A stretch of 64,000 bases of DNA, taken from NCBI RefSeq assembly GCF_003314975.1, contig NZ_QNRF01000006.1, positions 1 through 64,000 of the forward strand. The letters are read 5' to 3'. The position numbers were made by a program, and so were the translations under genes. The notes beneath the pieces were generated by a model. It saw nothing but the letters and a program-made list of their open reading frames with translations. It was not told the origin of the DNA and made no database searches. Numbering within the stretch: position 1 is the first letter of the stretch; each line of letters begins with the position of its first letter. The stretch is from Marinomonas aquiplantarum (lineage in GTDB: Bacteria > Pseudomonadota > Gammaproteobacteria > Pseudomonadales > Marinomonadaceae). Below are positions 1 to 64,000 of this stretch, in pieces.

Positions 1-174
1 TAGGTCATAACGATGTATCGACAACTCAAATTTATACTCATGTTATAGGCCAACATTTCGCGGGGACAGACAGCCCTTTGGATAAAATCTTATAATAATT
101 TGCTTTCACTGCCTGATGGCGTTGATCAGATCTACATATCGTTGTTAGCGATGAGTTCGTTTTAGGTTGCTGGG

Positions 175-230
175 CTAACCCCATCCTAGCCTTCCCCTTG
201 AAAAGGGGAAGGAACATGAGATTTGGTTTG
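175..230. repeat. Intergenic hairpin repeat, copy 1
   Basis: Starts CTAACCCCATCCTAGCCTTC and continues through CCCCTT, a short loop and AAGGGGAAGG, so the RNA or DNA can fold as CCTTCCCCTT/AAGGGGAAGG. It is followed by AACATGAGATTTGGTTT. This copy has the shortest loop of the five. It resembles a REP/MITE-like element. Confidence 0.75.
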
Positions 231-285
231 GTGGGGTCAGACCTATATTTCGTTGTTTACTCTGAGTTGATGTGAGGTTGATGGA

Positions 286-345
286 CTAACCCCATCCTAG
301 CCTTCCCCTTGAAAACATAAGGGGAAGGGACAAGAGATTTGGTTT
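286..345. repeat. Intergenic hairpin repeat, copy 2
   Basis: Same CTAACCCCATCCTAGCCTTC head and AAGGGGAAGG arm, with GAAAACATA in the loop and a one-base change (GGGACAAGAG for GGAACATGAG) in the tail. The 50 bases preceding it (from about 236) are repeated before copy 4, so a unit larger than the hairpin has been duplicated. Confidence 0.75.
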
Positions 346-383
346 GGTTGTAGATAGTAATGAGTTCATTTGAGGCTGCTGGA

Positions 384-455
384 CTAACCCCATCCTAGCC
401 TTCCCCTTGAAAAAGCTTTCTTTTAGATAATGGGAAGGAACATGAGATTTGGTTT
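384..455. repeat. Intergenic hairpin repeat, copy 3 (long loop)
   Basis: Same head and tail as the other copies. The loop is expanded by about 15 bases, with AAGCTTTCTTTTAGATAAT between the arms. The right arm is shortened to GGGAAGG, so its hairpin is weaker. Confidence 0.7.
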
Positions 456-511
456 GACGGGATCAGACCTATATTTCGTTGTTTACTCTAAGTTTGTGTG
501 AGGTTGATGGA

Positions 512-570
512 CTAACCCCATCCTAGCCTTCCCCTTGAAGACATAAGGGGAAGGAACATGAGAGTTCGTC
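512..570. repeat. Intergenic hairpin repeat, copy 4
   Basis: CTAACCCCATCCTAGCCTTC head, CCTTCCCCTT/AAGGGGAAGG arms around GAAGACAT, then AACATGAGAGTTCGTCAGG. This copy and copy 5 share the same loop and the same GAGAGTTCGTCAGG tail, making them the closest pair. Confidence 0.75.
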
Positions 571-914
571 AGGTGTGAAATGCTTTAAAACGTAAAAAGA
601 GGTAATGAGCAACTCAACCCTTATCAATTCGACGCGATCCTGATTGCGCGACCTTATGGTCTTCCCAAGCCAGTAACCGAAGACCTTTCTCCAAGCATCA
701 AAACAGCTCAACACCTTACAATAGTGAACCCTATGCAAACATTGGCAACATCCGAAAGCAATGAGCCCTTATGATTCTGAAAAAGATTTTTTGGTTACTT
801 TTGCATCGTTTGGCAAAAGTTACCCGCTCAGCAGAGCGGAAAAAAGCTCCCCAATCAAAGCTAATAAGAGGAATCCAAAATAACCTAAGGAACAGTGAAT
901 TTGAGGTTGCTAGA

Positions 915-975
915 CTAACCCCATCCTAGCCTTCCCCTTGAAGACATAAGGGGAAGGAACATGAGAGTTCGTCAG
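915..975. repeat. Intergenic hairpin repeat, copy 5
   Basis: Nearly identical to copy 4 in head, loop and tail. It lies about 50 bases past the stop codon of the minus-strand D-lactate dehydrogenase gene, so in that transcript it could act as a 3' hairpin, although there is no clear U tract. Confidence 0.75.
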
Positions 976-1023
976 GCGTGCCCCCTTCGGGCAGAGCAAA
1001 CCGAAAATAATTCAGGCTATGAA

Positions 1024-2769
1024 TTAGTGGCCGTGTCCACAACCACAATCGCTGCTTTCGCCGCTCGCTTCTTTCCAGTGCTTAAACTTGCTGGTGCCGC
1101 CTATGCCTGGGTTAAAGCTGTTGGTTGGGTCATTCTGCTTGTAGAAATCACGTAAGGATTGTTTGGCAATGTATTCGTGCCCCACGTTATGCTCGGCTGG
1201 GTATTCTGCACCACGGGCATCGTAGCTGGACAAGATTTGCTCTTTAACCGCTTTACCATCGACGCCTTTTTTCATGATGTAGTTTTGGTGCATCACGTGA
1301 CAGAAGAAATGACCGTAGTACATTTTCACGGCGATTTTATCGTCGATTTCTGGCGGTAATACTTCAAACCAATCTTGTTCATTACGTGGGAAGGCCACGT
1401 CAATGGTCATGATGGAGCCTAGGTCTTTGCCATTCATAATGTGGTAACGGGTTAAGGCGCCACCGGTTACAAAACGGTGTAAGATCGCTTGATCTGCTTC
1501 ACGCTCGGTACATTCGAAGTAATCGCCTTCATTGTTTTTGAAGAACTCCTGCAAATAAGCTTGCGCTTCGTCCACACCCTCATTGGCGGTTTCGACGATC
1601 CAATGATGTTCGTATTTTTCGCGGAAATCTTCCATACGCTTAGGTAAGTGGTTTGGCCAAATCTGACTCGCGTATTGCATGATACGGTCTGACAATTTGT
1701 TCGGTAGGAATTTGAACTTACCCGCCCAGCGATCCACGGTACGTTTGATGGCAAACATTTTCGGAATGTATTTGGTGCCTAATTTGTCGATTACCAAATA
1801 GCTGTCTTTACCGTACTTTTTACTGATGTCGTAACTGCTGCTGTGCAGGTATTCGCCAGACACTGGCAAGTTATCAAAGGTCGACAACATGTCACGGCGC
1901 ATTTGCTCCATCACAGCTGGATCATTAGTGCCTATGTAGAACACACGATGTTTTTCTGGGATTGGGAAAGTATCAATACGAACCGCGAACACGGCCAATT
2001 TACCCGCACAACCAGAAGACTCATATAAACGGCGCTTATCAGCATTAAAGCGTGATGGTGTGTCAGCGTCTACGTCACGAATACGCTCATGATATTCGTT
2101 GTCTGAAGCGCGCTTGTCTGGAAATTGTACGTCTTTTTCTTGGTATTTTTTGTGTTCTAAATTAGTCAAAATTTCTTCTGGCTCAGAACCCAATTCAATG
2201 CCAAGGTTGTTCACCAGTTGCAATTCGCCGTCTTCGGTAACTTGTGCGTAAAGTGACAATTCTGTGTAGGCTGGGCCACGTTGTACTAAAGCACCACCAG
2301 AATTATTACAAATACCACCAACGATGGAAGCACCAATACAAGACGAACCAATCACTGAATGCGGTTCGCGACCATAAGGTTTCAGCGTGTCTTCTAGACC
2401 AAACAAGGTACTGCCCGCAAACCCTATGATTTGCTTACCCTGATCGATTAACTGTATGTCGTCGATGCGCATGGTACTGATGATGACAATTGGGCGATCA
2501 TAATCGTTTCCGCTTGGTGTTGAACCACCGGTTAAACCAGTATTTGCTGCTTGCATGATGACAATCACATCGGCTTTGACACAGGCTTGCAGGACTTTCC
2601 AGATTTCCACCAACGAGCCAGGTCGTACCACTGCGTAAGCTTTACCACTGCCTAAGCGCATACCTTGGCAATAGGGTTGCTTCTTGTCTTCGTCGGTTAG
2701 GGTATACTGACTTCCCACAATGGCCTTCAATTCTGCGGCCAGGTCTAAGCTGAAACTGGTTTTTGTCAT
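1024..2769 (-). CDS. dld: Quinone-dependent D-lactate dehydrogenase (FAD-binding)
   Basis: This is a membrane-associated flavoprotein that oxidises D-lactate to pyruvate and passes electrons to quinone. The predicted 581 residues are close to E. coli Dld (about 570). An FAD-binding PCMH domain lies in roughly the first 230 residues, with the flavin-loop motif NTGLTGGS at residues 76-83. The Dld-specific membrane-binding C-terminal domain follows, with RHY-like and GEHNVG-type stretches near the end. I start at the internal Met (MTKTSF) rather than the longest frame because the extra 19 residues do not look like the family; the Shine-Dalgarno signal is weak either way. The last seven residues, CGCGHGH, form a small Cys/His tail that I do not recall in E. 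coli Dld. The gene is monocistronic and divergent from cysH. Confidence 0.9.
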   Translation of the reverse strand: MTKTSFSLDLAAELKAIVGSQYTLTDEDKKQPYCQGMRLGSGKAYAVVRPGSLVEIWKVLQACVKADVIVIMQAANTGLTGGSTPSGNDYDRPIVIISTMRIDDIQLIDQGKQIIGFAGSTLFGLEDTLKPYGREPHSVIGSSCIGASIVGGICNNSGGALVQRGPAYTELSLYAQVTEDGELQLVNNLGIELGSEPEEILTNLEHKKYQEKDVQFPDKRASDNEYHERIRDVDADTPSRFNADKRRLYESSGCAGKLAVFAVRIDTFPIPEKHRVFYIGTNDPAVMEQMRRDMLSTFDNLPVSGEYLHSSSYDISKKYGKDSYLVIDKLGTKYIPKMFAIKRTVDRWAGKFKFLPNKLSDRIMQYASQIWPNHLPKRMEDFREKYEHHWIVETANEGVDEAQAYLQEFFKNNEGDYFECTEREADQAILHRFVTGGALTRYHIMNGKDLGSIMTIDVAFPRNEQDWFEVLPPEIDDKIAVKMYYGHFFCHVMHQNYIMKKGVDGKAVKEQILSSYDARGAEYPAEHNVGHEYIAKQSLRDFYKQNDPTNSFNPGIGGTSKFKHWKEASGESSDCGCGHGH

Positions 2770-3007
2770 CTTTTTGTACTTCGCAACAAGTTGAATGAGG
2801 GCGATTAGTATACCCAACTCCCCCACCTATAAAAACTGCTGAGGGGGATTTATTGATCGAGCGCATTATCTGGTCTGTTTTTTTAAAAGCTATTCGAATT
2901 TTCTTATGCCAATTCCGTCTTGGGATTTTTGCCCTTTAGCCCTTTTGTGGTTTGTGTTTGCCCATACAAACTTTTAGTATGCTTGCATTCATTTTAGGAG
3001 CAGAATT

Positions 3008-3628
3008 GTGATTGATTTAGACAAAGCCAATGCCGAACTCGAAGGCGCTACACCACAAGCTATCATCGAATGGGCAATGAAAAACGCACAAAAGCCCATT
3101 GTGACCACTAACTTTGGCCCTCACGAAGCGGTGATTTTGCACATGGCGACACAAGTGAAAGCCGACATCCCGGTTATCTGGATCGATTCAGGCTACAACG
3201 TGCGTGATACCTACAAGGTCGCGGAAGACATCATTGGCAAGCTAAACCTTAACCTGGAAGTCTACACACCAAAAGTCAGTGCAGCGCGCCGTGATGCGGC
3301 ATTGGGCGGAATTCCTAGTGTCGACGACGAAGCTCATGTTGAGTTTACTGAGCAATTCAAATTGGAACCTTTCCGTCGTGCCATGGCAGAACAAGCTCCA
3401 GACATCTGGTTAACTGCAGTGCGCAGTGAGCAAACTGAATTCCGCAAGGACATGAAAGTACTTGAAATGGGCCCGAATGGGGTGATCAAGGTTGCTCCTG
3501 TATTGCATTGGAAAGAAGCAGACATGCAAGCGTATCTTGCCGAGCACGACTTACCAACGCCTGATCACTACTTTGATCCGACCAAAGCACAAGCTGGTCG
3601 TGAATGTGGCTTGCACACAAAACTGTAA
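3008..3628 (+). CDS. cysH: Phosphoadenosine phosphosulfate (PAPS) reductase
   Basis: Reduces PAPS to sulfite with thioredoxin in assimilatory sulfate reduction. The PAPS-binding fold is recognisable from TTNFGPHEAVILH (residues 38-50) and WIDSGYNVRDTY. The single catalytic Cys is in the terminal motif RECGLH (Cys200). The paired cysteines that hold the iron-sulfur cluster of APS reductases are absent, so PAPS is the expected substrate. At 206 residues it is shorter than E. coli CysH (about 244), mainly at the N-terminus. The start is GTG, preceded by AGGAG at a normal distance. It stands alone; no other cys genes are in the window. Confidence 0.9.
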   Translation: MIDLDKANAELEGATPQAIIEWAMKNAQKPIVTTNFGPHEAVILHMATQVKADIPVIWIDSGYNVRDTYKVAEDIIGKLNLNLEVYTPKVSAARRDAALGGIPSVDDEAHVEFTEQFKLEPFRRAMAEQAPDIWLTAVRSEQTEFRKDMKVLEMGPNGVIKVAPVLHWKEADMQAYLAEHDLPTPDHYFDPTKAQAGRECGLHTKL

Positions 3629-3648
3629 GTCTATTTCAAAAGCCAATA

Positions 3649-3679
3649 AAAAAAGGGAAGCTCGATGCTTCCCTTTTTT
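3649..3679. terminator. Bidirectional intrinsic terminator between cysH and purU
   Basis: A GGGAAGC/GCTTCCC stem with a TCGAT loop is flanked by A7 on the left and T6 on the right, so it can terminate cysH on the plus strand and the sox-purU operon on the minus strand. Confidence 0.85.
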
Positions 3680-3718
3680 GTTTTGCTCTTTCTATTAAGA
3701 AACAAACAATGCTGAACT

Positions 3719-4585
3719 TTAACCCCCTAGAACGACCGTGCGTTTGTCGTTTAAGAAAACACGTTTTTCCACGTGGCATTTCACCGCATGGAACAAGGTT
3801 ACTCTTTCGATGTCTTGGCCTTTGGCAATGAGATCTTCTGGGTAATGGGCATGGTTAACGGTTTGAATGCCTTGGGAAATGATCGGCCCTTCGTCCAAGT
3901 CATTGTTCACATAGTGCGCCGTGGCACCGACCATTTTTACGCCCTTCTCCCAGGCTTGATGATAAGGACGCGCGCCTTTAAATCCGGGCAATAAGGAATG
4001 GTGAATATTGATCGCTCGACCATCCAAATATTCACACATGCTAGGCGATAAAACCTGCATGTAGCGCGCCAGCACCACTAATTCCGTTTCATATTGTTCG
4101 ACTAATTCACGCACTTTGGCTTCTTGTTCCAGCTTGGTTTCATGGCTGATCGGCAAGTGGTAATAAGGAATGCCATGCCATTTTGCCAAGTCTTCCAAAT
4201 CTGGGTGATTGGAAATAATGACGGTCACCTCTATGTTCAATTGACCAGTACGGAAACGATACAACAAGTCATTCAAGCAGTGATCGTACTTAGACACCAT
4301 GATAGCCACTTTCGGTTTGTGATCAGGTGCTGTTAACGCCCACTCCATGTTGAATTCAGCCGCACGTTCCGCAAATGCTTCTGCAAAGGCTTGTTCACTA
4401 AAGTTCTCTTGCTGTGGCAAAAATTCAATACGAATAAAAAAGCGCCCCGACTCTCGATCGTCAAAGGAATGAATTTCGTCGATGTAGTTTCCGGCTTCCG
4501 CCATATAGCGTGTGACCACATCGACTGTACCGAGAATACTTGGGCAGCTGGCGGTAAAAATCCAAGGCGCTACTTTTGTTTTCAT
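3719..4585 (-). CDS. purU: Formyltetrahydrofolate deformylase
   Basis: Hydrolyses 10-formyl-tetrahydrofolate to formate and tetrahydrofolate. The 288 residues contain an N-terminal ACT-type regulatory domain (about 1-85) and a C-terminal formyltransferase fold. The catalytic residues typical of the PurN/PurU fold are visible as Asn193 and His195 in NIHHSLLPGF and Asp231 in NDLDEGP. It is the last gene of the sox operon, 113 bp after soxG. Context indicates its job: sarcosine oxidase loads tetrahydrofolate with one-carbon units, and PurU releases them as formate so the folate pool is not trapped. PurN, the related purine enzyme, is encoded separately at 47554. Confidence 0.95.
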   Translation of the reverse strand: MKTKVAPWIFTASCPSILGTVDVVTRYMAEAGNYIDEIHSFDDRESGRFFIRIEFLPQQENFSEQAFAEAFAERAAEFNMEWALTAPDHKPKVAIMVSKYDHCLNDLLYRFRTGQLNIEVTVIISNHPDLEDLAKWHGIPYYHLPISHETKLEQEAKVRELVEQYETELVVLARYMQVLSPSMCEYLDGRAINIHHSLLPGFKGARPYHQAWEKGVKMVGATAHYVNNDLDEGPIISQGIQTVNHAHYPEDLIAKGQDIERVTLFHAVKCHVEKRVFLNDKRTVVLGG

Positions 4586-4614
4586 GAAAAAGTCTCTTTT
4601 AATTAGGGTAAAGC

Positions 4615-4650
4615 GATGAGCTTTTCAGAGGGCAGTCCGAAAAGCCCATC
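4615..4650. repeat. Intercistronic hairpin between soxG and purU
   Basis: GATGAGCTTTTC and GAAAAGCCCATC pair over 12 positions with one mismatch. A second small hairpin, ACACC-TTT-GGTGT, follows at about 4653-4666. Neither has a proper U tract, so mRNA stabilisation or partial attenuation within the sox-purU transcript is more likely than full termination. Confidence 0.5.
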
Positions 4651-4698
4651 ACTACACCTTTGGGTGTCTTGAGAGTTTGAAAGGTGATATGAAATGCC

Positions 4699-5364
4699 TT
4701 AACAAGTGACGGTTAAACCGTACTCTTTACTGGCATCTTGCAACCACAACCAAAGGTAATCGGCAAAGCTGCGTCTTACTACTAGCTGATAACTTTGTTC
4801 AGCGGTACGACAAATGGTTGCGCCACTTTTCGCAAACACACTGGACACCACTTTGCCAACGGGGAATTCACTGTCGTGAAAATCAATTGGTGTGGACTTT
4901 TTCAGTACCTTCACAACGTCTTCGCCAGACAGTTCAAACACCGTATTGCCACCACTCACATTGACCAGAGAGTAATGCCCACCGACCTCAGCAAAAAAGC
5001 GTGTTTCCAGCTCAAAGGCTTTGTCTTGCGGTACTTGCAATAACCACTCATCCGGGGAAATCCACATCACGGTCAATTCCCCTGACGCTGAAGAGACGGA
5101 TGTGAGTGGTTTGCTGGGTAAAGCAACGCCCAGTATTGCTTCAATGCTGGTCGCTTGTTCTGCATTGGGTGTGCAACGCAAAGTCAGCAGACCCAATGAC
5201 AATTCACGAAACACCACACCACCTTGGGATTCGCCATGCTCTGCTATTTTGGCTAATTCCACATGATGTAAAGGGCTTTCAAATGGCACATCGATAGCTG
5301 GTAATTGATTCATCACCAACTTGATTGGCGCTTGTTCAAGCGCTTCGTTATTAACATCAGACAT
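4699..5364 (-). CDS. soxG: Sarcosine oxidase subunit gamma
   Basis: This is the small gamma subunit of heterotetrameric sarcosine oxidase, needed for assembly or stability of the complex. The 221 residues show the GcvT-like fold of the SoxG family (PDEWLLQVP, LVNVSGGNTVFELSGEDVVKVL, Ala-Arg-free core). The start codon lies inside the 3' end of soxA with an 8-nt overlap, so the two are translationally coupled. Order and overlap match classic soxBDAG operons, which makes the assignment safe despite low sequence conservation in this subunit. Confidence 0.9.
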   Translation of the reverse strand: MSDVNNEALEQAPIKLVMNQLPAIDVPFESPLHHVELAKIAEHGESQGGVVFRELSLGLLTLRCTPNAEQATSIEAILGVALPSKPLTSVSSASGELTVMWISPDEWLLQVPQDKAFELETRFFAEVGGHYSLVNVSGGNTVFELSGEDVVKVLKKSTPIDFHDSEFPVGKVVSSVFAKSGATICRTAEQSYQLVVRRSFADYLWLWLQDASKEYGLTVTC

Positions 5365-8300
5365 GCTGGCGCTCCCCTTTTGGATCTAAGAAAATAGGTT
5401 GGCAAATCTCGGCTTCGACCACTCGGCCATCCACCAATGGGTAAAAGACTTTTTCACCCATTTTATCGTGACCACCTTTGACAAAGCCCATGGCAATGGA
5501 TCGACCTAAGCAGGCACTCCAGTAACTGGACGTCACATGACCCACCATTGGCATCGGAATCGGCGCGTTAGGATCAAACACACCTTGTGCCCCTTCGGGC
5601 AATACCACAGTAGGATCGACGGTTTTTAAACCCACCAGCTGTTTACGATCAGCACGAACACAATCTTCACGCTGCATACCGCGCTTACCAATGAAGCTGA
5701 AAGGTTTCTTCATGGCTACTGCCCAAGGCATACCCAAGTCAAACGGATGCACTGAACCATCAGTATCTTGACCAGCAATAATAAAGCCCTTCTCAGCACG
5801 CAAAATGTGCATGGTTTCGGTGCCGTAAGGCGTCAGATTAAACTCTTCACCCGATTCAAACAGGGCTTTCCAAACGTGCATACCATAGTTAGCTTGTACG
5901 TTAATCTCGAACGACAATTCCCCCGTGAACGAGATACGGAACACACGTGCTGGCACGCCGGCCACCGTCATTTGCTTCCAATCCATGTAAGCAAAATAGT
6001 CTTTTGAGACATCGTCGTCGGTCAGTTTTTCCAACAATTTACGACTGTTCGGACCTGAAATCGTCATAGTGGACCAGTGATCGGTCACCGAGGTGAAGTA
6101 GACCTCCATTTCTGGCCATTCAGTTTGGTGATACAACTCCAACCATTCCAAAACATGTGCCGCGCCGCCTGTGGTGGTGGTCATAAGGAAGTGGTTTTCC
6201 CCCAAACAAGACGTCACGCCATCATCAAACACCATGCCGTCTTCACCGCACATCAAACCATAACGACATTTACCGACTGCCAGTTTTGCCCACGCATTGG
6301 TGTACACACGGCCAAGGAATTCACGTGCGTCTTTCCCTTGGATATCAATTTTACCCAGCGTCGAGGCATCCAAAATGCCCACGGACTCACGGGTTGCCAA
6401 ACATTCGCGATTCAACGCTTCCTGCATGGTTTCATTGCCTTTTGGGAAGTACCAAGGACGTTTCCATTGGCCCACATCCTCAAACTTAGCGCCCTGCTCC
6501 ACATGCCAAGCATGCATCGCTGTGAAGCGTTTCGGATCAAACAATTCACCACAGTCTCGACCCGCAATGGCACCAAAAGTGACTGGTGTATAGTTTGGAC
6601 GGAATATCGTCGTGCCGGTTTCTGGAATGCTTTTTTGCAAAGCTTTAGCGGCAATCGCCATACCGTTAATGTTACCCAACTTGCCTTGATCTGTACCAAA
6701 GCCCATGGCGGTGTAACGTTTTACGTGTTCGATGGATTCAAACCCTTCGCGACAGGCCAATTCAATACCCGCGGCTGTGACGTCGTTTTGGTAATCGACA
6801 AACTGTTTAGGCGCTTTGGACGTTGGCTTATTGTGCGGAATATGGAACAAAGCCATGGCTTTGTCCTGAATCACTTCTTCTGTTTTTGGCAAACTAAGAT
6901 CTGTTACTTCTAGCCCCAAACTGGCTAGCGCATCCGCCGCCGCTTGTATGCCTTGCGATAACGCCGCTTGAGTGGTAAACGCACCATTAATCGCACCCGC
7001 TGTTAACTGTTTCTGTACCGTTGGGCCAGGCAAAAAGCCAATTACTTCGTCGTCCCACACTGGGCGTGCACCCGTATGGCAAGACAGGTGAATGACCGGA
7101 CTCCAGCCGCCAGAACTGGCAACCGTATCGGCTTTGAGTTTAGCAACGGCACCGGTAACCTTATCACCCGACTCATTCAGTGGCGCAACGGACACACCTG
7201 TCACGCGCTTGGAACCTTGTACTTCAATCAGGCCTGAGCCAACCATGATGCTAATGCCGCGTTCACGGGCCGCATCGATCAAGCTGCCTTGTGGATTTTT
7301 ACGAGCATCCACAATGGCCACCACATGACGACCGGCATCGTGCCAATCTATGGCGGTTTGATAAGCGCCGTCGTTGGAAGTCATCAGCACCAATTCATTG
7401 CCCGGCACCACACCAAATCGATTGATGTAGGTCGATACCGCACTGGCTTGCATACAACCCGGTACATCGTTATTGCCAAACACCAACGGACGTTCGTGTG
7501 CACCAGTGGCTAACACCACCCATTTAGCGCGCACTCTGTGCAAACGCTGCGCCACTGCACCATTTGGTGCGCGATCAGCAAATTGATCGGTACAATGTTG
7601 TTGAATGGTCAAGAAGTTGTGGTCGTGATATCCGTTGACTTGCGAGTTGGGCAACATGAGCACATCGTCAAACTCATTCAGTTCGGCAACCACTTGTGCC
7701 ACCCACTCCATTGCCGGTTTGCCATCAATGGTTTCTTTGCTACTTAATAAGCTACCACCAAATTCACTTTGCTCATCGGCAATGATCACACGAGCACCAC
7801 CTTGAGCCGCACTTAATGCCGCCATCAAACCTGCAGGACCTGCGCCCACCACCAAGACATCTGTGTGCTGGTTCATTTTGTCGTAAATATCGACGTCTTT
7901 TTCTTTCGACGCGCGCCCCAAGCCAGCCGCTTTACGAATATAAGACTCGTATGTTGGCCACATGGATTGTGGGAACATAAAGGTTTTGTAGTAAAATCCC
8001 GGTGGCATCATTTTCCCACCGATTTTACCCACTAGGCCCATTAAGTCAGTCTCAACACTTGGCCAACCATTGGTTGAGGCCGCCACCAAACCTTGGTATA
8101 GAGATTGTTGAGTGGCACGCACGTTAGGAATTTGCGTGGCTTCGGTCGCCCCTAGCTGTACCACAGCGTTAGGCTCTTCGGCACCAGCAGCAACAAAACC
8201 ACGCGGACGGCTGTATTTAAAACTGCGACCAATGACGTCAACGCCATTGGCTATCAAGGCAGACGCCAAGGTATCGCCAGCGTAACCTTGGTAAGATTCA

Positions 8301-8374
8301 TCATTAAACGTGAAGGTTAATGGTTTGCTGCGATCAATGCGGCCGCCATCTTGAAGACGATTTTTCTGAGACAT
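5357..8374 (-). CDS. soxA: Sarcosine oxidase subunit alpha
   Basis: Large subunit of the heterotetrameric enzyme that oxidatively demethylates sarcosine to glycine, producing hydrogen peroxide and 5,10-methylene-tetrahydrofolate. Of 1005 residues, about 15-110 form the ferredoxin-like N-terminal domain. A dinucleotide-binding domain follows, with GAGPAG at residues 177-182. The last 400 residues form a GcvT/aminomethyltransferase domain that binds tetrahydrofolate. Length matches the family. I start at ATG, 3 bp inside the upstream GTG, because AAAGGAG is then optimally spaced. It lies 12 bp downstream of soxD and overlaps soxG. Confidence 0.95.
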   Translation of the reverse strand: MSQKNRLQDGGRIDRSKPLTFTFNDESYQGYAGDTLASALIANGVDVIGRSFKYSRPRGFVAAGAEEPNAVVQLGATEATQIPNVRATQQSLYQGLVAASTNGWPSVETDLMGLVGKIGGKMMPPGFYYKTFMFPQSMWPTYESYIRKAAGLGRASKEKDVDIYDKMNQHTDVLVVGAGPAGLMAALSAAQGGARVIIADEQSEFGGSLLSSKETIDGKPAMEWVAQVVAELNEFDDVLMLPNSQVNGYHDHNFLTIQQHCTDQFADRAPNGAVAQRLHRVRAKWVVLATGAHERPLVFGNNDVPGCMQASAVSTYINRFGVVPGNELVLMTSNDGAYQTAIDWHDAGRHVVAIVDARKNPQGSLIDAARERGISIMVGSGLIEVQGSKRVTGVSVAPLNESGDKVTGAVAKLKADTVASSGGWSPVIHLSCHTGARPVWDDEVIGFLPGPTVQKQLTAGAINGAFTTQAALSQGIQAAADALASLGLEVTDLSLPKTEEVIQDKAMALFHIPHNKPTSKAPKQFVDYQNDVTAAGIELACREGFESIEHVKRYTAMGFGTDQGKLGNINGMAIAAKALQKSIPETGTTIFRPNYTPVTFGAIAGRDCGELFDPKRFTAMHAWHVEQGAKFEDVGQWKRPWYFPKGNETMQEALNRECLATRESVGILDASTLGKIDIQGKDAREFLGRVYTNAWAKLAVGKCRYGLMCGEDGMVFDDGVTSCLGENHFLMTTTTGGAAHVLEWLELYHQTEWPEMEVYFTSVTDHWSTMTISGPNSRKLLEKLTDDDVSKDYFAYMDWKQMTVAGVPARVFRISFTGELSFEINVQANYGMHVWKALFESGEEFNLTPYGTETMHILRAEKGFIIAGQDTDGSVHPFDLGMPWAVAMKKPFSFIGKRGMQREDCVRADRKQLVGLKTVDPTVVLPEGAQGVFDPNAPIPMPMVGHVTSSYWSACLGRSIAMGFVKGGHDKMGEKVFYPLVDGRVVEAEICQPIFLDPKGERQHV

Positions 8375-8386
8375 CACCAGACTCCT

Positions 8387-8671
8387 TTACTCAGCCACAA
8401 CCGATGGCGTTTCGCCAAGCTTGTATACTTCTAAAATTTCATAGGTTTGCGTGTTGCGCGTGATATTAAAGAACTTGCGGCAACCTGCAGCATGCACCCA
8501 AAGCTCATGATGAATGCCGCGCGGATTTTTACGAAAATACAAAAACTCGCCCCACTCTTCATCGCTGCAAGCATCTGGGTCTAATGGGCGAGCAATGTGC
8601 GCTTCGCCTTTGGCGTGAAACTCTTCTTCTTCACGATATTCACCACAATGTGGGCAAAAAATATGGAACAT
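8387..8671 (-). CDS. soxD: Sarcosine oxidase subunit delta
   Basis: This 94-residue subunit carries the structural zinc of the complex. The zinc ligands expected in the family are visible as Cys6 and Cys9 in CPHCG, with His60 and Cys64 in WVHAAGC. It lies between soxB and soxA, 30 and 12 bp away respectively, in the canonical order. Confidence 0.93.
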   Translation of the reverse strand: MFHIFCPHCGEYREEEEFHAKGEAHIARPLDPDACSDEEWGEFLYFRKNPRGIHHELWVHAAGCRKFFNITRNTQTYEILEVYKLGETPSVVAE

Positions 8672-8701
8672 ACTCTTTCTCCAAACTCTGTCTTAGCCCA
8701 A

Positions 8702-9955
8702 TTAATGCGCCACACCGGCCGCACCGTGTTCATCCACCAGCGCGCCATTATGAAAACGAAACATAGAAAATGGCTTCGCCAACTCATGCATTTCCCCTTT
8801 TGCTAGGGAAGCCGCAAACACATGACCTGAACCCGGAGTCGCTTTAAAGCCACCGGTTCCCCAGCCACAGTTAAAGAACAGGTTTTTCACCGGGGTTTCA
8901 CTGATGATCGGACAAGCATCAGGACAGGTGTCCACAATGCCGCCCCATTGACGGTTCATGCGCACGCGACTGAACACAGGAAACATTTCCACTATGGCTT
9001 GAATGGTGTGCTCAATGGTTGGGAAGGAACCGCGCTGACCATAACCGTTGTAACCGTCGATACCCGCCCCGATGACCAAGTCTCCTTTGTCTGATTGGCT
9101 GGCGTAACCATGCACATGGTTCGACATCACCACGGTATCCAAAATTGGCTTAATCGGCTCAGACACCAAAGCTTGCAACGGATGCGATTCTAACGGTAGT
9201 TTGAATCCCGCCATGTTCGCCAACACACTAGAGTTACCCGCCACCACGCAACCCACACGATCGGCGCGTATTTCACCATAACGTGCTGTTTTCACACCAA
9301 CGACTGTGCCGTCTTCAACGATTAAATCTTCCACTTCGGTTTGTTGGATCAAATCCACCCCATGGGCATCAGCACCTCGGGCATAACCCCATGCCACAGC
9401 ATCGTGGCGGGCCACACCCGCGCGCGGCTGCCATGACGCACCCATGACGGGATAACGCGCATGTTCTGAGCAATCTAATACCGGAACGATTTCTTGCACT
9501 TGCTTAGCATCTAAAACTTCACCGTCAATACCATTGAGACGGTTGGCATTAACACGTCGCTCAATGTCGCGCATGTCTTGTAAGGTGTGGCCCAAATTCA
9601 TGCAGCCACGTTGTGAAAACATGACGTTGTAGTTGAGTTCTTGCGACAAGCCTTCCCACAATTGCATGGCGTGTTCGTATAAGTGCGCCGCTTCGTCCCA
9701 AAGATAATTGGAGCGCACTATGGTGGTATTACGTGCTGTGTTGCCACCGCCTAAAAAGCCTTTTTCAATCACCGCAACATTGGTCACCCCAAACTCTTTA
9801 GCAAGATAATAGGCCGTTGCCAAACCGTGACCGCCACCACCCACTATGATGACATCGTATTTCTTTTTCGGGGTTGGATTACGCCATACCCGCTGCCAGT
9901 TTTCATGATGAGTCAAACTGTGCTTTAACAACCCAAAGCCTGAATAATGCTGCAT
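8702..9955 (-). CDS. soxB: Sarcosine oxidase subunit beta
   Basis: Catalytic flavoprotein subunit that oxidises sarcosine on FAD; a covalent FMN at the alpha-beta interface relays electrons to oxygen. The FAD-binding GGGGHG is at residues 39-44 of 417. His184 in ARHDAVAWG is a candidate for the covalent FMN attachment, an inference from family knowledge. The ATG start (not the in-frame TTG one codon earlier) has GGAG eight bases upstream. It is the first gene of soxBDAG-purU. The glyA gene often found in front of soxB is not present in this window. Confidence 0.95.
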
Positions 9956-10335
9956 CAAATCAGCTCCTTACAAAGACAGCCCTATGACTGTCATGGGTGG
10001 TACAAAATGATCGCCTATCACTGTTCTGATGAGGCCTTGGCCTAGTGCAGACAAAATAGCGCCTAGGATTCGACCTGATAATAGAATCAAAGAAGGGGAT
10101 TCTTATGCTTGGAAGCGTCCGAGGTATGACAAATTACGACAATAGGCCAACCATTCACATTCGGCACTCGCCTCGAATAACAGGCTTTTATCTACATGCT
10201 AAGGCAAGAGGACTTGTTCGTACCTTAGAAAGGTAGGCACAAGTTATTCAAAAAAGTTATAGATGCTATCTATCAAACATTTTCCACTCATACTTTTATA
10301 TAATTAAGCCAAATCATCAATTAGAGGCATAGGCT
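9956..10335. other. Divergent intergenic region, soxB / lpxR-like gene
   Basis: The 380 bp between divergent genes must hold the promoter of the sox operon and that of the outer-membrane protein gene. I see no ORF, convincing hairpin or known operator. Confidence 0.5.
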
Positions 10336-11346
10336 TTGACCCACCTTTCTAACTTGTTCACTTCTCTGTCAAAACGTTTGTTAAAAAAAGGCCTAGGTTG
10401 TTTTTTCTTAATCGGTTGCAGCCCTTTATTTGCTATTAATGCAGCCTCTTTTACCCTGGATAATGATGTCTTCGTTGGCAAGGACAATGGCTATACAAAT
10501 GGACTCTATTTCTCAATCTATAACATGCAAAATAACCTTAGAGAAAACATCTGGGTTCGACCTTTGATGTGGAGTATGCCAACACAATACGGAACAAGTA
10601 GAATCAATATCCACAGTTTTGGTCAGAGCTTGATGACCGCTGAAGACATAACTCAAGAGAACCCACCAGCTAATTCGCTGCCTTATTCAGGGCTACTCAA
10701 GTACACCAATGGTCATGTTGTAATCGGTCGACGTTCCGCCAATTGGGTCAGTACTACGCTTGGCATAATCGGCCCAAGCGCCAAGGGAAAACAAACTCAA
10801 ACGGAATTTCACAAACTTATTGGTGCTAAAAAGCCAATGGGATGGGATACCCAACTTAAAGATGAGCTCGTTTTTTCTTTTAATCGTGGTCATGTGTTTA
10901 GATTACTGGCGTCTTATAATGACACTGTTGATTTATTGGTGGGAGGACAGTTAGGACTAGGAACGCTAAAAAGTGATGTTAACGCAGGAGCTGTTCTTCG
11001 TGTTGGACGCAATCTCAGCTCTTCTTATGCCACAGCGTTATTATCCAGTTCAAGAGCCTCAAACCCAATTGCTATTCGAAACAGTTGGTTTGCCTATGCT
11101 GGCGCACTTCGTCATTATGTTTTTAATCAGATTGTGACGGATGGAAACACATTTCGTGACAGTCGTTCCATTGATTACGACCACAGCTATAGTGTTTTGG
11201 TTGTTGGCTTCAGCTCCTCTATTACAGATCGTTCATCATTGAGCTTTGCTTATCAGTCTTCTTTTTCTGAAGATGAATCTCTCTCTTCAAAACAAACAGA
11301 GAGATTGAATAAATTCGGAACATTAACCCTTGCATGGGAGTTTTAG
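10336..11346 (+). CDS. LpxR-like lipid A deacylase family outer-membrane protein (DUF2219)
   Basis: The 336-residue protein has a signal peptide (about residues 17-36, cleavage near AINA-A) and ends in Trp-Glu-Phe, the C-terminal aromatic of an outer-membrane beta-barrel. Family landmarks follow in order: DNDVF and YTNGLYFS near the mature N-terminus, LPYSGLL, IGPSAKG, FHKLIG and GWDTQL. LpxR of Salmonella removes the 3'-acyloxyacyl chain of lipid A, using an Asn/Asp near the N-terminus and a His. Asn-Asp of LDNDVF and the His of FHKLIG are the natural equivalents (inference). The start is TTG: an in-frame stop lies directly upstream and no ATG lies before the signal peptide. Monocistronic. 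Confidence 0.75.
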   Translation: MTHLSNLFTSLSKRLLKKGLGCFFLIGCSPLFAINAASFTLDNDVFVGKDNGYTNGLYFSIYNMQNNLRENIWVRPLMWSMPTQYGTSRINIHSFGQSLMTAEDITQENPPANSLPYSGLLKYTNGHVVIGRRSANWVSTTLGIIGPSAKGKQTQTEFHKLIGAKKPMGWDTQLKDELVFSFNRGHVFRLLASYNDTVDLLVGGQLGLGTLKSDVNAGAVLRVGRNLSSSYATALLSSSRASNPIAIRNSWFAYAGALRHYVFNQIVTDGNTFRDSRSIDYDHSYSVLVVGFSSSITDRSSLSFAYQSSFSEDESLSSKQTERLNKFGTLTLAWEF

Positions 11347-11412
11347 GGTCAATTTGGTTCTTATAGCTAGACTTGATCAACGATGGGTTATTTTCTTCTT
11401 TCCAAAAACACA

Positions 11413-12351
11413 TTAAACAAGATTAACGTCATTAAATAATTCAAGATCATTTGGTATTAAATCCAATAACCAATCGGTAAAAGTCTTTATCCTTTGATCT
11501 TGAGCCAGTGAGTGTAAGGTTAATACGCCATACTCATAGCCTGTAGGTTGCAGTCTCAGCGGGCTAATCAAACGCCGAGCTTGCAGGTCATCAGAGACCA
11601 AAGGCGTTGAGCCAATTGCCATACCAAGATGATCTTGTGCGGCCTGCAACGCATAAAAAAAGTGATCGAAGTGTTGTTCTGTATTCGGTGACGCCGTTTG
11701 GTCTTTTTCAATAGACAACCAATCATACCAAGCCTGTGGACGAGTCCGGCTGTGCAGCCAATTTGCTTGATTAAGGTCTTGCTGAATCTGCTCAAACCAA
11801 TAGCTTTCACTGCACACAGGCCCAGCAAACTCAGCACACAATTTAGTGATTTGATAATCGCCTTTGACGCTAAAATCCAAGCGTCGAATGGCGAGATCAC
11901 AGCCTTCCTCCAATAAATCAATTGGCCCACCCGACATGCGCAGATCAATGTGTAATTCTGGGCATAATGCCTTGAATTCTCCCAACCTCGGCATTAGCCA
12001 TCGCATCGCCAAACTCGGCTCACAAGACACCACTAAAAAAGGGGAATCAATATCGTGACGATGAATCTCTTCTACTGTTTCTGTTAGTGCATCCAAGGTT
12101 TGACGACTGGTTTTCAATAAACGCTGTCCAGCCGTCGTTAAGTAGACTCTGCGGTTCTGGCGCTTAAATAATGCCACGCCAATGCGCTCTTCAATTTGTG
12201 CCACAGCACGGCTGATCGCGCCGTGTGTCAGGTGCAATTCTTCAGCGGCTTTGGTGAAGCTCTGTAACCGTGCCGCCGCTTCAAAAGCCAGCAGAGCATT
12301 CAAGGGTGGAAGATGCCTATATCTGTGATTTTTACTCACAATAATCACCAA
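11413..12351 (-). CDS. LysR-family transcriptional regulator (GcvA-like)
   Basis: The 312-residue protein has an N-terminal winged helix-turn-helix (PPLNALLAFEAAARLQSF, then HGAISRAVAQIEERIG) of the GcvA/TrpI type and a periplasmic-binding-like effector domain from about residue 100. It is divergent from the LysE-type exporter gene, which it probably controls. The start is uncertain: TTG, GTG and another GTG occur in the first five codons, no ATG is available, and I see no clear Shine-Dalgarno sequence. Confidence 0.85.
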   Translation of the reverse strand: MVIIVSKNHRYRHLPPLNALLAFEAAARLQSFTKAAEELHLTHGAISRAVAQIEERIGVALFKRQNRRVYLTTAGQRLLKTSRQTLDALTETVEEIHRHDIDSPFLVVSCEPSLAMRWLMPRLGEFKALCPELHIDLRMSGGPIDLLEEGCDLAIRRLDFSVKGDYQITKLCAEFAGPVCSESYWFEQIQQDLNQANWLHSRTRPQAWYDWLSIEKDQTASPNTEQHFDHFFYALQAAQDHLGMAIGSTPLVSDDLQARRLISPLRLQPTGYEYGVLTLHSLAQDQRIKTFTDWLLDLIPNDLELFNDVNLV

Positions 12352-12420
12352 AAATTATCGATTTTAATGAATTTAAAATAGTTTGATAATTCTATTATTC
12401 ACAGATAAAAGGAAGATACC

Positions 12421-13071
12421 ATGTCTCATTTAGATCATTTCGAACTCTATTCCGTTGCCATTATTACCCTACTCGCCGTCATTAGCCCAGGCCCCGATTT
12501 TGCGATGGTATCTAAAATATCACTATTAAAAGGACGCCAAGCTGGTGTGTTGTGCGCATTCGGCATTAGCACTGCGATCAGTGTGCATCTTGCTTATACC
12601 TTGCTTGGCTTAGGGATTGTTTTTGCGAATAACCTTTGGGTGCTCAATACGTTACGCTACGTCGGTGCTATGTATCTGATCTGGCTTGGCGTATCTGCTC
12701 TGTGGCCAGATATCAGAAGCCGTCTTTTCAAACAGGGCTCACTCTCAGCACCTAACTCAAAAGCAGAGAAAATATCGAATTCGCACTCGGCTTTTTGGTC
12801 TGGATTTGCTTGCAATGCCCTCAACCCAAAGACCATGTTGTTTATTGTCTCTTTGTTTAGCCAAGTAATTTCGACTGATACATCCTTACTCATGGAATTG
12901 AGCTACGGGGCGTATATTGCTCTTGTTCATTTCATCTGGTTTGCGATAGTGGCCACACTATTAACAACCTCTCACATTCAACAAAAAAGCGCTTTCCTCA
13001 AAGATTGGATCGAGCGAGTGTCTGGTGTGTTATTAATGGGGTTTGGCATTAAATTTTTGATAAGCCATTGA
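12421..13071 (+). CDS. LysE/RhtB family amino-acid exporter
   Basis: A 216-residue integral membrane protein with about six hydrophobic segments and the family signature SPGPDFAMVSK (residues 22-32), followed by GRQAGVLCAFGIS and NALNPKTMLF. RhtB-type proteins export amino acids or related small molecules; the substrate cannot be read from sequence. It is divergent from a GcvA-like LysR gene across a 69-bp AT-rich gap that must contain both promoters. Confidence 0.85.
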   Translation: MSHLDHFELYSVAIITLLAVISPGPDFAMVSKISLLKGRQAGVLCAFGISTAISVHLAYTLLGLGIVFANNLWVLNTLRYVGAMYLIWLGVSALWPDIRSRLFKQGSLSAPNSKAEKISNSHSAFWSGFACNALNPKTMLFIVSLFSQVISTDTSLLMELSYGAYIALVHFIWFAIVATLLTTSHIQQKSAFLKDWIERVSGVLLMGFGIKFLISH

Positions 13072-13131
13072 GCATAAGTGCCGATAACACTCTGGCGAAA
13101 CAAGTAACAGGAATAAAAAGTGAAGCGTTCG

Positions 13132-14037
13132 CTATTTGGCTTTTCCAGCCGTTTGTGTAATGAGAAGTTCTCTCATGGTTCGAATAAACAGCTCCTTACT
13201 TCGCCCTCTTTTGCAGATTAAAGAAAATGGGGCTTGGTAGCCAAATTCACTCGGCAATAATGGCCTTAACTGATTCGATACAACCAAATTCTGAGCGTAA
13301 TGCTCGGGCAAATAACCAACAAATTTTCCAGAAAGAATCAGCGTCAACTGAGCTTCCATACTTTCTACTGTCGCGGTGCTATGTCCAAAGCCTTTTTGAC
13401 GCAAATCTGCACTGGTCCAGTAGCTACGTGTCACTAGACCACATTGTGTTACCTGGTCTTGGGTAATCTGTTTATTTTCAAACAGTGGGTTTAGGTGACT
13501 ACAATAGAGCCAATGTTGTTCTCGATAGAGCTTCTCTTCGACGAGATTACTCACACTCGATGGGAAATTGCCGATCGCCAAGTCTAAATCATTGTTCAAA
13601 ATACCCTGCACTTGCTCATGAGGGCTGCGAATTTGGAGGTTAATATGAACCGCAGGAAAGCGTTCATTAAATTGACGAATAATGTTGGACATAGACAGAG
13701 TATCGTCTAGCACTGTGGCATCCAATACCGCGATACGAAACGTTCCGCCCAAATCTCCTTTTAACATCTCTGCATGACGTTCTAATTCGTTTATCTCGCT
13801 CAATAACTTAATCGCTTGATGGAGAAACTGCTGACCTTTTTCGGTCAATTTAAACCCTGAACGACCTCTTTGACACAGGGTAAAGCCTACATGACTTTCC
13901 AACTCACTCATATAGTTACTGATGGCCGATGTGGAAAGATTAAGCGCTTGTTGCGCACCAGAATACCCTTGGTGCTTCACGACCGAGACAAAAACTTCGA
14001 GTAAACGAATGTTTATGTGCTTATCAGATTTCAACAT
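13132..14037 (-). CDS. LysR-family transcriptional regulator of the adjacent catabolic cluster
   Basis: The 301-residue LysR regulator has a helix-turn-helix at about residues 10-70 (QGYSGAQQALNLSTSAISNYMSELESHVG) and an effector-binding domain from about residue 95. It is divergent from the ureohydrolase gene that begins a seven-gene plus-strand cluster, so it is the likely ligand-responsive regulator of that cluster. The intervening 151 bp contain a perfect 7-bp inverted repeat with an 8-bp spacer, a plausible operator. The inducer is unknown. Confidence 0.85.
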   Translation of the reverse strand: MLKSDKHINIRLLEVFVSVVKHQGYSGAQQALNLSTSAISNYMSELESHVGFTLCQRGRSGFKLTEKGQQFLHQAIKLLSEINELERHAEMLKGDLGGTFRIAVLDATVLDDTLSMSNIIRQFNERFPAVHINLQIRSPHEQVQGILNNDLDLAIGNFPSSVSNLVEEKLYREQHWLYCSHLNPLFENKQITQDQVTQCGLVTRSYWTSADLRQKGFGHSTATVESMEAQLTLILSGKFVGYLPEHYAQNLVVSNQLRPLLPSEFGYQAPFSLICKRGRSKELFIRTMRELLITQTAGKAK

Positions 14038-14063
14038 GTTTCCCTTCCTAAACCGTCAATTAA

Positions 14064-14085
14064 TACTTCAGTAATAAGTGAAGTA
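14064..14085. promoter_or_regulatory. Candidate LysR operator
   Basis: TACTTCA-N8-TGAAGTA is a perfect dyad and contains the T-N11-A core expected for LysR-type regulators. It lies between the divergent LysR gene and the ureohydrolase gene, about 30 bp upstream of the LysR start codon, where autoregulatory sites of this family usually sit. Confidence 0.55.
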
Positions 14086-14188
14086 AGTATTTGGCATTTG
14101 CTATTTATTGGTCAAGCTTTGTTTTCTAGTATCGAATTAAGCCTTACAAATGACTCAAATTACTTAGCGATAAAAAAGACGAGGGTAT

Positions 14189-15145
14189 ATGTCTATAGAA
14201 AAACCATTACATCAACCACAGAGCGGAAACGACATGCCACGTTTTGGTGGACGAGCCACTATGATGAGATTGCCTTTTGTTGAAAAGCTAGAGGAATTGG
14301 ATGTGGCGTTCGTCGGCATTCCTTTGGATGTTGGTACTTCTCAAAGAGCAGGAACACGTTATGGCCCTCGCCAGATTCGAGCCGAATCAGTAATGATTCG
14401 ACCTTATAATATGGCGACAGGCGCAGCGCCATTTGATTCGTTATCTGTGGCCGACATTGGTGACGTACCGATTAACACTTACAACCTATTAAAGTCAGTC
14501 GATATCATCGAGAAATACTACGACCACCTGAATGATTACCCATTAATTCCACTGACATTGGGTGGTGATCACACCTTAACCTTACCCATTTTGCGATCCC
14601 TGACAAAGAAACACGGCCCAGTTGGTTTGATCCATATTGATGCTCATACCGATACAAACGATCACATGTTTGGCGAAAAAATCGCGCACGGAACAACCTT
14701 TCGTCGTGCCGTCGAAGAAGGCTTGTTGGACTGCGAGCGAGTCGTACAGATCGGCCAACGCGCTCAAGGCTATTCTTCTGAAGATTTCAAATGGGGCGAA
14801 GATCAAGGCTTTCAGCTGATAACGGCTGAGCAATGTTGGTATAAATCGATGGAACCTCTTATGGCAAAAATCCGCCAAAAAATGGGCGACAGCCCCGTTT
14901 ACATTTCATTCGACATAGATGGCATTGATCCTGCTTGGGCTCCTGGTACGGGTACCCCTGAAGTTGGTGGTTTGACCTCCTCCCAAGGGTTAGAAATTGT
15001 ACGAGGTTGCCGAGGTTTAAATGTAATTGGCGGAGATCTCGTAGAAGTATCACCTCCTTACGATGTCAGTGGAAACACATCGCAATTAGCCGCTAATTAT
15101 CTATATGAAATGCTATGTATTTTACCCAAGGTGAACTACCGATAA
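14189..15145 (+). CDS. Ureohydrolase of the agmatinase/guanidinobutyrase type
   Basis: The 318-residue Mn-dependent enzyme releases urea from a guanidino compound. All metal ligands of the ureohydrolase fold are visible: His128 (GGDHT), Asp151, His153 and Asp155 (DAHTD), and Asp242 and Asp244 (SFDIDGIDPA). The stretch APGTGTPEVGG is typical of agmatinase, guanidinobutyrase and guanidinopropionase rather than arginase; these cannot be separated by motif alone. It is the first gene of the cluster and divergent from a LysR gene. Together with the downstream oxygenase and amino-acid-type transporter it points to catabolism of an imported guanidino compound (inference). A GAGGG sequence precedes the ATG. 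Confidence 0.85.
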   Translation: MSIEKPLHQPQSGNDMPRFGGRATMMRLPFVEKLEELDVAFVGIPLDVGTSQRAGTRYGPRQIRAESVMIRPYNMATGAAPFDSLSVADIGDVPINTYNLLKSVDIIEKYYDHLNDYPLIPLTLGGDHTLTLPILRSLTKKHGPVGLIHIDAHTDTNDHMFGEKIAHGTTFRRAVEEGLLDCERVVQIGQRAQGYSSEDFKWGEDQGFQLITAEQCWYKSMEPLMAKIRQKMGDSPVYISFDIDGIDPAWAPGTGTPEVGGLTSSQGLEIVRGCRGLNVIGGDLVEVSPPYDVSGNTSQLAANYLYEMLCILPKVNYR

Positions 15146-15203
15146 CAGTTTAGTTCATGCAGGCGATTTCACTTAATTCTAAAGATCAAAAGAGAGTAAC
15201 AAC

Positions 15204-16052
15204 ATGCAATTAGCGCTTTTTCGTACTCTTTGGGGTGTCAATCAACCATTGGATCAGATCGCCCCTAAGTTGAAAGACGTTGGCTTTCAAGGTGTCGAGG
15301 CTCGCATTCCATTGAAGCAGGAAGCAAGGACACAATTCAAGCAAGCTCTAACGCAGAACGAGTTAGATTACATCGCTATTTTGTTCACCGGTGGTGATGT
15401 CATACCAGATCAGTCAGAAACACCAGAACAACATTTGGCTCGAATGGCAACACAGATCGAGTTTGCCATCGAAATGGATGCAAAATTCATCAATGTGTTA
15501 CCCGGAAATGATCGTTGGTCCTTGTCGGAAAAAGTCGATTTCTTTGGTCAAGCGCAAGCCTTATCGGACAAAGCTGGCATAGTCTGTAGCTTTGAAACAC
15601 ACAGAGGAACCTCGCTTTACAGCCCATGGCTGACGCTGGATTTGATTCGCCAGTTACCCGATCTGAAATTCACCATGGACATCAGCCATTGGGTACTCGT
15701 GTGCGAACGTTTGTTGAATCAACCTGAAGACGACTTATCAGAGTTTCTTAAGCGGGTTTTCCACATTCAAGCCCGAGTAGGGTATGACCAAGGCGCTCAA
15801 GTGCCCCATCCTGAAGCGCCAGAGTATCAAACGGCACTTCGTTTCCATCAATCAATGTGGAAATCCGTGTGGCAATACCACTTAAAGGAAGGTCGTGCTA
15901 CGACCACCATGACGACAGAATTTGGGCCAGATGGCTATCTTCACCATTTGCCTTTTACCAATGTTCCTGTTGCAGATTTATGGTCTTTAAATGACTGGAT
16001 TGCCATCGAAGAACAGAAACATTTTAACGAGTTTATAACAACATCCAAGTAA
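15204..16052 (+). CDS. Sugar phosphate isomerase/epimerase-like TIM-barrel protein
   Basis: A 282-residue TIM barrel of the xylose isomerase/AP endonuclease-2 superfamily. Supporting stretches are the N-terminal [17 protein letters not shown], the SFETHRGT metal-site strand, FTMDISHW and [10 protein letters not shown] with PHPEAPEY, which would supply acidic and His metal ligands. Members isomerise hydroxypyruvate, 2-oxo-tetronate or ketoses; the substrate here is unknown. It starts 58 bp after the ureohydrolase gene with AGAGAG upstream, and lies 46 bp before the oxygenase gene, so it belongs to the same transcript. Confidence 0.75.
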
Positions 16053-16098
16053 TGACCTATGGGCAAATAGGTCAAGTATTGAAAGCGGAGAGAAAACC

Positions 16099-17145
16099 AT
16101 GAAGGAAAAACAACAAGCATTTACCCGCATTCCTGTAGTGAATGTTGCTGGGTTATTCAGCGAATCTCTAGCTGACCGTCAAGCGGTTGCTGACGAAATG
16201 GGCAAAGCCGCTCGCGAAGTCGGCTTTTTATACGTCACAGGGCATGGTATTCCGGCTCAGAAAATCAAGGGACTTCGACAAGCGGCAAAGGCATTTTTTG
16301 CTCAATCTAAAGAAGAAAAGATGGCCTACTACATTGGTTCTTCTGCCACCCATAAAGGCTTTGTACCAGAAGGCGAAGAAATATACGGCACAGGTAAACC
16401 TGACAAAAAAGAAGCGTTTGACATTGGCTTTCCAGCCCCTAAAGATCACCCCTATGTGGTTAACAAAACCCCTCTCATTGGTGAGAACGATTGGCCAACG
16501 TTAGAAGGTTTCAAAGATCCTGCATTGGATTATTACGAAACGGTATTTTCACTGGGTCGAACTCTCTTTTCTGGATTTGCACTGGCACTGTCCCTGGAAG
16601 AGAACTATTTCGATGCCATGGTCAGTTGTCCACCAGCCAAGTTACGTCTTATTCATTACCCATATGATGCTCAAGCGGAAGATCGTCCAGGTATCGGCGC
16701 GCACACAGATTATGAGTGCTTTACTATGCTGCTCTCGGACCAACCTGGTTTGGAAGTCATGAATGAGGATGGAGTATGGATAGACGCCCCCCCATTAAAA
16801 AACGACGATGAAGAAGCCCTGATCATTAATATCGGAGACATGCTTGAAGTCCTAACAGCAGGCCAATTTGTCGCAACGTCTCATCGTGTTCGTAAAGTGG
16901 AGCAAGAACGTTATTCTTTCCCGCTGTTTTTCGCCTGCGATTACCATACATTAATCCGTCCTTTGCCACAGTTTGATAATGGTTCACAAGAATACAAAGA
17001 ACTGAGTATTGGCGACCATATGTACAGCCAAGCTCTACAAACTTATCGCTATTTGCGCGAAAAAGTTGCCAAAGGCGAACTGTCATTACCTGAGCGAGCA
17101 ACTGGAGTGGGCACCTTTGGCCACCTCAAAAATAATAATAACTAA
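16099..17145 (+). CDS. 2-oxoglutarate/Fe(II)-dependent oxygenase, isopenicillin N synthase-like family
   Basis: The 348-residue protein has the N-terminal DIOX_N region ([21 protein letters not shown]) and the double-stranded beta-helix. The iron ligands are His202 and Asp204 (HTD) and His262 (SHRV). The 2-oxoglutarate-binding Arg271-x-Ser273 follows. The family includes the ethylene-forming enzyme, which hydroxylates arginine, and plant homoarginine hydroxylases that release guanidine. With a ureohydrolase and an amino-acid transporter beside it, hydroxylation of a guanidino amino acid is an attractive but untested role. It ends in a short poly-Asn tail. GGAGAG precedes the ATG. Confidence 0.8.
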
Positions 17146-17225
17146 TCATAAAAAAGCGAAAAAGTGTCATTACAAAATTGACAGAAAACACAAAAGTGAA
17201 CGAACTATCCTAGAGGAACTGACTT

Positions 17226-18023
17226 ATGAAAAAAATCACAAGCAAACTGATGAGCACTGTCTGCCTACTAACCGCGGGGGTGCTGTGCCAAACAACATTT
17301 GCCGCGGCCACGCTAACAGAAGGTGAGTTGGTCATTGGCATGGAAATTACATACCCACCGTTTGAATCTTATGACGGTGATAAAGTCGTAGGCTTTGACC
17401 CTGAATTAACCGCCCTGCTGTCTGAAAAAATGAATGTTACGCCAAGCTTTAGTGATAATAAGTTCACTGGATTGATTTTGGGCCTAAGTGCGAATAAATT
17501 CGACGCGGTTATTTCTGGCATGTACATCAAAGAAGAGCGCTTGAAAAAAGCCGATGCAGTGCCTTACGCACGAACAGGTGCCGCAATCATGGTGCCAAAA
17601 GGCAGTGCCATTCAACCTAGAACAGATAAAGACTTGTGTGGCGTCAAAGTTGGCCTTCAACAAGGTACCTCTTGGGTAAAAGCCTTTAAAGAATTATCGG
17701 ATACATACTGTGTTCCGAATGGCATGAAACCAGTTTACGTACAAGAATTCCCATCAGCACCAGAAGCAACTCAAGCTATGCTGTCTCGCAACATTGATGC
17801 GCAAGTCGAAATCGCAGGTGCGGCAAATATGTTTGTGAAGCGCACAAAAGGTCGCATTCAAATTAGCTCTGATGATTTGATTTACCCAAGTACCTTGGGA
17901 ATTTACGTCAAAAAAGGCAACCTCAAGTTAAAAGCCGCTTTTGAAAAAGCCATGGCTGAAATTAAAGCGGATGGTTCTTATGCAAAGCTACTCGAAAAGT
18001 ACGAACTTTCTCCAGTGAAATAA
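17226..18023 (+). CDS. Amino-acid ABC transporter periplasmic substrate-binding protein
   Basis: A 265-residue family-3 solute-binding protein. A signal peptide covers about the first 27 residues (cleavage near TTFA-AA). The mature part begins ELVIGMEITYPPFESYDGDKVVGFDPEL, the hallmark first strand of polar amino-acid binding proteins, followed by GLILGLSANKFDAVISGM and GVKVGLQQGT. It captures a polar or basic amino-acid-like ligand for the fused permease/ATPase encoded next. AGAGGAA precedes the ATG. Confidence 0.9.
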   Translation: MKKITSKLMSTVCLLTAGVLCQTTFAAATLTEGELVIGMEITYPPFESYDGDKVVGFDPELTALLSEKMNVTPSFSDNKFTGLILGLSANKFDAVISGMYIKEERLKKADAVPYARTGAAIMVPKGSAIQPRTDKDLCGVKVGLQQGTSWVKAFKELSDTYCVPNGMKPVYVQEFPSAPEATQAMLSRNIDAQVEIAGAANMFVKRTKGRIQISSDDLIYPSTLGIYVKKGNLKLKAAFEKAMAEIKADGSYAKLLEKYELSPVK

Positions 18024-18109
18024 GTATCAAGACCTCTTAGCCAGAAGTTGCGACAACTTAATTGAATCATTTAACTCAATTACCACATTGAAAACGGTAA
18101 TACATAAAC

Positions 18110-18153
18110 GGCCTATATGGGGCAAGGGGCAGAACAGCTGTCCCCTATAGGCC
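18110..18153 (+). repeat. Intercistronic hairpin after the substrate-binding protein gene
   Basis: GGCCTATA and TATAGGCC pair perfectly, extended by GGGG/CCCC next to a one-base bulge, with a loop of about 20 bases. There is no U tract. Hairpins in this position often protect the upstream mRNA, so that binding protein is made in excess of membrane components (family knowledge, inferred here). Confidence 0.6.
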
Positions 18154-18175
18154 AAATTAATCCATTGGAGATCTC

Positions 18176-19720
18176 ATGAGTCTAGATTGGGAATACTTTT
18201 TCTCACTGTTTACGATGTCAGCGTTTTACAGTGCCTGCGTCACGGTCATCATACTGAGTACGCTTGGTTGGTTTTTAGGTCTGGTTTTAGGCTTTGTCGT
18301 AGCCTGTGCAAAAATGTCGTCCTCCCGCTGGTTAAACCTTCCTGCAGGTGTCTTTATATGGTTTTTCCGCAGTGTGCCGCTCTTAGTCGTATTGGTATTT
18401 GTCTACAATATGCCACAACTTTTTCCCTCAACCGGTCCTTTTTTAGGTGTGCCTTTTATTGCCGGCTTAGTCAGTTTGGTCATCACAGAAGCCGCTTATA
18501 TTGCCGAAATTCATCGCAGTGGTTTGCTGTCTGTTAATAAAGGCCAGCACGAAGCAGGACATGCTTTAAACATTAGTTTTCTAGGCATTCAGCGCTTAAT
18601 CGTTATTCCCCAAGCACTGCGTATTTCCATGCCAGCCTTGACCAATGAATACGTTACTGCAATCAAATTAAGCTCTTTAGTCTCCGCGATTTCATTACCA
18701 GAGTTACTACAAACAGGACAGCGTCTGTACTCACAAAACTTTCTTGTGATGGAAACCCTGTTAGCCGTGGCTGTTTACTACGTCGCCATTGTCACCATCT
18801 TTGGTTCGATTCTTCAATTCATTGAACGAAAAATGGATGTACCTTCCCGTAAACCCGCTACCTTATCTGACGCAGAATGTGATGCACTTCGCCAACAAGC
18901 CGTGGCGATGCCGATCAGAAAAACCTCTAGCCTTACAGGCCTTCCACCAGCCTTACAGCTTAAAAAACTGGTGAAACGATTTGGCGACCATGTCGTTCTG
19001 AAACAAATTGATATGAAGGTCGCCATCGGTGAAGTAATCAGTATTATTGGGCCATCCGGTTCAGGCAAAACCACCTTAATTCGTACCATTAATATGCTGG
19101 AAAAGCTAAATGATGGTGAAGTGGTTCTGTTTGGTGAAGACTTTATTCAAGGTCATGAAAAGCCCAATATGAAAAAGGTACGTAGCGGAATGCAGCGTAT
19201 TGGCATGGTATTTCAAAGCTTCAATCTTTTTCCACACAAAACAGCGCTGGAAAATATCATGATGGCTGCTCGCTATCATGGTACAACCAAAGAGAAAGAG
19301 GTCTGTCGTAAACAAGCTCTGTTCTTATTAAATCGTGTGGGCTTGTTGGCTCATGCAAACAAGTACCCTCATCAACTTTCTGGTGGTCAACAACAAAGAG
19401 TTGCCATTGCTAGAACACTAGCTCTTTCACCAGACATCATCTTATTTGATGAACCTACGTCTGCCCTCGACCCAGAAATGGTTGGTGAAGTGTTAAAAGT
19501 TATTCAAGATCTTGCTAAAGAAGGCATGACTCTCATCATAGTAACTCATGAAATGGACTTCGCACTGTCTGTTTCTGACCGTATTGTGATGATGGAACAT
19601 GGCGTAATTCAAGTCGATACCAGTCCAAGTGATATAGAACATGCCGATGCGAGTACACCAGAATTATTGCGTATGAAACGTTTTATGGGAATGGAAAATG
19701 AGGAAAGCAAACATGTCTAA
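18176..19720 (+). CDS. Amino-acid ABC transporter, fused permease and ATP-binding protein
   Basis: Permease and ATPase are one 514-residue polypeptide. Residues 1-220 are a HisM/GlnP-type permease with about five membrane segments and the EAA loop at 126-148. Residues 225-258 are a hydrophilic linker. Residues 259-514 are an ABC ATPase with Walker A GPSGSGKT (292-299), Q-loop Gln347, signature LSGGQ (401-405) and Walker B IILFDE (421-426). Only one permease is present, so a homodimer of this protein would form the complete importer. It follows the binding-protein gene and has GGAG before its ATG. The stop overlaps the aldolase start by 8 nt. Confidence 0.92.
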   Translation: MSLDWEYFFSLFTMSAFYSACVTVIILSTLGWFLGLVLGFVVACAKMSSSRWLNLPAGVFIWFFRSVPLLVVLVFVYNMPQLFPSTGPFLGVPFIAGLVSLVITEAAYIAEIHRSGLLSVNKGQHEAGHALNISFLGIQRLIVIPQALRISMPALTNEYVTAIKLSSLVSAISLPELLQTGQRLYSQNFLVMETLLAVAVYYVAIVTIFGSILQFIERKMDVPSRKPATLSDAECDALRQQAVAMPIRKTSSLTGLPPALQLKKLVKRFGDHVVLKQIDMKVAIGEVISIIGPSGSGKTTLIRTINMLEKLNDGEVVLFGEDFIQGHEKPNMKKVRSGMQRIGMVFQSFNLFPHKTALENIMMAARYHGTTKEKEVCRKQALFLLNRVGLLAHANKYPHQLSGGQQQRVAIARTLALSPDIILFDEPTSALDPEMVGEVLKVIQDLAKEGMTLIIVTHEMDFALSVSDRIVMMEHGVIQVDTSPSDIEHADASTPELLRMKRFMGMENEESKHV

Positions 19721-20444
19721 AACAGAGGCTCAGTTACGTCAAGATCTTGCCGCAGCTTATCGTTTGGCCTCAATGCTCGGGTGGGAGGATACCATTTACA
19801 CGCATTTCTCAGTGCGTCTTCCCGGTGACGGAGAACCCAAATTTCTCATTAACCCTTTTGGTTTTATGTTCGATGAAATCTGCGCAAGCGATTTGATTAT
19901 TGTTGACATGCACGGTCATATTATCGACGGCAATGCTGACTATAATCCGGCAGGATTTACGATACACAGCGCAGTCCACATGGCCCGTGAAGACGCTCAT
20001 TGTGTTATTCACACCCATACTCTAGCTGGCATGGCTGTGGCAGCTTGCAATAAAGGCTTGTTGAATTTAAATCAAATCAGTGCGGAATTTCATCAACGAT
20101 TGGGATACCACCAATACGAAGGTGTTGCGTTTAACTTGGAAGAGCGCGAACGAATTCAAGCCTCGTTAGGACAAAACATCGCGTTAATACTACGCAATCA
20201 CGGCTTACTCAGTGTCGGAACCAGTGTCGCGGACGCTTTCCAAGTGATGTATTACTTAAATCGCGCATGCGAAATTCAGCTGGCCGCAGCACAGATGGCA
20301 AATTTATCGCCTGTAGACACGATTCCTGATCACCTTGCTTCTTACGTGTCAGAGCAATTCAAAAAGGTTGAGCATGAACGTCATGCTGTCTGGCAAGCTT
20401 GGTTACGCAAACTGGATCGCATCGATTCGTCTTATAAGGACTAA
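19713..20444 (+). CDS. Class II aldolase/adducin family protein
   Basis: A 243-residue member of the fuculose-1-phosphate aldolase-like family. The zinc site appears as HTHT (in CVIHTHTLAG) plus a downstream NHGLL, and the substrate loop as NPFGFMFDEI. Members split or decarboxylate hydroxylated keto acids or sugar phosphates; the substrate is unknown. I start at the second Met (MSKTEAQ), which has AGGAAAG in front, giving an 8-nt overlap with the transporter gene and translational coupling. It would suit cleavage of a hydroxylated intermediate made by the oxygenase (inference). Confidence 0.8.
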   Translation: MSKTEAQLRQDLAAAYRLASMLGWEDTIYTHFSVRLPGDGEPKFLINPFGFMFDEICASDLIIVDMHGHIIDGNADYNPAGFTIHSAVHMAREDAHCVIHTHTLAGMAVAACNKGLLNLNQISAEFHQRLGYHQYEGVAFNLEERERIQASLGQNIALILRNHGLLSVGTSVADAFQVMYYLNRACEIQLAAAQMANLSPVDTIPDHLASYVSEQFKKVEHERHAVWQAWLRKLDRIDSSYKD

Positions 20445-20447
20445 TGA

Positions 20448-21380
20448 ATGAAAACACTTATTCTACTTATTTCAAACGATGACGAATTCAATCAAGGTCT
20501 TATCCACTATGCCCAGCAGCATAGACAAGATACTGAGTGGATTTTACCCAATGACCAACAAGCCGCCTCCGCCGAGGTGGCGGCTTGTTGGTTTCCAGAT
20601 AACAACACGCTCTCTCAATTTCCGAATTTAAAATGCCTATTGGCCGTTTCTGCCGGCGTGGATCACTTAGGCAGTGCCCTATTAACATCCGGCTTACCAA
20701 TTTGCCGTATTGTGAACGAAGAACAACAAAGAGGGATGTTTGAATTCGTACTCTGGGGCGTACTCAATGCACATCGACACTTTGATCGCGCCCACATGAA
20801 TCACGCCGAGTGCCATTGGCAACGCTACCCACAACAAGCCGCGCCAGCAATACGGGTTAGTATTTTAGGATTGGGGGTGTTGGGAAAGTACGTCGCTCAG
20901 TCTTTGGCTGAAATGGGGTATTCCGTCTCAGGTTGGTCAAGGTCACTAAAAGACATAGACAATGTTACTTGTTTCGCGGGGAATGCATCGTTACCCAGCA
21001 TGCTGAAAGATACGGATATATTGGTAAATCTATTGCCCTTAAGCCCTGCAACCACTCATATTTTGAACAAAAAGCTATTTGATAGCTTACCTCACAACGC
21101 GTACATCATTAATTGTGGCCGAGGTGGGCACGTCAACGAAGCGGAGTTAATCCAAGCGGTCACTCAAGGTCATTTACGAGGCGCATTATTAGATGTGTTT
21201 GAGGAAGAGCCTCTCAGTGCATCAAACCCACTTTGGCAAACAAAAGGCATACTTATTACGCCTCACATGGCCTCAGAGGCCTCTCTTTCCTCCATCGTCG
21301 AGCAAACCTCAGACAATGCAAAGCGATTTGAACAAAATTTCCCACTGATGAATAAAATCAATTCTGAACAAGGCTATTGA
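20448..21380 (+). CDS. D-2-hydroxyacid dehydrogenase (GhrA-like)
   Basis: A 310-residue NAD(P)H-dependent enzyme resembling glyoxylate/hydroxypyruvate reductase A. The Rossmann motif GLGVLG is at residues 141-146. The catalytic Arg225 (NCGRGG), Glu254 (VFEEEP) and His273 (TPHMAS) of the family are all present. It would reduce a 2-keto acid or glyoxylate/hydroxypyruvate produced by the upstream enzymes. It starts 3 bp after the aldolase stop with AAGGA in front and is the last gene of the cluster. Its 5' part contains a striking inverted repeat (separate entry). Confidence 0.85.
   Translation: MKTLILLISNDDEFNQGLIHYAQQHRQDTEWILPNDQQAASAEVAACWFPDNNTLSQFPNLKCLLAVSAGVDHLGSALLTSGLPICRIVNEEQQRGMFEFVLWGVLNAHRHFDRAHMNHAECHWQRYPQQAAPAIRVSILGLGVLGKYVAQSLAEMGYSVSGWSRSLKDIDNVTCFAGNASLPSMLKDTDILVNLLPLSPATTHILNKKLFDSLPHNAYIINCGRGGHVNEAELIQAVTQGHLRGALLDVFEEEPLSASNPLWQTKGILITPHMASEASLSSIVEQTSDNAKRFEQNFPLMNKINSEQGY
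20555..20591. repeat. 13-bp perfect inverted repeat inside the hydroxyacid dehydrogenase gene
   Basis: CCAACAAGCCGCC and GGCGGCTTGTTGG pair perfectly around an 11-base loop. The segment encodes residues 36-48 (DQQAASAEVAACW), so it is coding but would give a strong mRNA hairpin about 110 bases into the gene. Confidence 0.85.
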
Positions 21381-21700
21381 TGCATTCAATATACGACAGG
21401 TATGACACTATCATGAGATCAATAACAATGGGACTTGGACTGCGTTTATTAGTAAATGTCTAAACCGAGACAAGGGCTGACTAATCACTGTCTCATTTGC
21501 TTACCAATAGGCAGCATTACTTAACGCAGCTACGCACTGACTCGCCCCACTCATGGCTTGAATAGAGCCACCGTCCAGTGATTGTATTTAGCCAACCAAT
21601 TGGTTGGCTAAATACAATCCAATGCCAACTTTATTGCCTTGTCCGTACTCATCAAACTCTGCATTTCGCATCCTTTTGGAGTCTTTTTATCATAACGAAG
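21381..21700. other. Intergenic region between converging genes, with a 38-bp palindrome
   Basis: These 320 bp contain no gene I can support. The only structure is the long perfect palindrome listed next. A 60-codon plus-strand frame starting inside it (21604-21786) has no family resemblance and runs into the DUF1801 gene on the opposite strand. Confidence 0.55.
21581..21618. repeat. 38-bp perfect palindrome
   Basis: The left half ATTGTATTTAGCCAACCAA is followed without spacer by its exact reverse complement. It is moderately AT-rich and lacks flanking A or T runs, so it is not a standard terminator. It lies between the 3' ends of two convergent genes. Possible roles are a bidirectional termination hairpin, a protein-binding site or the product of an inverted duplication. 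Confidence 0.9.
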
Positions 21701-22105
21701 TTAAGCGCCTAATAAAGGAAGGTGCTTCAACTTATGATATTGCAGAGCCATGGCAATGCAGCTTCGTAATTCTATTAAAGGCATAGGGTCTGATAATGGC
21801 AGTTGAATTTCTCTCTTGCCAACAAAGTTGAGATGGTCAGCGTATAACTCTTTATAGGTTTCCATCAGCTGAGTTTGGCAGTGAACAAACAGAGACACCA
21901 GATTCGGCTGTTTGGCTTTCCAATCGATTCGAATTGGACTGCCAATTTTAGAGCTATAACTGGCTTCTCCCCATTTTAACTCCTCAGTAATCGTGCCAAG
22001 GTTTAATTCATCTGCTGTCTCAAAAATCAAATTGCGGATCTCATACAGTCTCTGCCGAGCATCGGCTGGATAAGCGTCAAACGTGTTTTCAATGTCTGAT
22101 TGCAT
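21701..22105 (-). CDS. DUF1801 domain protein
   Basis: A 134-residue cytoplasmic protein of the DUF1801/YdhG-like family. The recognisable core is the N-terminal YPADARQRLYEIRNLIFETA, followed by EELKWGEASYSSK and the C-terminal LRSCIAMALQYHKLKHLP. No function is established for the family. CAGGAGG lies directly before the ATG. It is a single gene, convergent with the catabolic cluster. Confidence 0.75.
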   Translation of the reverse strand: MQSDIENTFDAYPADARQRLYEIRNLIFETADELNLGTITEELKWGEASYSSKIGSPIRIDWKAKQPNLVSLFVHCQTQLMETYKELYADHLNFVGKREIQLPLSDPMPLIELRSCIAMALQYHKLKHLPLLGA

Positions 22106-22210
22106 TGAAACCTCCTGATGAATGAATACTCATACCAAACATAGTATTGATGAGTCGCTTAACTGTAGCACACGACATTGATAGGAATAATTCTTGATTG
22201 AAAATAATTT

Positions 22211-22228
22211 GTTATGTTATAACATTAA
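22211..22228. promoter_or_regulatory. Candidate Zur box upstream of rpmE2-rpmJ2
   Basis: GTTATGTTATAACATTAA contains the perfect palindrome ATGTTATAACAT and closely resembles the gammaproteobacterial Zur operator. It lies 27 bp before the rpmE2 start codon. The genes it precedes are the zinc-free L31/L36 paralogues, exactly the expected Zur targets. Confidence 0.8.
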
Positions 22229-22254
22229 TATTGTAATCCAATCAGGAGACATTT

Positions 22255-22518
22255 ATGCGCAAAAATATACACCCAGATTATCGAACCGTGATCTTTCACG
22301 ACACCAGTGCTGACACATATTTTTTGATCGGCTCGACCATCAGCACAAGCCAGACCATCGATTGGAAAGACGGTAAAACCTATCCATATCATTCCATCGA
22401 TGTGTCTTCGGCGTCACATCCTTTTTACACAGGCCAACAGCGCTCTGCTCAATTGGAAGGCCGTGTCCATAACTTTAAGCGTCGTTTCGGCGACCGTAAA
22501 TTGAAAGGAAACAGGTAG
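22255..22518 (+). CDS. rpmE2: Ribosomal protein L31, type B (zinc-independent)
   Basis: The 87-residue alternative bL31 begins [20 protein letters not shown], the type B signature, and lacks the CxxC zinc ligands of type A L31. Under zinc starvation such paralogues replace the zinc-containing L31 and so free zinc. A near-consensus Zur operator precedes the gene, indicating derepression when zinc is low. CAGGAG precedes the ATG. The stop codon abuts the start codon of rpmJ2 with no gap. Confidence 0.95.
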
Positions 22519-22662
22519 ATGCAGGTATTATCTTCTTTGAAAAGTGCGAAGAAACGCCACCCAAATTGCCAAGTGGTTAAACGCCGTGGTCGTGTCTTTG
22601 TGATCTGCAAAGACAACCCAAGATTTAAAGCCGTGCAAGGCAAAGGTGGAAAACGTAAATAA
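22519..22662 (+). CDS. rpmJ2: Ribosomal protein L36, type B
   Basis: A 47-residue bL36 paralogue starting [20 protein letters not shown] and ending in a basic tail GKGGKRK. Type A L36 is about 38 residues with a complete zinc knuckle. This longer form keeps only Cys17 and Cys30, so the four-ligand site is broken, as in the YkgO type. The ATG follows the rpmE2 stop immediately, and GGAAACAGG lies upstream. The two are a Zur-controlled bicistronic unit, ended by a hairpin at 22669. Confidence 0.93.
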
Positions 22663-22668
22663 ACTCAG

Positions 22669-22700
22669 AATATGCCAGTGAGAAAATTCACTGGCATATT
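22669..22700. terminator. Hairpin terminator between rpmJ2 and the convergent gene
   Basis: AATATGCCAGTGA and TCACTGGCATATT form a perfect 13-bp stem with a 6-base loop. It lies between the ends of convergent genes. A T-rich stretch is short on both sides, so it probably acts as a bidirectional terminator of moderate strength. Confidence 0.75.
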
Positions 22701-22708
22701 TAAACAGA

Positions 22709-23185
22709 TTAGTCGGTTGAAGAAGGTTTCACGATAAAACCAAAGTTCGTCAGCATGGTTTTATTTAATGCATCAAAGATTTCCACGGCATGATTCATAC
22801 CACAAGCTACATATACCAAGTTCTTATCATGCTCATCAAAGGCGTCTTGAATCATACCAGCAATCAGTTTACTTCGTGCCTTATGAGTTAAACCTGGGTC
22901 CATACGATCTTCGCGTTCATCCATTCCGTTTGCAATCGGGTATTCCAAACCACGTTCAAAAATCACTCGCGTTTCACCTTCATGCAACACAGGGGGATGA
23001 CTCAATATTTGTTGAGCCACACCAACATCCACTTGATTTCTGTGCTCTTCTCCAAGAAAAATGACATTTAACGGGTGTGACACTAATGACGGCAATTTAT
23101 TCTTTAAGTAAGTCACCGATTTCGTAACATCGTTTCGTACACTTTTTGTGTCTAATTTATTATAAGTTCCGCTATCTTTTGGCAT
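22709..23185 (-). CDS. Small EreA/ChaN/TraB-like protein of unknown function
   Basis: A 158-residue soluble protein with no signal peptide. Two features recall the Tiki/TraB/ChaN/erythromycin-esterase superfamily: IFLGEEHRNQ near residue 43, where a Glu-His pair forms the active or metal site, and VACGMNHAVEIFDAL near the end, equivalent to the G-x-x-H strand. The acidic VIFERGLEYPIANGMDERED between them fits the second acidic strand of that fold. It is far shorter than most members (over 250 residues). Assignment is a fold-level guess; no substrate can be proposed. AGAGGAC precedes the ATG. Confidence 0.45.
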   Translation of the reverse strand: MPKDSGTYNKLDTKSVRNDVTKSVTYLKNKLPSLVSHPLNVIFLGEEHRNQVDVGVAQQILSHPPVLHEGETRVIFERGLEYPIANGMDEREDRMDPGLTHKARSKLIAGMIQDAFDEHDKNLVYVACGMNHAVEIFDALNKTMLTNFGFIVKPSSTD

Positions 23186-23302
23186 GAGTTAAGTCCTCTT
23201 AATTTTACAAGGGAGTATTCCGAAGAACACCTAGTCATGCTGAAGCTTTCACAATAATTAAAATCGGGGTTATTAATCATCTTGTCTGGAGTTTATAGGA
23301 AT

Positions 23303-23830
23303 TTAATGACTGGGAATTAACGCCAATAAATCGGTTATGCCAGTATCCAACCCCTCTTGACTAAGCAAGGTGGTTAACTGCCCTCGGTGGTGGGTTTGGT
23401 GGTTAAAAAAGTGCAATAACAATAAACCAAACGCTTTACTCGCTTGTTGTCCTTTCATGTTGCTGTAGGTCAGTAGGCCATTTAATGCATCGTCAGATAA
23501 CTCGTCGATCAGATTGATAATGAGTTCGTCTAACCTTTGGCGAGCTTGCTGACAGGACTGTCGCTCAGTAAAGAGCAATTCATCCAATGCCGTTGGTTGC
23601 GGAAAAGCGTGAACACCTTGCAGCACCTGCTTGGCCTCAGGATGGTTAGCAAAGCGTTTCAACCAGATGATGTCGCCCACTACATTATGATTTAAGGTGC
23701 CTAATATTGAGGTAAAAAAAGCCCCTCGATCTTGCTTGAGTTGTGACTCGTTAAGCTGAGCGGCGGCATGATAAATTTGTTCATTCATCCATTGGTTATA
23801 CCGCGCCAATAAAGTAAAGTGCGCTTTCAT
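23303..23830 (-). CDS. DinB family protein
   Basis: A 175-residue four-helix-bundle protein of the DinB/YfiT metalloenzyme superfamily. The expected three-His nickel/zinc site appears as a His in GTLNHNVVGDIIW (about residue 48) and the pair in HFFNHQTHHRGQ. Many relatives are thiol transferases of bacillithiol or mycothiol, but their role in gammaproteobacteria is unknown. GGAGAGGG precedes the ATG. It lies 35 bp downstream of the acetyltransferase gene and is likely cotranscribed with it. Confidence 0.8.
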   Translation of the reverse strand: MKAHFTLLARYNQWMNEQIYHAAAQLNESQLKQDRGAFFTSILGTLNHNVVGDIIWLKRFANHPEAKQVLQGVHAFPQPTALDELLFTERQSCQQARQRLDELIINLIDELSDDALNGLLTYSNMKGQQASKAFGLLLLHFFNHQTHHRGQLTTLLSQEGLDTGITDLLALIPSH

Positions 23831-23865
23831 TTTCCCTCTCCTTTATCCTACTAACTCATTAAAGC

Positions 23866-24351
23866 TTATAGCATGACTTGCCAGTAACCCACATCATGCC
23901 AAGCATCAAACTTTCGACCAACTTTGGCAAAGTGCCCTACTTTTTCCATGCCAAATTTTTCATGCAGGTGCACACTGGCTGAGTTCGGTAAAGTAATGCA
24001 GCCAATAGCCGCTTGTAGATCCATCTGTTTAAGCTTGGTGAATAAGGCATCATAGAGCTGTGTCCCGAGCCCTTTACCTCCTTGTGTTGACTCAAGGTAG
24101 ACGCTAACTTCCACCACAAATCGATAAGCGGATCTGGCCTTCCATTGTGTGGCATAGGCATACCCTAACAGAATGCCATTTTCTTCCAACACCAACCAAG
24201 GCAGAGAGGCAGTGTGCACCGCTTGAATCCGTTTTGTCATTTCCACGGGTTCAATCATCACTTCTTCAAAGCTCACGGCAGTATGGTCTATGTAATAATT
24301 GTAAATGTCTGTGATGGCCTTAGCGTCATTTAGACTGACGTCTCGTATCAT
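23866..24351 (-). CDS. GNAT N-acetyltransferase, phosphinothricin acetyltransferase-like
   Basis: The 161-residue GNAT protein resembles the Pat/MnaT group, which acetylates phosphinothricin, methionine sulfoximine or methionine sulfone. The typical start IRDVSLNDAKAITDIYNYYI, then TAVSFEE, the acetyl-CoA loop QGGKGLGTQLY (Arg/Gln-x-x-Gly-x-Gly/Ala type) and the LHEKFGMEKVGHFAKVGRK region are all present. GGAGGAA lies before the ATG. It is the first gene of a likely pair with dinB-like. Confidence 0.85.
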   Translation of the reverse strand: MIRDVSLNDAKAITDIYNYYIDHTAVSFEEVMIEPVEMTKRIQAVHTASLPWLVLEENGILLGYAYATQWKARSAYRFVVEVSVYLESTQGGKGLGTQLYDALFTKLKQMDLQAAIGCITLPNSASVHLHEKFGMEKVGHFAKVGRKFDAWHDVGYWQVML

Positions 24352-24500
24352 GATTTCCTCCTTAAACCGACCTTAAATGTGTTACAAAACTTTCAAAACC
24401 TTTCTTTAGTTTCATTAAAGCCCCCAGAACTTCCGCTCTGAAAGAAGCTTGGTAGACTGCGACCCATTCAAAAAACAAACAAAAAAACAGTGAGTCAAAC

Positions 24501-25784
24501 ATGATCATGAACGAAACCATGACGGTACGTGACCAACGTATCAGCAAAGCGATTCTAGCCATTGCCGCCATTATTATCTTTTTAGCGACCTTTGCAGGAA
24601 AGATGCCAGGTGGCATGATTGGCGCATTAGGCATTATGGTTGTTGTCGGTGCCATCCTCAACTTTGTCGGTGACCGAACCCCTATTATCAATCAATTTTT
24701 TGGTGGTGGTGCCATCGTGGTCATTTTTGGCTCAGCCTACCTATTTCACAGTGGCTTCTTCCCTTCTAGTGCCGACGAAAATGTGACAACCTTTATGAAG
24801 AGTGGTGGCTTTTTGGCATTTTACGTTGCCAGTTTGGTCACCGGTTCCATCTTAGGTATGGATACTCAAACCCTTAAAAAAGCCGCTCTTAAATACATTC
24901 CTGTCATCCTAGGTTCGGCCTTCTTTGCCTGTGTCCTGACCGGTGCGGTCGGTATGTTAGTCAGCAAAGACTTTTACGATTCGGTCATGCTGATTGCGCT
25001 ACCTATTATGGGCGGCGGCATGGGCGCTGGTGCGGTTCCTCTCGTAGAGATTATGTCTGGTAAAACAGGCATGAACGCTGAAACCTTGATGTCTCAAATG
25101 GTACCGGCTCTTGCCATCGGTAATGCCATTGCCATCGTTATGGCTGGCTTATTGAACAAGCTGGGTCAGATCGCCCCTAGTTTAACGGGTAACGGCCAGC
25201 TTATTCGTGGCCAAAAAGCCATCACTGAAGAAGAGCAACAAACTGGCTCATTAAACGTCACTATCTTGGGTGTTGGTGCCCTTTTAGCCGTGAGCATGTT
25301 CTTCGTTGGTACTGTATTGTCTAGCTTTATCAGCATGCATACTTATGCCTTAATGATTATTTCCATTGCTTTGATTAAAGTCTCTGGCATCATGCCAACA
25401 GCATTAGAGCAAGCAGCACACTCTTGGTACAAATTTGTCGTCAGCAACTTAACGCCTGCCCTATTGGTTGGCATTGGTGTCGCGTACACAGACCTAAATC
25501 AGATTTTAAATGCACTATCGCCACTGTATTTCTTGCTGGTCTTGATTACCGTATTAGGCGCTATTATTGGTGCAGGTTTGATTGGCTGGTTAATGGGCTT
25601 CTACCCTATCGAAGCGGCGATCACAGGTGGTCTTTGCATGGCCAACATGGGTGGCACAGGTGATGTTGCCGTATTAGCCGCCAGTAAACGTATGGAATTG
25701 ATGCCATTTGCGCAGATTTCGTCTCGTATTGGTGGTGCTTTCATGCTGATCTTGGCGACTTTGGTGGTGCAAGCCATCGCCTAA
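24501..25784 (+). CDS. 2-hydroxycarboxylate (citrate/malate-type) sodium symporter
   Basis: A 427-residue membrane protein of the 2HCT family (CitS, MaeN, CimH, MleP). The two re-entrant loop signatures are visible: GGGMGAGAVPL after the fifth hydrophobic segments and GGLCMANMGGTGD near the end. About eleven membrane segments are predicted by eye. Such carriers import malate, citrate or lactate with sodium or protons. The adjacent sensor/regulator pair of the CitA/CitB type suggests ligand-induced expression. A hairpin terminator separates it from the sensor gene. The exact substrate cannot be decided from sequence. Confidence 0.85.
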   Translation: MIMNETMTVRDQRISKAILAIAAIIIFLATFAGKMPGGMIGALGIMVVVGAILNFVGDRTPIINQFFGGGAIVVIFGSAYLFHSGFFPSSADENVTTFMKSGGFLAFYVASLVTGSILGMDTQTLKKAALKYIPVILGSAFFACVLTGAVGMLVSKDFYDSVMLIALPIMGGGMGAGAVPLVEIMSGKTGMNAETLMSQMVPALAIGNAIAIVMAGLLNKLGQIAPSLTGNGQLIRGQKAITEEEQQTGSLNVTILGVGALLAVSMFFVGTVLSSFISMHTYALMIISIALIKVSGIMPTALEQAAHSWYKFVVSNLTPALLVGIGVAYTDLNQILNALSPLYFLLVLITVLGAIIGAGLIGWLMGFYPIEAAITGGLCMANMGGTGDVAVLAASKRMELMPFAQISSRIGGAFMLILATLVVQAIA

Positions 25785-25805
25785 CTTGTTATTAAATCAC
25801 CCTCT

Positions 25806-25840
25806 ATCAGAAGAGAGACTCCAGCCTCTCTTCTGATTTC
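25806..25840 (+). terminator. Hairpin after the 2HCT transporter gene
   Basis: ATCAGAAGAGAG and CTCTCTTCTGAT pair perfectly over 12 bp around an 8-base loop, then TTCCTC. It is probably a weak intrinsic terminator or a 3'-stabilising hairpin that lowers read-through into the sensor kinase gene. Confidence 0.65.
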
Positions 25841-25879
25841 CTCATTGCAACACTCACCCTGCTTTAGCGCCAGTTTCCC

Positions 25880-27523
25880 ATGCTGTATACTTCCGCTTTT
25901 ACCTCTTTGAAGCGTATTTCAAATATGACACTCAAGTCCTATCTGGCATTAATCACGGTAACCACAATCACGCTCATCATTGTCGCCGCCACCTTAGTGT
26001 TTGGTTACGTGCTGCGCAGTGCTTATCTCGATAACATTAGTCAAAGAGGGTTAGAACTAGCTCGCGTGATGGCTCATGACGATAAGGTCATCGAAGCCTT
26101 ACACATCAGCAATCAAGGCCAAGTCATTTCACTAGAAAGTTACATCGAGAGTAAACGACAACAAACCGACGCTTCCTTTATTGTGGTGGTGAATAAGGCC
26201 GCGCTGCGTTTGAGCCACCCCATTCCTGAACGCGTTGGTCAGCCCTTTATTGGCGATGATATTTACCCCGCTTTGCAACAGGGCAAGAGCTACACCAATG
26301 TGGCCAAAGGCTCCTTGGGCGAAGCCATTCGAAACTTTACGCCGGTGATAAAGAATCATCAGATCATTGGTGCGGTGAGCGTTGGTTATCTTTCAAAAAC
26401 CACTAGCGAACTCATCTACCAACACCTAAAAGAAGCCGCGTGGTTAGTGGTGTTTCTTTATGTATTAGGTGTCGTCATCGCCATCATTTTCATTGCGAAA
26501 TTAAAGCGGACCTTTTTATCATTAGAACCAGAAGAAATCGTTCAAAAATTTAAAGAACAAGAACTGATTCTCGACAGCATTCGAGATGGCATCATTGCCG
26601 TAGACCATGAGCAAAATGTGACCGCCATCAATAGTACCGCCATAGAATGGCTAACCATGAAAGTGATGAACGCCAATGACGTCATTAACAAACCACTCAA
26701 TGAGCAATCGCAAAGCTTGTCGCACTTTGTATTAGAAGCCCAAGGTCAAATTACACAAAGACGTTTCAGTTTAGGCAAACTCGCCTTTATCGCCACCCTC
26801 TACCCTTTGCTGAGTAAGAAAGGGCATTTTGGCTATGTGATTGTGTTTTATCCAGACCACGATGAGAAGTCCCTCGAACAAGAATTGACCAGCACTCAGA
26901 ACTATGCTGATTTATTGAGAGCCAAAACTCATGAATACGCCAACCGTTTGAATGTATTGTCTGGCATGCTACAAGCGGAACGCTACGATGACGCCATTAA
27001 CTACTTACAACAAGAAAGCGACGGCGACCAAGCGATGTTAAGACAGATCATCAAAACCATCGAGAACAGTGCGGTGGCAGGATTGATCTTCGCGAAGCAT
27101 AACAAGGCCAAAGACTTACACCTCGAATTGGTCATCGACAGTGATTGCCAATTGGCACAATATTCGCCTCAGACAAACGAAGCTTTAGTCACATTAGTCG
27201 GCAATTTATTGGACAATGCTTTTCTGGCGGCCTGGCATTATCGACAGCACAGATCACCCAGAGTCAAACTCTATATTAGTGATCGTAATGCTCACATCAT
27301 GCTAGAGGTTGAAGACTCAGGTGCAGGTGTCGAAGCCGAGTTGGAAAACCGAATATTAGACTTTGGCGTAAGCAGCAAGCACAATACAGAACAGAATGGC
27401 ATTGGCTTATATTTAGTTAAGAAAATCGTCGACCAATACCAAGGTAGTTTGGATTGGGAACGCAGCGAAGAAGACACGACAGTCTTTAGTATTTATTTGG
27501 ACAAACAGGCGTTAAAAAGATGA
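25880..27523 (+). CDS. CitA/DcuS-family sensor histidine kinase
   Basis: A 547-residue membrane kinase. A first membrane segment (about 20-45) and a second (about 186-206) flank a periplasmic sensor region that includes the RNFTPVIKNHQIIGAVSVGYL strand seen in citrate/C4-dicarboxylate PASp domains. A cytoplasmic PAS domain (about 228-330) precedes the HPK5-type box with His351 (THEYANRL). The ATPase core has LLDNAFLAA, DSGAGVE and GIGLYLV. It presumably senses the hydroxycarboxylate carried by the upstream symporter. The start is uncertain: Met16 (position 25925) is an alternative, and neither has a clear Shine-Dalgarno sequence. Its 3' end overlaps the regulator gene by 4 nt. Confidence 0.88.
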   Translation: MLYTSAFTSLKRISNMTLKSYLALITVTTITLIIVAATLVFGYVLRSAYLDNISQRGLELARVMAHDDKVIEALHISNQGQVISLESYIESKRQQTDASFIVVVNKAALRLSHPIPERVGQPFIGDDIYPALQQGKSYTNVAKGSLGEAIRNFTPVIKNHQIIGAVSVGYLSKTTSELIYQHLKEAAWLVVFLYVLGVVIAIIFIAKLKRTFLSLEPEEIVQKFKEQELILDSIRDGIIAVDHEQNVTAINSTAIEWLTMKVMNANDVINKPLNEQSQSLSHFVLEAQGQITQRRFSLGKLAFIATLYPLLSKKGHFGYVIVFYPDHDEKSLEQELTSTQNYADLLRAKTHEYANRLNVLSGMLQAERYDDAINYLQQESDGDQAMLRQIIKTIENSAVAGLIFAKHNKAKDLHLELVIDSDCQLAQYSPQTNEALVTLVGNLLDNAFLAAWHYRQHRSPRVKLYISDRNAHIMLEVEDSGAGVEAELENRILDFGVSSKHNTEQNGIGLYLVKKIVDQYQGSLDWERSEEDTTVFSIYLDKQALKR

Positions 27524-28206
27524 CTAGCATCCCTGTAATGATAGTAGAAGATGACCTACGTGCTAGCTATGTTCTAGAAAACACCATCAACCAGCACACA
27601 GCATTCAGTGTGGTTGCCGCCTGCGAAAACCTCGCAGAAGCCGAATTAAAAGCCAATGCTTTTGAACCTGAATTGATCATGGTCGACATTAGCTTGCCAG
27701 ACGGTAATGGCTTACAACTGGTACAGCGCCTCAAGTCTCGACACCCTCATGCAAGCTTCATCATGACCACGGCGGAACGTGAAACCAAAACCATTGAACA
27801 AGCCATTCAGCTCGGCGTTATGGACTATCTGGTAAAACCCATTCGTATGTCGCGTGTTCAACAGGCCTTAAACGATTATCTCGATTTCAAACAGCGCCTC
27901 ACGAAACAAGAAAAAATCGACCAACAAGATATTGATGCTTTGTTTCGTAAACAATCTATGACTGACAATCGTCATCGAAAGACCCCAAAAGGCATTGATG
28001 AAAATACATTAGAAACGCTGACCGAGCACTTAAAACACATGGATAATACGCCTTTCACAGCCGATGATATTGGTGAAGCGGTCAGTCTAAGTCGCATCAC
28101 AGCTCGTCGTTATTTGGAATATCTAGAAGCCGAAGGTCAGGTCACCATGACCCTTGACTACAAAACAGGTGGGCGTCCCAAGCAGCGTTACAGTAAAGTT
28201 ATTTAG
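27520..28206 (+). CDS. CitB/DcuR-family response regulator
   Basis: The 228-residue regulator has a receiver domain with acidic pocket Glu10-Asp11-Asp12, phosphoacceptor Asp56 (MVDISLPDG) and Lys in LVKPI. A C-terminal helix-turn-helix follows (ADDIGEAVSLSRITARRYLEYLE), typical of CitB/DcuR/MalR. It is coupled by an ATGA overlap to the sensor kinase gene. Its expected target is the promoter of the 2HCT transporter directly upstream. Confidence 0.9.
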   Translation: MTSIPVMIVEDDLRASYVLENTINQHTAFSVVAACENLAEAELKANAFEPELIMVDISLPDGNGLQLVQRLKSRHPHASFIMTTAERETKTIEQAIQLGVMDYLVKPIRMSRVQQALNDYLDFKQRLTKQEKIDQQDIDALFRKQSMTDNRHRKTPKGIDENTLETLTEHLKHMDNTPFTADDIGEAVSLSRITARRYLEYLEAEGQVTMTLDYKTGGRPKQRYSKVI

Positions 28207-28358
28207 TCCGTCCTCTAACCTGCCCTATCTTGGTCATCCTTAACGCGCAAATCCACTAAAACCATCTAATATGTAATAGTAGCTCAGGCCGTTTAGGCTT
28301 GAGTCATGCTAAACACACCAACAAGAACTAACTGGCAGACATTAAATAGGAGAACACT

Positions 28359-28712
28359 ATGTCTTACGTTGATGGATTTGTTGCCGCTGTACCGACTGCA
28401 TCAAAAGAAGAATATCTAGCGCATGCCATGATGTCGGCCAACATTTTTAAAGATTATGGTGCACTAAAACTGGTTGAAAATTGGGGGGATGAAATTCCAG
28501 AAGGTGAAGTCACCTCGTTTACCTCTGCGGTAAAAGCCAAGGAGGATGAAACCATTGTCTTTTCTTGGGTTGTTTGGCCTTCAAAAGAAGTAAGAGACGC
28601 AGGGTGGGAAGCCATGATGGAAGACCCTAGAATGTCACCCGAAGCCAATCCAATGCCATTTGATGGAAAGCGACTCATTTATGGCGGCTTTAATACTATT
28701 TTGGACGTCTGA
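28359..28712 (+). CDS. DUF1428 domain protein (YbaA-like)
   Basis: A 117-residue small protein of the DUF1428 family, with a ferredoxin-like alpha/beta dimeric barrel. It starts MSYVDGFVAAVPTASKEEYL and contains VVWPSKEVRDAGWEAMMEDPRM and PFDGKRLIYGGF, which are diagnostic. No function is known. TAGGAGAAC precedes the ATG. Monocistronic. Confidence 0.85.
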   Translation: MSYVDGFVAAVPTASKEEYLAHAMMSANIFKDYGALKLVENWGDEIPEGEVTSFTSAVKAKEDETIVFSWVVWPSKEVRDAGWEAMMEDPRMSPEANPMPFDGKRLIYGGFNTILDV

Positions 28713-28776
28713 TGGTTGGCACTGACAGCCCCTAACAAGCTTGGCTTTATAGGTTGGCTTGATTAAGATAACAGGC

Positions 28777-29214
28777 ATGATGAAACTCTTGCCTAGCCTT
28801 CACCCTCTTATCATGCGATGCAAAGCGCTGTTTAAACCGCTCTTTAAATCGAAAAGCCACCCCATTAAAGTCATTTTTATTGGTATAGACTATCGGTGCT
28901 TCTCACTGTCGAAGGCCTTACTGGATAACAACCATCATCATTCGAAGGCCATTGAAATTACCGCCTTCATTGATGATGAGCCGTGGAACAATCGTACTCA
29001 AGTTCATCAAGTAACCGTTTATTCTCCCAGTGAGATCGCCGCACTGGTTGTCAAACATCAAGTCGATTTGATCATTCAAATCGAAGGTGAATCACTACTC
29101 ATTGCCGATAATATATGGCAAGGTATCCATAAAACTGGCGTCGACGTCTTGACCTTATCCTTGGATCAAGACCTTGCTCAACAGCAAGACCTCATTTATC
29201 AGACAAGACATTAA
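28777..29214 (+). CDS. Hypothetical protein with a CapD-N-terminal-like Rossmann domain
   Basis: A 145-residue protein of uncertain function. After a basic amphipathic start, the segment KVIFIGIDYRCFSLSKALL, EITAFIDDEPWNN and VTVYSPSEIAALVVKHQVDLIIQI follow the strand order of the nucleotide-binding-like domain at the N-terminus of CapD/FlaA1 sugar dehydratases. The catalytic part is lacking, and the Gly-rich loop is degenerate (IGIDYRC). I start at ATG 28777 instead of the upstream TTG. It is convergent with a lipoprotein gene. It could be a free-standing sensory domain or a remnant. Confidence 0.5.
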   Translation: MMKLLPSLHPLIMRCKALFKPLFKSKSHPIKVIFIGIDYRCFSLSKALLDNNHHHSKAIEITAFIDDEPWNNRTQVHQVTVYSPSEIAALVVKHQVDLIIQIEGESLLIADNIWQGIHKTGVDVLTLSLDQDLAQQQDLIYQTRH

Positions 29215-29254
29215 AATTCGCGTCTAAAACATGCCTTGCTGTTGGCTTAACCAC

Positions 29255-29830
29255 TTATGGAGTCAACAAGGCTAACTGCTCTGACGGCATCGACATCGCC
29301 AATTGTAAGGATTGCTTTGAGGTCATAGAGACGGCGTCCCACTGCTTAGTATAAGCCTGCTCTGGCAATGTAATGTCGTCTCGTTGCGCCAGTAGCTCAC
29401 GCACTTGAGCCGGATCAACTGCTTTATCACCCTGCTTTAATTGATTCAATTCGTCTTGGCTAAGACTGGCGGTTTTACCACCTGGAAGGTAAATCGAGCC
29501 GGTAACAAAATCCACACCAAATGCCACCACACCAGGTACTAAAAATAGAATCAAGCCAACAGCATTAAGTGCTACCACGCCCGGATCAATTGCCCCATGA
29601 GTTTGGCCACGTCGTTCAGGATAGATAATGGTACCGCAGGCAGCCAATTGAGAAGCCACTAACAGGGATATTATGCCTTTGCTAAACAAAGCCTTGGTGT
29701 GACGCCCCTGTGAAAATAACCTGTTCGCCACAACGACAGATTCAGATTCATTCATTCTCAAGCACTGGGAGTTGCCTTTGTTCTGTGTTTCTATTGTGGT
29801 GGCGTTACTTTTGGACTTTTCAAACAACAT
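29255..29830 (-). CDS. Putative lipoprotein, unknown function
   Basis: The 191-residue frame contains a lipoprotein signal at about residues 48-65: hydrophobic SKGIISLLVASQLAACG with Cys65 as the lipidation site. Next is PERRGQTHGAIDPGVVALNAVGLILF, then a second hydrophobic stretch LVPGVVAFGVDF, a pattern I associate with small conserved gammaproteobacterial lipoproteins. About 47 residues precede the signal, which is odd. AAGGTGAG favours the annotated start, while Met26 is an alternative with poor Shine-Dalgarno support. Function unknown. Confidence 0.55.
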   Translation of the reverse strand: MLFEKSKSNATTIETQNKGNSQCLRMNESESVVVANRLFSQGRHTKALFSKGIISLLVASQLAACGTIIYPERRGQTHGAIDPGVVALNAVGLILFLVPGVVAFGVDFVTGSIYLPGGKTASLSQDELNQLKQGDKAVDPAQVRELLAQRDDITLPEQAYTKQWDAVSMTSKQSLQLAMSMPSEQLALLTP

Positions 29831-29947
29831 AGTATTCTCACCTTTTAATCAAGTTCGAATACTCTAGCTTATACTCAGAAGCCCCAGCAAACCTTAGCAA
29901 ATTTGTTTCACAATCCTTTCGTTCTGTAAGTCTTCATTTACTCAATA

Positions 29948-31162
29948 TCACAAGTTGGTCATCTGATCGTCCAGTTTATTGACTATGTATTGGCCAATTG
30001 GAAAAGCACTGGTGGCCGCAGGAGAAGGCGCATTACAGACATGCAAAGTACGCTCACTGTTGGCAAACAGGAAGTCATGCACTAATGAGCCGTCTTTCAT
30101 GACCGCTTGTGCACGAATTCCAGCCGGATATGGCTGTAAATCCTCCAATTCAACAAGGTCACAGTATTTGCGTACCTGTTGTAAATAACCGGCTTTAAAC
30201 CAGGAGTTTTTGGTTTCAATTAATCCGGTTTTCCAATAGGTTTTCAGTAGTCGCCAGAAACCAGCAAAGGTCACCATCTCAGCCACATCTTTAATACTGA
30301 AGTTAATACGACCATACCCTTCCCGCTTCCAACCTTGTACGGCATTCGGCCCAACCGTCACTGAACCGTCTATCATGCGTGTCAAATGGACACCAAGGAA
30401 AGGCAAATCAGGATCCGGAATGGGGTAAATAAGATGTTTAACAATGTCATTGTGCTGTGCCGGTAATTGGTAATACTCGCCACGGAATGGGATGATTTGA
30501 AAGTCTGTTGGGATCTTCAGCATCTTGGTCAATCGATCGGCCATTAGGCCACCACAACTGACCAAAAATCCGGCTTGAACTTGGCCTCTCTTTAACTTGA
30601 TATCGACATGATCTGTGTGCTCTTTTAAGTTCACTACTTCACTTTCCAACATCAAAACACCACCTGCGTGCTCAAAGAGCTCCGCTATTTTTTGGCAGAT
30701 TTGCTGGTAATTCACTATGCCTGTGGAAGCAACATAGATAGCCGCAACCCCCTTCACATTCGGCTCACGACGATTTAATTCTGCCTGATCAAGTAATTCA
30801 ACTTTTAGGCCATTCTCGCGACAACGCTTATACAGCGCCTGCATTCGCTCGTATTCCACCTCATTCGTGGCGACCAGCAATTTACCGCACTCTTCAAACT
30901 CAATATTGTGCTCACGACAAAAGGCCTTGGTGTCTTTTGCGCCTCGATAGCAAAACTCCGCCTTGAGCGAACCGGGTGCATAGTAGACGCCGGCATGAAT
31001 CACACCTGAGTTGTGACCCGTTTGATGCAAACCGACTTGTGCTTCTTTCTCTATCAACAGAATTCGGTATTTAGGATAACGCTTTTGCAACTGCCAAGCG
31101 GTCGATAACCCCACTATACCAGCACCGATAACAGCAATATCGTAAATAGACTCTTGTGACAT
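29948..31162 (-). CDS. lhgO: L-2-hydroxyglutarate oxidase/dehydrogenase
   Basis: The 404-residue FAD protein of the DAO family oxidises L-2-hydroxyglutarate to 2-oxoglutarate and sends electrons to the quinone pool. The FAD motif VIGAGIVGLSTA is at residues 10-21. Diagnostic LhgO/YgaF stretches are QTGHNSGVIHAGVYYAPGSLKA, PFRGEYY and FLGVHLTRMIDGSVTVGPNA. GGAAGAG precedes the ATG. It follows the small CWC protein gene by 22 bp and is probably cotranscribed with it. The csiD and gabDTP genes of the E. coli operon are not in this window. Confidence 0.92.
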   Translation of the reverse strand: MSQESIYDIAVIGAGIVGLSTAWQLQKRYPKYRILLIEKEAQVGLHQTGHNSGVIHAGVYYAPGSLKAEFCYRGAKDTKAFCREHNIEFEECGKLLVATNEVEYERMQALYKRCRENGLKVELLDQAELNRREPNVKGVAAIYVASTGIVNYQQICQKIAELFEHAGGVLMLESEVVNLKEHTDHVDIKLKRGQVQAGFLVSCGGLMADRLTKMLKIPTDFQIIPFRGEYYQLPAQHNDIVKHLIYPIPDPDLPFLGVHLTRMIDGSVTVGPNAVQGWKREGYGRINFSIKDVAEMVTFAGFWRLLKTYWKTGLIETKNSWFKAGYLQQVRKYCDLVELEDLQPYPAGIRAQAVMKDGSLVHDFLFANSERTLHVCNAPSPAATSAFPIGQYIVNKLDDQMTNL

Positions 31163-31184
31163 ATTCTACTCTTCCTTTGTTTTG

Positions 31185-31421
31185 TTATTTTGTATTGGAG
31201 TCAGACCCTGTCCCTGCCATACTGTCATAACGCTTTCGAAATGCAACTGGCTGCTGCTGATAGGCTTGCACACAGGCTTTACAGATACAGGCAACACCTT
31301 GCGCTTCAACGGGTAATAATGCCAGCATTTTTTCTGGAATGGATTCAGAAAAGCACCAACAAGATGCAGACTGAGTAACACCACAATTCGCTTCACCTTG
31401 ACAAAATGGACACGCTGACAT
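31185..31421 (-). CDS. Cysteine-rich CWC family protein
   Basis: A 78-residue protein with six or seven Cys residues. CPFCQGEANCGVTQSASCWCF matches the CWC family pattern (Cys-x2-Cys, Asn-Cys, Cys-Trp-Cys), and CICKACV follows. It is probably a small zinc or iron-sulfur binding protein of unknown function. I start at MSACPF because GGGGA lies at good spacing; the longer frame would begin inside the sucCD terminator. It lies directly upstream of lhgO. Confidence 0.75.
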   Translation of the reverse strand: MSACPFCQGEANCGVTQSASCWCFSESIPEKMLALLPVEAQGVACICKACVQAYQQQPVAFRKRYDSMAGTGSDSNTK

Positions 31422-31432
31422 GCTCTTTTCCC

Positions 31433-31466
31433 CAAAAAAAATCCCCGCCAATTGGCAGGGATTTTA
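31433..31466 (-). terminator. Intrinsic terminator of the sucCD end
   Basis: Read on the minus strand, ATCCCTGCC and GGCGGGGAT form a 9-bp stem (one G-U) with an AATT loop, followed by TTTTTTTT. It lies 38 bp past the sucD stop. Its U tract runs into the GGGGA ribosome-binding sequence of the next gene. Confidence 0.85.
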
Positions 31467-31503
31467 TCATCAAAGATGACTTAGCAGTCACTTAAACAAG
31501 TGC

Positions 31504-32376
31504 TTACCAGCCAGTGATTTCTTTCAATGCAGTACCGATATCAGCTAGAGAGCGAACGGTTTTAACACCAGCGTCTTGTAGCGCTGCGAATTTCTCGTCA
31601 GCAGTACCTTTACCACCAGAAATAATCGCACCAGCGTGACCCATACGCTTACCAGCAGGCGCAGTAACACCAGCAATGTAAGACACAACAGGCTTAGTCA
31701 CGTTTGCTTTAATGTAAGCAGCCGCTTCTTCTTCCGCTGTACCACCGATTTCACCGATCATAACGATGGCTTCGGTTTGTGGATCGTTCTGGAACATTTC
31801 TAGAACGTCGATGAAGTTAGTACCTGGGATTGGATCACCACCGATACCAACACAAGTAGATTGACCGTAACCAGCGTCAGTCGTTTGCTTAACCGCTTCG
31901 TAAGTCAAAGTACCAGAACGAGATACGATACCTACTTTACCTGGCAAGTGGATGTGACCTGGCATGATACCAATCTTACATTCACCTGGTGTGATTACAC
32001 CTGGGCAGTTAGGTCCGATTAGGCGAACACCTAGCTCGTCACATTTCACTTTACAATCAAGCATATCCAGTGTTGGTACACCTTCAGTGATACAAACGAT
32101 TAGCTTGATGCCAGCGTTAGCGGCTTCTAGGATAGAGTCTTTAACGAAAGGCGCTGGAACGTAGATAACAGATGCTTCTGCACCAGTTTCTTCAACCGCT
32201 TCTTTCACTGTGTTGAACACAGGAAGACCTAGGTGAGTTTGACCACCTTTACCAGGTGTTACACCACCAACCATTTTCGTTCCGTAAGCAATCGCTTGCT
32301 CAGAGTGGAACGTACCTTGACCGCCAGTGAAACCCTGACAGATGACTTTCGTATCTTTGTTAATTAAGACAGACAT
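31504..32376 (-). CDS. sucD: Succinyl-CoA synthetase subunit alpha
   Basis: The 290-residue subunit carries the CoA-binding Rossmann domain ([16 protein letters not shown]) and the catalytic phospho-His near [18 protein letters not shown] (His about 247). It works with SucC to convert succinyl-CoA to succinate with nucleotide triphosphate formation in the TCA cycle. It lies 2 bp after sucC and is the last gene of the TCA block; a strong terminator follows. Confidence 0.98.
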
Positions 32377-32378
32377 TA

Positions 32379-33545
32379 TTATTTGCCCTCCGCAGCTTTA
32401 ACAACTTGTTCCGCTGCGTCTTTAAGACTGGATGCAGCAATGATGTCTAGACCAGAGTTAGCTAGAACTTCACGGCCTTTCTCTGCGTTAGTACCTTCCA
32501 AACGTACAACAACAGGTACGTTTACACCAACTTGCTCAACCGCACCAATGATACCTTCTGCGATCATGTCGCAACGAACGATACCACCGAAGATGTTAAC
32601 CAATACGGCTTTAACATTGCTGTCAGAAAGGATGATTTTGAATGCTTCAGCAACACGTTCTTTTGTTGCACCACCACCTACGTCTAGGAAGTTAGCTGGC
32701 TTGCCGCCGTGTAGGTTAACGATGTCCATTGTACCCATTGCTAGGCCAGCACCGTTTACCATGCAACCTACGTTACCATCTAGAGCAACATAGTTAAGCT
32801 CCCACTGAGCAGCATGTGCTTCACGCTCATCTTCTTGAGATGGATCGTGGAACTCTTGCATTTTCTTCTGACGGTAAACAGCGTTGCTGTCGATGTTGAT
32901 CTTACCGTCTAGACAGTGAAGGTTACCTTCGTCTGTGATAACAAGAGGGTTGATTTCTAGTAGTGCGAAATCGCAGTCATGGAACATTTGAGACAAACCA
33001 AGGAAGATCTTAGTGAACTGCTTGATTTGAGTTGGGTTAAGACCCATTTTAAATGCCATTTCACGAGCTTGGTATGGCTGAGCGCCAACTAGCGGATCAA
33101 TGATCGCTTTGTGAATCAACTCTGGCGTTTCTTCCGCTACTTTCTCGATTTCAACACCACCTTCAGTAGAGGCCATGAAAACGACTTTACGAGTAGAACG
33201 GTCAACAACCGCACCTAGGTACAATTCGTTAGCAATGTCAGTGCAAGATTCTACAAGGATCTTAGCAACAGGCTGACCATTTGCATCTGTTTGGTAAGTC
33301 ACTAGGTTTTTGCCTAACCAATTTGCTGCAAAGGCTTTAACTTCGTCATAAGAATCAACAAGTTTCACACCGCCCGCTTTACCACGGCCACCTGCGTGTA
33401 CTTGAGCTTTAACAACCCACTTGTCACCACCAATTTTTTTCGCAGCTTCGACCGCCTCTTCTGGCGTATCTACTGCGTACCCTGTCGATACTGGCAGGCC
33501 GTATTCAGCAAAAAGCTGTTTAGCCTGATATTCATGTAGGTTCAT
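32379..33545 (-). CDS. sucC: Succinyl-CoA synthetase subunit beta
   Basis: The 388-residue ATP-grasp subunit begins [19 protein letters not shown]. It contains [16 protein letters not shown] for nucleotide binding and [12 protein letters not shown] near the subunit interface. Length is as in E. coli SucC. It lies 91 bp downstream of lpd, with a hairpin in the gap that may attenuate transcription, and 2 bp upstream of sucD. Confidence 0.98.
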
Positions 33546-33601
33546 TTGATTCTTCCGCTCATCTGAATGATTGACATAAATTCTGCCGGTTAAGACAGAA
33601 A

Positions 33602-33624
33602 TTGCCGGCTGGAAAAGCCGGCAA
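33602..33624 (-). terminator. Hairpin between lpd and sucC
   Basis: TTGCCGGCT and AGCCGGCAA form a perfect 9-bp stem, followed on the minus strand by TTTCTG. The short, interrupted U run suggests partial termination or an mRNA end-protection signal between lpd and sucCD. Confidence 0.6.
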
Positions 33625-33636
33625 ATCTAATTTTTA

Positions 33637-35091
<1,455 letters not shown>

Positions 35092-35100
35092 TCAGTCAAG

Positions 35101-35130
35101 CTGAGCGACTCGATACAAAGAGTCGCTCAG
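35101..35130. repeat. Intercistronic hairpin between sucB and lpd
   Basis: CTGAGCGACTC and GAGTCGCTCAG pair perfectly over 11 bp around an 8-base loop. No U tract follows in the transcribed direction, so it is more likely an RNA-stability or processing element than a terminator. Confidence 0.65.
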
Positions 35131-35180
35131 TATTCAATTCATACCACTAGATGCGTATGAATCCTTAGATTTCAAGTACC

Positions 35181-36692
35181 TTAAATTTCAAGCAATAGAC
35201 GCGCTGGATCTTCTAGCAACTCTTTAATAGTTACCAAGAATTGAACCGCTTCTTTGCCGTCGATCATACGGTGGTCATAAGACAGAGCCAAGTACATCAT
35301 TGGCTGGATCACAACTTGACCATTTACCGCCATTGGGCGCTCTTGGATTTTGTGCATACCCAAGATAGCTGTTTGTGGTGGGTTAATGATTGGCGTAGAC
35401 ATCAAGGAACCGAAAGTACCACCGTTCGTGATAGTGAAGGTACCACCTTGCATGTCATCCATACCCAATTTGCCTTCGCGACCGCGAATCGCAAAATCCA
35501 TGATAGAAGATTCGACGTCAGCAAGACCCATGGCTTCTGTGTTACGCAATACAGGCACCATCAAACCACGGTCAGTAGAAACTGCGACACCGATGTCTTG
35601 GTAACCATGGTAAACCATGTCGTTACCGTCAATAGACGCGTTTACAGCAGGGAAACGTTTTAGCGCTTCTGTCGCCGCTTTCACGAAGAAAGACATAAAG
35701 CCTAATTTCGTGCCGTTATGAACCTTCATGAATTCGTCTTTGTATTTCTTACGAATTTCCATCACAGGACCCATGTTAACTTCGTTGTATGTCGTTAACA
35801 TTGCCGCTGTTTGTTGTGCTTCAACCAAACGCTTAGCGATAGTGGCACGTAGACGCGTCATAGGAACGCGTTTTTCAACACGACCATCTGCACCTAATGC
35901 AGGCATAGCCGCAGGCGCTGCTTTTGCTGCAGGCGCTGCTGCAGGCTTAGCTTTCGCCGCTGCTTCAACATCTTCTTTAGTGATGCGACCACCTTTACCA
36001 GTGCCTTTTACCTGAGCCGGAGTTAAACCCGCTTCAGCTAGCGCTTTGCGTGCTGCAGGACCAGCAACACCATCTTCATCACCCGCTTCAGCAGGGGCTG
36101 CTGCAGGCGCAGAGGCTTGTGCTGCAGGGGCAGCAGCTTCACCAGAAGCACCCACTAGGAATGAAGCCAATACTTCATCACTTAGTACAGTATCACCTTC
36201 GTTTTTAGTGATCTCACCGATGACACCATCAGCAGGCGCAACCACTTCAAGAACCACTTTGTCTGTTTCAATATCAACGATGTGCTCATCACGAGAGCAG
36301 GCTTCGCCTGGCTGTTTGTGCCAAGCCGCTACCGTACCATCAGCAACAGACTCAGGGAAGGTTGGTGCTTTGATTTGGACTGTTTCTTTTGCAGAAGAGG
36401 CTGCTGCAGGTGCGGCTGTTTGCTCCGCTGCCACTGGAGCAGATGCGGCTGCACCACCCTCTTCAAATTTTGCTAGGACTTCATCGCTCAGTACGATGTC
36501 GCCTTCGTTCTTCAATACTTCTGCAATCACACCATCTGCTGGCGCAACCACTTCTAGAACCACTTTATCCGTTTCAATGTCGACAATGTGCTCATCACGG
36601 GCACAGGCTTCACCTGGTTTTTTGTACCAAGTCGCAACCGTTCCGTCGGCTACAGATTCTGGAAAAGTAGGTGCTTTAATTTCAATGCTCAT
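35181..36692 (-). CDS. sucB: Dihydrolipoamide succinyltransferase (E2o) with two lipoyl domains
   Basis: Core of the 2-oxoglutarate dehydrogenase complex, transferring succinyl from lipoyl to CoA. The 503 residues contain two tandem lipoyl domains, at 1-78 with lipoyl-Lys43 and 104-180 with Lys145, both in [11 protein letters not shown]. An Ala/Pro linker, the E3-binding domain (207-245) and the catalytic domain (270-503) with His474 and Asp478 (SYDHRMIDG) follow. E. coli SucB has about 405 residues and one lipoyl domain, so this is a duplicated form. The catalytic [15 protein letters not shown] region is normal. The gene lies 31 bp after sucA. Confidence 0.96.
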
Positions 36693-36723
36693 TTTATACC
36701 CTTATCTCTGACAGGCTATGGTA

Positions 36724-39561
36724 CTAACCAACTAGTGCGTCGTTGACCAGTGCTTCTTGCTCTTCTACGTGGACAGACATGTAACCCGCTGCTGGTGCAG
36801 CTGATGAAATTCGACCCGCAAAACGGATCTTCAACTCTGGGTACAGTTTTTCCAACACTCGATTCATACGGTGACGATTGGCATGCCAAGCACCTTGGTT
36901 TTTAGGCTCTTCTTGACACCAAACCAAACTCTCAACATTTTTGTACTGTTCCAATACGGACTCAAGGTCAGCATATGGGAATGGGTACAGCTGCTCTAAA
37001 CGAACGACCGCCACATCATCTTTTTCTAGCGCTTCACGGCGATTGATCAAATCGTAGTAAACCTTACCGCTACACAACACAATGCGTTTTACTTTATCCG
37101 CTGCGATAGACTCTGATGCTTCTGGCAATACTGTTTTGAAGCTGCCTTCAGCCAAGTCTTCTAGAGTCGAAGTGGCTTGCTTGTGACGCAACAAACTCTT
37201 CGGCGACATAATGATCAACGGACGGCGCATTGGACGAATCGCTTGACGACGCAAGATATGGTAGATCTGTGATGGTGTGGTTGGGACACAAACTTGGATG
37301 TTGTATTCCGCACACAATTGCATAAAACGCTCTAAACGAGCAGAAGAATGCTCAGGACCTTGACCTTCGTAGCCGTGAGGCAACAACATAGTCAAACCAC
37401 ATAGGCGTCCCCACTTATGCTCACCACTGGTAATGAACTGGTCAATTACCACTTGCGCACCGTTGGCGAAATCACCAAATTGCGCTTCCCAGATCACCAA
37501 ACCTTGTGGTGATGTGCTGGCATAACCGTATTCAAATGCCAATACGGCTTCTTCAGACAGGTAAGAATCGTACAAGTCTAATGTTGGCTGATCCTCAGAC
37601 AAATGTTTAAGAGGAATGTAAGTGCTGCCATCTTTTTGACTGTGAATCACCGCATGACGATGCGAGAAAGTACCACGACCAGAATCCTGACCTGTAATAC
37701 GAATCGGGTAACCCTGCTCTAGCAAAGTAGCCAACGCCAATGTTTCTGCGTAACCCCAGTTCAGAGGCAAAGCACCAGCCGTCATTTTGTCACGGTCTTG
37801 GTAAATTTTCTGTACCTGACGCTGAACAACAACCCCATCAGGAACATGAGTCAGCTTTTTCGCCACTTCTTGAAGTTCAGATAATGGGTAACGTGTGTCA
37901 CCTTCATCTGTCCACTCAACACCTAGGTAAGGTTTCCAGTCCACAAACATCTTCGTTTGTGACTCTAACACTAGGCTTTGCGCAACGTGACGGCCATTAT
38001 CCAAGTTCTCACGGTTATCACTAACCATTTGATCGGCCAATTCTTTGCTCACTACTGATCCAGTAATTAGCTTATCTGCGTATAAGGTACGAGTGGTTTT
38101 TAACTTGCTAATAACATTGTACATTAATGGCTGTGTGCCAGATGGCTCATCCGTCTCGTTGTGACCACGACGACGGTAACAAACCATGTCAATTACCACG
38201 TCACGACCAAATTCGTAACGGTAATCCAATGCTAATTGTGTAACGAACAAGACCGCTTCTGGATCATCACCGTTTACGTGGAAGATTGGCGCCTGAATCA
38301 TTTTCGCAACATCGGTTGCGTATTCAGTAGAACGTGAGTCTTCTTGACGGTTGGTGGTAAAACCAACTTGGTTATTGATCACGATATGAACCGTACCACC
38401 AGTACGATAAGCGCGTGTTTGCGACATTTGGAAGGTTTCCATTACCACGCCTTGACCGGCAAAAGCCGCATCACCGTGAATGGAAATCGGCACAACAGAT
38501 TTACCGGTTGTGTCTTTACGTCGGTCTTGACGAGCTCGAACAGAGCCTTCAACCACTGGCGAAACAATTTCTAAGTGAGATGGGTTGAAAGACAATGCAA
38601 TATGAACTTCACCGCCTGCGGTCATGACATTCGAAGAGAAACCTTGGTGGTATTTAACGTCACCAGAAGTGTTAACCAGTTTCTTACCTTCAAACTCGTC
38701 GAACAGGTCTTTCGGGTTTTTACCTAGGGTATTAACCAGTACGTTCAAACGACCACGGTGAGCCATGCCAATCACAACTTCTTTCGCACCCAGTGCGCCA
38801 GAACGTTGAATTAACTCATTCACCATAGGAATCAAGCTTTCGCCACCTTCCAAGCCGAAACGCTTCGCACCAGGGTAACGGCTAGCTAGGTATTTCTCTA
38901 GACCTTCCGCTGCAGTAAGACGTTCTAGTAGACTTTCGCGAGTTTCTTTTGAGTATTCAGGGCGGGATCGAACGGACTCTACTCGTTGTTGTAACCAAGC
39001 TTTTTCTTGGGTATCAACGATGTGCATGAACTCATAACCGATACTGCCACAGTAGGTTTTTTCCAGTTCGGATACGATTTCACTTAACTTCATATTGTCT
39101 TTGTTGAAGAACAAAGAATTAACGTTAAATGACGTGTCTAAATCAGCACCAGTTAATTGGTGGTAACCCAGATCCAAATCAGCGACTTTTTCACGCTTCT
39201 GTAAACCTAGTGGGTCCAATGTTGCATGTTGATGACCACGAACGCGGTACGCATTAATCAACTGCAAGACACCGATTTGCTTCTGCTCATGGTCAGAACT
39301 CACGGCAACGCCAGAACTGGCAGGCATGGCTCTGAATTTGTTTTTACCAATTTGCAGAAATTGTTCTTGAATAACTGAATGAGGAAGATCCGTTGACTGA
39401 GCTTCGCTAACGCGAGGCAATTGGTCAAAACATTTCCGCCATTCTTCCGAAACTGAATTCGGATCGACGAGGTAGCTTTCAAACAACCCTTCTACATATT
39501 CCAAGTTTCCACCTGAAAAATGAGAGGTGCTCCACAGCAACTCCATTAAACTTTCGTGCAT
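36724..39561 (-). CDS. sucA: 2-Oxoglutarate dehydrogenase E1 component
   Basis: The 945-residue thiamine diphosphate enzyme decarboxylates 2-oxoglutarate and succinylates the lipoyl domains of SucB. The N-terminal helix that binds E2/E3 is present (SGGNLEYVEGLFESYLVDPNSV). GMAHRGRLNVL, GDAAFAGQGVVMET and NNQVGFTT form the thiamine diphosphate site, and RHAVIHSQ, EAQFGDF and SSARLERFMQLC are typical of the transketolase-like half. It is preceded by 373 bp that include the sdh terminator, so it probably has its own promoter. Confidence 0.98.
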   Translation of the reverse strand: MHESLMELLWSTSHFSGGNLEYVEGLFESYLVDPNSVSEEWRKCFDQLPRVSEAQSTDLPHSVIQEQFLQIGKNKFRAMPASSGVAVSSDHEQKQIGVLQLINAYRVRGHQHATLDPLGLQKREKVADLDLGYHQLTGADLDTSFNVNSLFFNKDNMKLSEIVSELEKTYCGSIGYEFMHIVDTQEKAWLQQRVESVRSRPEYSKETRESLLERLTAAEGLEKYLASRYPGAKRFGLEGGESLIPMVNELIQRSGALGAKEVVIGMAHRGRLNVLVNTLGKNPKDLFDEFEGKKLVNTSGDVKYHQGFSSNVMTAGGEVHIALSFNPSHLEIVSPVVEGSVRARQDRRKDTTGKSVVPISIHGDAAFAGQGVVMETFQMSQTRAYRTGGTVHIVINNQVGFTTNRQEDSRSTEYATDVAKMIQAPIFHVNGDDPEAVLFVTQLALDYRYEFGRDVVIDMVCYRRRGHNETDEPSGTQPLMYNVISKLKTTRTLYADKLITGSVVSKELADQMVSDNRENLDNGRHVAQSLVLESQTKMFVDWKPYLGVEWTDEGDTRYPLSELQEVAKKLTHVPDGVVVQRQVQKIYQDRDKMTAGALPLNWGYAETLALATLLEQGYPIRITGQDSGRGTFSHRHAVIHSQKDGSTYIPLKHLSEDQPTLDLYDSYLSEEAVLAFEYGYASTSPQGLVIWEAQFGDFANGAQVVIDQFITSGEHKWGRLCGLTMLLPHGYEGQGPEHSSARLERFMQLCAEYNIQVCVPTTPSQIYHILRRQAIRPMRRPLIIMSPKSLLRHKQATSTLEDLAEGSFKTVLPEASESIAADKVKRIVLCSGKVYYDLINRREALEKDDVAVVRLEQLYPFPYADLESVLEQYKNVESLVWCQEEPKNQGAWHANRHRMNRVLEKLYPELKIRFAGRISSAAPAAGYMSVHVEEQEALVNDALVG

Positions 39562-39934
39562 TCTCGATCACCCTTATGTTCGAGCCAGCTACCGGGGTCC
39601 CGGTTCAATCGAACGATTGATCTTATTATCAGGCCCGTAAGACTTTTGACAGTCTCGATTTTTTTGTTTACTTCCAGCTACTATCGCCCTCTGACGTTCA
39701 ATACTAAGTCACTAAAAGCATGTCACTCAATTCATGAAATACTTTGAATCCTTCATCACTGAGTTAGCAACTTTTCTTAGCACATCCTTGCTCGTAGAGG
39801 TCGAATTTTAAATTCTTTTTATTCTATTCTCCATAGGAGAATATGCAAAAATGGCGGCATTGAATATCGATTCAAGCCGCCTAATTCGGCAGTCAGGTCA
39901 AATTTACCCCATCACTATCCGAATCTTTCATCTA
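39562..39934. other. Intergenic region sdhB-sucA
   Basis: These 373 bp hold the sdh terminator (39846-39883) and, downstream of it, AT-rich sequence that should include a promoter for sucABlpd. A GC-rich patch CCGGGGTCCCGG lies about 25 bp before the sucA start and forms a short hairpin. No ORF is supported. Confidence 0.5.
39846..39883 (-). terminator. Intrinsic terminator after sdhB
   Basis: On the minus strand, GGCGGC-TTGAAT and ATTCAA-T-GCCGCC form a 12-bp stem with one bulged base and a tetraloop, followed by ATTTTTGC. It separates sdhCDAB from sucAB transcriptionally. Confidence 0.75.
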
Positions 39935-40645
39935 TTAGGTCGCTCTTTGCAACAGCATAGTACGAATATTACCAATTGCCTTAGTCGGATTTAACCCTTT
40001 AGGGCATACATTGACACAGTTCATAATACCATGGCAACGGAAAACACTAAATGGGTCATCCAATTCGCTTAAACGCTCTTGCGTGGCGTTGTCACGGCTG
40101 TCCGCTAAGAAACGGTAAGCCTGCAACAAACCAGAAGGACCAACAAACTTATCTGGGTTCCACCAGAAAGATGGACAAGCGGTTGAACAACATGCACACA
40201 AGATACACTCGTAAAGTCCATCAAGCTTTTCACGCTCTTCTGGGCTTTGCAGACGTTCAATTGCTGGCGCTGGCGTATCGTTCATCAAGTATGGACGAAT
40301 TTTCTCGTATTGCTTGTAGAATTGTCCCATATCAACCACTAGGTCACGCACGACTGGTAAACCAGGTAGTGGGCGCAACACCAACTTGTTGTTCTTAGAC
40401 GCTTCCGACACTGTGGTAATACAAGCCAAGCCATTTTTACCAGACATGTTCATACCATCAGAACCACACACACCTTCACGGCATGAGCGACGGTATGAAA
40501 TTGTTGGATCCTGCGCTTTTAGCAAGTTCAGAACGTCCAACACCATTAGGTCTTTACCTTCTGGCAAATCCACTTGGTAATCCTGCATATAAGGAGCGTC
40601 GTCCTTCTCAGGATTGTAGCGATAAATACTAACTAACATTGACAT
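39935..40645 (-). CDS. sdhB: Succinate dehydrogenase iron-sulfur subunit
   Basis: The 236-residue subunit carries three clusters: [2Fe-2S] in SCREGVCGSDGMNMSGKNGLAC, [4Fe-4S] in CILCACCSTACP, and [3Fe-4S] with CHGIMNCVNVCPKGLNP. It wires FAD on SdhA to quinone at the membrane. It is the last gene of sdhCDAB, 6 bp after sdhA, and ends before a clear terminator. Confidence 0.98.
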   Translation of the reverse strand: MSMLVSIYRYNPEKDDAPYMQDYQVDLPEGKDLMVLDVLNLLKAQDPTISYRRSCREGVCGSDGMNMSGKNGLACITTVSEASKNNKLVLRPLPGLPVVRDLVVDMGQFYKQYEKIRPYLMNDTPAPAIERLQSPEEREKLDGLYECILCACCSTACPSFWWNPDKFVGPSGLLQAYRFLADSRDNATQERLSELDDPFSVFRCHGIMNCVNVCPKGLNPTKAIGNIRTMLLQRAT

Positions 40646-40651
40646 AACCCC

Positions 40652-42424
40652 TTAGTACGTACGAGCTTTAGGTGGGAAAGCGTCCATTGTCTTAGGCGCG
40701 AAGTTTACATCACGCTTAGTCACTTTCTTATCCGCTGGATGGAACAAAGAATGCTTCAACCAATTCTCATCATCACGCTCAGTGAAGTCGTTACGGGCAT
40801 GTGCACCACGACTCTCTTTACGGAATTCTGCAGGAACCGCTGTCGCTTCCGCCACTTCTAGCAAGTTTTCAAGCTCAAGAGCTTCTATACGAGCAGTATT
40901 GAAGGCTTCACTCTTATCTTCAAGGTGAAGATTTTCAACACGCTGACGAATTTCCGCTAACTGCTCTAGGCCTTTCTGCATAGAGTCACCTTCACGGAAT
41001 ACACCGAAATACAATTGCATAACACGTTGCAGGTCGGCACGAACTTCCGCCACGCTTTCGCCACCAGTAGAGGCGTTCAAACGGTTCAGGCGAGACATAG
41101 CTTTTTCTACATCTGTATCCGTTGCGTCTAGGGAATCAAAACCTTCATCAAGAGATTTCTTCACCTGCAAACCAACCGCACGACCAAATACCACCAAGTC
41201 TAACAACGAGTTACCACCTAGACGGTTAGCACCGTGTACTGATACACACGCGGCCTCACCACAAGCGTATAGACCATCAACAACGATGTCTTCACCTGCT
41301 TCATTTTGCATTAGAGCCTGACCACCAACGTTAGTTGGAATACCGCCCATCATGTAGTGACATGTAGGAATAACTGGGATCGGTTCTTTCACAGGGTCAA
41401 CGTGCGCAAAAGTACGAGACAATTCTAGGATACCAGGCAGACGCTTATTCAGAGTCTCTTCACCTAAGTGATCCAACTTCAGCAATACATGGTCACCCTC
41501 TGGACCACAACCACGGCCTTCAAGGATCTCCAAAATCATCGAACGTGCCACTACGTCACGACCAGCAAGATCTTTCGCGTTAGGCGCATAACGCTCCATG
41601 AAACGCTCACCGTCTTTATTGATCAGGTAACCACCTTCACCACGACAACCTTCTGTTACTAGCGTACCCGCACCGTAAATACCGGTTGGATGGAACTGCC
41701 ACATTTCCATGTCTTGCATTGGGAAACCAGCACGCAGTGCCATACCAATACCGTCACCCGTGTTAATGTGAGCATTCGTAGTAGACTGATAAATACGACC
41801 TGCACCACCAGTAGCAATAACGGTCGCTTTTGCTTTTAGGTAAACCGTTTCACCTGTTTCAATACAAATAGCGATTACACCAACCACAGCGCCGTCGTTA
41901 TTCTTAACCAAATCTGTGGCATACCATTCATTAAAGAAAGACGTACCACCTTTTAAGTTCGCTTGATAAAGCGTGTGCAACAAAGCGTGTCCAGTACGGT
42001 CAGCCGCAGCACAAGTACGAGCAGCCTGACCACCCTTACCAAAATCTTTAGATTGACCACCAAAAGGACGTTGATAAATACGACCTTGCTCAGTACGAGA
42101 GAATGGCAAACCCATATGCTCAAGCTCAAATACCGCTTGAGGACCAACAGAACACATGTACTCGATAGCGTCTTGGTCACCAATGTAGTCCGACCCTTTT
42201 ACCGTGTCGTACATGTGCCAGCGCCAATCATCGTTTGGATCATCACTTGCGATCGCACAAGTAATACCACCTTGCGCTGATACTGTGTGAGAACGAGTAG
42301 GGAATACTTTCGTAATACAAGCGGTATCCAAACCTGTCTCTGTCAACTGAAGAGCGGCACGCATACCGGCACCGCCACCACCAATTACAATGGCATCAAA
42401 TGAAATCGTACGAATATTCGCCAT
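40652..42424 (-). CDS. sdhA: Succinate dehydrogenase flavoprotein subunit
   Basis: The 590-residue catalytic subunit oxidises succinate to fumarate. It has FAD motif [15 protein letters not shown] and the covalent-FAD His in [11 protein letters not shown]. The active-site regions HPTGIYGAG and [22 protein letters not shown] and the C-terminal [13 protein letters not shown] are all present. Length is as in E. coli SdhA. It starts 3 bp after the sdhD stop. Confidence 0.98.
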
Positions 42425-42427
42425 TAC

Positions 42428-42781
42428 TTATAGCCCCCAAAGAACCTGAATGCCCCACACGATGTACACAAACATGGCCAAACCGCATAGAGATTGAAAG
42501 AAAAAACGTGCACCTGTTGCTTTAATATAGTCTGTCGAAACAGACCACAAACCGATCCAAGAGTGGATACCGATAGACAACAAGACCAACAAACTAAAAA
42601 TGCGCATCCATGTTGTTTCAAACAATGCGCTCCATTGCTCATAAGTCAGATCTGGATTACTCACCAAATAACCGATCATAAACAAGGTATAAATAGACAG
42701 AACTAATGCAGAGACTCGCTGCATCATCCAGTCATATAGGCCAGAACGACCAAAGCTTGTAATTTGAGTTACCATATCCAC
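42428..42781 (-). CDS. sdhD: Succinate dehydrogenase membrane anchor subunit
   Basis: A 117-residue membrane protein with three hydrophobic segments. SGLYDWMMQRVSALVLSIYT at the N-terminus and HSWIGLWSVSTDYIK in the middle match SdhD; the His in this second stretch is the probable heme b ligand (family inference). It overlaps sdhC by 13 nt. Confidence 0.93.
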   Translation of the reverse strand: MDMVTQITSFGRSGLYDWMMQRVSALVLSIYTLFMIGYLVSNPDLTYEQWSALFETTWMRIFSLLVLLSIGIHSWIGLWSVSTDYIKATGARFFFQSLCGLAMFVYIVWGIQVLWGL

Positions 42782-43146
42782 ACTCCTGCTAATACGATAA
42801 AGACGGCAGCGATGATCAGGTTGGCAATTGCCGCACTACGCCCGCTGTCCAATTCTTCGAAATACCCCATATCCATAAACAAGTGTTTTACACCTGCCAC
42901 TAGGTGATACAACAAAGCAGATACCACTCCCCAGATAATAAACTTGGCAAGGAAACTGGTTTGCAAAATGTTGACGACTTGATCAAAGCCCTGCTGAGAA
43001 TCCAATGACAAATCAAACGCATAAAACAAGAAAGCCAATCCTACAAAGAGAATGATTCCTGTTACACGATGAAGAATGGATACAATGGCGGTGACTGGCT
43101 GGGATATTGTTAAAATATCAAGGTTGACTGGTCTTTTTTTGTTCAC
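42769..43146 (-). CDS. sdhC: Succinate dehydrogenase cytochrome b556 subunit
   Basis: A 125-residue membrane protein with three hydrophobic helices. KKRPVNLDILTISQPVTAIVSILHRVTGIILF is the SdhC signature, with Ser and Arg of SILHRVTG near the quinone site. LLYHLVAGVKHLFMD carries the heme-ligand His. The start codon is GTG. It is the first gene of the sdh operon and divergent from gltA. Confidence 0.93.
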   Translation of the reverse strand: MNKKRPVNLDILTISQPVTAIVSILHRVTGIILFVGLAFLFYAFDLSLDSQQGFDQVVNILQTSFLAKFIIWGVVSALLYHLVAGVKHLFMDMGYFEELDSGRSAAIANLIIAAVFIVLAGVWIW

Positions 43147-43711
43147 GAGTTATACACCATTTTTTCGATTGAATGGTCAATCACGACCCTATGACTATAT
43201 GTTTACGCAGGTGGTAAGCAAAACGATCACTCGTCGCATAGGACTTAAGTTGAAAACCCCATCGATTTACAAATGACGATCTAAAAGCGACTCTCTTTTA
43301 ACTATCATCAACAAATCAATGAGATTATCTGGGGCGCAATTATAGACCAGCAAAAAATACGAAGACAAATAGACTGAACAAGGGGTTTTCAATGGTCATC
43401 ATTCATCAAATGAATGTACCCATAAACCGAAACAATAATGGTATAAAATTACATAAATGAAACCCAAAAAAATACACATTTTATCCTTTACAAACATAAA
43501 GTTACAAATTTAAAGTACAAGCTTCAACCAAGCTCACCCCTTACGTTTTGTCAGTTTATTACAAAAACTTAAGTGACTAGGTCAATAAAGTGTCAGTAGT
43601 CAAGATTGACTTTTATGGTCTATAAACAGTATTTTTTCTCGCACCTTCTGGGCCAGGATAATCAAATAATACGAATTCTTCGCCCCGGACCAGAATATGA
43701 AGGAGACCAAA
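43147..43711. other. Divergent intergenic region sdhC / gltA
   Basis: The 565-bp AT-rich gap must carry the promoters of the sdh operon and of gltA. A sigma-70-like pair for gltA is listed separately. I see no ORF, strong hairpin or operator I can name. Its length leaves room for global regulators of TCA genes. Confidence 0.5.
43606..43635 (+). promoter_or_regulatory. Candidate sigma-70 promoter of gltA
   Basis: TTGACT and TATTTT are separated by 18 bp, giving a transcription start around 43642 and a leader of about 70 nt before gltA. This is recognised by eye only. Confidence 0.4.
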
Positions 43712-44995
43712 ATGGCTGATAAAAAAGCACTACTCAAAGTGGACGGTATCGATCAATCCATCGAATTACCAGTCCTTACAGGCACTCTAGGTACAGACGT
43801 TATAGACGTTCGCGGCCTTGGTGCTAACGGTGTTTTCACCTACGATCCAGGCTTTATGTCGACCGGTTCTTGCGAATCTGCGATCACCTATATTGACGGT
43901 GAAGCTGGCATTCTTCTGCACCGCGGCTACCCTATTGCCCAACTTGCAGAACATTCAGACTACCTAGAAACCTGCTACTTGCTGCTTTATGGAGAACTTC
44001 CTACTGAAGCACAGCGCGCAGAATTTGAACGTACGGTTGGTAAACACACTATGGTGAACCAATCCATGCATAAATTCATTGAGGGCTTCCGTAACGATGC
44101 TCACCCAATGGCAATCATGTGTGGTTTAGTTGGAGCATTGTCTGCTTTTTACCAAGACCATATGGACATCAACAACCCAGAACACCGTGAAATTGCGGCG
44201 TTCCGTTTGATTTCTAAAATGCCAACATTGGCGGCAATTTGTTACAAGTATTCTAAAGATCAGCCTGTTATGTACCCACGTAACGACTTGTCTTACGCTG
44301 AAAACTTCCTCTACATGATGTTTGCGACACCATGTGAAGATTACAAAGTGAATCCAGTATTCGCCAAAGCCATGGATCGCATCTTTGTATTGCATGCCGA
44401 TCACGAGCAAAATGCCTCAACCTCTACTGTACGTTTGGCTGGTTCTTCAGGCGCTAACCCATTCGCTTGTATCGCAGCGGGCATTGCGACCCTTTGGGGA
44501 CCCGCTCACGGTGGTGCTAATGAAGCAGTACTAACCATGCTGGAAGAAATCGGTGACGTTGAAAACATCGATGAGTACATCGCAAAAGCCAAAGACAAAA
44601 ACGATCCGTTCCGCCTCATGGGCTTTGGCCACCGTGTTTACAAAAACTTTGACCCTCGTGCCAAAGTTATGCGTGAAACCTGTGACCAAGTATTAGAAGA
44701 GCTTGGACAGTCTGATGATCCTCTATTGAAGATCGCTAAACGTCTGGAGCAAATTGCCCTAGAAGACCCTTATTTTGTGGAACGTAAACTGTACCCGAAT
44801 GTGGACTTCTACTCTGGCATCATCATGAAAGCCATCGGCATTCCAACAAGTATGTTTACCGTTATCTTCGCCATGTCTCGTACCATTGGCTGGATTTCAC
44901 ATTGGAATGAAATGATCTCTGGGCCGTACAAAATCGGCCGCCCTCGCCAGCTATATGTTGGTCATAAAGAAAGAGATTACCCAACAGATAAGTAA
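43712..44995 (+). CDS. gltA: Citrate synthase (type II)
   Basis: The 427-residue enzyme condenses acetyl-CoA and oxaloacetate. Catalytic residues appear in [32 protein letters not shown], the motif [15 protein letters not shown] and PNVDFYSGI (Asp). Length and the N-terminal beta domain ([19 protein letters not shown]) indicate the hexameric, NADH-sensitive type of Gram-negative bacteria. I start at MADKKA, preceded by AAGGAG, five codons inside the longest frame. It is divergent from sdhC and ends before a strong terminator. Confidence 0.98.
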
Positions 44996-45007
44996 TCTCT
45001 TATCGCA

Positions 45008-45039
45008 CAAAAAAACGCGTCCAAGAGACGCGTTTTTTT
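45008..45039. terminator. Bidirectional terminator after gltA
   Basis: ACGCGTC and GACGCGT form a 7-bp stem with a 5-base loop, flanked by A-rich and T7 runs that extend the stem. It can stop gltA (plus) and the 45066-46381 genes (minus). Confidence 0.88.
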
Positions 45040-45065
45040 ATACTTATAAGTAGCAGTATTAACTA

Positions 45066-45296
45066 TTATTCATCGTCTTCTTCGACGATTTCAGTGACTG
45101 TTTTTTCACCGCATTTCGCGCATTTACCTTCAATCCAAACACGCCCTTGTGATTCAAATTCTTGCGGCTCAATCATCCCAAGGTCAATCTCTTGGCACTG
45201 GTTGCACCAAGTTTGTGTTAAAAAATCTTGCTGTTCCTCTGCAGAACGCGCATAAAAATCACGAGCAACCACTTGCTCCGCAGATATATCTGACAT
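45066..45296 (-). CDS. Small zinc-ribbon-like protein
   Basis: A 76-residue acidic protein with two Cys-x2-Cys knuckles (CNQC and CAKC) spaced by about 25 residues, as expected for one zinc ribbon, and a strongly acidic C-terminus EIVEEDDE. Function unknown. Its start codon overlaps the last base of the DUF2066 gene stop, so the two are coupled. Confidence 0.7.
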   Translation of the reverse strand: MSDISAEQVVARDFYARSAEEQQDFLTQTWCNQCQEIDLGMIEPQEFESQGRVWIEGKCAKCGEKTVTEIVEEDDE

Positions 45297-46381
45297 TAGT
45301 TCACTCCACTGTATAAATAAGACACAACACGGTTAGCATCAGGATCAAGGGCATTTAACGGCGCTTCTATTAACAAACGACTTAACGAAATAGAGTTAAA
45401 CAACTTTTGCTTATCGCCGTCAATTTCAACACTGTACTCAACTTGCTCACCTTTCACTTGCACTAAACTCACTTCACGGACAACACCGATGCTTTCTAGA
45501 TAAGCTTGCACTTTTGCCATAGAAGAATAATTGCTCACACCGCCAATCTGAATATTTAAGCGGCTGGCTGAACCACTGTTCCTAACAGAAGCATAACGAG
45601 AGGCAAACACATTGGCCAACTTGGCACTGGCTTGATCCAATAAGCTCTCCAAGTTGTCTCCAGTCAGCACAAACCGATCCGTTTCACCGGTTTTTTGCAT
45701 CACCATCAAACTACCACCAATGTGCCCCGCATAATTACTCACTCTTAATGCGGCCACCGCATCCGTCTGATAACGTTGGCTGGCATTGGCAATGGTATCT
45801 TCAAAGAACCCCCACACATCCGCGGCGGTAATATTATTTTGATCGACTTGGTCAATGAGAGGAGCATAAATGGGCACACCAACTAAGCTGCTTGCCCGCG
45901 CAAAGTCATTTAGAATCTGCGATGGCGCATTCGAACCAGACAAGCGTCTAATGCCATTGTTTTCACTCGCTAACCAAACCAACACCGAAGGTCGGTTACT
46001 TCCCCACACGGGCAAACCATTTTGTGATAAAAAGCGGTCGATCGACTCGGGATAAAAAGTCACTTTAATTTGTTTGCCTGGCACCAAACCATCATCGCTC
46101 GGTAACAACTCACTTAACGAGGCAACAGAATGCTGTGCGACCCAGCCAGCGGATTGCTTTCGAGCTTGGCTCAATAAGTCGCCGATTATCGCTTCTTTGT
46201 TACCTGATACTTTTATCAATACCTGCTCAGCCGCTAACCTGAACGCTTGGTTAAGCATATTCGCTTCCGATTGCGTCACCGGCAAATTAATTTCAGCACT
46301 GTACAGCCCTTTCACATTGACCGCCTGAGCCGACGATGTGAACCAAAAAATCATTAATAGAAAAAATATACGAGAATTCAT
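45296..46381 (-). CDS. DUF2066 family exported protein
   Basis: A 361-residue protein with a signal peptide (about residues 1-20, cleavage after AQA). Family features are LYSAEINLPVTQSEANMLNQAFRLAAEQVLIKVSGN and the later PSVLVWLASENNGIRR. DUF2066 genes are often found beside purMN, as here, where they are divergent across 117 bp. Function unknown; the export signal suggests a periplasmic or outer-membrane-associated role. Confidence 0.8.
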   Translation of the reverse strand: MNSRIFFLLMIFWFTSSAQAVNVKGLYSAEINLPVTQSEANMLNQAFRLAAEQVLIKVSGNKEAIIGDLLSQARKQSAGWVAQHSVASLSELLPSDDGLVPGKQIKVTFYPESIDRFLSQNGLPVWGSNRPSVLVWLASENNGIRRLSGSNAPSQILNDFARASSLVGVPIYAPLIDQVDQNNITAADVWGFFEDTIANASQRYQTDAVAALRVSNYAGHIGGSLMVMQKTGETDRFVLTGDNLESLLDQASAKLANVFASRYASVRNSGSASRLNIQIGGVSNYSSMAKVQAYLESIGVVREVSLVQVKGEQVEYSVEIDGDKQKLFNSISLSRLLIEAPLNALDPDANRVVSYLYSGVN

Positions 46382-46498
46382 AGCCCTTCCTTCGTTTATT
46401 TTGTCTATTCTACTGTCTTAATCGCAAAGAACCATAGCCCTAATGTGTCACTATGGTAAAATGCCTTTTTTTCCTCGTACCATGATAAGGCATAGGCA

Positions 46499-47557
46499 AT
46501 GACCAAGTCGGACAAACCATCGATTAGTTATAAAGACGCAGGCGTAGACATCAACGCTGGCAACCAACTTGTTGAACGCATCAAAGGCGTTAGCAAAAAG
46601 ACTCGCCGCCCAGAGGTAATGGGTGGTTTAGGTGGATTCGGGGCCCTTACCCGTTTACCAACTAAATACAAAAAACCCGTCTTGGTGTCTGGCACAGACG
46701 GCGTGGGCACTAAGCTACGTCTTGCAATGGATCTAAATCAACATGACACCATCGGCATTGACCTTGTGGCTATGTGTGTTAACGATCTAGTGGTAGCGGG
46801 TGCTGAACCATTACTTTTCCTTGATTACTATGCAACAGGTAAACTAGATATCGATGTTGCGGCAAACGTCGTGACAGGTATTGGCGAAGGCTGCTTACAA
46901 GCAGGCTGTGCTCTGGTCGGCGGTGAAACTGCTGAAATGCCTGGTATGTACCATGATGGTGACTACGATCTAGCTGGCTTTTGTGTCGGTGTTGCAGAAG
47001 AAGATGATGTCATCGACGGCAGTCAAGTAAAAGCCGGTGACAAACTGATCGCGCTTGGCTCATCAGGCCCTCACTCTAACGGTTACTCTTTGATCCGTAA
47101 AATTCTAGAAGTCAGCCAAGCAGATCTTAATACAGATATCGACGGCGTAGCACTGAAAGATGCTCTTATGGCTCCAACACGCATTTACGTAAAATCCATT
47201 CTTAAATTGATGGAAAGCGTTCAGGTTAATGCTCTTGCTCACATTACTGGTGGCGGATTGCTGGAAAATATTCCTCGCGTTTTACCAGAAGATGCAGCCG
47301 CTAAAATTGATGCCGACAGCTGGAAACGTCCTGCTGTGTTTGATTGGCTTCAAGAACAAGGAAATGTCGAGCAAGAAGAAATGTACCGTGTTCTAAACTG
47401 TGGTGTCGGCATGGTACTGTGTATCAATGCAGACAAAGCAGAAGAAGCATTAAACCTTCTTCAAGCGGAAGGCGAACAAGCTTGGATCATTGGTGAAATT
47501 TGCCCACGTAACGGTGGCAAAGATGTATTGATTTCCGATCTAGAGTCTAACGCATGA
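46499..47557 (+). CDS. purM: Phosphoribosylformylglycinamidine cyclo-ligase (AIR synthetase)
   Basis: The 352-residue enzyme forms aminoimidazole ribotide with ATP in purine synthesis. Key stretches include [78 protein letters not shown] and [16 protein letters not shown]. It overlaps purN by 4 nt (ATGA). Confidence 0.98.
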
Positions 47558-48207
47558 GTTTTCCAGTCATTGTCTTGATTTCAGGCAGTGGCAGTAACTT
47601 GCAAGCTTTGATTGATCAAAGCTTGCAAGGAAAACTGAACATCGATATCAAAGCTGTGATCAGCAACAAAGCTGATGCCTTTGGATTAGAAAGAGCAAAA
47701 AAAGCGGGTATTCCAACCCATGCTCTAGATCATAAGGCGTTCGCCAGTCGCGAAGCATTTGATGAAGCACTGCAACAAACAATCGATCAGTATCAACCTA
47801 AGTTAGTGGTATTGGCTGGCTTTATGCGGATATTAACTGAAACCTTTACGCAACATTATGAAGGTAGAATGCTTAATATACATCCGTCTTTACTGCCAAA
47901 ATTCAAAGGCTTAGATACACACCAAAGAGCCATTGACGCTAAGGAAGAAGAACACGGCGTTTCTGTGCATTTTGTGAGTTCGGAGCTGGACGCTGGCGCG
48001 GTAATAATACAAGCCAGTACAAACATAGAGGCAGGCGAAACCGCAAGCAGCCTTGCTGGTAAAGTTCATGCACTTGAGCATGTTATTTACCCAATGGCAG
48101 TGAAGTGGTTTAGCGAAAGTCGACTGACATTAAAACAGGGTAAGGCGTATTTGGATGATGTTCCTCTTGCGGAAACAGGCATTCTTTACCATCCAGGCCT
48201 AGCCTAA
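47554..48207 (+). CDS. purN: Phosphoribosylglycinamide formyltransferase
   Basis: The 217-residue enzyme transfers formyl from 10-formyl-tetrahydrofolate to GAR. The nucleotide loop [12 protein letters not shown] is near the start, and the catalytic residues are Asn108, His110 (NIHPSLLP) and Asp146 (ELDAGAV). It is coupled to purM by an ATGA overlap, and the DUF3108 gene follows after 12 bp. It is distinct from the deformylase PurU at 3719. Confidence 0.97.
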
Positions 48208-48219
48208 AAAGGAGAAAGC

Positions 48220-48939
48220 ATGGGGATTCATAAAATATCAATCTGGTTTATTGTCGCTTTTATGTCCATTCCTATGCTTTCTTACTCTGCCACACCAACG
48301 GAAAACCCTTTTCTAGATGCCTATTCAGCCGTTTACAGCACGGTTTGGAAAAAAGGCATCAGCCTAAAAGTGGAAGGCAAGCAGACGCTTTCTAAACAAT
48401 CAGGTGATATGTGGAAGTTTGCATTTTCAGCCGATAGTCTCATCGCCTCTCTCAATGAAAGTTCGCAATTTTACGTTAGAGACCATCAAATCATTCCCAC
48501 TAAGTACCAGTATAAAAGCAAGGTTCTGGGCAAAACCCGTAAAGCCACCCTTACCTTTGATTGGAAAAAACAGCTGGTCCGCAATGATGTAGAAGAAAAG
48601 CCTTGGAATCTGTCCATCAGCCCGAACACCCTAGACAAATTGTCTATCCAATTGCAGATTCGACAGGATTTAAAGCAAGGAAAAAACGAGTTTGATTACC
48701 TTATTGCCGATGGTGGTTACATCAAAAATTGGCAATTTAAGCGCGAGAAAATGGAAACCGTAAACACCAAACTCGGTCGTTTATCTGCCATCAAAATGCT
48801 TCGAACCGATAACTTAAGCAAAGGCAAACAAACCTCTTTTTGGTTTGTGCCTAAGCTGGATTACCTGCTTGTCAAACTAGAACATAAAGAAGATGGCGAG
48901 TCGTATCACCTTGATATAGACTCATTCAAACGCCTTTAA
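48220..48939 (+). CDS. DUF3108 family exported protein
   Basis: A 239-residue protein with an N-terminal signal peptide (about 1-25, cleavage near SYSA). The mature part is rich in beta strands, with FLDAYSAVYSTVWKKGISLKVEGKQTL, YKYKSKVLGKTRKATLTFDW and FWFVPKLDYLLVKLEHKEDG, typical of DUF3108. Proteins of this family commonly sit next to purN in gammaproteobacteria; function unknown. AAAAGGAG precedes the ATG. Its 3' end overlaps the convergent mobA gene by 18 nt. Confidence 0.8.
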   Translation: MGIHKISIWFIVAFMSIPMLSYSATPTENPFLDAYSAVYSTVWKKGISLKVEGKQTLSKQSGDMWKFAFSADSLIASLNESSQFYVRDHQIIPTKYQYKSKVLGKTRKATLTFDWKKQLVRNDVEEKPWNLSISPNTLDKLSIQLQIRQDLKQGKNEFDYLIADGGYIKNWQFKREKMETVNTKLGRLSAIKMLRTDNLSKGKQTSFWFVPKLDYLLVKLEHKEDGESYHLDIDSFKRL

Positions 48940-49506
48940 GTCAGCCCAAGTATTGAAGTTCTTCAACGTGTCACCAGAGTCAACACGGACCGACTGGCAA
49001 CCAAACGATTCGTAGAAGGCCATAACCGCCAACTTATCCTGCTGACTCATAAACACATCCAAAGCGAACAAACTTGATGCCACAGGCATGATTGCATGTA
49101 ATGGATGACGATCCTTATCGTCCTGTAAATAATGAATTTTATCTGGTGATGCCTTTGCTGCCTCAAGTAAAGACTGGAACTGCTGGCTCGTGATCAAGGG
49201 AGTATCACAAGGCGACACCATTAAATGTGAGCTTTTTGATACCGCCAAACAGGAATAAAGGCCAGCCAAGGGCCCTTTGTCATACACGGACTCTGTGTCT
49301 GAGTATAATTCATAACCCATCTCTTGATATTCCGCCATATGTCGATTGGCATTGATCAACATTCGATCCACAATAGGTTGTAACGCTCGGACCACATGCA
49401 CCGCCATTGGCTCATCACGAAACAAAAGTAAACCTTTGTCCTGACCTGATACACGCTCCCCTTTACCACCTGCTAAGACAGCACCAGTAACCGATGTTAT
49501 TTCCAT
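48922..49506 (-). CDS. mobA: Molybdenum cofactor guanylyltransferase
   Basis: The 194-residue enzyme attaches GMP to molybdopterin to make the bis-MGD cofactor. The nucleotide-binding loop LAGGKGERVSGQDKG is at about residues 11-25, and VSPCDTPLI carries the metal-binding Asp. The product serves the molybdo-enzyme NasA encoded in the same minus-strand run, which explains its place at the operon end. The start is 4 bp after the TrpD2-like gene. Confidence 0.92.
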   Translation of the reverse strand: MEITSVTGAVLAGGKGERVSGQDKGLLLFRDEPMAVHVVRALQPIVDRMLINANRHMAEYQEMGYELYSDTESVYDKGPLAGLYSCLAVSKSSHLMVSPCDTPLITSQQFQSLLEAAKASPDKIHYLQDDKDRHPLHAIMPVASSLFALDVFMSQQDKLAVMAFYESFGCQSVRVDSGDTLKNFNTWADLKAFE

Positions 49507-49509
49507 GCT

Positions 49510-50508
49510 TTAATTCGCTTTTTTCAGCCAAGGTAAAGATCGATTAGACCAAATTTCATCCGCTAATGCCAAACAAGCTTGATGAGAGTCTAATTTGTAC
49601 AACAAACCGACCACAGCCGCGAGGGTTTGACGCACAGCTTGCTCACCAAATGGATCAATTGTTTCCCCCTCCCAATGATCTAGCAATCGTGAGACATCCA
49701 GATTGTCTTTCAGTCGTTTATAACTCTGCTCAGCTTTCGGCCATACTGTCCAACTCGCTTGGTTATCCTGCCATTTCCCTAAGGTCACTTCACGCTCAGG
49801 ATTCACTTCCGCTTCCCCATTACCACCTCGAAATACCAAGACAGATGGGTCTTGTAGCTGCTCACAAGCAGATAGGTGTAACGCATCGTAACCACGATGG
49901 AATACGCCATGTAGACTATGGGGAGCAAAAAATGGATTCATCATTCGGACAACCGTGTTCACTGGTGAACGCAATCCTAATTGGTATTTCAAATTCATCA
50001 TTTTCCCTAACATCGGATGTATGTTTATCAAATCGATGTAAGCAAACGCTTGCTCATTAAGAGATTGATTGACCTCTTCCTCTGATGAGCACACATTGAG
50101 GTTCAACGCACCTAAGACTTGATTGACATAAATCCGCTCTTCACCCTCAAACGCGTGACCATGCATGACAATACGAACACCCGCATTCGCTAAGGCCAAC
50201 GCTGACAACAAAAACCAAGGCAACTCATTACGCTTACCAGCATAAGCAGGCCAATCGAGGTCGACTTTCGGCACCAATGAATTGTTTTCCCGTAAGAAGC
50301 GACGTGTGGCTCGTGTAAAACCAACGGTTTCTTCAACCGTCTCTTCTCGTATGCGAATTAACATCCAAAAAGCTCCCGATTGCTCAGGGGCCACTTGATC
50401 ATTTAGCATAAGAGTCATGGCTTGTTCAGCTTCTTCTGACGTAAGACTTCGAGCGCCTTTTTTACCTCGCCCCAGCACTTGAATAAATGGCTTGAATGCT
50501 TCACTCAT
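49510..50508 (-). CDS. TrpD2/YbiB-like glycosyltransferase family 3 protein
   Basis: A 332-residue relative of anthranilate phosphoribosyltransferase. LTSEEAEQAMTLMLNDQVAPEQSGAFWMLIRIREET is the typical helical N-terminal domain of the family. The PRPP-binding region of true TrpD is replaced (YAGKRNELPWFLLSALALANAGVRIVMHGH), as in YbiB/TrpD2, which binds nucleic acid in E. coli and lacks TrpD activity (family knowledge). The start MSEAFK overlaps the nasA stop as ATGA, with GGAG eight bases upstream. Such coupling to nitrate reductase genes suggests a role, as yet unknown, linked to nitrate assimilation or simple cotranscription. Confidence 0.8.
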   Translation of the reverse strand: MSEAFKPFIQVLGRGKKGARSLTSEEAEQAMTLMLNDQVAPEQSGAFWMLIRIREETVEETVGFTRATRRFLRENNSLVPKVDLDWPAYAGKRNELPWFLLSALALANAGVRIVMHGHAFEGEERIYVNQVLGALNLNVCSSEEEVNQSLNEQAFAYIDLINIHPMLGKMMNLKYQLGLRSPVNTVVRMMNPFFAPHSLHGVFHRGYDALHLSACEQLQDPSVLVFRGGNGEAEVNPEREVTLGKWQDNQASWTVWPKAEQSYKRLKDNLDVSRLLDHWEGETIDPFGEQAVRQTLAAVVGLLYKLDSHQACLALADEIWSNRSLPWLKKAN

Positions 50509-53180
50509 GCGCTTTTCTCCACTTGTATTGGCATAAAAGGTTTCAACTCTGGTACACAAGAACCACAATTAGTGCCACATTTTAATCGTGCCCCCAACTC
50601 AGCGACTGAACTCGCGCCCTCTGCTACCGCCTGTTGAATTTGCTTACTCCCCACTTGAAAACAAGAACAAATGATTTCGCCTTTGTCTTCCGCTTGTGCC
50701 AAGCTGCCCGCCAAGATAGCTAGCCTTTCCTGCTCCTCCACTTGACAATCAGGCGCCAACTTAGACACTAACCAATCCAAACTTAATTGCTGCGGTTGAT
50801 CATGCCAGTACAATAACAAGACCAATTGATTCTCTTGCAAGCAAGCCATTCTGGATTGTCCTGATAATGGATTCTGATATTCCATCCAATACTCTGACAA
50901 GCCAGTTTGCTGTTTTAAATTTCGTATGGCTTGCTCTACTTCGGCAGCACTAGACAATGCCACTTCGTAGTAAAAACCATGCTCAGACGGAATACGACAC
51001 CAATATAAAAACGCCGATAAGTCCAACGCTTGTGTTGATAAAATGGAACCAAACATAGGGTTATGTATGGCTTCCAGTCGGATCACAGCATGCTTAGATT
51101 CAGGCTGCCCTGATAATGGGTCAACGACTTGTGGTATCAAATTGGATATCACAGACTGATTGGCAAAGGCCTGAGTCCAATGAATCGGGGCAAATACCTG
51201 ACCTGGTGAGGTCGCCCGACTTGTCTTTACCCTTAAAATAGCCTGACCATGAGGACTCACTAAACGCGCCAAACCTTGATCCTGAAGCCCCAGTGCTTTG
51301 ACATCACGAGGATGAATTTCAACATAAGGTTGATTGGTATGACGAGCCAAAGAAGCCGCATTTCCTGTTCTCGTCATGGTATGCCACTGATCTCGAACTC
51401 GCCCTGTATTCAAAACAAAAGGCCATTCTTTATTACTCACATGTTGGGGAAGCACAGGCGTAATAGGAATAAAACGCGCCTTACGATCCGCCGTGAAAAA
51501 TTGCCCATCCGCAAACATCCGTTTGGTGCCTGCTGGCTGACCTTTAGGAACAGGCCATTGAACCGGCAATAAGGCGTCGTACTCTGCTTGAGTCATAGAC
51601 TGAAAATGACCTATATCGAAGTCTCTTTTCCCTGAATTTTCAAACGCCGATAGTGCGGCATGCTCCACAAAAATGTCATGCGCCCCTTGGTAACTAAACG
51701 CCGAATGGAAACCAAGCCTTTTCGCGACTTCACAAATTGCCCACCAATCATGTCTGGCCTCCCCCGGCGCAGGTAACAATCCTCGTTGACGAGAAATACA
51801 CCGCTCAGAATTTGTTACCGTGCCATTTTTTTCACTCCACCCCGTTGCTGGCAATAAGATGTCCGCCATGGCCGTCGTATCAGTATTGTTTTTACAGTCA
51901 CTGACAATAACCAATTCACACTTTTCCAACGCTCGTCGGACCTGAGCTGTATCGGGTAAACTCACCATCGGATTCGTCGACATAATCCACACCACTTTGA
52001 CTTTACCTGCTTCCATGGCTTGAAATAAATCGACCGCTTTCAGACCATTTTCACTGGCCATGTTGGGTGCCTGCCAAAAACGCTGAACCAAGTCTTGTGC
52101 GCCGGGCGTTGCAAAATCCATATGAGCCGCCAGTTGATTGGCTAACCCACCAACTTCTCGTCCTCCCATGGCATTTGGCTGACCTGTAATAGAAAAAGGC
52201 CCAGCGCCTTCTTTGCCCACCCGACCGGTTGCGAGATGACAGTTGATAATGGCATTGCATTTATCCACGCCAGAAGACGACTGATTAATGCCTTGAGAAT
52301 AAAAAGTTACTGTCTTATCAGTATCTGCCCACCAATCCGTCAGACAAGTTAAGTCTTCTAACGGCACACCACAAAAATCCGCTGTAAAAGACGCACTTGG
52401 TGTTGCCGCATAAGCACACTTTAAGGCCTCATCAAACCCGGATGTCGAATCCGCCATAAAAGCCTGATCAACAACGCCAGCACTATCTGAATGACAGAGC
52501 AGGTAAGAAAAAATCGCCGCATCAGACCCAGGCTTAATCGCTAAATGCAGATCCGCAATATCACAGGTCGCGGTTTGACGAGGGTCAATCACCACCACTT
52601 TCATGTGAGGACGTTTTTGTTTAGCCGCCGCAATGCGCTGATACAAAACCGGGTGTGTCCAAGCGGCATTAGACCCCACCATAATAAGCAAATCGCAGCA
52701 CTCTAAATCTTCATAACAACAAGGCACAGTATCAGACCCAAACGCCCGCTTATAAGCCACCACTGCGGACGCCATGCATAACCTTGAATTCGTGTCGACG
52801 TTAGCCGTACCAATAAAACCTTTCGCTAGCTTATTAGCCACATAATAATCTTCCGTTAGGATCTGACCAGACAAGTAAAACGCAAAAGCATCAGGGCCAT
52901 GATCTTTTACTACTTGAGTAATCTTGTCGCTAATGGTGTCTAAAGCCTCATCCCAAGAAGTGGAGTGCCCCTGAATGCTCGGTGTGAGCAATCTGTCGTG
53001 ATCCATTAAGGTTTGCGACAAACTGCTTCCTTTCACACACAGCCGCCCAAAGTTTGCCGGATGCCTTTCATCCCCTGACACTGGGGGAACAGGGTCTTTA
53101 TCTGCACTCGGCAAAACCATATTCACACCACAGCCGACACCGCAATAAGGACATGTTGTTTTTTGAAAAGCCTGCGCCAT
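50505..53180 (-). CDS. nasA: Assimilatory nitrate reductase catalytic subunit
   Basis: The 891-residue cytoplasmic molybdo-enzyme reduces nitrate to nitrite. The N-terminal [4Fe-4S] motif has Cys10, Cys13, Cys17 and Cys48. The Mo-bis-MGD domains follow (YLSGQILTEDYYVANKLAKG, GSNAAWTHPVLYQRI, STNPMVSLPDTAQVRRAL, GRVRDQWHTMTRTG). The C-terminal region holds a BFD-like [2Fe-2S] domain (CSCF, then CGTNCGSC) as in Klebsiella NasA, presumably accepting electrons from the FAD reductase encoded at 56391. I start at MAQAFQK, preceded by AAGGATGG, rather than the longer frame, which would begin inside a terminator stem. It is separated from nirD by 276 bp. Confidence 0.95.
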   Translation of the reverse strand: MAQAFQKTTCPYCGVGCGVNMVLPSADKDPVPPVSGDERHPANFGRLCVKGSSLSQTLMDHDRLLTPSIQGHSTSWDEALDTISDKITQVVKDHGPDAFAFYLSGQILTEDYYVANKLAKGFIGTANVDTNSRLCMASAVVAYKRAFGSDTVPCCYEDLECCDLLIMVGSNAAWTHPVLYQRIAAAKQKRPHMKVVVIDPRQTATCDIADLHLAIKPGSDAAIFSYLLCHSDSAGVVDQAFMADSTSGFDEALKCAYAATPSASFTADFCGVPLEDLTCLTDWWADTDKTVTFYSQGINQSSSGVDKCNAIINCHLATGRVGKEGAGPFSITGQPNAMGGREVGGLANQLAAHMDFATPGAQDLVQRFWQAPNMASENGLKAVDLFQAMEAGKVKVVWIMSTNPMVSLPDTAQVRRALEKCELVIVSDCKNNTDTTAMADILLPATGWSEKNGTVTNSERCISRQRGLLPAPGEARHDWWAICEVAKRLGFHSAFSYQGAHDIFVEHAALSAFENSGKRDFDIGHFQSMTQAEYDALLPVQWPVPKGQPAGTKRMFADGQFFTADRKARFIPITPVLPQHVSNKEWPFVLNTGRVRDQWHTMTRTGNAASLARHTNQPYVEIHPRDVKALGLQDQGLARLVSPHGQAILRVKTSRATSPGQVFAPIHWTQAFANQSVISNLIPQVVDPLSGQPESKHAVIRLEAIHNPMFGSILSTQALDLSAFLYWCRIPSEHGFYYEVALSSAAEVEQAIRNLKQQTGLSEYWMEYQNPLSGQSRMACLQENQLVLLLYWHDQPQQLSLDWLVSKLAPDCQVEEQERLAILAGSLAQAEDKGEIICSCFQVGSKQIQQAVAEGASSVAELGARLKCGTNCGSCVPELKPFMPIQVEKSA

Positions 53181-53212
53181 ATATCCATCCTTCACTTTTT
53201 TCGAAGACAAAA

Positions 53213-53248
53213 AAAGCCCAATCACTCTACTAGAGTGATTGGGCTTCG
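53213..53248 (-). terminator. Intrinsic terminator in front of nasA
   Basis: On the minus strand, AAGCCCAATCACTC and GAGTGATTGGGCTT form a perfect 14-bp stem around a 5-base loop, followed by TTTTT. It ends 32 bp before the nasA start, inside what would otherwise be one nirBD-nasA transcript, so it probably attenuates nasA expression or marks the end of the upstream unit. Confidence 0.85.
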
Positions 53249-53267
53249 TTGCCTTTTGTAATATCTG

Positions 53268-53328
53268 ATTGCTTTGTTAGTAAACCAACTTTGGCTCAAG
53301 GTGCATCAGTTACTAATAACAAAGCAAT
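53268..53328. repeat. Inverted repeat in the nirD-nasA leader
   Basis: ATTGCTTTGTTA and TAACAAAGCAAT (12 bp, perfect) are separated by 37 bases, with an extra GTAA/TTAC pairing inside. It overlaps the 3' part of the small ORF and lies just upstream of the nasA terminator. Confidence 0.7.
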
Positions 53329-53370
53329 TAACAGGCCAAGTACAACAAACGCCAGCCAATCAGGATTCAT
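53296..53370 (-). CDS. Possible 24-residue hydrophobic leader peptide
   Basis: The 25-codon frame encodes MNPDWLAFVVLGLLIALLLV followed by TDAP: a charged start, one continuous membrane-like stretch and a polar end. It lies between nirD and nasA, upstream of a terminator, and ends inside an inverted repeat. There is no good Shine-Dalgarno sequence (AAGG is 17 bases upstream), so translation is uncertain. It could be a small membrane protein, a leader peptide or chance. Confidence 0.35.
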   Translation of the reverse strand: MNPDWLAFVVLGLLIALLLVTDAP

Positions 53371-53456
53371 GCGATTTGAGCTCGAACCTTAGATGACTCT
53401 CAATGGAAATATTGCGTTATTTTGGTGCAAATACCACGCTCAGGGTCAAAGAAGGA

Positions 53457-53792
53457 TCACTTACAAGCAACAAACACCTTGCCCGTCTCCAACTTCACAG
53501 GCCAAGTGGTTATCTTGACACCTTCTTCCTCAAGGCACTGTCCAGATTGCAATTCATAATGTTGCTTATACAGAGGACTCGCCACTGTCCACTGCTCTTT
53601 TAAATTCGCCAGCAAACCACGAGACAATACATTGGCTTTGCCAATTGGGTCCCAATTGCTGATGGCGAATACTTTTTGCTCTGCCTCTGGCACATAAAAC
53701 AAAGCAATTTGCTGTCCGTCCAACATGGCAGCAATGCCTGCGCCTTCGATCAAGTCCTGCTGTTCACACATCAATTTCCACTGCATTGTCAC
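53457..53792 (-). CDS. nirD: Nitrite reductase (NADH) small subunit
   Basis: The 111-residue Rieske-fold subunit lacks the cluster Cys/His ligands, as is usual for NirD. MQWKLMCEQQDLIEGAGIAAMLDGQQIALF and VLSRGLLANLKEQWTVASPLYKQHYELQSGQC match the family. The GTG start lies 3 bp after the nirB stop with AGG in front; ATG two codons later is an alternative. It partners NirB in reducing nitrite to ammonium. Confidence 0.92.
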   Translation of the reverse strand: MTMQWKLMCEQQDLIEGAGIAAMLDGQQIALFYVPEAEQKVFAISNWDPIGKANVLSRGLLANLKEQWTVASPLYKQHYELQSGQCLEEEGVKITTWPVKLETGKVFVACK

Positions 53793-53794
53793 GG

Positions 53795-56350
53795 TTAACC
53801 TGCCTTAGCAATCAGTTGCTGTTTTTCTGCTTCTGTCGCAGGGCGAATTTGATTTCGCTCTTCAACAAATACCACGTTGGCATCGCCACCTTCATAGTTG
53901 ACGAACTGACGGAAATTCTTCAACGCTTGCTCGTCTTCTAGTGTTGTTTTCCATTCACACTGGAAGGTATCCACCACATGTTGCATGCTTTGCTCTAACT
54001 CTTCACACAAGCCAAGCTTGTCTTCAATAACTACTTCTTTAAGATAGTCCAGACCACCTTCTAAGCCCTCCATCCACACGGACGTACGTTGTAAACGATC
54101 GGCTGTTTTGGTGTAAAACATCAAGACTCTGTCGATATACTTGACCAAGGTTTCATCGTCTAAGTCCGTAGCAAACAAGTCTGCATGACGAGGCTTCATA
54201 CCACCGTTACCACATACATATAAGTTCCAACCACCCTCTGTGGCAATCACACCTATGTCTTTACTTTGAGCCTCGGCACATTCGCGGGTACAACCGGACA
54301 CAGCGAACTTAATTTTATGCGGTGATCTCAAGCCTTTGTAGCGATTCTCCAGATGAATTGCCATGCCCATGCTGTCGTTGACACCGTAACGACACCAAGT
54401 GCTGCCCACACAGGATTTAACGGTTCGCAGTGACTTACCGTAGGCTTGGCCGGTTTCAAATCCAGCCGCCACCAGCTTCTCCCAAATTTCAGGTAATTGC
54501 GGTAAGGTCGCACCAAATAAATCAATACGCTGACCGCCGGTAATCTTGGTATACAAGCCATAATCTTTGGCCACCTGACCAAGTACAATCAGTTTATCTG
54601 GGGTAATTTCACCACCTGGAATACGCGGCACAATGGAATAAGTACCATCCTTTTGCATGTTGGCAAGGAATCTATCATTGGTATCTTGCAAACCAATATG
54701 CTCTTTTTTCAGTACGTAATCATTCCACACGCTAGCTAGAATAGAACCCACAGCAGGTTTGCAGATTTCACAACCATGACCTTTGCCGTGTTTTTGCAGT
54801 AGCTCAGCGAAGGTTTTAATGCCTTCGATTTTGATTAGGTTGTATAAATCCTGACGGGTATACGCAAAGTGCTCACAAATATCCGTACTAACTTCCACAC
54901 CCAGTGCCAATAATTCGTTATCGACCACCTTTTTCAGTAAAGCAGCACAACCACCACAGCCAGTAGCGGCTTTGGTGACCCCTTTGACATCGCCAACAGA
55001 CAAAGCGCCTGCGCAGACTGCATCACTGATGTCTTGCTTACTGACGTTATGACAACTACAAATAGACGCGGTAGCGGGTAAGGCATCGACACCCAAAGCG
55101 GCTGGCGCGCCATCCATGCTAGGTAAAATCAAAGACTGAGCATTGTCAGGCAGATCGATCGCGTTTAGGTAATATTGCAGCAAGGTATCGTAATAACTGT
55201 TGTCCCCCACCAAAACGGCACCCAATAGTTTCTTACCGTCTTCTGAGACCACCATTTTACGGTAGCTTTGAGTCAGCTCATCTTGATACACAAATACCTT
55301 ACAGCCTTGGGTTTGAGCGTGAGCATCACCGATCGAGCCGACATCACAGCCAAGCAACTTCAGCTTAGTGCTCATGTCAGCCCCCATAAAGCGTTTGTCC
55401 ACATCGCCCATAATATGTGCTGCCGCGGCTTTCGCCATGCTGTATCCTGGTGCCACTAGGCCAAAGATCCGACCATTCCACAAAGCACATTCACCAATGG
55501 CATAAATACTGTCATCACTGGTCAAACAATCGTTGTTAACACAAATACCGCCGCGCTCACCAATCTCCAAACCAGATTGTCTGGCTAAAGCATCCTGTGG
55601 GCGAATCCCAGCGGAAAACAAGATTAGGTCGGTTTCGAGATGACTACCATCGGCAAAATTCATACGGTGGAAGGCTTGCTCACCATCTATAATTTCTTGC
55701 GTGGCGGTAGCCGTGTTCACGCTTACATCCAAACCTTCAATCATTTCTTTTAACACTTGACCGCCGGTCTCATCTAATTGGACTGGCATTAAACGTGGTG
55801 CGAACTCAATCACACTGGTTTCCAAACCTAAGTTCTTAAGCGCATTGGCTGCCTCCAACCCAAGCAAGCCACCTCCGACGACCGTGCCACGCGTCACTTG
55901 TTTCGCACAATCTCGAATCGCATCCAAATCTTCAAGAGTACGATACACAAAAGTATTGTCCCTATCGTGACCAGGCATAGGCGGTACAAAAGGATAAGAA
56001 CCTGTCGCCAATACTAAAAGGTCATAAGGCAAGCTATCGCCCGACGCCAATTGCAATGACTTGGCAGCACGATCAATCCCTACGACTTGGCTATTAGTGA
56101 AATAGCGAACTCCATGTTCGTCGTATAGACGACCATCTGTCATGGCTAAGTCCGCGGCGGCTTTACCGGTAAAATATTCACTTAAATGCACACGGTCATA
56201 AGCCAAATGCGGCTCTTCGCCAAACACATCAATAGAAAATTGATGTTGCGCACCTTGCTCAATCAATTGTTCGATAAAGTGATGTCCCACCATACCGTTT
56301 CCCACGACGACTAAACGTGGTTTATCTGTTGTTGAAGTGTTTATAGTCAT
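53795..56350 (-). CDS. nirB: Nitrite reductase (NADH) large subunit
   Basis: The 851-residue enzyme reduces nitrite to ammonium with NADH. An N-terminal FAD/NADH reductase module comes first (VVVGNGMVGHHFIEQL, GGGLLGLEAANAL). Then comes a BFD-like [2Fe-2S] domain (CSCHNVSKQDI, TGCGGCAALLK). The siroheme/[4Fe-4S] domain has SCVGSTWCRYG and SGCTRECAEAQSKD supplying the four Cys. I start at MTINTS with GGGGAAA upstream; the longest TTG frame would overlap the previous gene by 35 bases and adds residues foreign to the family. Confidence 0.96.
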   Translation of the reverse strand: MTINTSTTDKPRLVVVGNGMVGHHFIEQLIEQGAQHQFSIDVFGEEPHLAYDRVHLSEYFTGKAAADLAMTDGRLYDEHGVRYFTNSQVVGIDRAAKSLQLASGDSLPYDLLVLATGSYPFVPPMPGHDRDNTFVYRTLEDLDAIRDCAKQVTRGTVVGGGLLGLEAANALKNLGLETSVIEFAPRLMPVQLDETGGQVLKEMIEGLDVSVNTATATQEIIDGEQAFHRMNFADGSHLETDLILFSAGIRPQDALARQSGLEIGERGGICVNNDCLTSDDSIYAIGECALWNGRIFGLVAPGYSMAKAAAAHIMGDVDKRFMGADMSTKLKLLGCDVGSIGDAHAQTQGCKVFVYQDELTQSYRKMVVSEDGKKLLGAVLVGDNSYYDTLLQYYLNAIDLPDNAQSLILPSMDGAPAALGVDALPATASICSCHNVSKQDISDAVCAGALSVGDVKGVTKAATGCGGCAALLKKVVDNELLALGVEVSTDICEHFAYTRQDLYNLIKIEGIKTFAELLQKHGKGHGCEICKPAVGSILASVWNDYVLKKEHIGLQDTNDRFLANMQKDGTYSIVPRIPGGEITPDKLIVLGQVAKDYGLYTKITGGQRIDLFGATLPQLPEIWEKLVAAGFETGQAYGKSLRTVKSCVGSTWCRYGVNDSMGMAIHLENRYKGLRSPHKIKFAVSGCTRECAEAQSKDIGVIATEGGWNLYVCGNGGMKPRHADLFATDLDDETLVKYIDRVLMFYTKTADRLQRTSVWMEGLEGGLDYLKEVVIEDKLGLCEELEQSMQHVVDTFQCEWKTTLEDEQALKNFRQFVNYEGGDANVVFVEERNQIRPATEAEKQQLIAKAG

Positions 56351-56390
56351 GTATTTCCCCTTGTCGGAGTTTCGCGCTACAAGCACTGAA

Positions 56391-57605
56391 TCAAGCGACT
56401 TGTGACTGGCAATAAGCCTCGCCAAATATCAGTCGATCCAGCATGGCTGTAACCTTCGTCTGGTTTTGAATCAGCTGGAAATACCAGCTACCATCGGCGA
56501 CGTTGCCGTATAGAATAGCGCCCACCAGTCGGCCGTCGTTGACCACCAGTTTGCGATAATGATTGGCGCTTACGTCTTCAAAAATAAGGCAAGCGTCATT
56601 TGCATCAGGCTGAATTTTTCCTACCGAAAATAGGTTTATGCCCGACACTTTCAATTTGGTTGGTGTTGGCATGATGGTAAAATTTGCGGCACTGCCTGCC
56701 AACACCTGAGTTAATACGCTAATTTGAGACCAAATCGGGGCCACCAAGCCAAAGGTTTGTTGCTCAAATTCACAACATTCGCCAAGGGCATAAATATCCG
56801 CATCCGACGTGGTCATTTGTGCATCAACCAAAATGGCTTTGTTTACCGCCAAGCCAGCCTGCTCGGCTAATTGCGTTTCAGGCACGATACCCGCCGCCAT
56901 GATCACCAGATCCACTGGTTTTTGCTGTCCATTACCGTGCAATAACCGACATACCGCCCCCGACGCATCATGAATAAATCGCGTAGGACTATCGGATAAA
57001 CAAAACTCAATCTCCATGGTTTCAAGACGACGTTGTAGCAAACTGGCTGCTGCAGCGTCTAACTGTCGATTTAACAAGTGACCACTGCGATGAAATACAG
57101 TGACCTGATGACCGCGTTTTACCAAACCAACAGCCGCCTCCAACCCAAGCAGACCACCGCCAACCACCACCACATTTTGTGCGGCTGGCAACGCTGACAT
57201 ACGGTCGACATCTTGCCAAGTACGAAAACCCATGACGTTATGCCCATTGGCGCCTTCTATGGGTAATATGTTGGCTTTGGAACCGGTCGCAAAGACCAGC
57301 TTGTCATAATCAATCACTCGACCAGATGATAAGATCACCTTTTTTTGTTTACTTGAAATAGTCACCACAGGGTCTTCGGCAATGATGTTCACGCCACTGT
57401 CGCGCATCTTAACCAGATCCACCAGCCGCATGTCTTCATCGCCAATTTCTTCCGCCAACAAAGACGACAACATAATGCGGTTGTAACCGACTTTCGGTTC
57501 TTCACCTATCAAGGTAATAGCAAGTTTAGCGGTTGAATTGTGTGCCAATTCCTCGGCTAATTTACTGCCCGCCATACCGGCACCGATTATGACTACTCGC
57601 ATCAT
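56391..57605 (-). CDS. FAD-dependent NAD(P)H oxidoreductase, nitrate reductase electron transfer component
   Basis: The 404-residue rubredoxin/nitrite reductase-type flavoprotein has FAD motif VVIIGAGMAGSKLAEEL (residues 3-19) and NAD motif VVVGGGLLGLEAAVGL. Its sequence parallels the N-terminal module of NirB (LGECCEFEQQTFGLVAPI). With nasA and nirB in the same run it most likely passes electrons from NADH to NasA, the role of NasB/NasC in other bacteria. It lies between the transporter ATPase gene and nirB, 14 bp after the former. Confidence 0.85.
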   Translation of the reverse strand: MMRVVIIGAGMAGSKLAEELAHNSTAKLAITLIGEEPKVGYNRIMLSSLLAEEIGDEDMRLVDLVKMRDSGVNIIAEDPVVTISSKQKKVILSSGRVIDYDKLVFATGSKANILPIEGANGHNVMGFRTWQDVDRMSALPAAQNVVVVGGGLLGLEAAVGLVKRGHQVTVFHRSGHLLNRQLDAAAASLLQRRLETMEIEFCLSDSPTRFIHDASGAVCRLLHGNGQQKPVDLVIMAAGIVPETQLAEQAGLAVNKAILVDAQMTTSDADIYALGECCEFEQQTFGLVAPIWSQISVLTQVLAGSAANFTIMPTPTKLKVSGINLFSVGKIQPDANDACLIFEDVSANHYRKLVVNDGRLVGAILYGNVADGSWYFQLIQNQTKVTAMLDRLIFGEAYCQSQVA

Positions 57606-57619
57606 GATGAAATACCCTG

Positions 57620-58465
57620 TTACGCGTTAGCCACTTTCGCGGCAGACGAACTGGTCGCTTTAGCATTTCCATTGATCGGCTCGACTTTACGTTGTTTTTC
57701 ATACAAGAATGTCAGTACCTGAGCGCGATAATCCACATACTTCGCATCATTTGCTAATGCCAAACGATCACGAGGTCGTGGCAAGTCCACGTCTAAAATC
57801 TCACCGATGGTCGCGGCTGGACCATTGGTCATCATAATAATGCGATCCGACAGCAACACCGCCTCATCCACATCGTGGGTAATCATGATGACGGTGTTGT
57901 TTAAGTCTTTTTGAATCTCCATAAGAGAGTCTTGCAGATGAGCTCGAGTCAAAGCATCCAAAGCACCAAAAGGCTCATCCATCAGCAACACACTTGGCTC
58001 CATTGCCAAGGCTCTTGCGATACCAACACGCTGTTTCATACCACCAGAAATTTCATCAGGACGCTTATCTGCCGCATGTGTCATGTGTACTAGATCTAAG
58101 TTATGCATGATCCAGTCATGCATTTCTTTTTTCGATTTGGTCTTTTTAAAGACTTGCTTCACCGCCAACTCAACATTCTGGTAAGAGGTTAACCAAGGCA
58201 ACAAGGAATGATTTTGAAACACCACCGCACGCTCTGGTCCAGGGCCTTTGACTTCTTTGCCATCAAGAAGCACACCACCTTCTGTCGCGTCATACAAACC
58301 CGCCACTATATTCAAGACAGTGGATTTACCACAGCCAGAATGGCCAATAAGAGACACAAATTCGCCTTTATTGATTTTTAAATTCACCCCATCTAAAGCT
58401 TTAAACGCCCCTTTTGGGGTTGGAAATTCGATGGATACTTGACTGATGTCTAGATGTGTCGCCAT
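57620..58465 (-). CDS. nrtD: Nitrate ABC transporter ATP-binding protein
   Basis: The 281-residue ATPase of the NrtD/SsuB-type subfamily has Walker A GHSGCGKST, signature SGGMKQRVGIARALAM, Walker B VLLMDEPFGALDALTR and switch His in ITHDVDEA. It powers nitrate uptake with NrtA and NrtB. I start at MATHLD because AGGAG lies at correct distance; two Met codons upstream are too close to it. It follows nrtB after 10 bp. It has only the ATPase, without the extra NrtA-like domain seen in cyanobacterial NrtC. Confidence 0.92.
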   Translation of the reverse strand: MATHLDISQVSIEFPTPKGAFKALDGVNLKINKGEFVSLIGHSGCGKSTVLNIVAGLYDATEGGVLLDGKEVKGPGPERAVVFQNHSLLPWLTSYQNVELAVKQVFKKTKSKKEMHDWIMHNLDLVHMTHAADKRPDEISGGMKQRVGIARALAMEPSVLLMDEPFGALDALTRAHLQDSLMEIQKDLNNTVIMITHDVDEAVLLSDRIIMMTNGPAATIGEILDVDLPRPRDRLALANDAKYVDYRAQVLTFLYEKQRKVEPINGNAKATSSSAAKVANA

Positions 58466-58475
58466 GTTCATTCTC

Positions 58476-59441
58476 CTATCGTAAAATTTGTGTCTTATCC
58501 CAAGACACAAAACGCTGAACCATCAACATGGCTCGATCCAATAAAAAGCCGATGAAACCTATCATCAACACCGCCACCATAATGCGACCAAGAGAGTTAG
58601 AGCTGCCATTTTGAAACTCGTCCCAGACGAACTTTCCTAACCCTGGGTTCTGTGCCAGCATTTCTGCAGCAATCAATACCATCCAGGCGATACCCAAAGA
58701 CAAGCGCAAACCAGTGAACATCAATGGAATGGCCGATGGGATGACGATTTTCATCACATGAGTAAACCAACCTAAACGCAGAACCTTAGAAACGTTCAGC
58801 AAGTCTTTTTCCACCGCGGCAACCCCAACCGCAGTATTAATCAAGGTTGGCCACATACAACATAGGGTGACAGTGAACATGGAGGTTAAAAAGGATTTAG
58901 AGAAGATCGGGTCATCAGATACGTAAGTCGCACTCACTACCATGGTGACAAGTGGCAACCAAGCAAGCGGTGACACTGGTTTAAAAACTTGAATAACGGG
59001 ATTTAGCGCACTGTACACCGCATTATTCAAACCAATCAAAATACCCAATGGAATGGCAATCAAACAAGCCAAGCCAAAACCAGCAAGTACGGTATACAAA
59101 CTGGTAAAAATTTGATCAAAAAAAGTCGGTTTGCCGGTATAGCTGCGAATTTTGCCCACATAATCAGGGTCTTTTGCCTGACGTTTGGCAATTCTGTCTT
59201 CCTGACGCTCATAAAAGCGCTGCTCTTTTACCCTTTCGCTCTGATGTTCACTAATCAGGTTACCCCATTGCTCATAGACTACGGCTGGCCCAGGAAATAC
59301 ACCCAATGATGTGTGTACTCGGCTGGCCCCAACCTGCCAGAGCATAATAAAAATAATGATTCCACACAGAGGCAAAAGAAGGCTTTTGATGGAGATTTGC
59401 TCAAGCTTTTCCTTTAAAGAGTGAATGGATAAATCTGACAT
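58476..59441 (-). CDS. nrtB: Nitrate ABC transporter permease
   Basis: A 321-residue membrane protein of the NrtB/SsuC type, with about six hydrophobic segments and the permease EAA-like loop around VLRLGWFTHVMKIVIPSAIP. A hydrophilic insert of about 50 residues follows the first membrane segment (SEHQSERVKEQRFYERQEDRIAKRQAKD), common in proteobacterial NrtB. It lies 10 bp from nrtD. A hairpin separates it from nrtA. Confidence 0.92.
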   Translation of the reverse strand: MSDLSIHSLKEKLEQISIKSLLLPLCGIIIFIMLWQVGASRVHTSLGVFPGPAVVYEQWGNLISEHQSERVKEQRFYERQEDRIAKRQAKDPDYVGKIRSYTGKPTFFDQIFTSLYTVLAGFGLACLIAIPLGILIGLNNAVYSALNPVIQVFKPVSPLAWLPLVTMVVSATYVSDDPIFSKSFLTSMFTVTLCCMWPTLINTAVGVAAVEKDLLNVSKVLRLGWFTHVMKIVIPSAIPLMFTGLRLSLGIAWMVLIAAEMLAQNPGLGKFVWDEFQNGSSNSLGRIMVAVLMIGFIGFLLDRAMLMVQRFVSWDKTQILR

Positions 59442-59485
59442 GGCGATATTCCTGCTAGTTGTAAAACGGCTAACTCACTTATCTT

Positions 59486-59511
59486 GCAGTGGGCTTTAAT
59501 GGGCCCACTGC
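59486..59511. repeat. Intercistronic hairpin between nrtA and nrtB
   Basis: GCAGTGGGC and GCCCACTGC form a perfect 9-bp stem with an 8-base loop. It is not followed by a U tract. Its place directly after a binding-protein gene suggests stabilisation of the upstream nrtA message. Confidence 0.7.
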
Positions 59512-59522
59512 TTAATAAGCCT

Positions 59523-60932
59523 TTAAATCTGATCATCACCTTTCAGGCCGATCTGAAAGCTTTTCAAGTAATCATTTGGGCGCTTACCGTCATAAGTAAT
59601 GCCATCAATAAAATCACTTTGTGGCGACTTAAAGCCATCTTCGGTTGTAAAGTCTGGGAAATCAGAAGCCTGCATAAGGCCATCTTCAATCAAAGATTCA
59701 GCCGCTTGCGCGTAAATATCAGGGCGATACACGTCTTTCGCGGTTTTCATGAACCATTCGTCCGACTTAGGTTCTGCGATCTGTCCCCAGCGGCGCATTT
59801 GAGTCAGATACCAAATCGCGTCACTGTAGTAAGGATAAGTCGCGTTATGACGGAAGAACACGTTGAAATCTGGCACCTCACGTTTATCACCTTTTTCGTA
59901 TTCAAATGTTCCTGTCATACTGTTGGCGATAACATCATAGTCAGCCCCCACGTACTGACTTTGTGACAAAATTTCTACCGCTTCAGGACGGTTAGCATTG
60001 TTGTTTTCATCCAACCATTTCGCCGCTCGAATCATGGCTTTGACTACGCGAATATGAGTGATTGGGTACTCGTCAGCCCACTCTTTGCTCACACCAAATA
60101 CTTTTTCCGGGTTGTTTTTCCAGATCTCGTAGTCGGTGATTACAGGCACACCAATGCCTTTGAATACCGCTTGTTGGTTCCAAGGCTCACCAACACAGTA
60201 ACCATGTATGGTGCCAGCTTCCATTGTGGCGGGCATTTGTGGTGGTGGCGTTACTGACAACATGGCATCGGCATCGATTTGGCCACTGGTATCCCCTTTC
60301 GCAGGTGCGTAATAACCAGGGTGAATTCCGCCTGCCGCTAACCAATAGCGCAATTCATAATTGTGAGTTGAGACGGGGAAAACCATGCCCATGTTGAACG
60401 GCTTACCTTCTGATCGATAACGATCCACTACAGGTTTTAAAGCACTCGCACTAATAGGGTGAACTGGCTTACCGTCTGCTCCTTTGGCGATGTTGGGTTT
60501 CATCTCGTCCCAGACATCATTTGAAACGGTAATGCCGTTACCATTTAAGTCCATGCTAAACGCGGTAATAATGTGCGCTTTAGTACCATAACCAATCGTT
60601 GCGCCCAATGGCTGACCCGCCAGCATATGAGCACCATCTAATTGTCCATCAATCACGCGATCTAACAGTACTTTCCAATTGGCTTGCGCTTCCAAAGTAA
60701 CGTAAAGACCTTCATCTTCGAAATAGCCTTTCTCATAAGCAATGGCCAAAGGCGCCATATCCGTTAGCTTAATAAAGCCAAACTTCAATTCTTCTTTCTC
60801 AGGGTAATCCAACTCCGCATGAGCGGCGCCAGCCATTAAAAAGGAACCCAACAGCAAAGCCGCAGTGGACTTTTTCACTGATTCTGCCACTTTCGGCAAT
60901 TGCATAACCGTTTCCAAAGACCTCAAATTCAT
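59523..60932 (-). CDS. nrtA: Nitrate ABC transporter substrate-binding protein
   Basis: The 469-residue periplasmic nitrate-binding protein of the NrtA/CmpA family has a signal peptide of about 40 residues ([16 protein letters not shown]). Mature-protein hallmarks are [65 protein letters not shown] and [13 protein letters not shown] start at MNLRSL with GGAGAG well placed. The leader upstream carries two hexaloop hairpins and a terminator, so expression is expected to depend on the NasT antiterminator and nitrate. Confidence 0.95.
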
Positions 60933-60954
60933 CGTTACTCTCCGCTTCAAGACA

Positions 60955-61005
60955 CAAAAAAAGGTGCATGCAAATCACACTATTGTGTGTTTGCAGGCAC
61001 CTTTG
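60955..61005 (-). terminator. Leader terminator upstream of nrtA (ANTAR-controlled)
   Basis: On the minus strand, AAAGGTGCCTGCAAA and TTTGCATGCACCTTT pair (with one bulged C), topped by CACAC/GTGTG and an AATA loop, and are followed by a run of T. It ends about 23 bases before the nrtA start. Antitermination by NasT would be needed for read-through. Confidence 0.85.
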
Positions 61006-61025
61006 CCATTCATAAACGACTCTAC

Positions 61026-61070
61026 ATTGAGCCTTCAATCCTGTGGGTGACAATCAGCATCATTGCTCAT
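61026..61070 (-). promoter_or_regulatory. Two-hairpin ANTAR target motif
   Basis: On the minus strand the first hairpin is AGC-AATGAT-GCT (extended by AT/AT past one mismatch). The second is ATTG-AAGGCT-CAAT. Both loops are six bases long with A at position 1 and G at position 4, the rule for ANTAR-binding dual hexaloops. They precede a terminator, and an ANTAR protein (NasT) is encoded nearby. Confidence 0.72.
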
Positions 61071-61114
61071 TTCACCAAAATGTTTAGTTGATAATCTATC
61101 AATATATATGATTT

Positions 61115-61130
61115 AGCAGGATATATGCCA
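61115..61130 (-). promoter_or_regulatory. Candidate sigma-54 promoter of nrtA
   Basis: TGGCATATATCCTGCT keeps the essential GG-N10-GC of sigma-54 promoters. The transcription start would be near 61104, giving a leader of about 170 nt that includes both hexaloops and the terminator. Confidence 0.6.
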
Positions 61131-61243
61131 AAAAATCTAACCTGCTGATTTATATAAATTAAATAGTTATCAGTGCATTAATAGCTTCAAAAAAAGTTCT
61201 TTTTTGCTCTCAAATCAGGCACGACGCACCATAAAATGGCCTA

Positions 61244-62446
61244 CTAATCCTCTAATTTTATAAACCCTTTTAAGATACCTTTCGGATGCAGTCTCACCTT
61301 ACCGTTCGCAATATCTTCTAACCAAGTAGATTCTTGTGATGAGCTTAAATGCCACTGCCATTCTTGATCATGGTCTCCTGAGGCACGTTCATATATATCC
61401 TGACGATACACTTGCTTCGCCATCGAATTTAAATTCGTTGCTTCGGCTTTAGGCAGCTGATGCCAGCGATGCATTTGTCCCATAATCCATAGAGCGTAAC
61501 TGGGTAAGGGGCGATTAATCTCTTGGCCTGAAAAACGCTGATATGCTTCCATCGGCCAATCAAATTTGCCTTTCGGTTTAATCGCACTAAAACCGTATAC
61601 CAATTGTTCAACACTGCAATTTAGATAATCTGGATGACTTAAGATACTCAACAATTCCGTCTGGTTCGTTGGATTATCAACCCATTCACAAGCCTTTTCT
61701 AAAGCTCGTATCACCGCAAGATGCGTTAGTTCGTTTTGCTCAGCCCAAGAGGAATTCACACCAAACACTTTTTCCGGCGTACTCCCCCATATTTCATAAC
61801 CCGTTACCAGTAAATGACCAACCCCAGCTTCAACGGCCAAACTGTTCCAAGGTTCCCCAACACAATAACCATCTATGTCACCAGCCTTGAGACTATCAAT
61901 CATTTTCACTGGAGGAATGACGACAATTTGCACCTCTTCATCCGGATCAATATCAGCACGGGCCAACCAATCTCTAAGTTGATAATTATGAGATGAGTAT
62001 GGGTAAACCACAGCAAAGCGAAGCAAGGGTTGACCGTGTTTTGCACGTTCCTCAATATAACGCTTCAAGGCGGCACCATTTCGAATATCACTACTTTGCG
62101 TCACATACTGCGTCAGTTCTTCATACAAAGTATTGCCAACCGTAATGCCGTTACCATTGTGACTCACCGTAAAACTGGTTTGCATGGCGGTTTTTAATGT
62201 CCCAACGCCAAGGCTTGCCGCAATCGGCATGGATGCCAACATGTGTGCACCCTGCAAGATATTAAAGGTTACTTTATCGCGAATGCTGGCCCAAGACGCT
62301 TCTTTCGATAGGGTTACCGGAACCCCTTCTGCCGCAAAAAAACCTTTCTCTTTGGCAATAACAAAGGGCGCACAGTCAATTAATGGAATAAAACCGATTC
62401 GCACAGTCTGTTGAGATTCTAAAGAATTCTTTATCGCTAACGTCAT
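61244..62446 (-). CDS. nasS: NasS nitrate/nitrite-sensing protein
   Basis: The 400-residue protein belongs to the NrtA/CmpA fold ([65 protein letters not shown]). It lacks any signal peptide, which distinguishes the cytoplasmic sensor NasS from the periplasmic NrtA encoded next. In other bacteria NasS binds NasT and releases it when nitrate or nitrite binds, freeing it to antiterminate (family knowledge). The start overlaps the nasT stop by 4 nt, so the partners are made together. Confidence 0.9.
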   Translation of the reverse strand: MTLAIKNSLESQQTVRIGFIPLIDCAPFVIAKEKGFFAAEGVPVTLSKEASWASIRDKVTFNILQGAHMLASMPIAASLGVGTLKTAMQTSFTVSHNGNGITVGNTLYEELTQYVTQSSDIRNGAALKRYIEERAKHGQPLLRFAVVYPYSSHNYQLRDWLARADIDPDEEVQIVVIPPVKMIDSLKAGDIDGYCVGEPWNSLAVEAGVGHLLVTGYEIWGSTPEKVFGVNSSWAEQNELTHLAVIRALEKACEWVDNPTNQTELLSILSHPDYLNCSVEQLVYGFSAIKPKGKFDWPMEAYQRFSGQEINRPLPSYALWIMGQMHRWHQLPKAEATNLNSMAKQVYRQDIYERASGDHDQEWQWHLSSSQESTWLEDIANGKVRLHPKGILKGFIKLED

Positions 62447-63048
62447 TTAGAAGCTCCCATAATTTCCATCACTGAAATGATATTACGAGCCACTTCGGTC
62501 ATTCTTTGACTGCGATCCATCGCTAATTTTCTGAGGGCTTGATAAGCCGCAGGCTCATCACACTGTTGATGCTTCATAATCAACCCTTTTGCTTTATCAA
62601 TTAGCTTACGGTCTTCCAACTGAGTTTTTACCGTTTCAAGCTCAGAGCGTAATGCCTGAAACTCCCTAAAACGCGCGATAGCGACCTGTAAAATCGCCTT
62701 CACACTGCCACTGTTCACCCCATCGACAACATAAGCACTCACACCAGCACGAATAGCCGCTTCAACATGCCTAGAATCGTCTTCTTCGGCAAACATCACA
62801 ATTGGTCTTGGGTTATCTTGGGTAAGTCGAGACATATTTTCCAACATATCTCGGTCTGGGGATTCAATGTCAATGATCACCATATCTGGCTGACATTCCA
62901 TCACTGCCTGGCTTAAGTTCAGCGCATTTTCAAGGCGACGGATCACACGGTAGCCACTGTCTAACATAGCTTGCTCGACAATCGCCGCTCGGGCAGGTTC
63001 ATTATCAACCAACATAACGGTTAATTCATTCTTTGGGGGCGCAGACAT
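62443..63048 (-). CDS. nasT: NasT ANTAR-domain antiterminator
   Basis: The 201-residue protein has a receiver-like domain (1-120; VMLVDNEPARAAI, with Asp60 in VIIDIESPDRD). A coiled helix and the C-terminal ANTAR RNA-binding domain (about 135-195; DRKLIDKAKGLIMKHQQCDEPAAYQALRKLAMDRS) follow. It should bind the paired hexaloops in the nrtA leader and prevent termination once NasS lets it go. It is the first gene of the run, behind a sigma-54-like promoter with a possible NtrC site, which would link it to nitrogen limitation. Confidence 0.93.
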   Translation of the reverse strand: MSAPPKNELTVMLVDNEPARAAIVEQAMLDSGYRVIRRLENALNLSQAVMECQPDMVIIDIESPDRDMLENMSRLTQDNPRPIVMFAEEDDSRHVEAAIRAGVSAYVVDGVNSGSVKAILQVAIARFREFQALRSELETVKTQLEDRKLIDKAKGLIMKHQQCDEPAAYQALRKLAMDRSQRMTEVARNIISVMEIMGASK

Positions 63049-63089
63049 GGTGCACTCTCTATCTATACAAGCTGAATTTCAATGAATGA

Positions 63090-63105
63090 AGCAAGATATG
63101 CGCCA
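63090..63105 (-). promoter_or_regulatory. Candidate sigma-54 promoter of nasT
   Basis: TGGCGCATATCTTGCT matches the sigma-54 pattern (TGGCAC-N5-TTGCT) at nearly every conserved base with GG-N10-GC spacing. It predicts a start near 63079, about 30 nt before the nasT ATG. Confidence 0.7.
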
Positions 63106-63209
63106 CTAAAGCACATGGCTAAAATTTTAAGGAAAAACAGGTGAAATGAGGCTTAACAGAGGCGAAAGAAGAGACGTCAAATGTGTTTTGAACACAAATT
63201 AGTAGAGAA

Positions 63210-63224
63210 GCGCAAAAATTGTGC
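63210..63224. promoter_or_regulatory. Candidate NtrC-binding site
   Basis: GCGCAAAAATTGTGC fits the GCAC-N7-GTGC form of NtrC sites with one change, inside the larger dyad AGCGCA-N7-TGCGCT. It is about 130-145 bp upstream of the predicted nasT start, a usual enhancer distance. A second dyad, TGTGTT-TTG-AACACA, lies at about 63182-63196. Confidence 0.5.
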
Positions 63225-63246
63225 GCTATTTTTAGGAAGAATATTA

Positions 63247-63888
63247 TCAGCGCACTGAAAAGTGACGCTTTGCTTTCAAAGCCAAAGCAAGACGATCTCG
63301 AGTATCTGTTTTTTTGAAAACAGAGGTTAGGTGTGCTTTCACGGTTCTCTCAGTAATGGCCATCTCAGTGGCTACCTGCTTATTCGAAAGCCCTTCTGCC
63401 ACATAACGCACTACGTCCATTTCACGCTCAGACAAACCGTCCATTTCCAGAGAAGGTGAATCGACTTGTTCCGCTGATTGACTAATTAATTGCTGTATAA
63501 AGGCTTTACCGCCCCAAATTTCACCCGAATCAATGACTGACAGCACCAAAGATAACTGTTCTTCTCCTATATAAGGAGCACATTGACCATTCACACCAAT
63601 CGAAAATAAACGTAACGCAGCTTGCTGACTGGCTTGGTTTGGAAACACCAACATACTTTGAGCTGAAAACTCTGATTTTAATGTCACTAGCTCTTCGACT
63701 TGACTCGAGAACGTATCATCCGCTAGGTAGACAAAACAATATTGAAATGTTTGTTGAGACTCAATCAGCGCACGACGAGACGCCACTAAGCTGTCAACTC
63801 GAACAAGCTCTGCTCCCTGCGGGACAACTTTTAACCAATGCTCCCAAACAGCATCGTCTGTATTCCAACACAAAATTTTCAAAATCAA
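63247..63888 (-). CDS. LuxR-family response regulator
   Basis: A 213-residue regulator whose C-terminal helix-turn-helix (GLSEREMDVVRYVAEGLSNKQVATEMAITERTVKAHLTSVFKKTDTRDR) is a canonical LuxR/NarL type. The N-terminal 130 residues have the length of a receiver, but the acidic pocket and phosphoacceptor Asp are not recognisable (ILKILCWNTDDAVWE; FQYCFVYLADDT). It is therefore probably an atypical, non-phosphorylated receiver. The start is TTG with weak support and no ATG is available. It lies 198 bp upstream of nasT on the same strand; a role in nitrate control is possible but unproven. Confidence 0.75.
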   Translation of the reverse strand: MILKILCWNTDDAVWEHWLKVVPQGAELVRVDSLVASRRALIESQQTFQYCFVYLADDTFSSQVEELVTLKSEFSAQSMLVFPNQASQQAALRLFSIGVNGQCAPYIGEEQLSLVLSVIDSGEIWGGKAFIQQLISQSAEQVDSPSLEMDGLSEREMDVVRYVAEGLSNKQVATEMAITERTVKAHLTSVFKKTDTRDRLALALKAKRHFSVR

Positions 63889-64000
63889 TCTCGTTCAGTT
63901 TATTTCACTCTAATCATTGTATCTAGCTTACAAGATATGGTTGTTAACATTTGTTATCACAATGATATGAAAGCTAAATTTTTTGTAATTATCGCTCTCG

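What the first reader, a model, noticed from the sequence alone, without database searches (positions are those of the whole stretch)
60933..61130. nrtA leader combines a sigma-54 promoter, dual A1/G4 hexaloops and a terminator
In about 200 bp I can read GG-N10-GC, two six-base loops with A1 and G4, and a strong terminator ending just before nrtA, while NasS and NasT are encoded immediately upstream. This predicts two-step control: nitrogen limitation starts transcription and nitrate permits read-through. NasST-type antitermination is known, but the exact leader here seems worth testing.
Basis: partly seen in the sequence, partly recalled or inferred. Interest (0 to 1): 0.65.

Follow-up and report, generated by a model that had tools for sequence, protein, structure and literature searches.

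The report
Nitrate-controlled RNA switch before nrtA
Just before a marine bacterium's nitrate-uptake genes lies a short RNA control region that probably stops transcription unless nitrate frees a partner protein to grip small RNA loops; the basic switch is known, but here it carries a third loop, and close relatives seem to have swapped the controlling protein.

Summary
On the minus strand of a Marinomonas genome the order is nasT, nasS, a sigma-54-type promoter, three hairpins whose six-base loops carry A1 and G4 (H1, H2, H3), an intrinsic terminator, then nrtABC. H3 overlaps the terminator's 5' arm. H2 plus H3, 10 nt apart, fit the published ANTAR antiterminator; the H1 loop starts 36 nt further upstream. 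Among 33 leaders of the genus the promoter core and H3 stem are invariant, and H2 covaries (4 of 5 pairs change on both sides). H1 is kept in 22 of 33 by a rule that allows 6- or 7-base loops. A dyad sits upstream in 27 of 33, mostly in helical register, and nasT has its own sigma-54-type site. Outside the genus, an A1/G4 hexaloop at the H1 position occurs in 11 of 41 sigma-54-bearing leaders (0.23 expected). Seven genus genomes carry a one-protein NIT-ANTAR regulator (NasR type) instead of NasST, yet keep an nrtA leader. Best explanation: two-step control, nitrogen limitation to start and nitrate-released NasT to read through. This is a known kind of switch with a variant third hexaloop. Function is inferred, not shown.

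The parts
63090..63105 (-). sigma-54-type site TGGCGCATATCTTGCT in front of nasT
   Evidence: a TGGC-N8/9-TGC site within 220 bp upstream of nasT in 28 of 34 genus loci; coordinates
62443..63048 (-). nasT, receiver + ANTAR antiterminator protein
   Evidence: Pfam ANTAR 7e-20 and Response_reg 8e-12; the only ANTAR match in the genome
61244..62446 (-). nasS, NrtA-like nitrate-sensor protein
   Evidence: Pfam NMT1_2 3e-75; matches nitrate/bicarbonate transporter proteins in the PDB; overlaps nasT by 4 bases
61205..61221 (-). dyad TGC-N11-GCA, possible enhancer-protein (NtrC) site
   Evidence: YGC-N11-GCR in 27 of 33 leaders, 2.35 expected (strict TGC-N11-GCA 14 of 33, 1.16 expected); 25 of the 27 begin 90-93 or 101-104 bp upstream of the -24 element, one at 113 and one at 133
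61115..61130 (-). sigma-54-type promoter of nrtA (-24/-12), TGGCATATATCCTGCT; start expected at 61104
   Evidence: TGGC and TGC invariant in 33 of 33 leaders
61046..61076 (-). H1 hairpin with hexaloop AATGAT (61059-61064)
   Evidence: A1/G4 loop of 6-7 nt with >=4 contiguous bp in 22 of 33 leaders, 5.1 expected; the window itself is not among the 22 because its top stem is 3 bp and then a 1x1 mismatch; loop column 1 is A in 25 of 30 and column 4 is G in 28 of 29 rows with letters
61018..61033 (-). H2 hairpin (ANTAR P1), hexaloop AATGTA (61023-61028)
   Evidence: stem 93.5% paired, 4 of 5 pairs with changes on both sides; A1/G4 hexaloop with >=4 bp in 26 of 33, 1.5 expected
60996..61007 (-). 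H3 hairpin (ANTAR P2), hexaloop AAAGGT (60999-61004), overlaps the terminator's 5' arm
   Evidence: GGC AAAGG Y GCC in 33 of 33; its 5' GGC lies outside the terminator stem yet is invariant
60956..61004 (-). intrinsic terminator and U run
   Evidence: -25.6 kcal/mol; 94.2% of cells paired, 8 of 19 pairs with changes on both sides
60938..60945 (-). probable ribosome-binding site GCGGAGAG
   Evidence: sequence, 5 nt before the ATG at 60932
59523..60932 (-). nrtA, nitrate-binding protein, first gene of nrtABC
   Evidence: Pfam NMT1_2 2e-98; nrtB 58476-59441 (TIGR01183, below its cut-off) and nrtC 57620-58465 (TIGR01184, above its cut-off)

Best explanation
This is the leader of the nrtABC-nirB operon, controlled in two steps. 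Step 1 (inferred): under nitrogen limitation an enhancer-binding protein, most likely NtrC, acts from upstream, possibly from the dyad at 61205-61221, and makes sigma-54 polymerase start near 61104; nasTS is started in parallel from its own sigma-54-type site. Step 2 (inferred from NasST of other bacteria): without nitrate NasS holds NasT, the terminator folds and transcription ends near 60956; with nitrate NasT is freed. It grips the upstream hexaloops (H2, perhaps also H1), then H3 as it emerges. H3 contains the 5' arm of the terminator, so the terminator cannot form and transcription reaches nrtA. Shown by sequence and comparison: the parts, their conservation, H2 and terminator covariation, mutual exclusion of H3 and terminator. 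Not shown: start site, protein binding, nitrate response, a role for H1.
For: Gene identities. NtrC and RpoN in the genome. nasT-nasS-leader-nrtABC order in 33 loci. Invariant promoter core. H2 covariation: with H3 included 96.0% of cells paired and 37 double-change cells against 12.5 in shuffles (H3 itself never varies). Terminator covariation. H3 invariant although its 5' GGC is outside the terminator. Model R1: one strong leader in 33 of 34 NasT genomes and a weak one in the 34th; the only other strong match is the nrtA leader of a NasR genome, G023. nrtA (E <= 1e-20) found in 0 of 7 ANTAR-less genomes and 7 of 7 NasR genomes. The combination in 24 of 40 NasT-like loci of the class, 0 of 40 on the reverse strand. 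NasR SELEX preference for a C:G closing pair with A1 and G4 (PMC7496416, passages), met by H1, H2 and H3. Lower nas transcription in a P. stutzeri ntrC mutant (PMC8443478, passages).
Against: No expression or binding data. 3 of 32 genus leaders have G, not A, at H2 loop position 1, and one has A instead of G at position 4. The dyad plus sigma-54 combination was not seen upstream of four ammonium-transporter genes of the same genome, so its assignment to NtrC is unproven. 16 of 40 class loci did not give the full combination, and eight loci of Billgrantia, Halomonas, Aidingimonas and two MAGs gave nothing (L143-L147, L149-L151). Genus leaders are related, so counts in them are not independent.
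Confidence: 0.88

Rival explanations
1. The working pair is H1+H2 (or H1+H3); H3 is conserved only because it is part of the terminator.
For: H1 recurs in other genera, some of which lack an A1/G4 loop at the H2 place; H1 loop columns are well kept in the genus.
Against: The 5' GGC of H3 is outside the terminator and invariant in 33 of 33; H1 is absent from the three shortest leaders, which keep H2 and H3; H2-H3 has a 10-nt linker, within the 5-12 nt of the E. faecalis eut leaders (PMC3369931 section 7).
Confidence: 0.07
2. The hairpin is an ordinary terminator of nasTS and is not regulated.
For: It lies between nasS and nrtA and folds strongly.
Against: It lies downstream of the conserved sigma-54-type promoter and 24 nt before nrtA; its 5' arm is tied to an invariant A1/G4 hairpin; ANTAR proteins and nrtA co-occur in the genus.
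Confidence: 0.03
3. A leader peptide controls the terminator: the ORF ATGAGC...TGA (61035-61070) is translated and its translation sets the fold.
For: An 11-codon ORF exists in the window leader; 24 of 33 leaders have some ATG ORF of at least 5 codons before H3.
Against: The start ATGAGCAA occurs in only 4 of 33 leaders; the other ORFs were not compared with each other.
Confidence: 0.02
4. H1 is not a NasT site but only a 5' hairpin that protects or folds the RNA; its A1/G4 loop is coincidental.
For: Many genus H1 loops are 7 nt, not 6 (10 of 33 leaders with exactly 6 and >=4 bp, 2.7 expected); H1 is absent in some leaders.
Against: At the H1 place in 41 sigma-54-bearing leaders outside the genus, 11 have a C:G-closed A1/G4 hexaloop, 0.23 expected. 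Counted by hand on the sigma-54-bearing rows, none has a C:G-closed hexaloop of another kind there.
Confidence: 0.35

Closest known systems
NasS-NasT control of nasA, Paracoccus denitrificans (PMC3795266, PMC5424462, passages read)
   Same: NasS/NasT pair; hairpin leader between nasS and the structural operon; NasT binds the leader RNA; NtrBC involved in nitrogen control
   Different: There nasABGHC, here nrtABC-nirB; the passages describe hairpins HI and HII and an NtrC site at nasT, with none yet identified at nasA; here a sigma-54-type site, three A1/G4 hexaloops and a dyad lie directly before nrtA
Two-hairpin ANTAR antiterminator (EutV/eut, NasR/nasF; PMC3369931 section 7 and part 1 of section 10; PMC7496416 and PMC8934654, passages)
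   Same: Hexaloops with A1 and G4, C:G closing pair, second hairpin inside the terminator's 5' arm, linker 10 nt (H2-H3)
   Different: A third A1/G4 hexaloop (H1), its loop starting 36 nt upstream of that of H2; in several other genera the upstream loop is about 32-59 nt from P2, beyond the 5-12 nt of the eut leaders and the 2-25 nt used for actinobacteria (PMC8164766, passage)
NasR-nasF of Klebsiella oxytoca (passages of PMC7496416 and PMC5424462)
   Same: Nitrate-dependent antitermination; seven Marinomonas genomes have a long ANTAR protein (NIT-ANTAR in the four tested) and keep an nrtA leader
   Different: Here the regulator is the two-protein NasST; the Marinomonas NasR-type genes are not next to nrtA (about 6 kb away in G015, farther or on another contig in the rest)

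Membership tests
ANTAR target RNA (two-hairpin antiterminator) | two stem-loops of at least 3 bp with hexanucleotide loops, A at 1 and G at 4 | tested here: met
   H2 and H3 in the window; across the genus A1 29/32 and G4 31/32 for H2, both 33/33 for H3
ANTAR target RNA (two-hairpin antiterminator) | second hairpin overlaps an intrinsic terminator | tested here: met
   H3 60996-61007 against terminator 60960-61004
ANTAR target RNA (two-hairpin antiterminator) | linker of 5-12 nt between the hairpins (eut leaders) | tested here: met
   10 nt between H2 and H3 from the window coordinates and in L116
ANTAR target RNA (two-hairpin antiterminator) | C:G pair closing the loops (NasR SELEX) | tested here: met
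   C:G at H1, H2 and H3 of the window; across the genus H2 has C 31/32 and G 32/32
ANTAR target RNA (two-hairpin antiterminator) | bound by an ANTAR protein | not testable with these tools
   needs a gel shift
NasS-NasT regulatory pair | NasT = receiver + ANTAR; NasS = NrtA-like; adjacent genes | tested here: met
NasS-NasT regulatory pair | nitrate-sensitive NasS-NasT complex | not testable with these tools
   known for Paracoccus (PMC3795266, passages)
sigma-54 promoter with enhancer protein | -24 GG / -12 GC with consensus flanks; RpoN and NtrC in the genome | tested here: met
   (the consensus itself is recalled)
sigma-54 promoter with enhancer protein | NtrC-binding site upstream | tested here: inconclusive
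   conserved YGC-N11-GCR dyad, one mismatch by eye to the Paracoccus motif quoted in PMC5424462; not found at four amt genes
Rfam families | match over a gathering score | tested here: not met
   no match in the window

The most novel reading that the evidence does not exclude
Many proteobacterial NasT antiterminators are built on three hairpin places, not two: one A1/G4 loop about 45-66 nt and one about 18-34 nt upstream of the loop that blocks the terminator, either of which can serve as the landing site and some leaders using both, so that NasT is handed from loop to loop as the RNA emerges. The same leader can be read by NasT or by a NasR-type protein, and lineages of Marinomonas have exchanged the two regulators at least twice while keeping it.
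Probability: 0.4. Interest if true: 0.6.

Novelty: new variant of a known kind. Interest (0 to 1): 0.45.

Why it matters
If right, the two-hairpin rule with a short linker does not describe a good share of NasT leaders, and ANTAR searches built on it will misplace or miss elements. The Marinomonas set also gives a natural experiment: the sister pair G007 (NasST) and G023 (its only ANTAR protein is NIT-ANTAR) has nrtA leaders 80% identical overall (128 of 160 aligned columns) and 77 of 88 columns from H2 to the terminator, so recognition of one leader by two kinds of nitrate-sensing regulator can be tested directly.

Tried and rejected
Model R1 (H2-H3-terminator) found only this genus among 293 genomes of the order (15 candidates per genome scored there), so it does not reach other genera; I used gene neighbourhood plus a motif scan instead.

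Weak R1 matches (about 20-28 bits) were not treated as further targets: such scores also occur in genomes without any ANTAR protein (G020 at 27.8 bits, G043, G044). The nrtA leaders of the NasR genomes G008, G010, G013 and G021 score no higher than 31 bits, and those of G015 and G019 were not listed, so for these the evidence is their place before nrtA, not the score.

A middle hairpin bridging H1 and P2 in leaders without an A1/G4 loop at the H2 place was considered. Linker folding z averaged -1.2 over 22 leaders, five of them with a true H2: not convincing, so I do not claim it.

NtrC identity of the dyad: checked upstream of four of the five ammonium-transporter matches, not found.

L058 (G035) was left out of alignment A1 because its P1 and linker differ, and L057 from the leader counts because its contig ends before nrtA (its leader is on another contig). 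For one search I took the 40 best-scoring of the 59 other genomes with a NasT-like match. For some searches I gave 58 loci: those 40 and 18 of the 56 loci L136 and L140-L195 without L159; the eight loci without a detectable leader (L143-L147, L149-L151) and most Mesorhizobium loci were not given. One search kept 48 by a rule that lets an upstream A1/G4 loop stand in for sigma-54 and so favours the result; one search repeats the count with sigma-54 alone (41 loci). Some loci are from one genus (L222/L223, L224/L225, L140-L142), so the counts are not fully independent. The 'far' zone (7 A1/G4, 7 other) is not a clean background: some of its loops lie in the promoter and three are the Marinobacterium upstream loops.

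A leader peptide was rejected (4 of 33).

Full report
WHAT IS THERE. The window comes from a Marinomonas genome (named relatives; the nearest record there, by NasT, is Marinomonas sp. TW1). All features are on the minus strand. nasT (receiver + ANTAR) and nasS (NrtA-like) overlap by four bases. Then come a dyad, a sigma-54-type promoter, a leader of about 170 nt and nrtABC, followed by a FAD oxidoreductase and nirB. nasT is the only ANTAR match of the genome. NtrC (764 bits, over its cut-off) and a single sigma-54 are present.

THREE LOOPS, NOT TWO. The leader holds three hairpins whose six-base loops begin with A, have G at position 4 and are closed by C:G: H1 [AATGAT], H2 [AATGTA], H3 [AAAGGT]. 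H3 shares the letters AAAGGTGCC with the 5' arm of the terminator, so the two cannot coexist. Alone, the terminator is far more stable (-25.6 kcal/mol) than H3 (-2.8 with its six-base loop, -4.7 when A1 pairs with U6), so H3 would need a protein to hold it. In the window, loop starts lie 60 (H1) and 24 (H2) nt upstream of the H3 loop start. In 22 of 33 genus leaders the first CA[AT][CT]G in the spacer, the start of the H1 loop, lies at -60 or -61; eight had no match and three lay elsewhere.

CONSERVATION. 41 of 48 genomes searched in the genus have an ANTAR protein. 34 have NasT; 33 leaders could be compared. TGGC and TGC of the promoter are invariant in 33 of 33. GGCAAAGG(C/T)GCC is present in 33 of 33, and its first GGC lies outside the terminator, which argues for the H3 hairpin itself. 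H2 covaries: 93.5% of cells paired, 4 of 5 pairs changed on both sides, 37 double-change cells against 12.5 in shuffles (31 distinct rows of 32, L058 left out). The terminator covaries too. H1 is less strict: 22 of 33 leaders have an A1/G4 loop of 6 or 7 nt on at least 4 contiguous pairs against 5.1 expected, but only 10 of 33 when the loop must be exactly 6 (2.7 expected), and the window's own H1 fails that rule because its top stem is 3 bp followed by a mismatch. The three shortest leaders (L056, L060, L064) lack H1. Model R1 finds one strong leader in 33 of 34 NasT genomes, with G035 weak at 32 bits; the only other strong match is in the NasR genome G023. As far as this model sees, NasT has a single target per genome here. 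Genus rows are related and not independent.

PROMOTER SIDE. A dyad YGC-N11-GCR lies upstream of the promoter in 27 of 33 leaders, 2.35 expected; the strict TGC-N11-GCA in 14 of 33, 1.16 expected. 25 of the 27 begin 90-93 or 101-104 bp upstream of the -24 element, about one helical turn apart, as one would expect of a protein that must face the polymerase (inference). The window copy differs at one place, by eye, from the NtrC motif quoted for Paracoccus in PMC5424462 (passage). I did not find the pattern at four ammonium-transporter genes, so NtrC remains an inference. nasT has its own sigma-54-type site in 28 of 34 genus loci; sigma-54 promoters of nasT-type genes have been predicted before in beta- and gammaproteobacteria (PMC12316311, passages).

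BEYOND THE GENUS. Of the 40 best-scoring NasT-like loci of the class, 24 have P1 + P2/terminator + sigma-54 on the coding strand and 0 on the reverse strand. Among L161-L195, mostly Mesorhizobium, 32 of 35 show P1 and a P2 over a terminator, mostly ggc[AAAGCT]gcc (two of the three misses are short stretches). Eight loci (L143-L147, L149-L151) gave nothing. With sigma-54 and P2/terminator as the only conditions, 41 of 58 loci qualify: 15 have a C:G-closed A1/G4 hexaloop 18-34 nt upstream of P2 (0.19 expected), 11 have one 44-66 nt upstream (0.23 expected) and 2 have both. By hand count on the sigma-54-bearing rows, no C:G-closed hexaloop of another kind stands in the 44-66 zone, while further upstream the two kinds are 7 and 7 (Fisher 0.008; that background is not clean, see Tried and rejected). 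Without the sigma-54 condition four more loci have both loops (L224, L225, L237, L239; L224 and L225 are of one genus). Marinobacterium has its upstream loop at -71 to -73, outside the zone. In some Neptuniibacter leaders the upstream hexaloop has a mismatched stem and was seen by eye only.

REGULATOR EXCHANGE. Seven genus genomes have no NasT but a 423-432 aa ANTAR protein; Pfam, run on four of the seven, shows NIT + ANTAR, the NasR architecture. Its gene is not next to nrtA: about 6 kb away in G015, farther or on another contig in the rest. All seven have nrtA; in the seven genomes without an ANTAR protein none was found at E <= 1e-20. Their nrtA leaders have a GG-N10-GC site in seven of seven (that of G015 read by eye), and six of seven keep P2 GGC[AAAGGY]GCC; G015 has another P2. 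P1 loops are A1/G4 in G010, G013, G021 and G023, G1/G4 in G008 and, by eye, G015, and neither in G019 by eye. On an nrtA tree of 49 rows the NasR label needs four changes, at least two forced by well-supported branches, and G023 (NasR) is sister to G007 (NasT) at 100/99. The direction of change is not settled because the root is not. In three NasR loci (L063, L068, L070) the NasR gene is itself followed by a GG-N10-GC site (by eye) and a P2 tggac[AATGGC]gtcca over a terminator; the next gene is a formate/nitrite transporter in L063 (Pfam) and, by its N-terminus, in L068.

MECHANISM. Known from others: NasS-NasT splits on nitrate and NasT binds the nasA leader (PMC3795266, passages); NasR and EutV recognise two A1/G4 hexaloops, the second inside the terminator (PMC3369931 section 7 and part 1 of section 10; PMC7496416 passages; PMC8934654 passages); nas genes are down in an ntrC mutant of P. 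stutzeri (PMC8443478, passages). Placed on this anatomy they give two-step control: nitrogen starvation to start, nitrate to read through. The role of H1 is open: a second landing site, or only a 5' hairpin.

NOVELTY. The switch is of a known kind. I saw no description of a third A1/G4 hexaloop in a NasT leader, or of regulator exchange at one leader, in the listings of six paper searches or the passages read; PMC8934654 mentions an extra single hexaloop in EutX (passage), and PMC5424462 notes that NasR functionally replaces NasTS in Klebsiella (passage). The Azotobacter nasAB leader paper (Wang 2012) is not held and may show more.

Noticed in passing
window 63247-63888 (-): A 213-aa LuxR-type protein (GerE domain, no receiver recognised) has a homologue upstream of nasT in 33 of 34 genus loci (L061 lacks it). 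In three NasR-type genomes (L104-L106) a protein that looks related by eye stands directly before the nrtA leader. Its role is unknown.
   Followed up: partly
L063, L068, L070 (G013, G023, G021): NasR-type gene followed by a GG-N10-GC site and a P2 hexaloop over a terminator, then in L063 a formate/nitrite transporter and a PP2C-kinase fusion gene: a second ANTAR-type leader in these genomes.
   Followed up: partly
G045:C12:323400-323558 (L072): A second, weaker ANTAR protein (41.7 bits, 238-aa frame) in one NasT genome.
   Followed up: no
L136 (Reinekea forsetii): NasT is 80% identical to the query Marinomonas proteins though the genus belongs to another family; its leader has P1 loop GACGCA (G1/G4). 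Possible horizontal transfer.
   Followed up: no
window 169-182, 378-391, 909-922 (-): Three near-identical 14-mers GGGGTTAGYCYAGC, possibly a repeated element.
   Followed up: no
window 53242-58007 (-): Four further GGCANNGNNGCC strings in and near the nir/nrt genes; 7 in the window against 1.64 expected.
   Followed up: no
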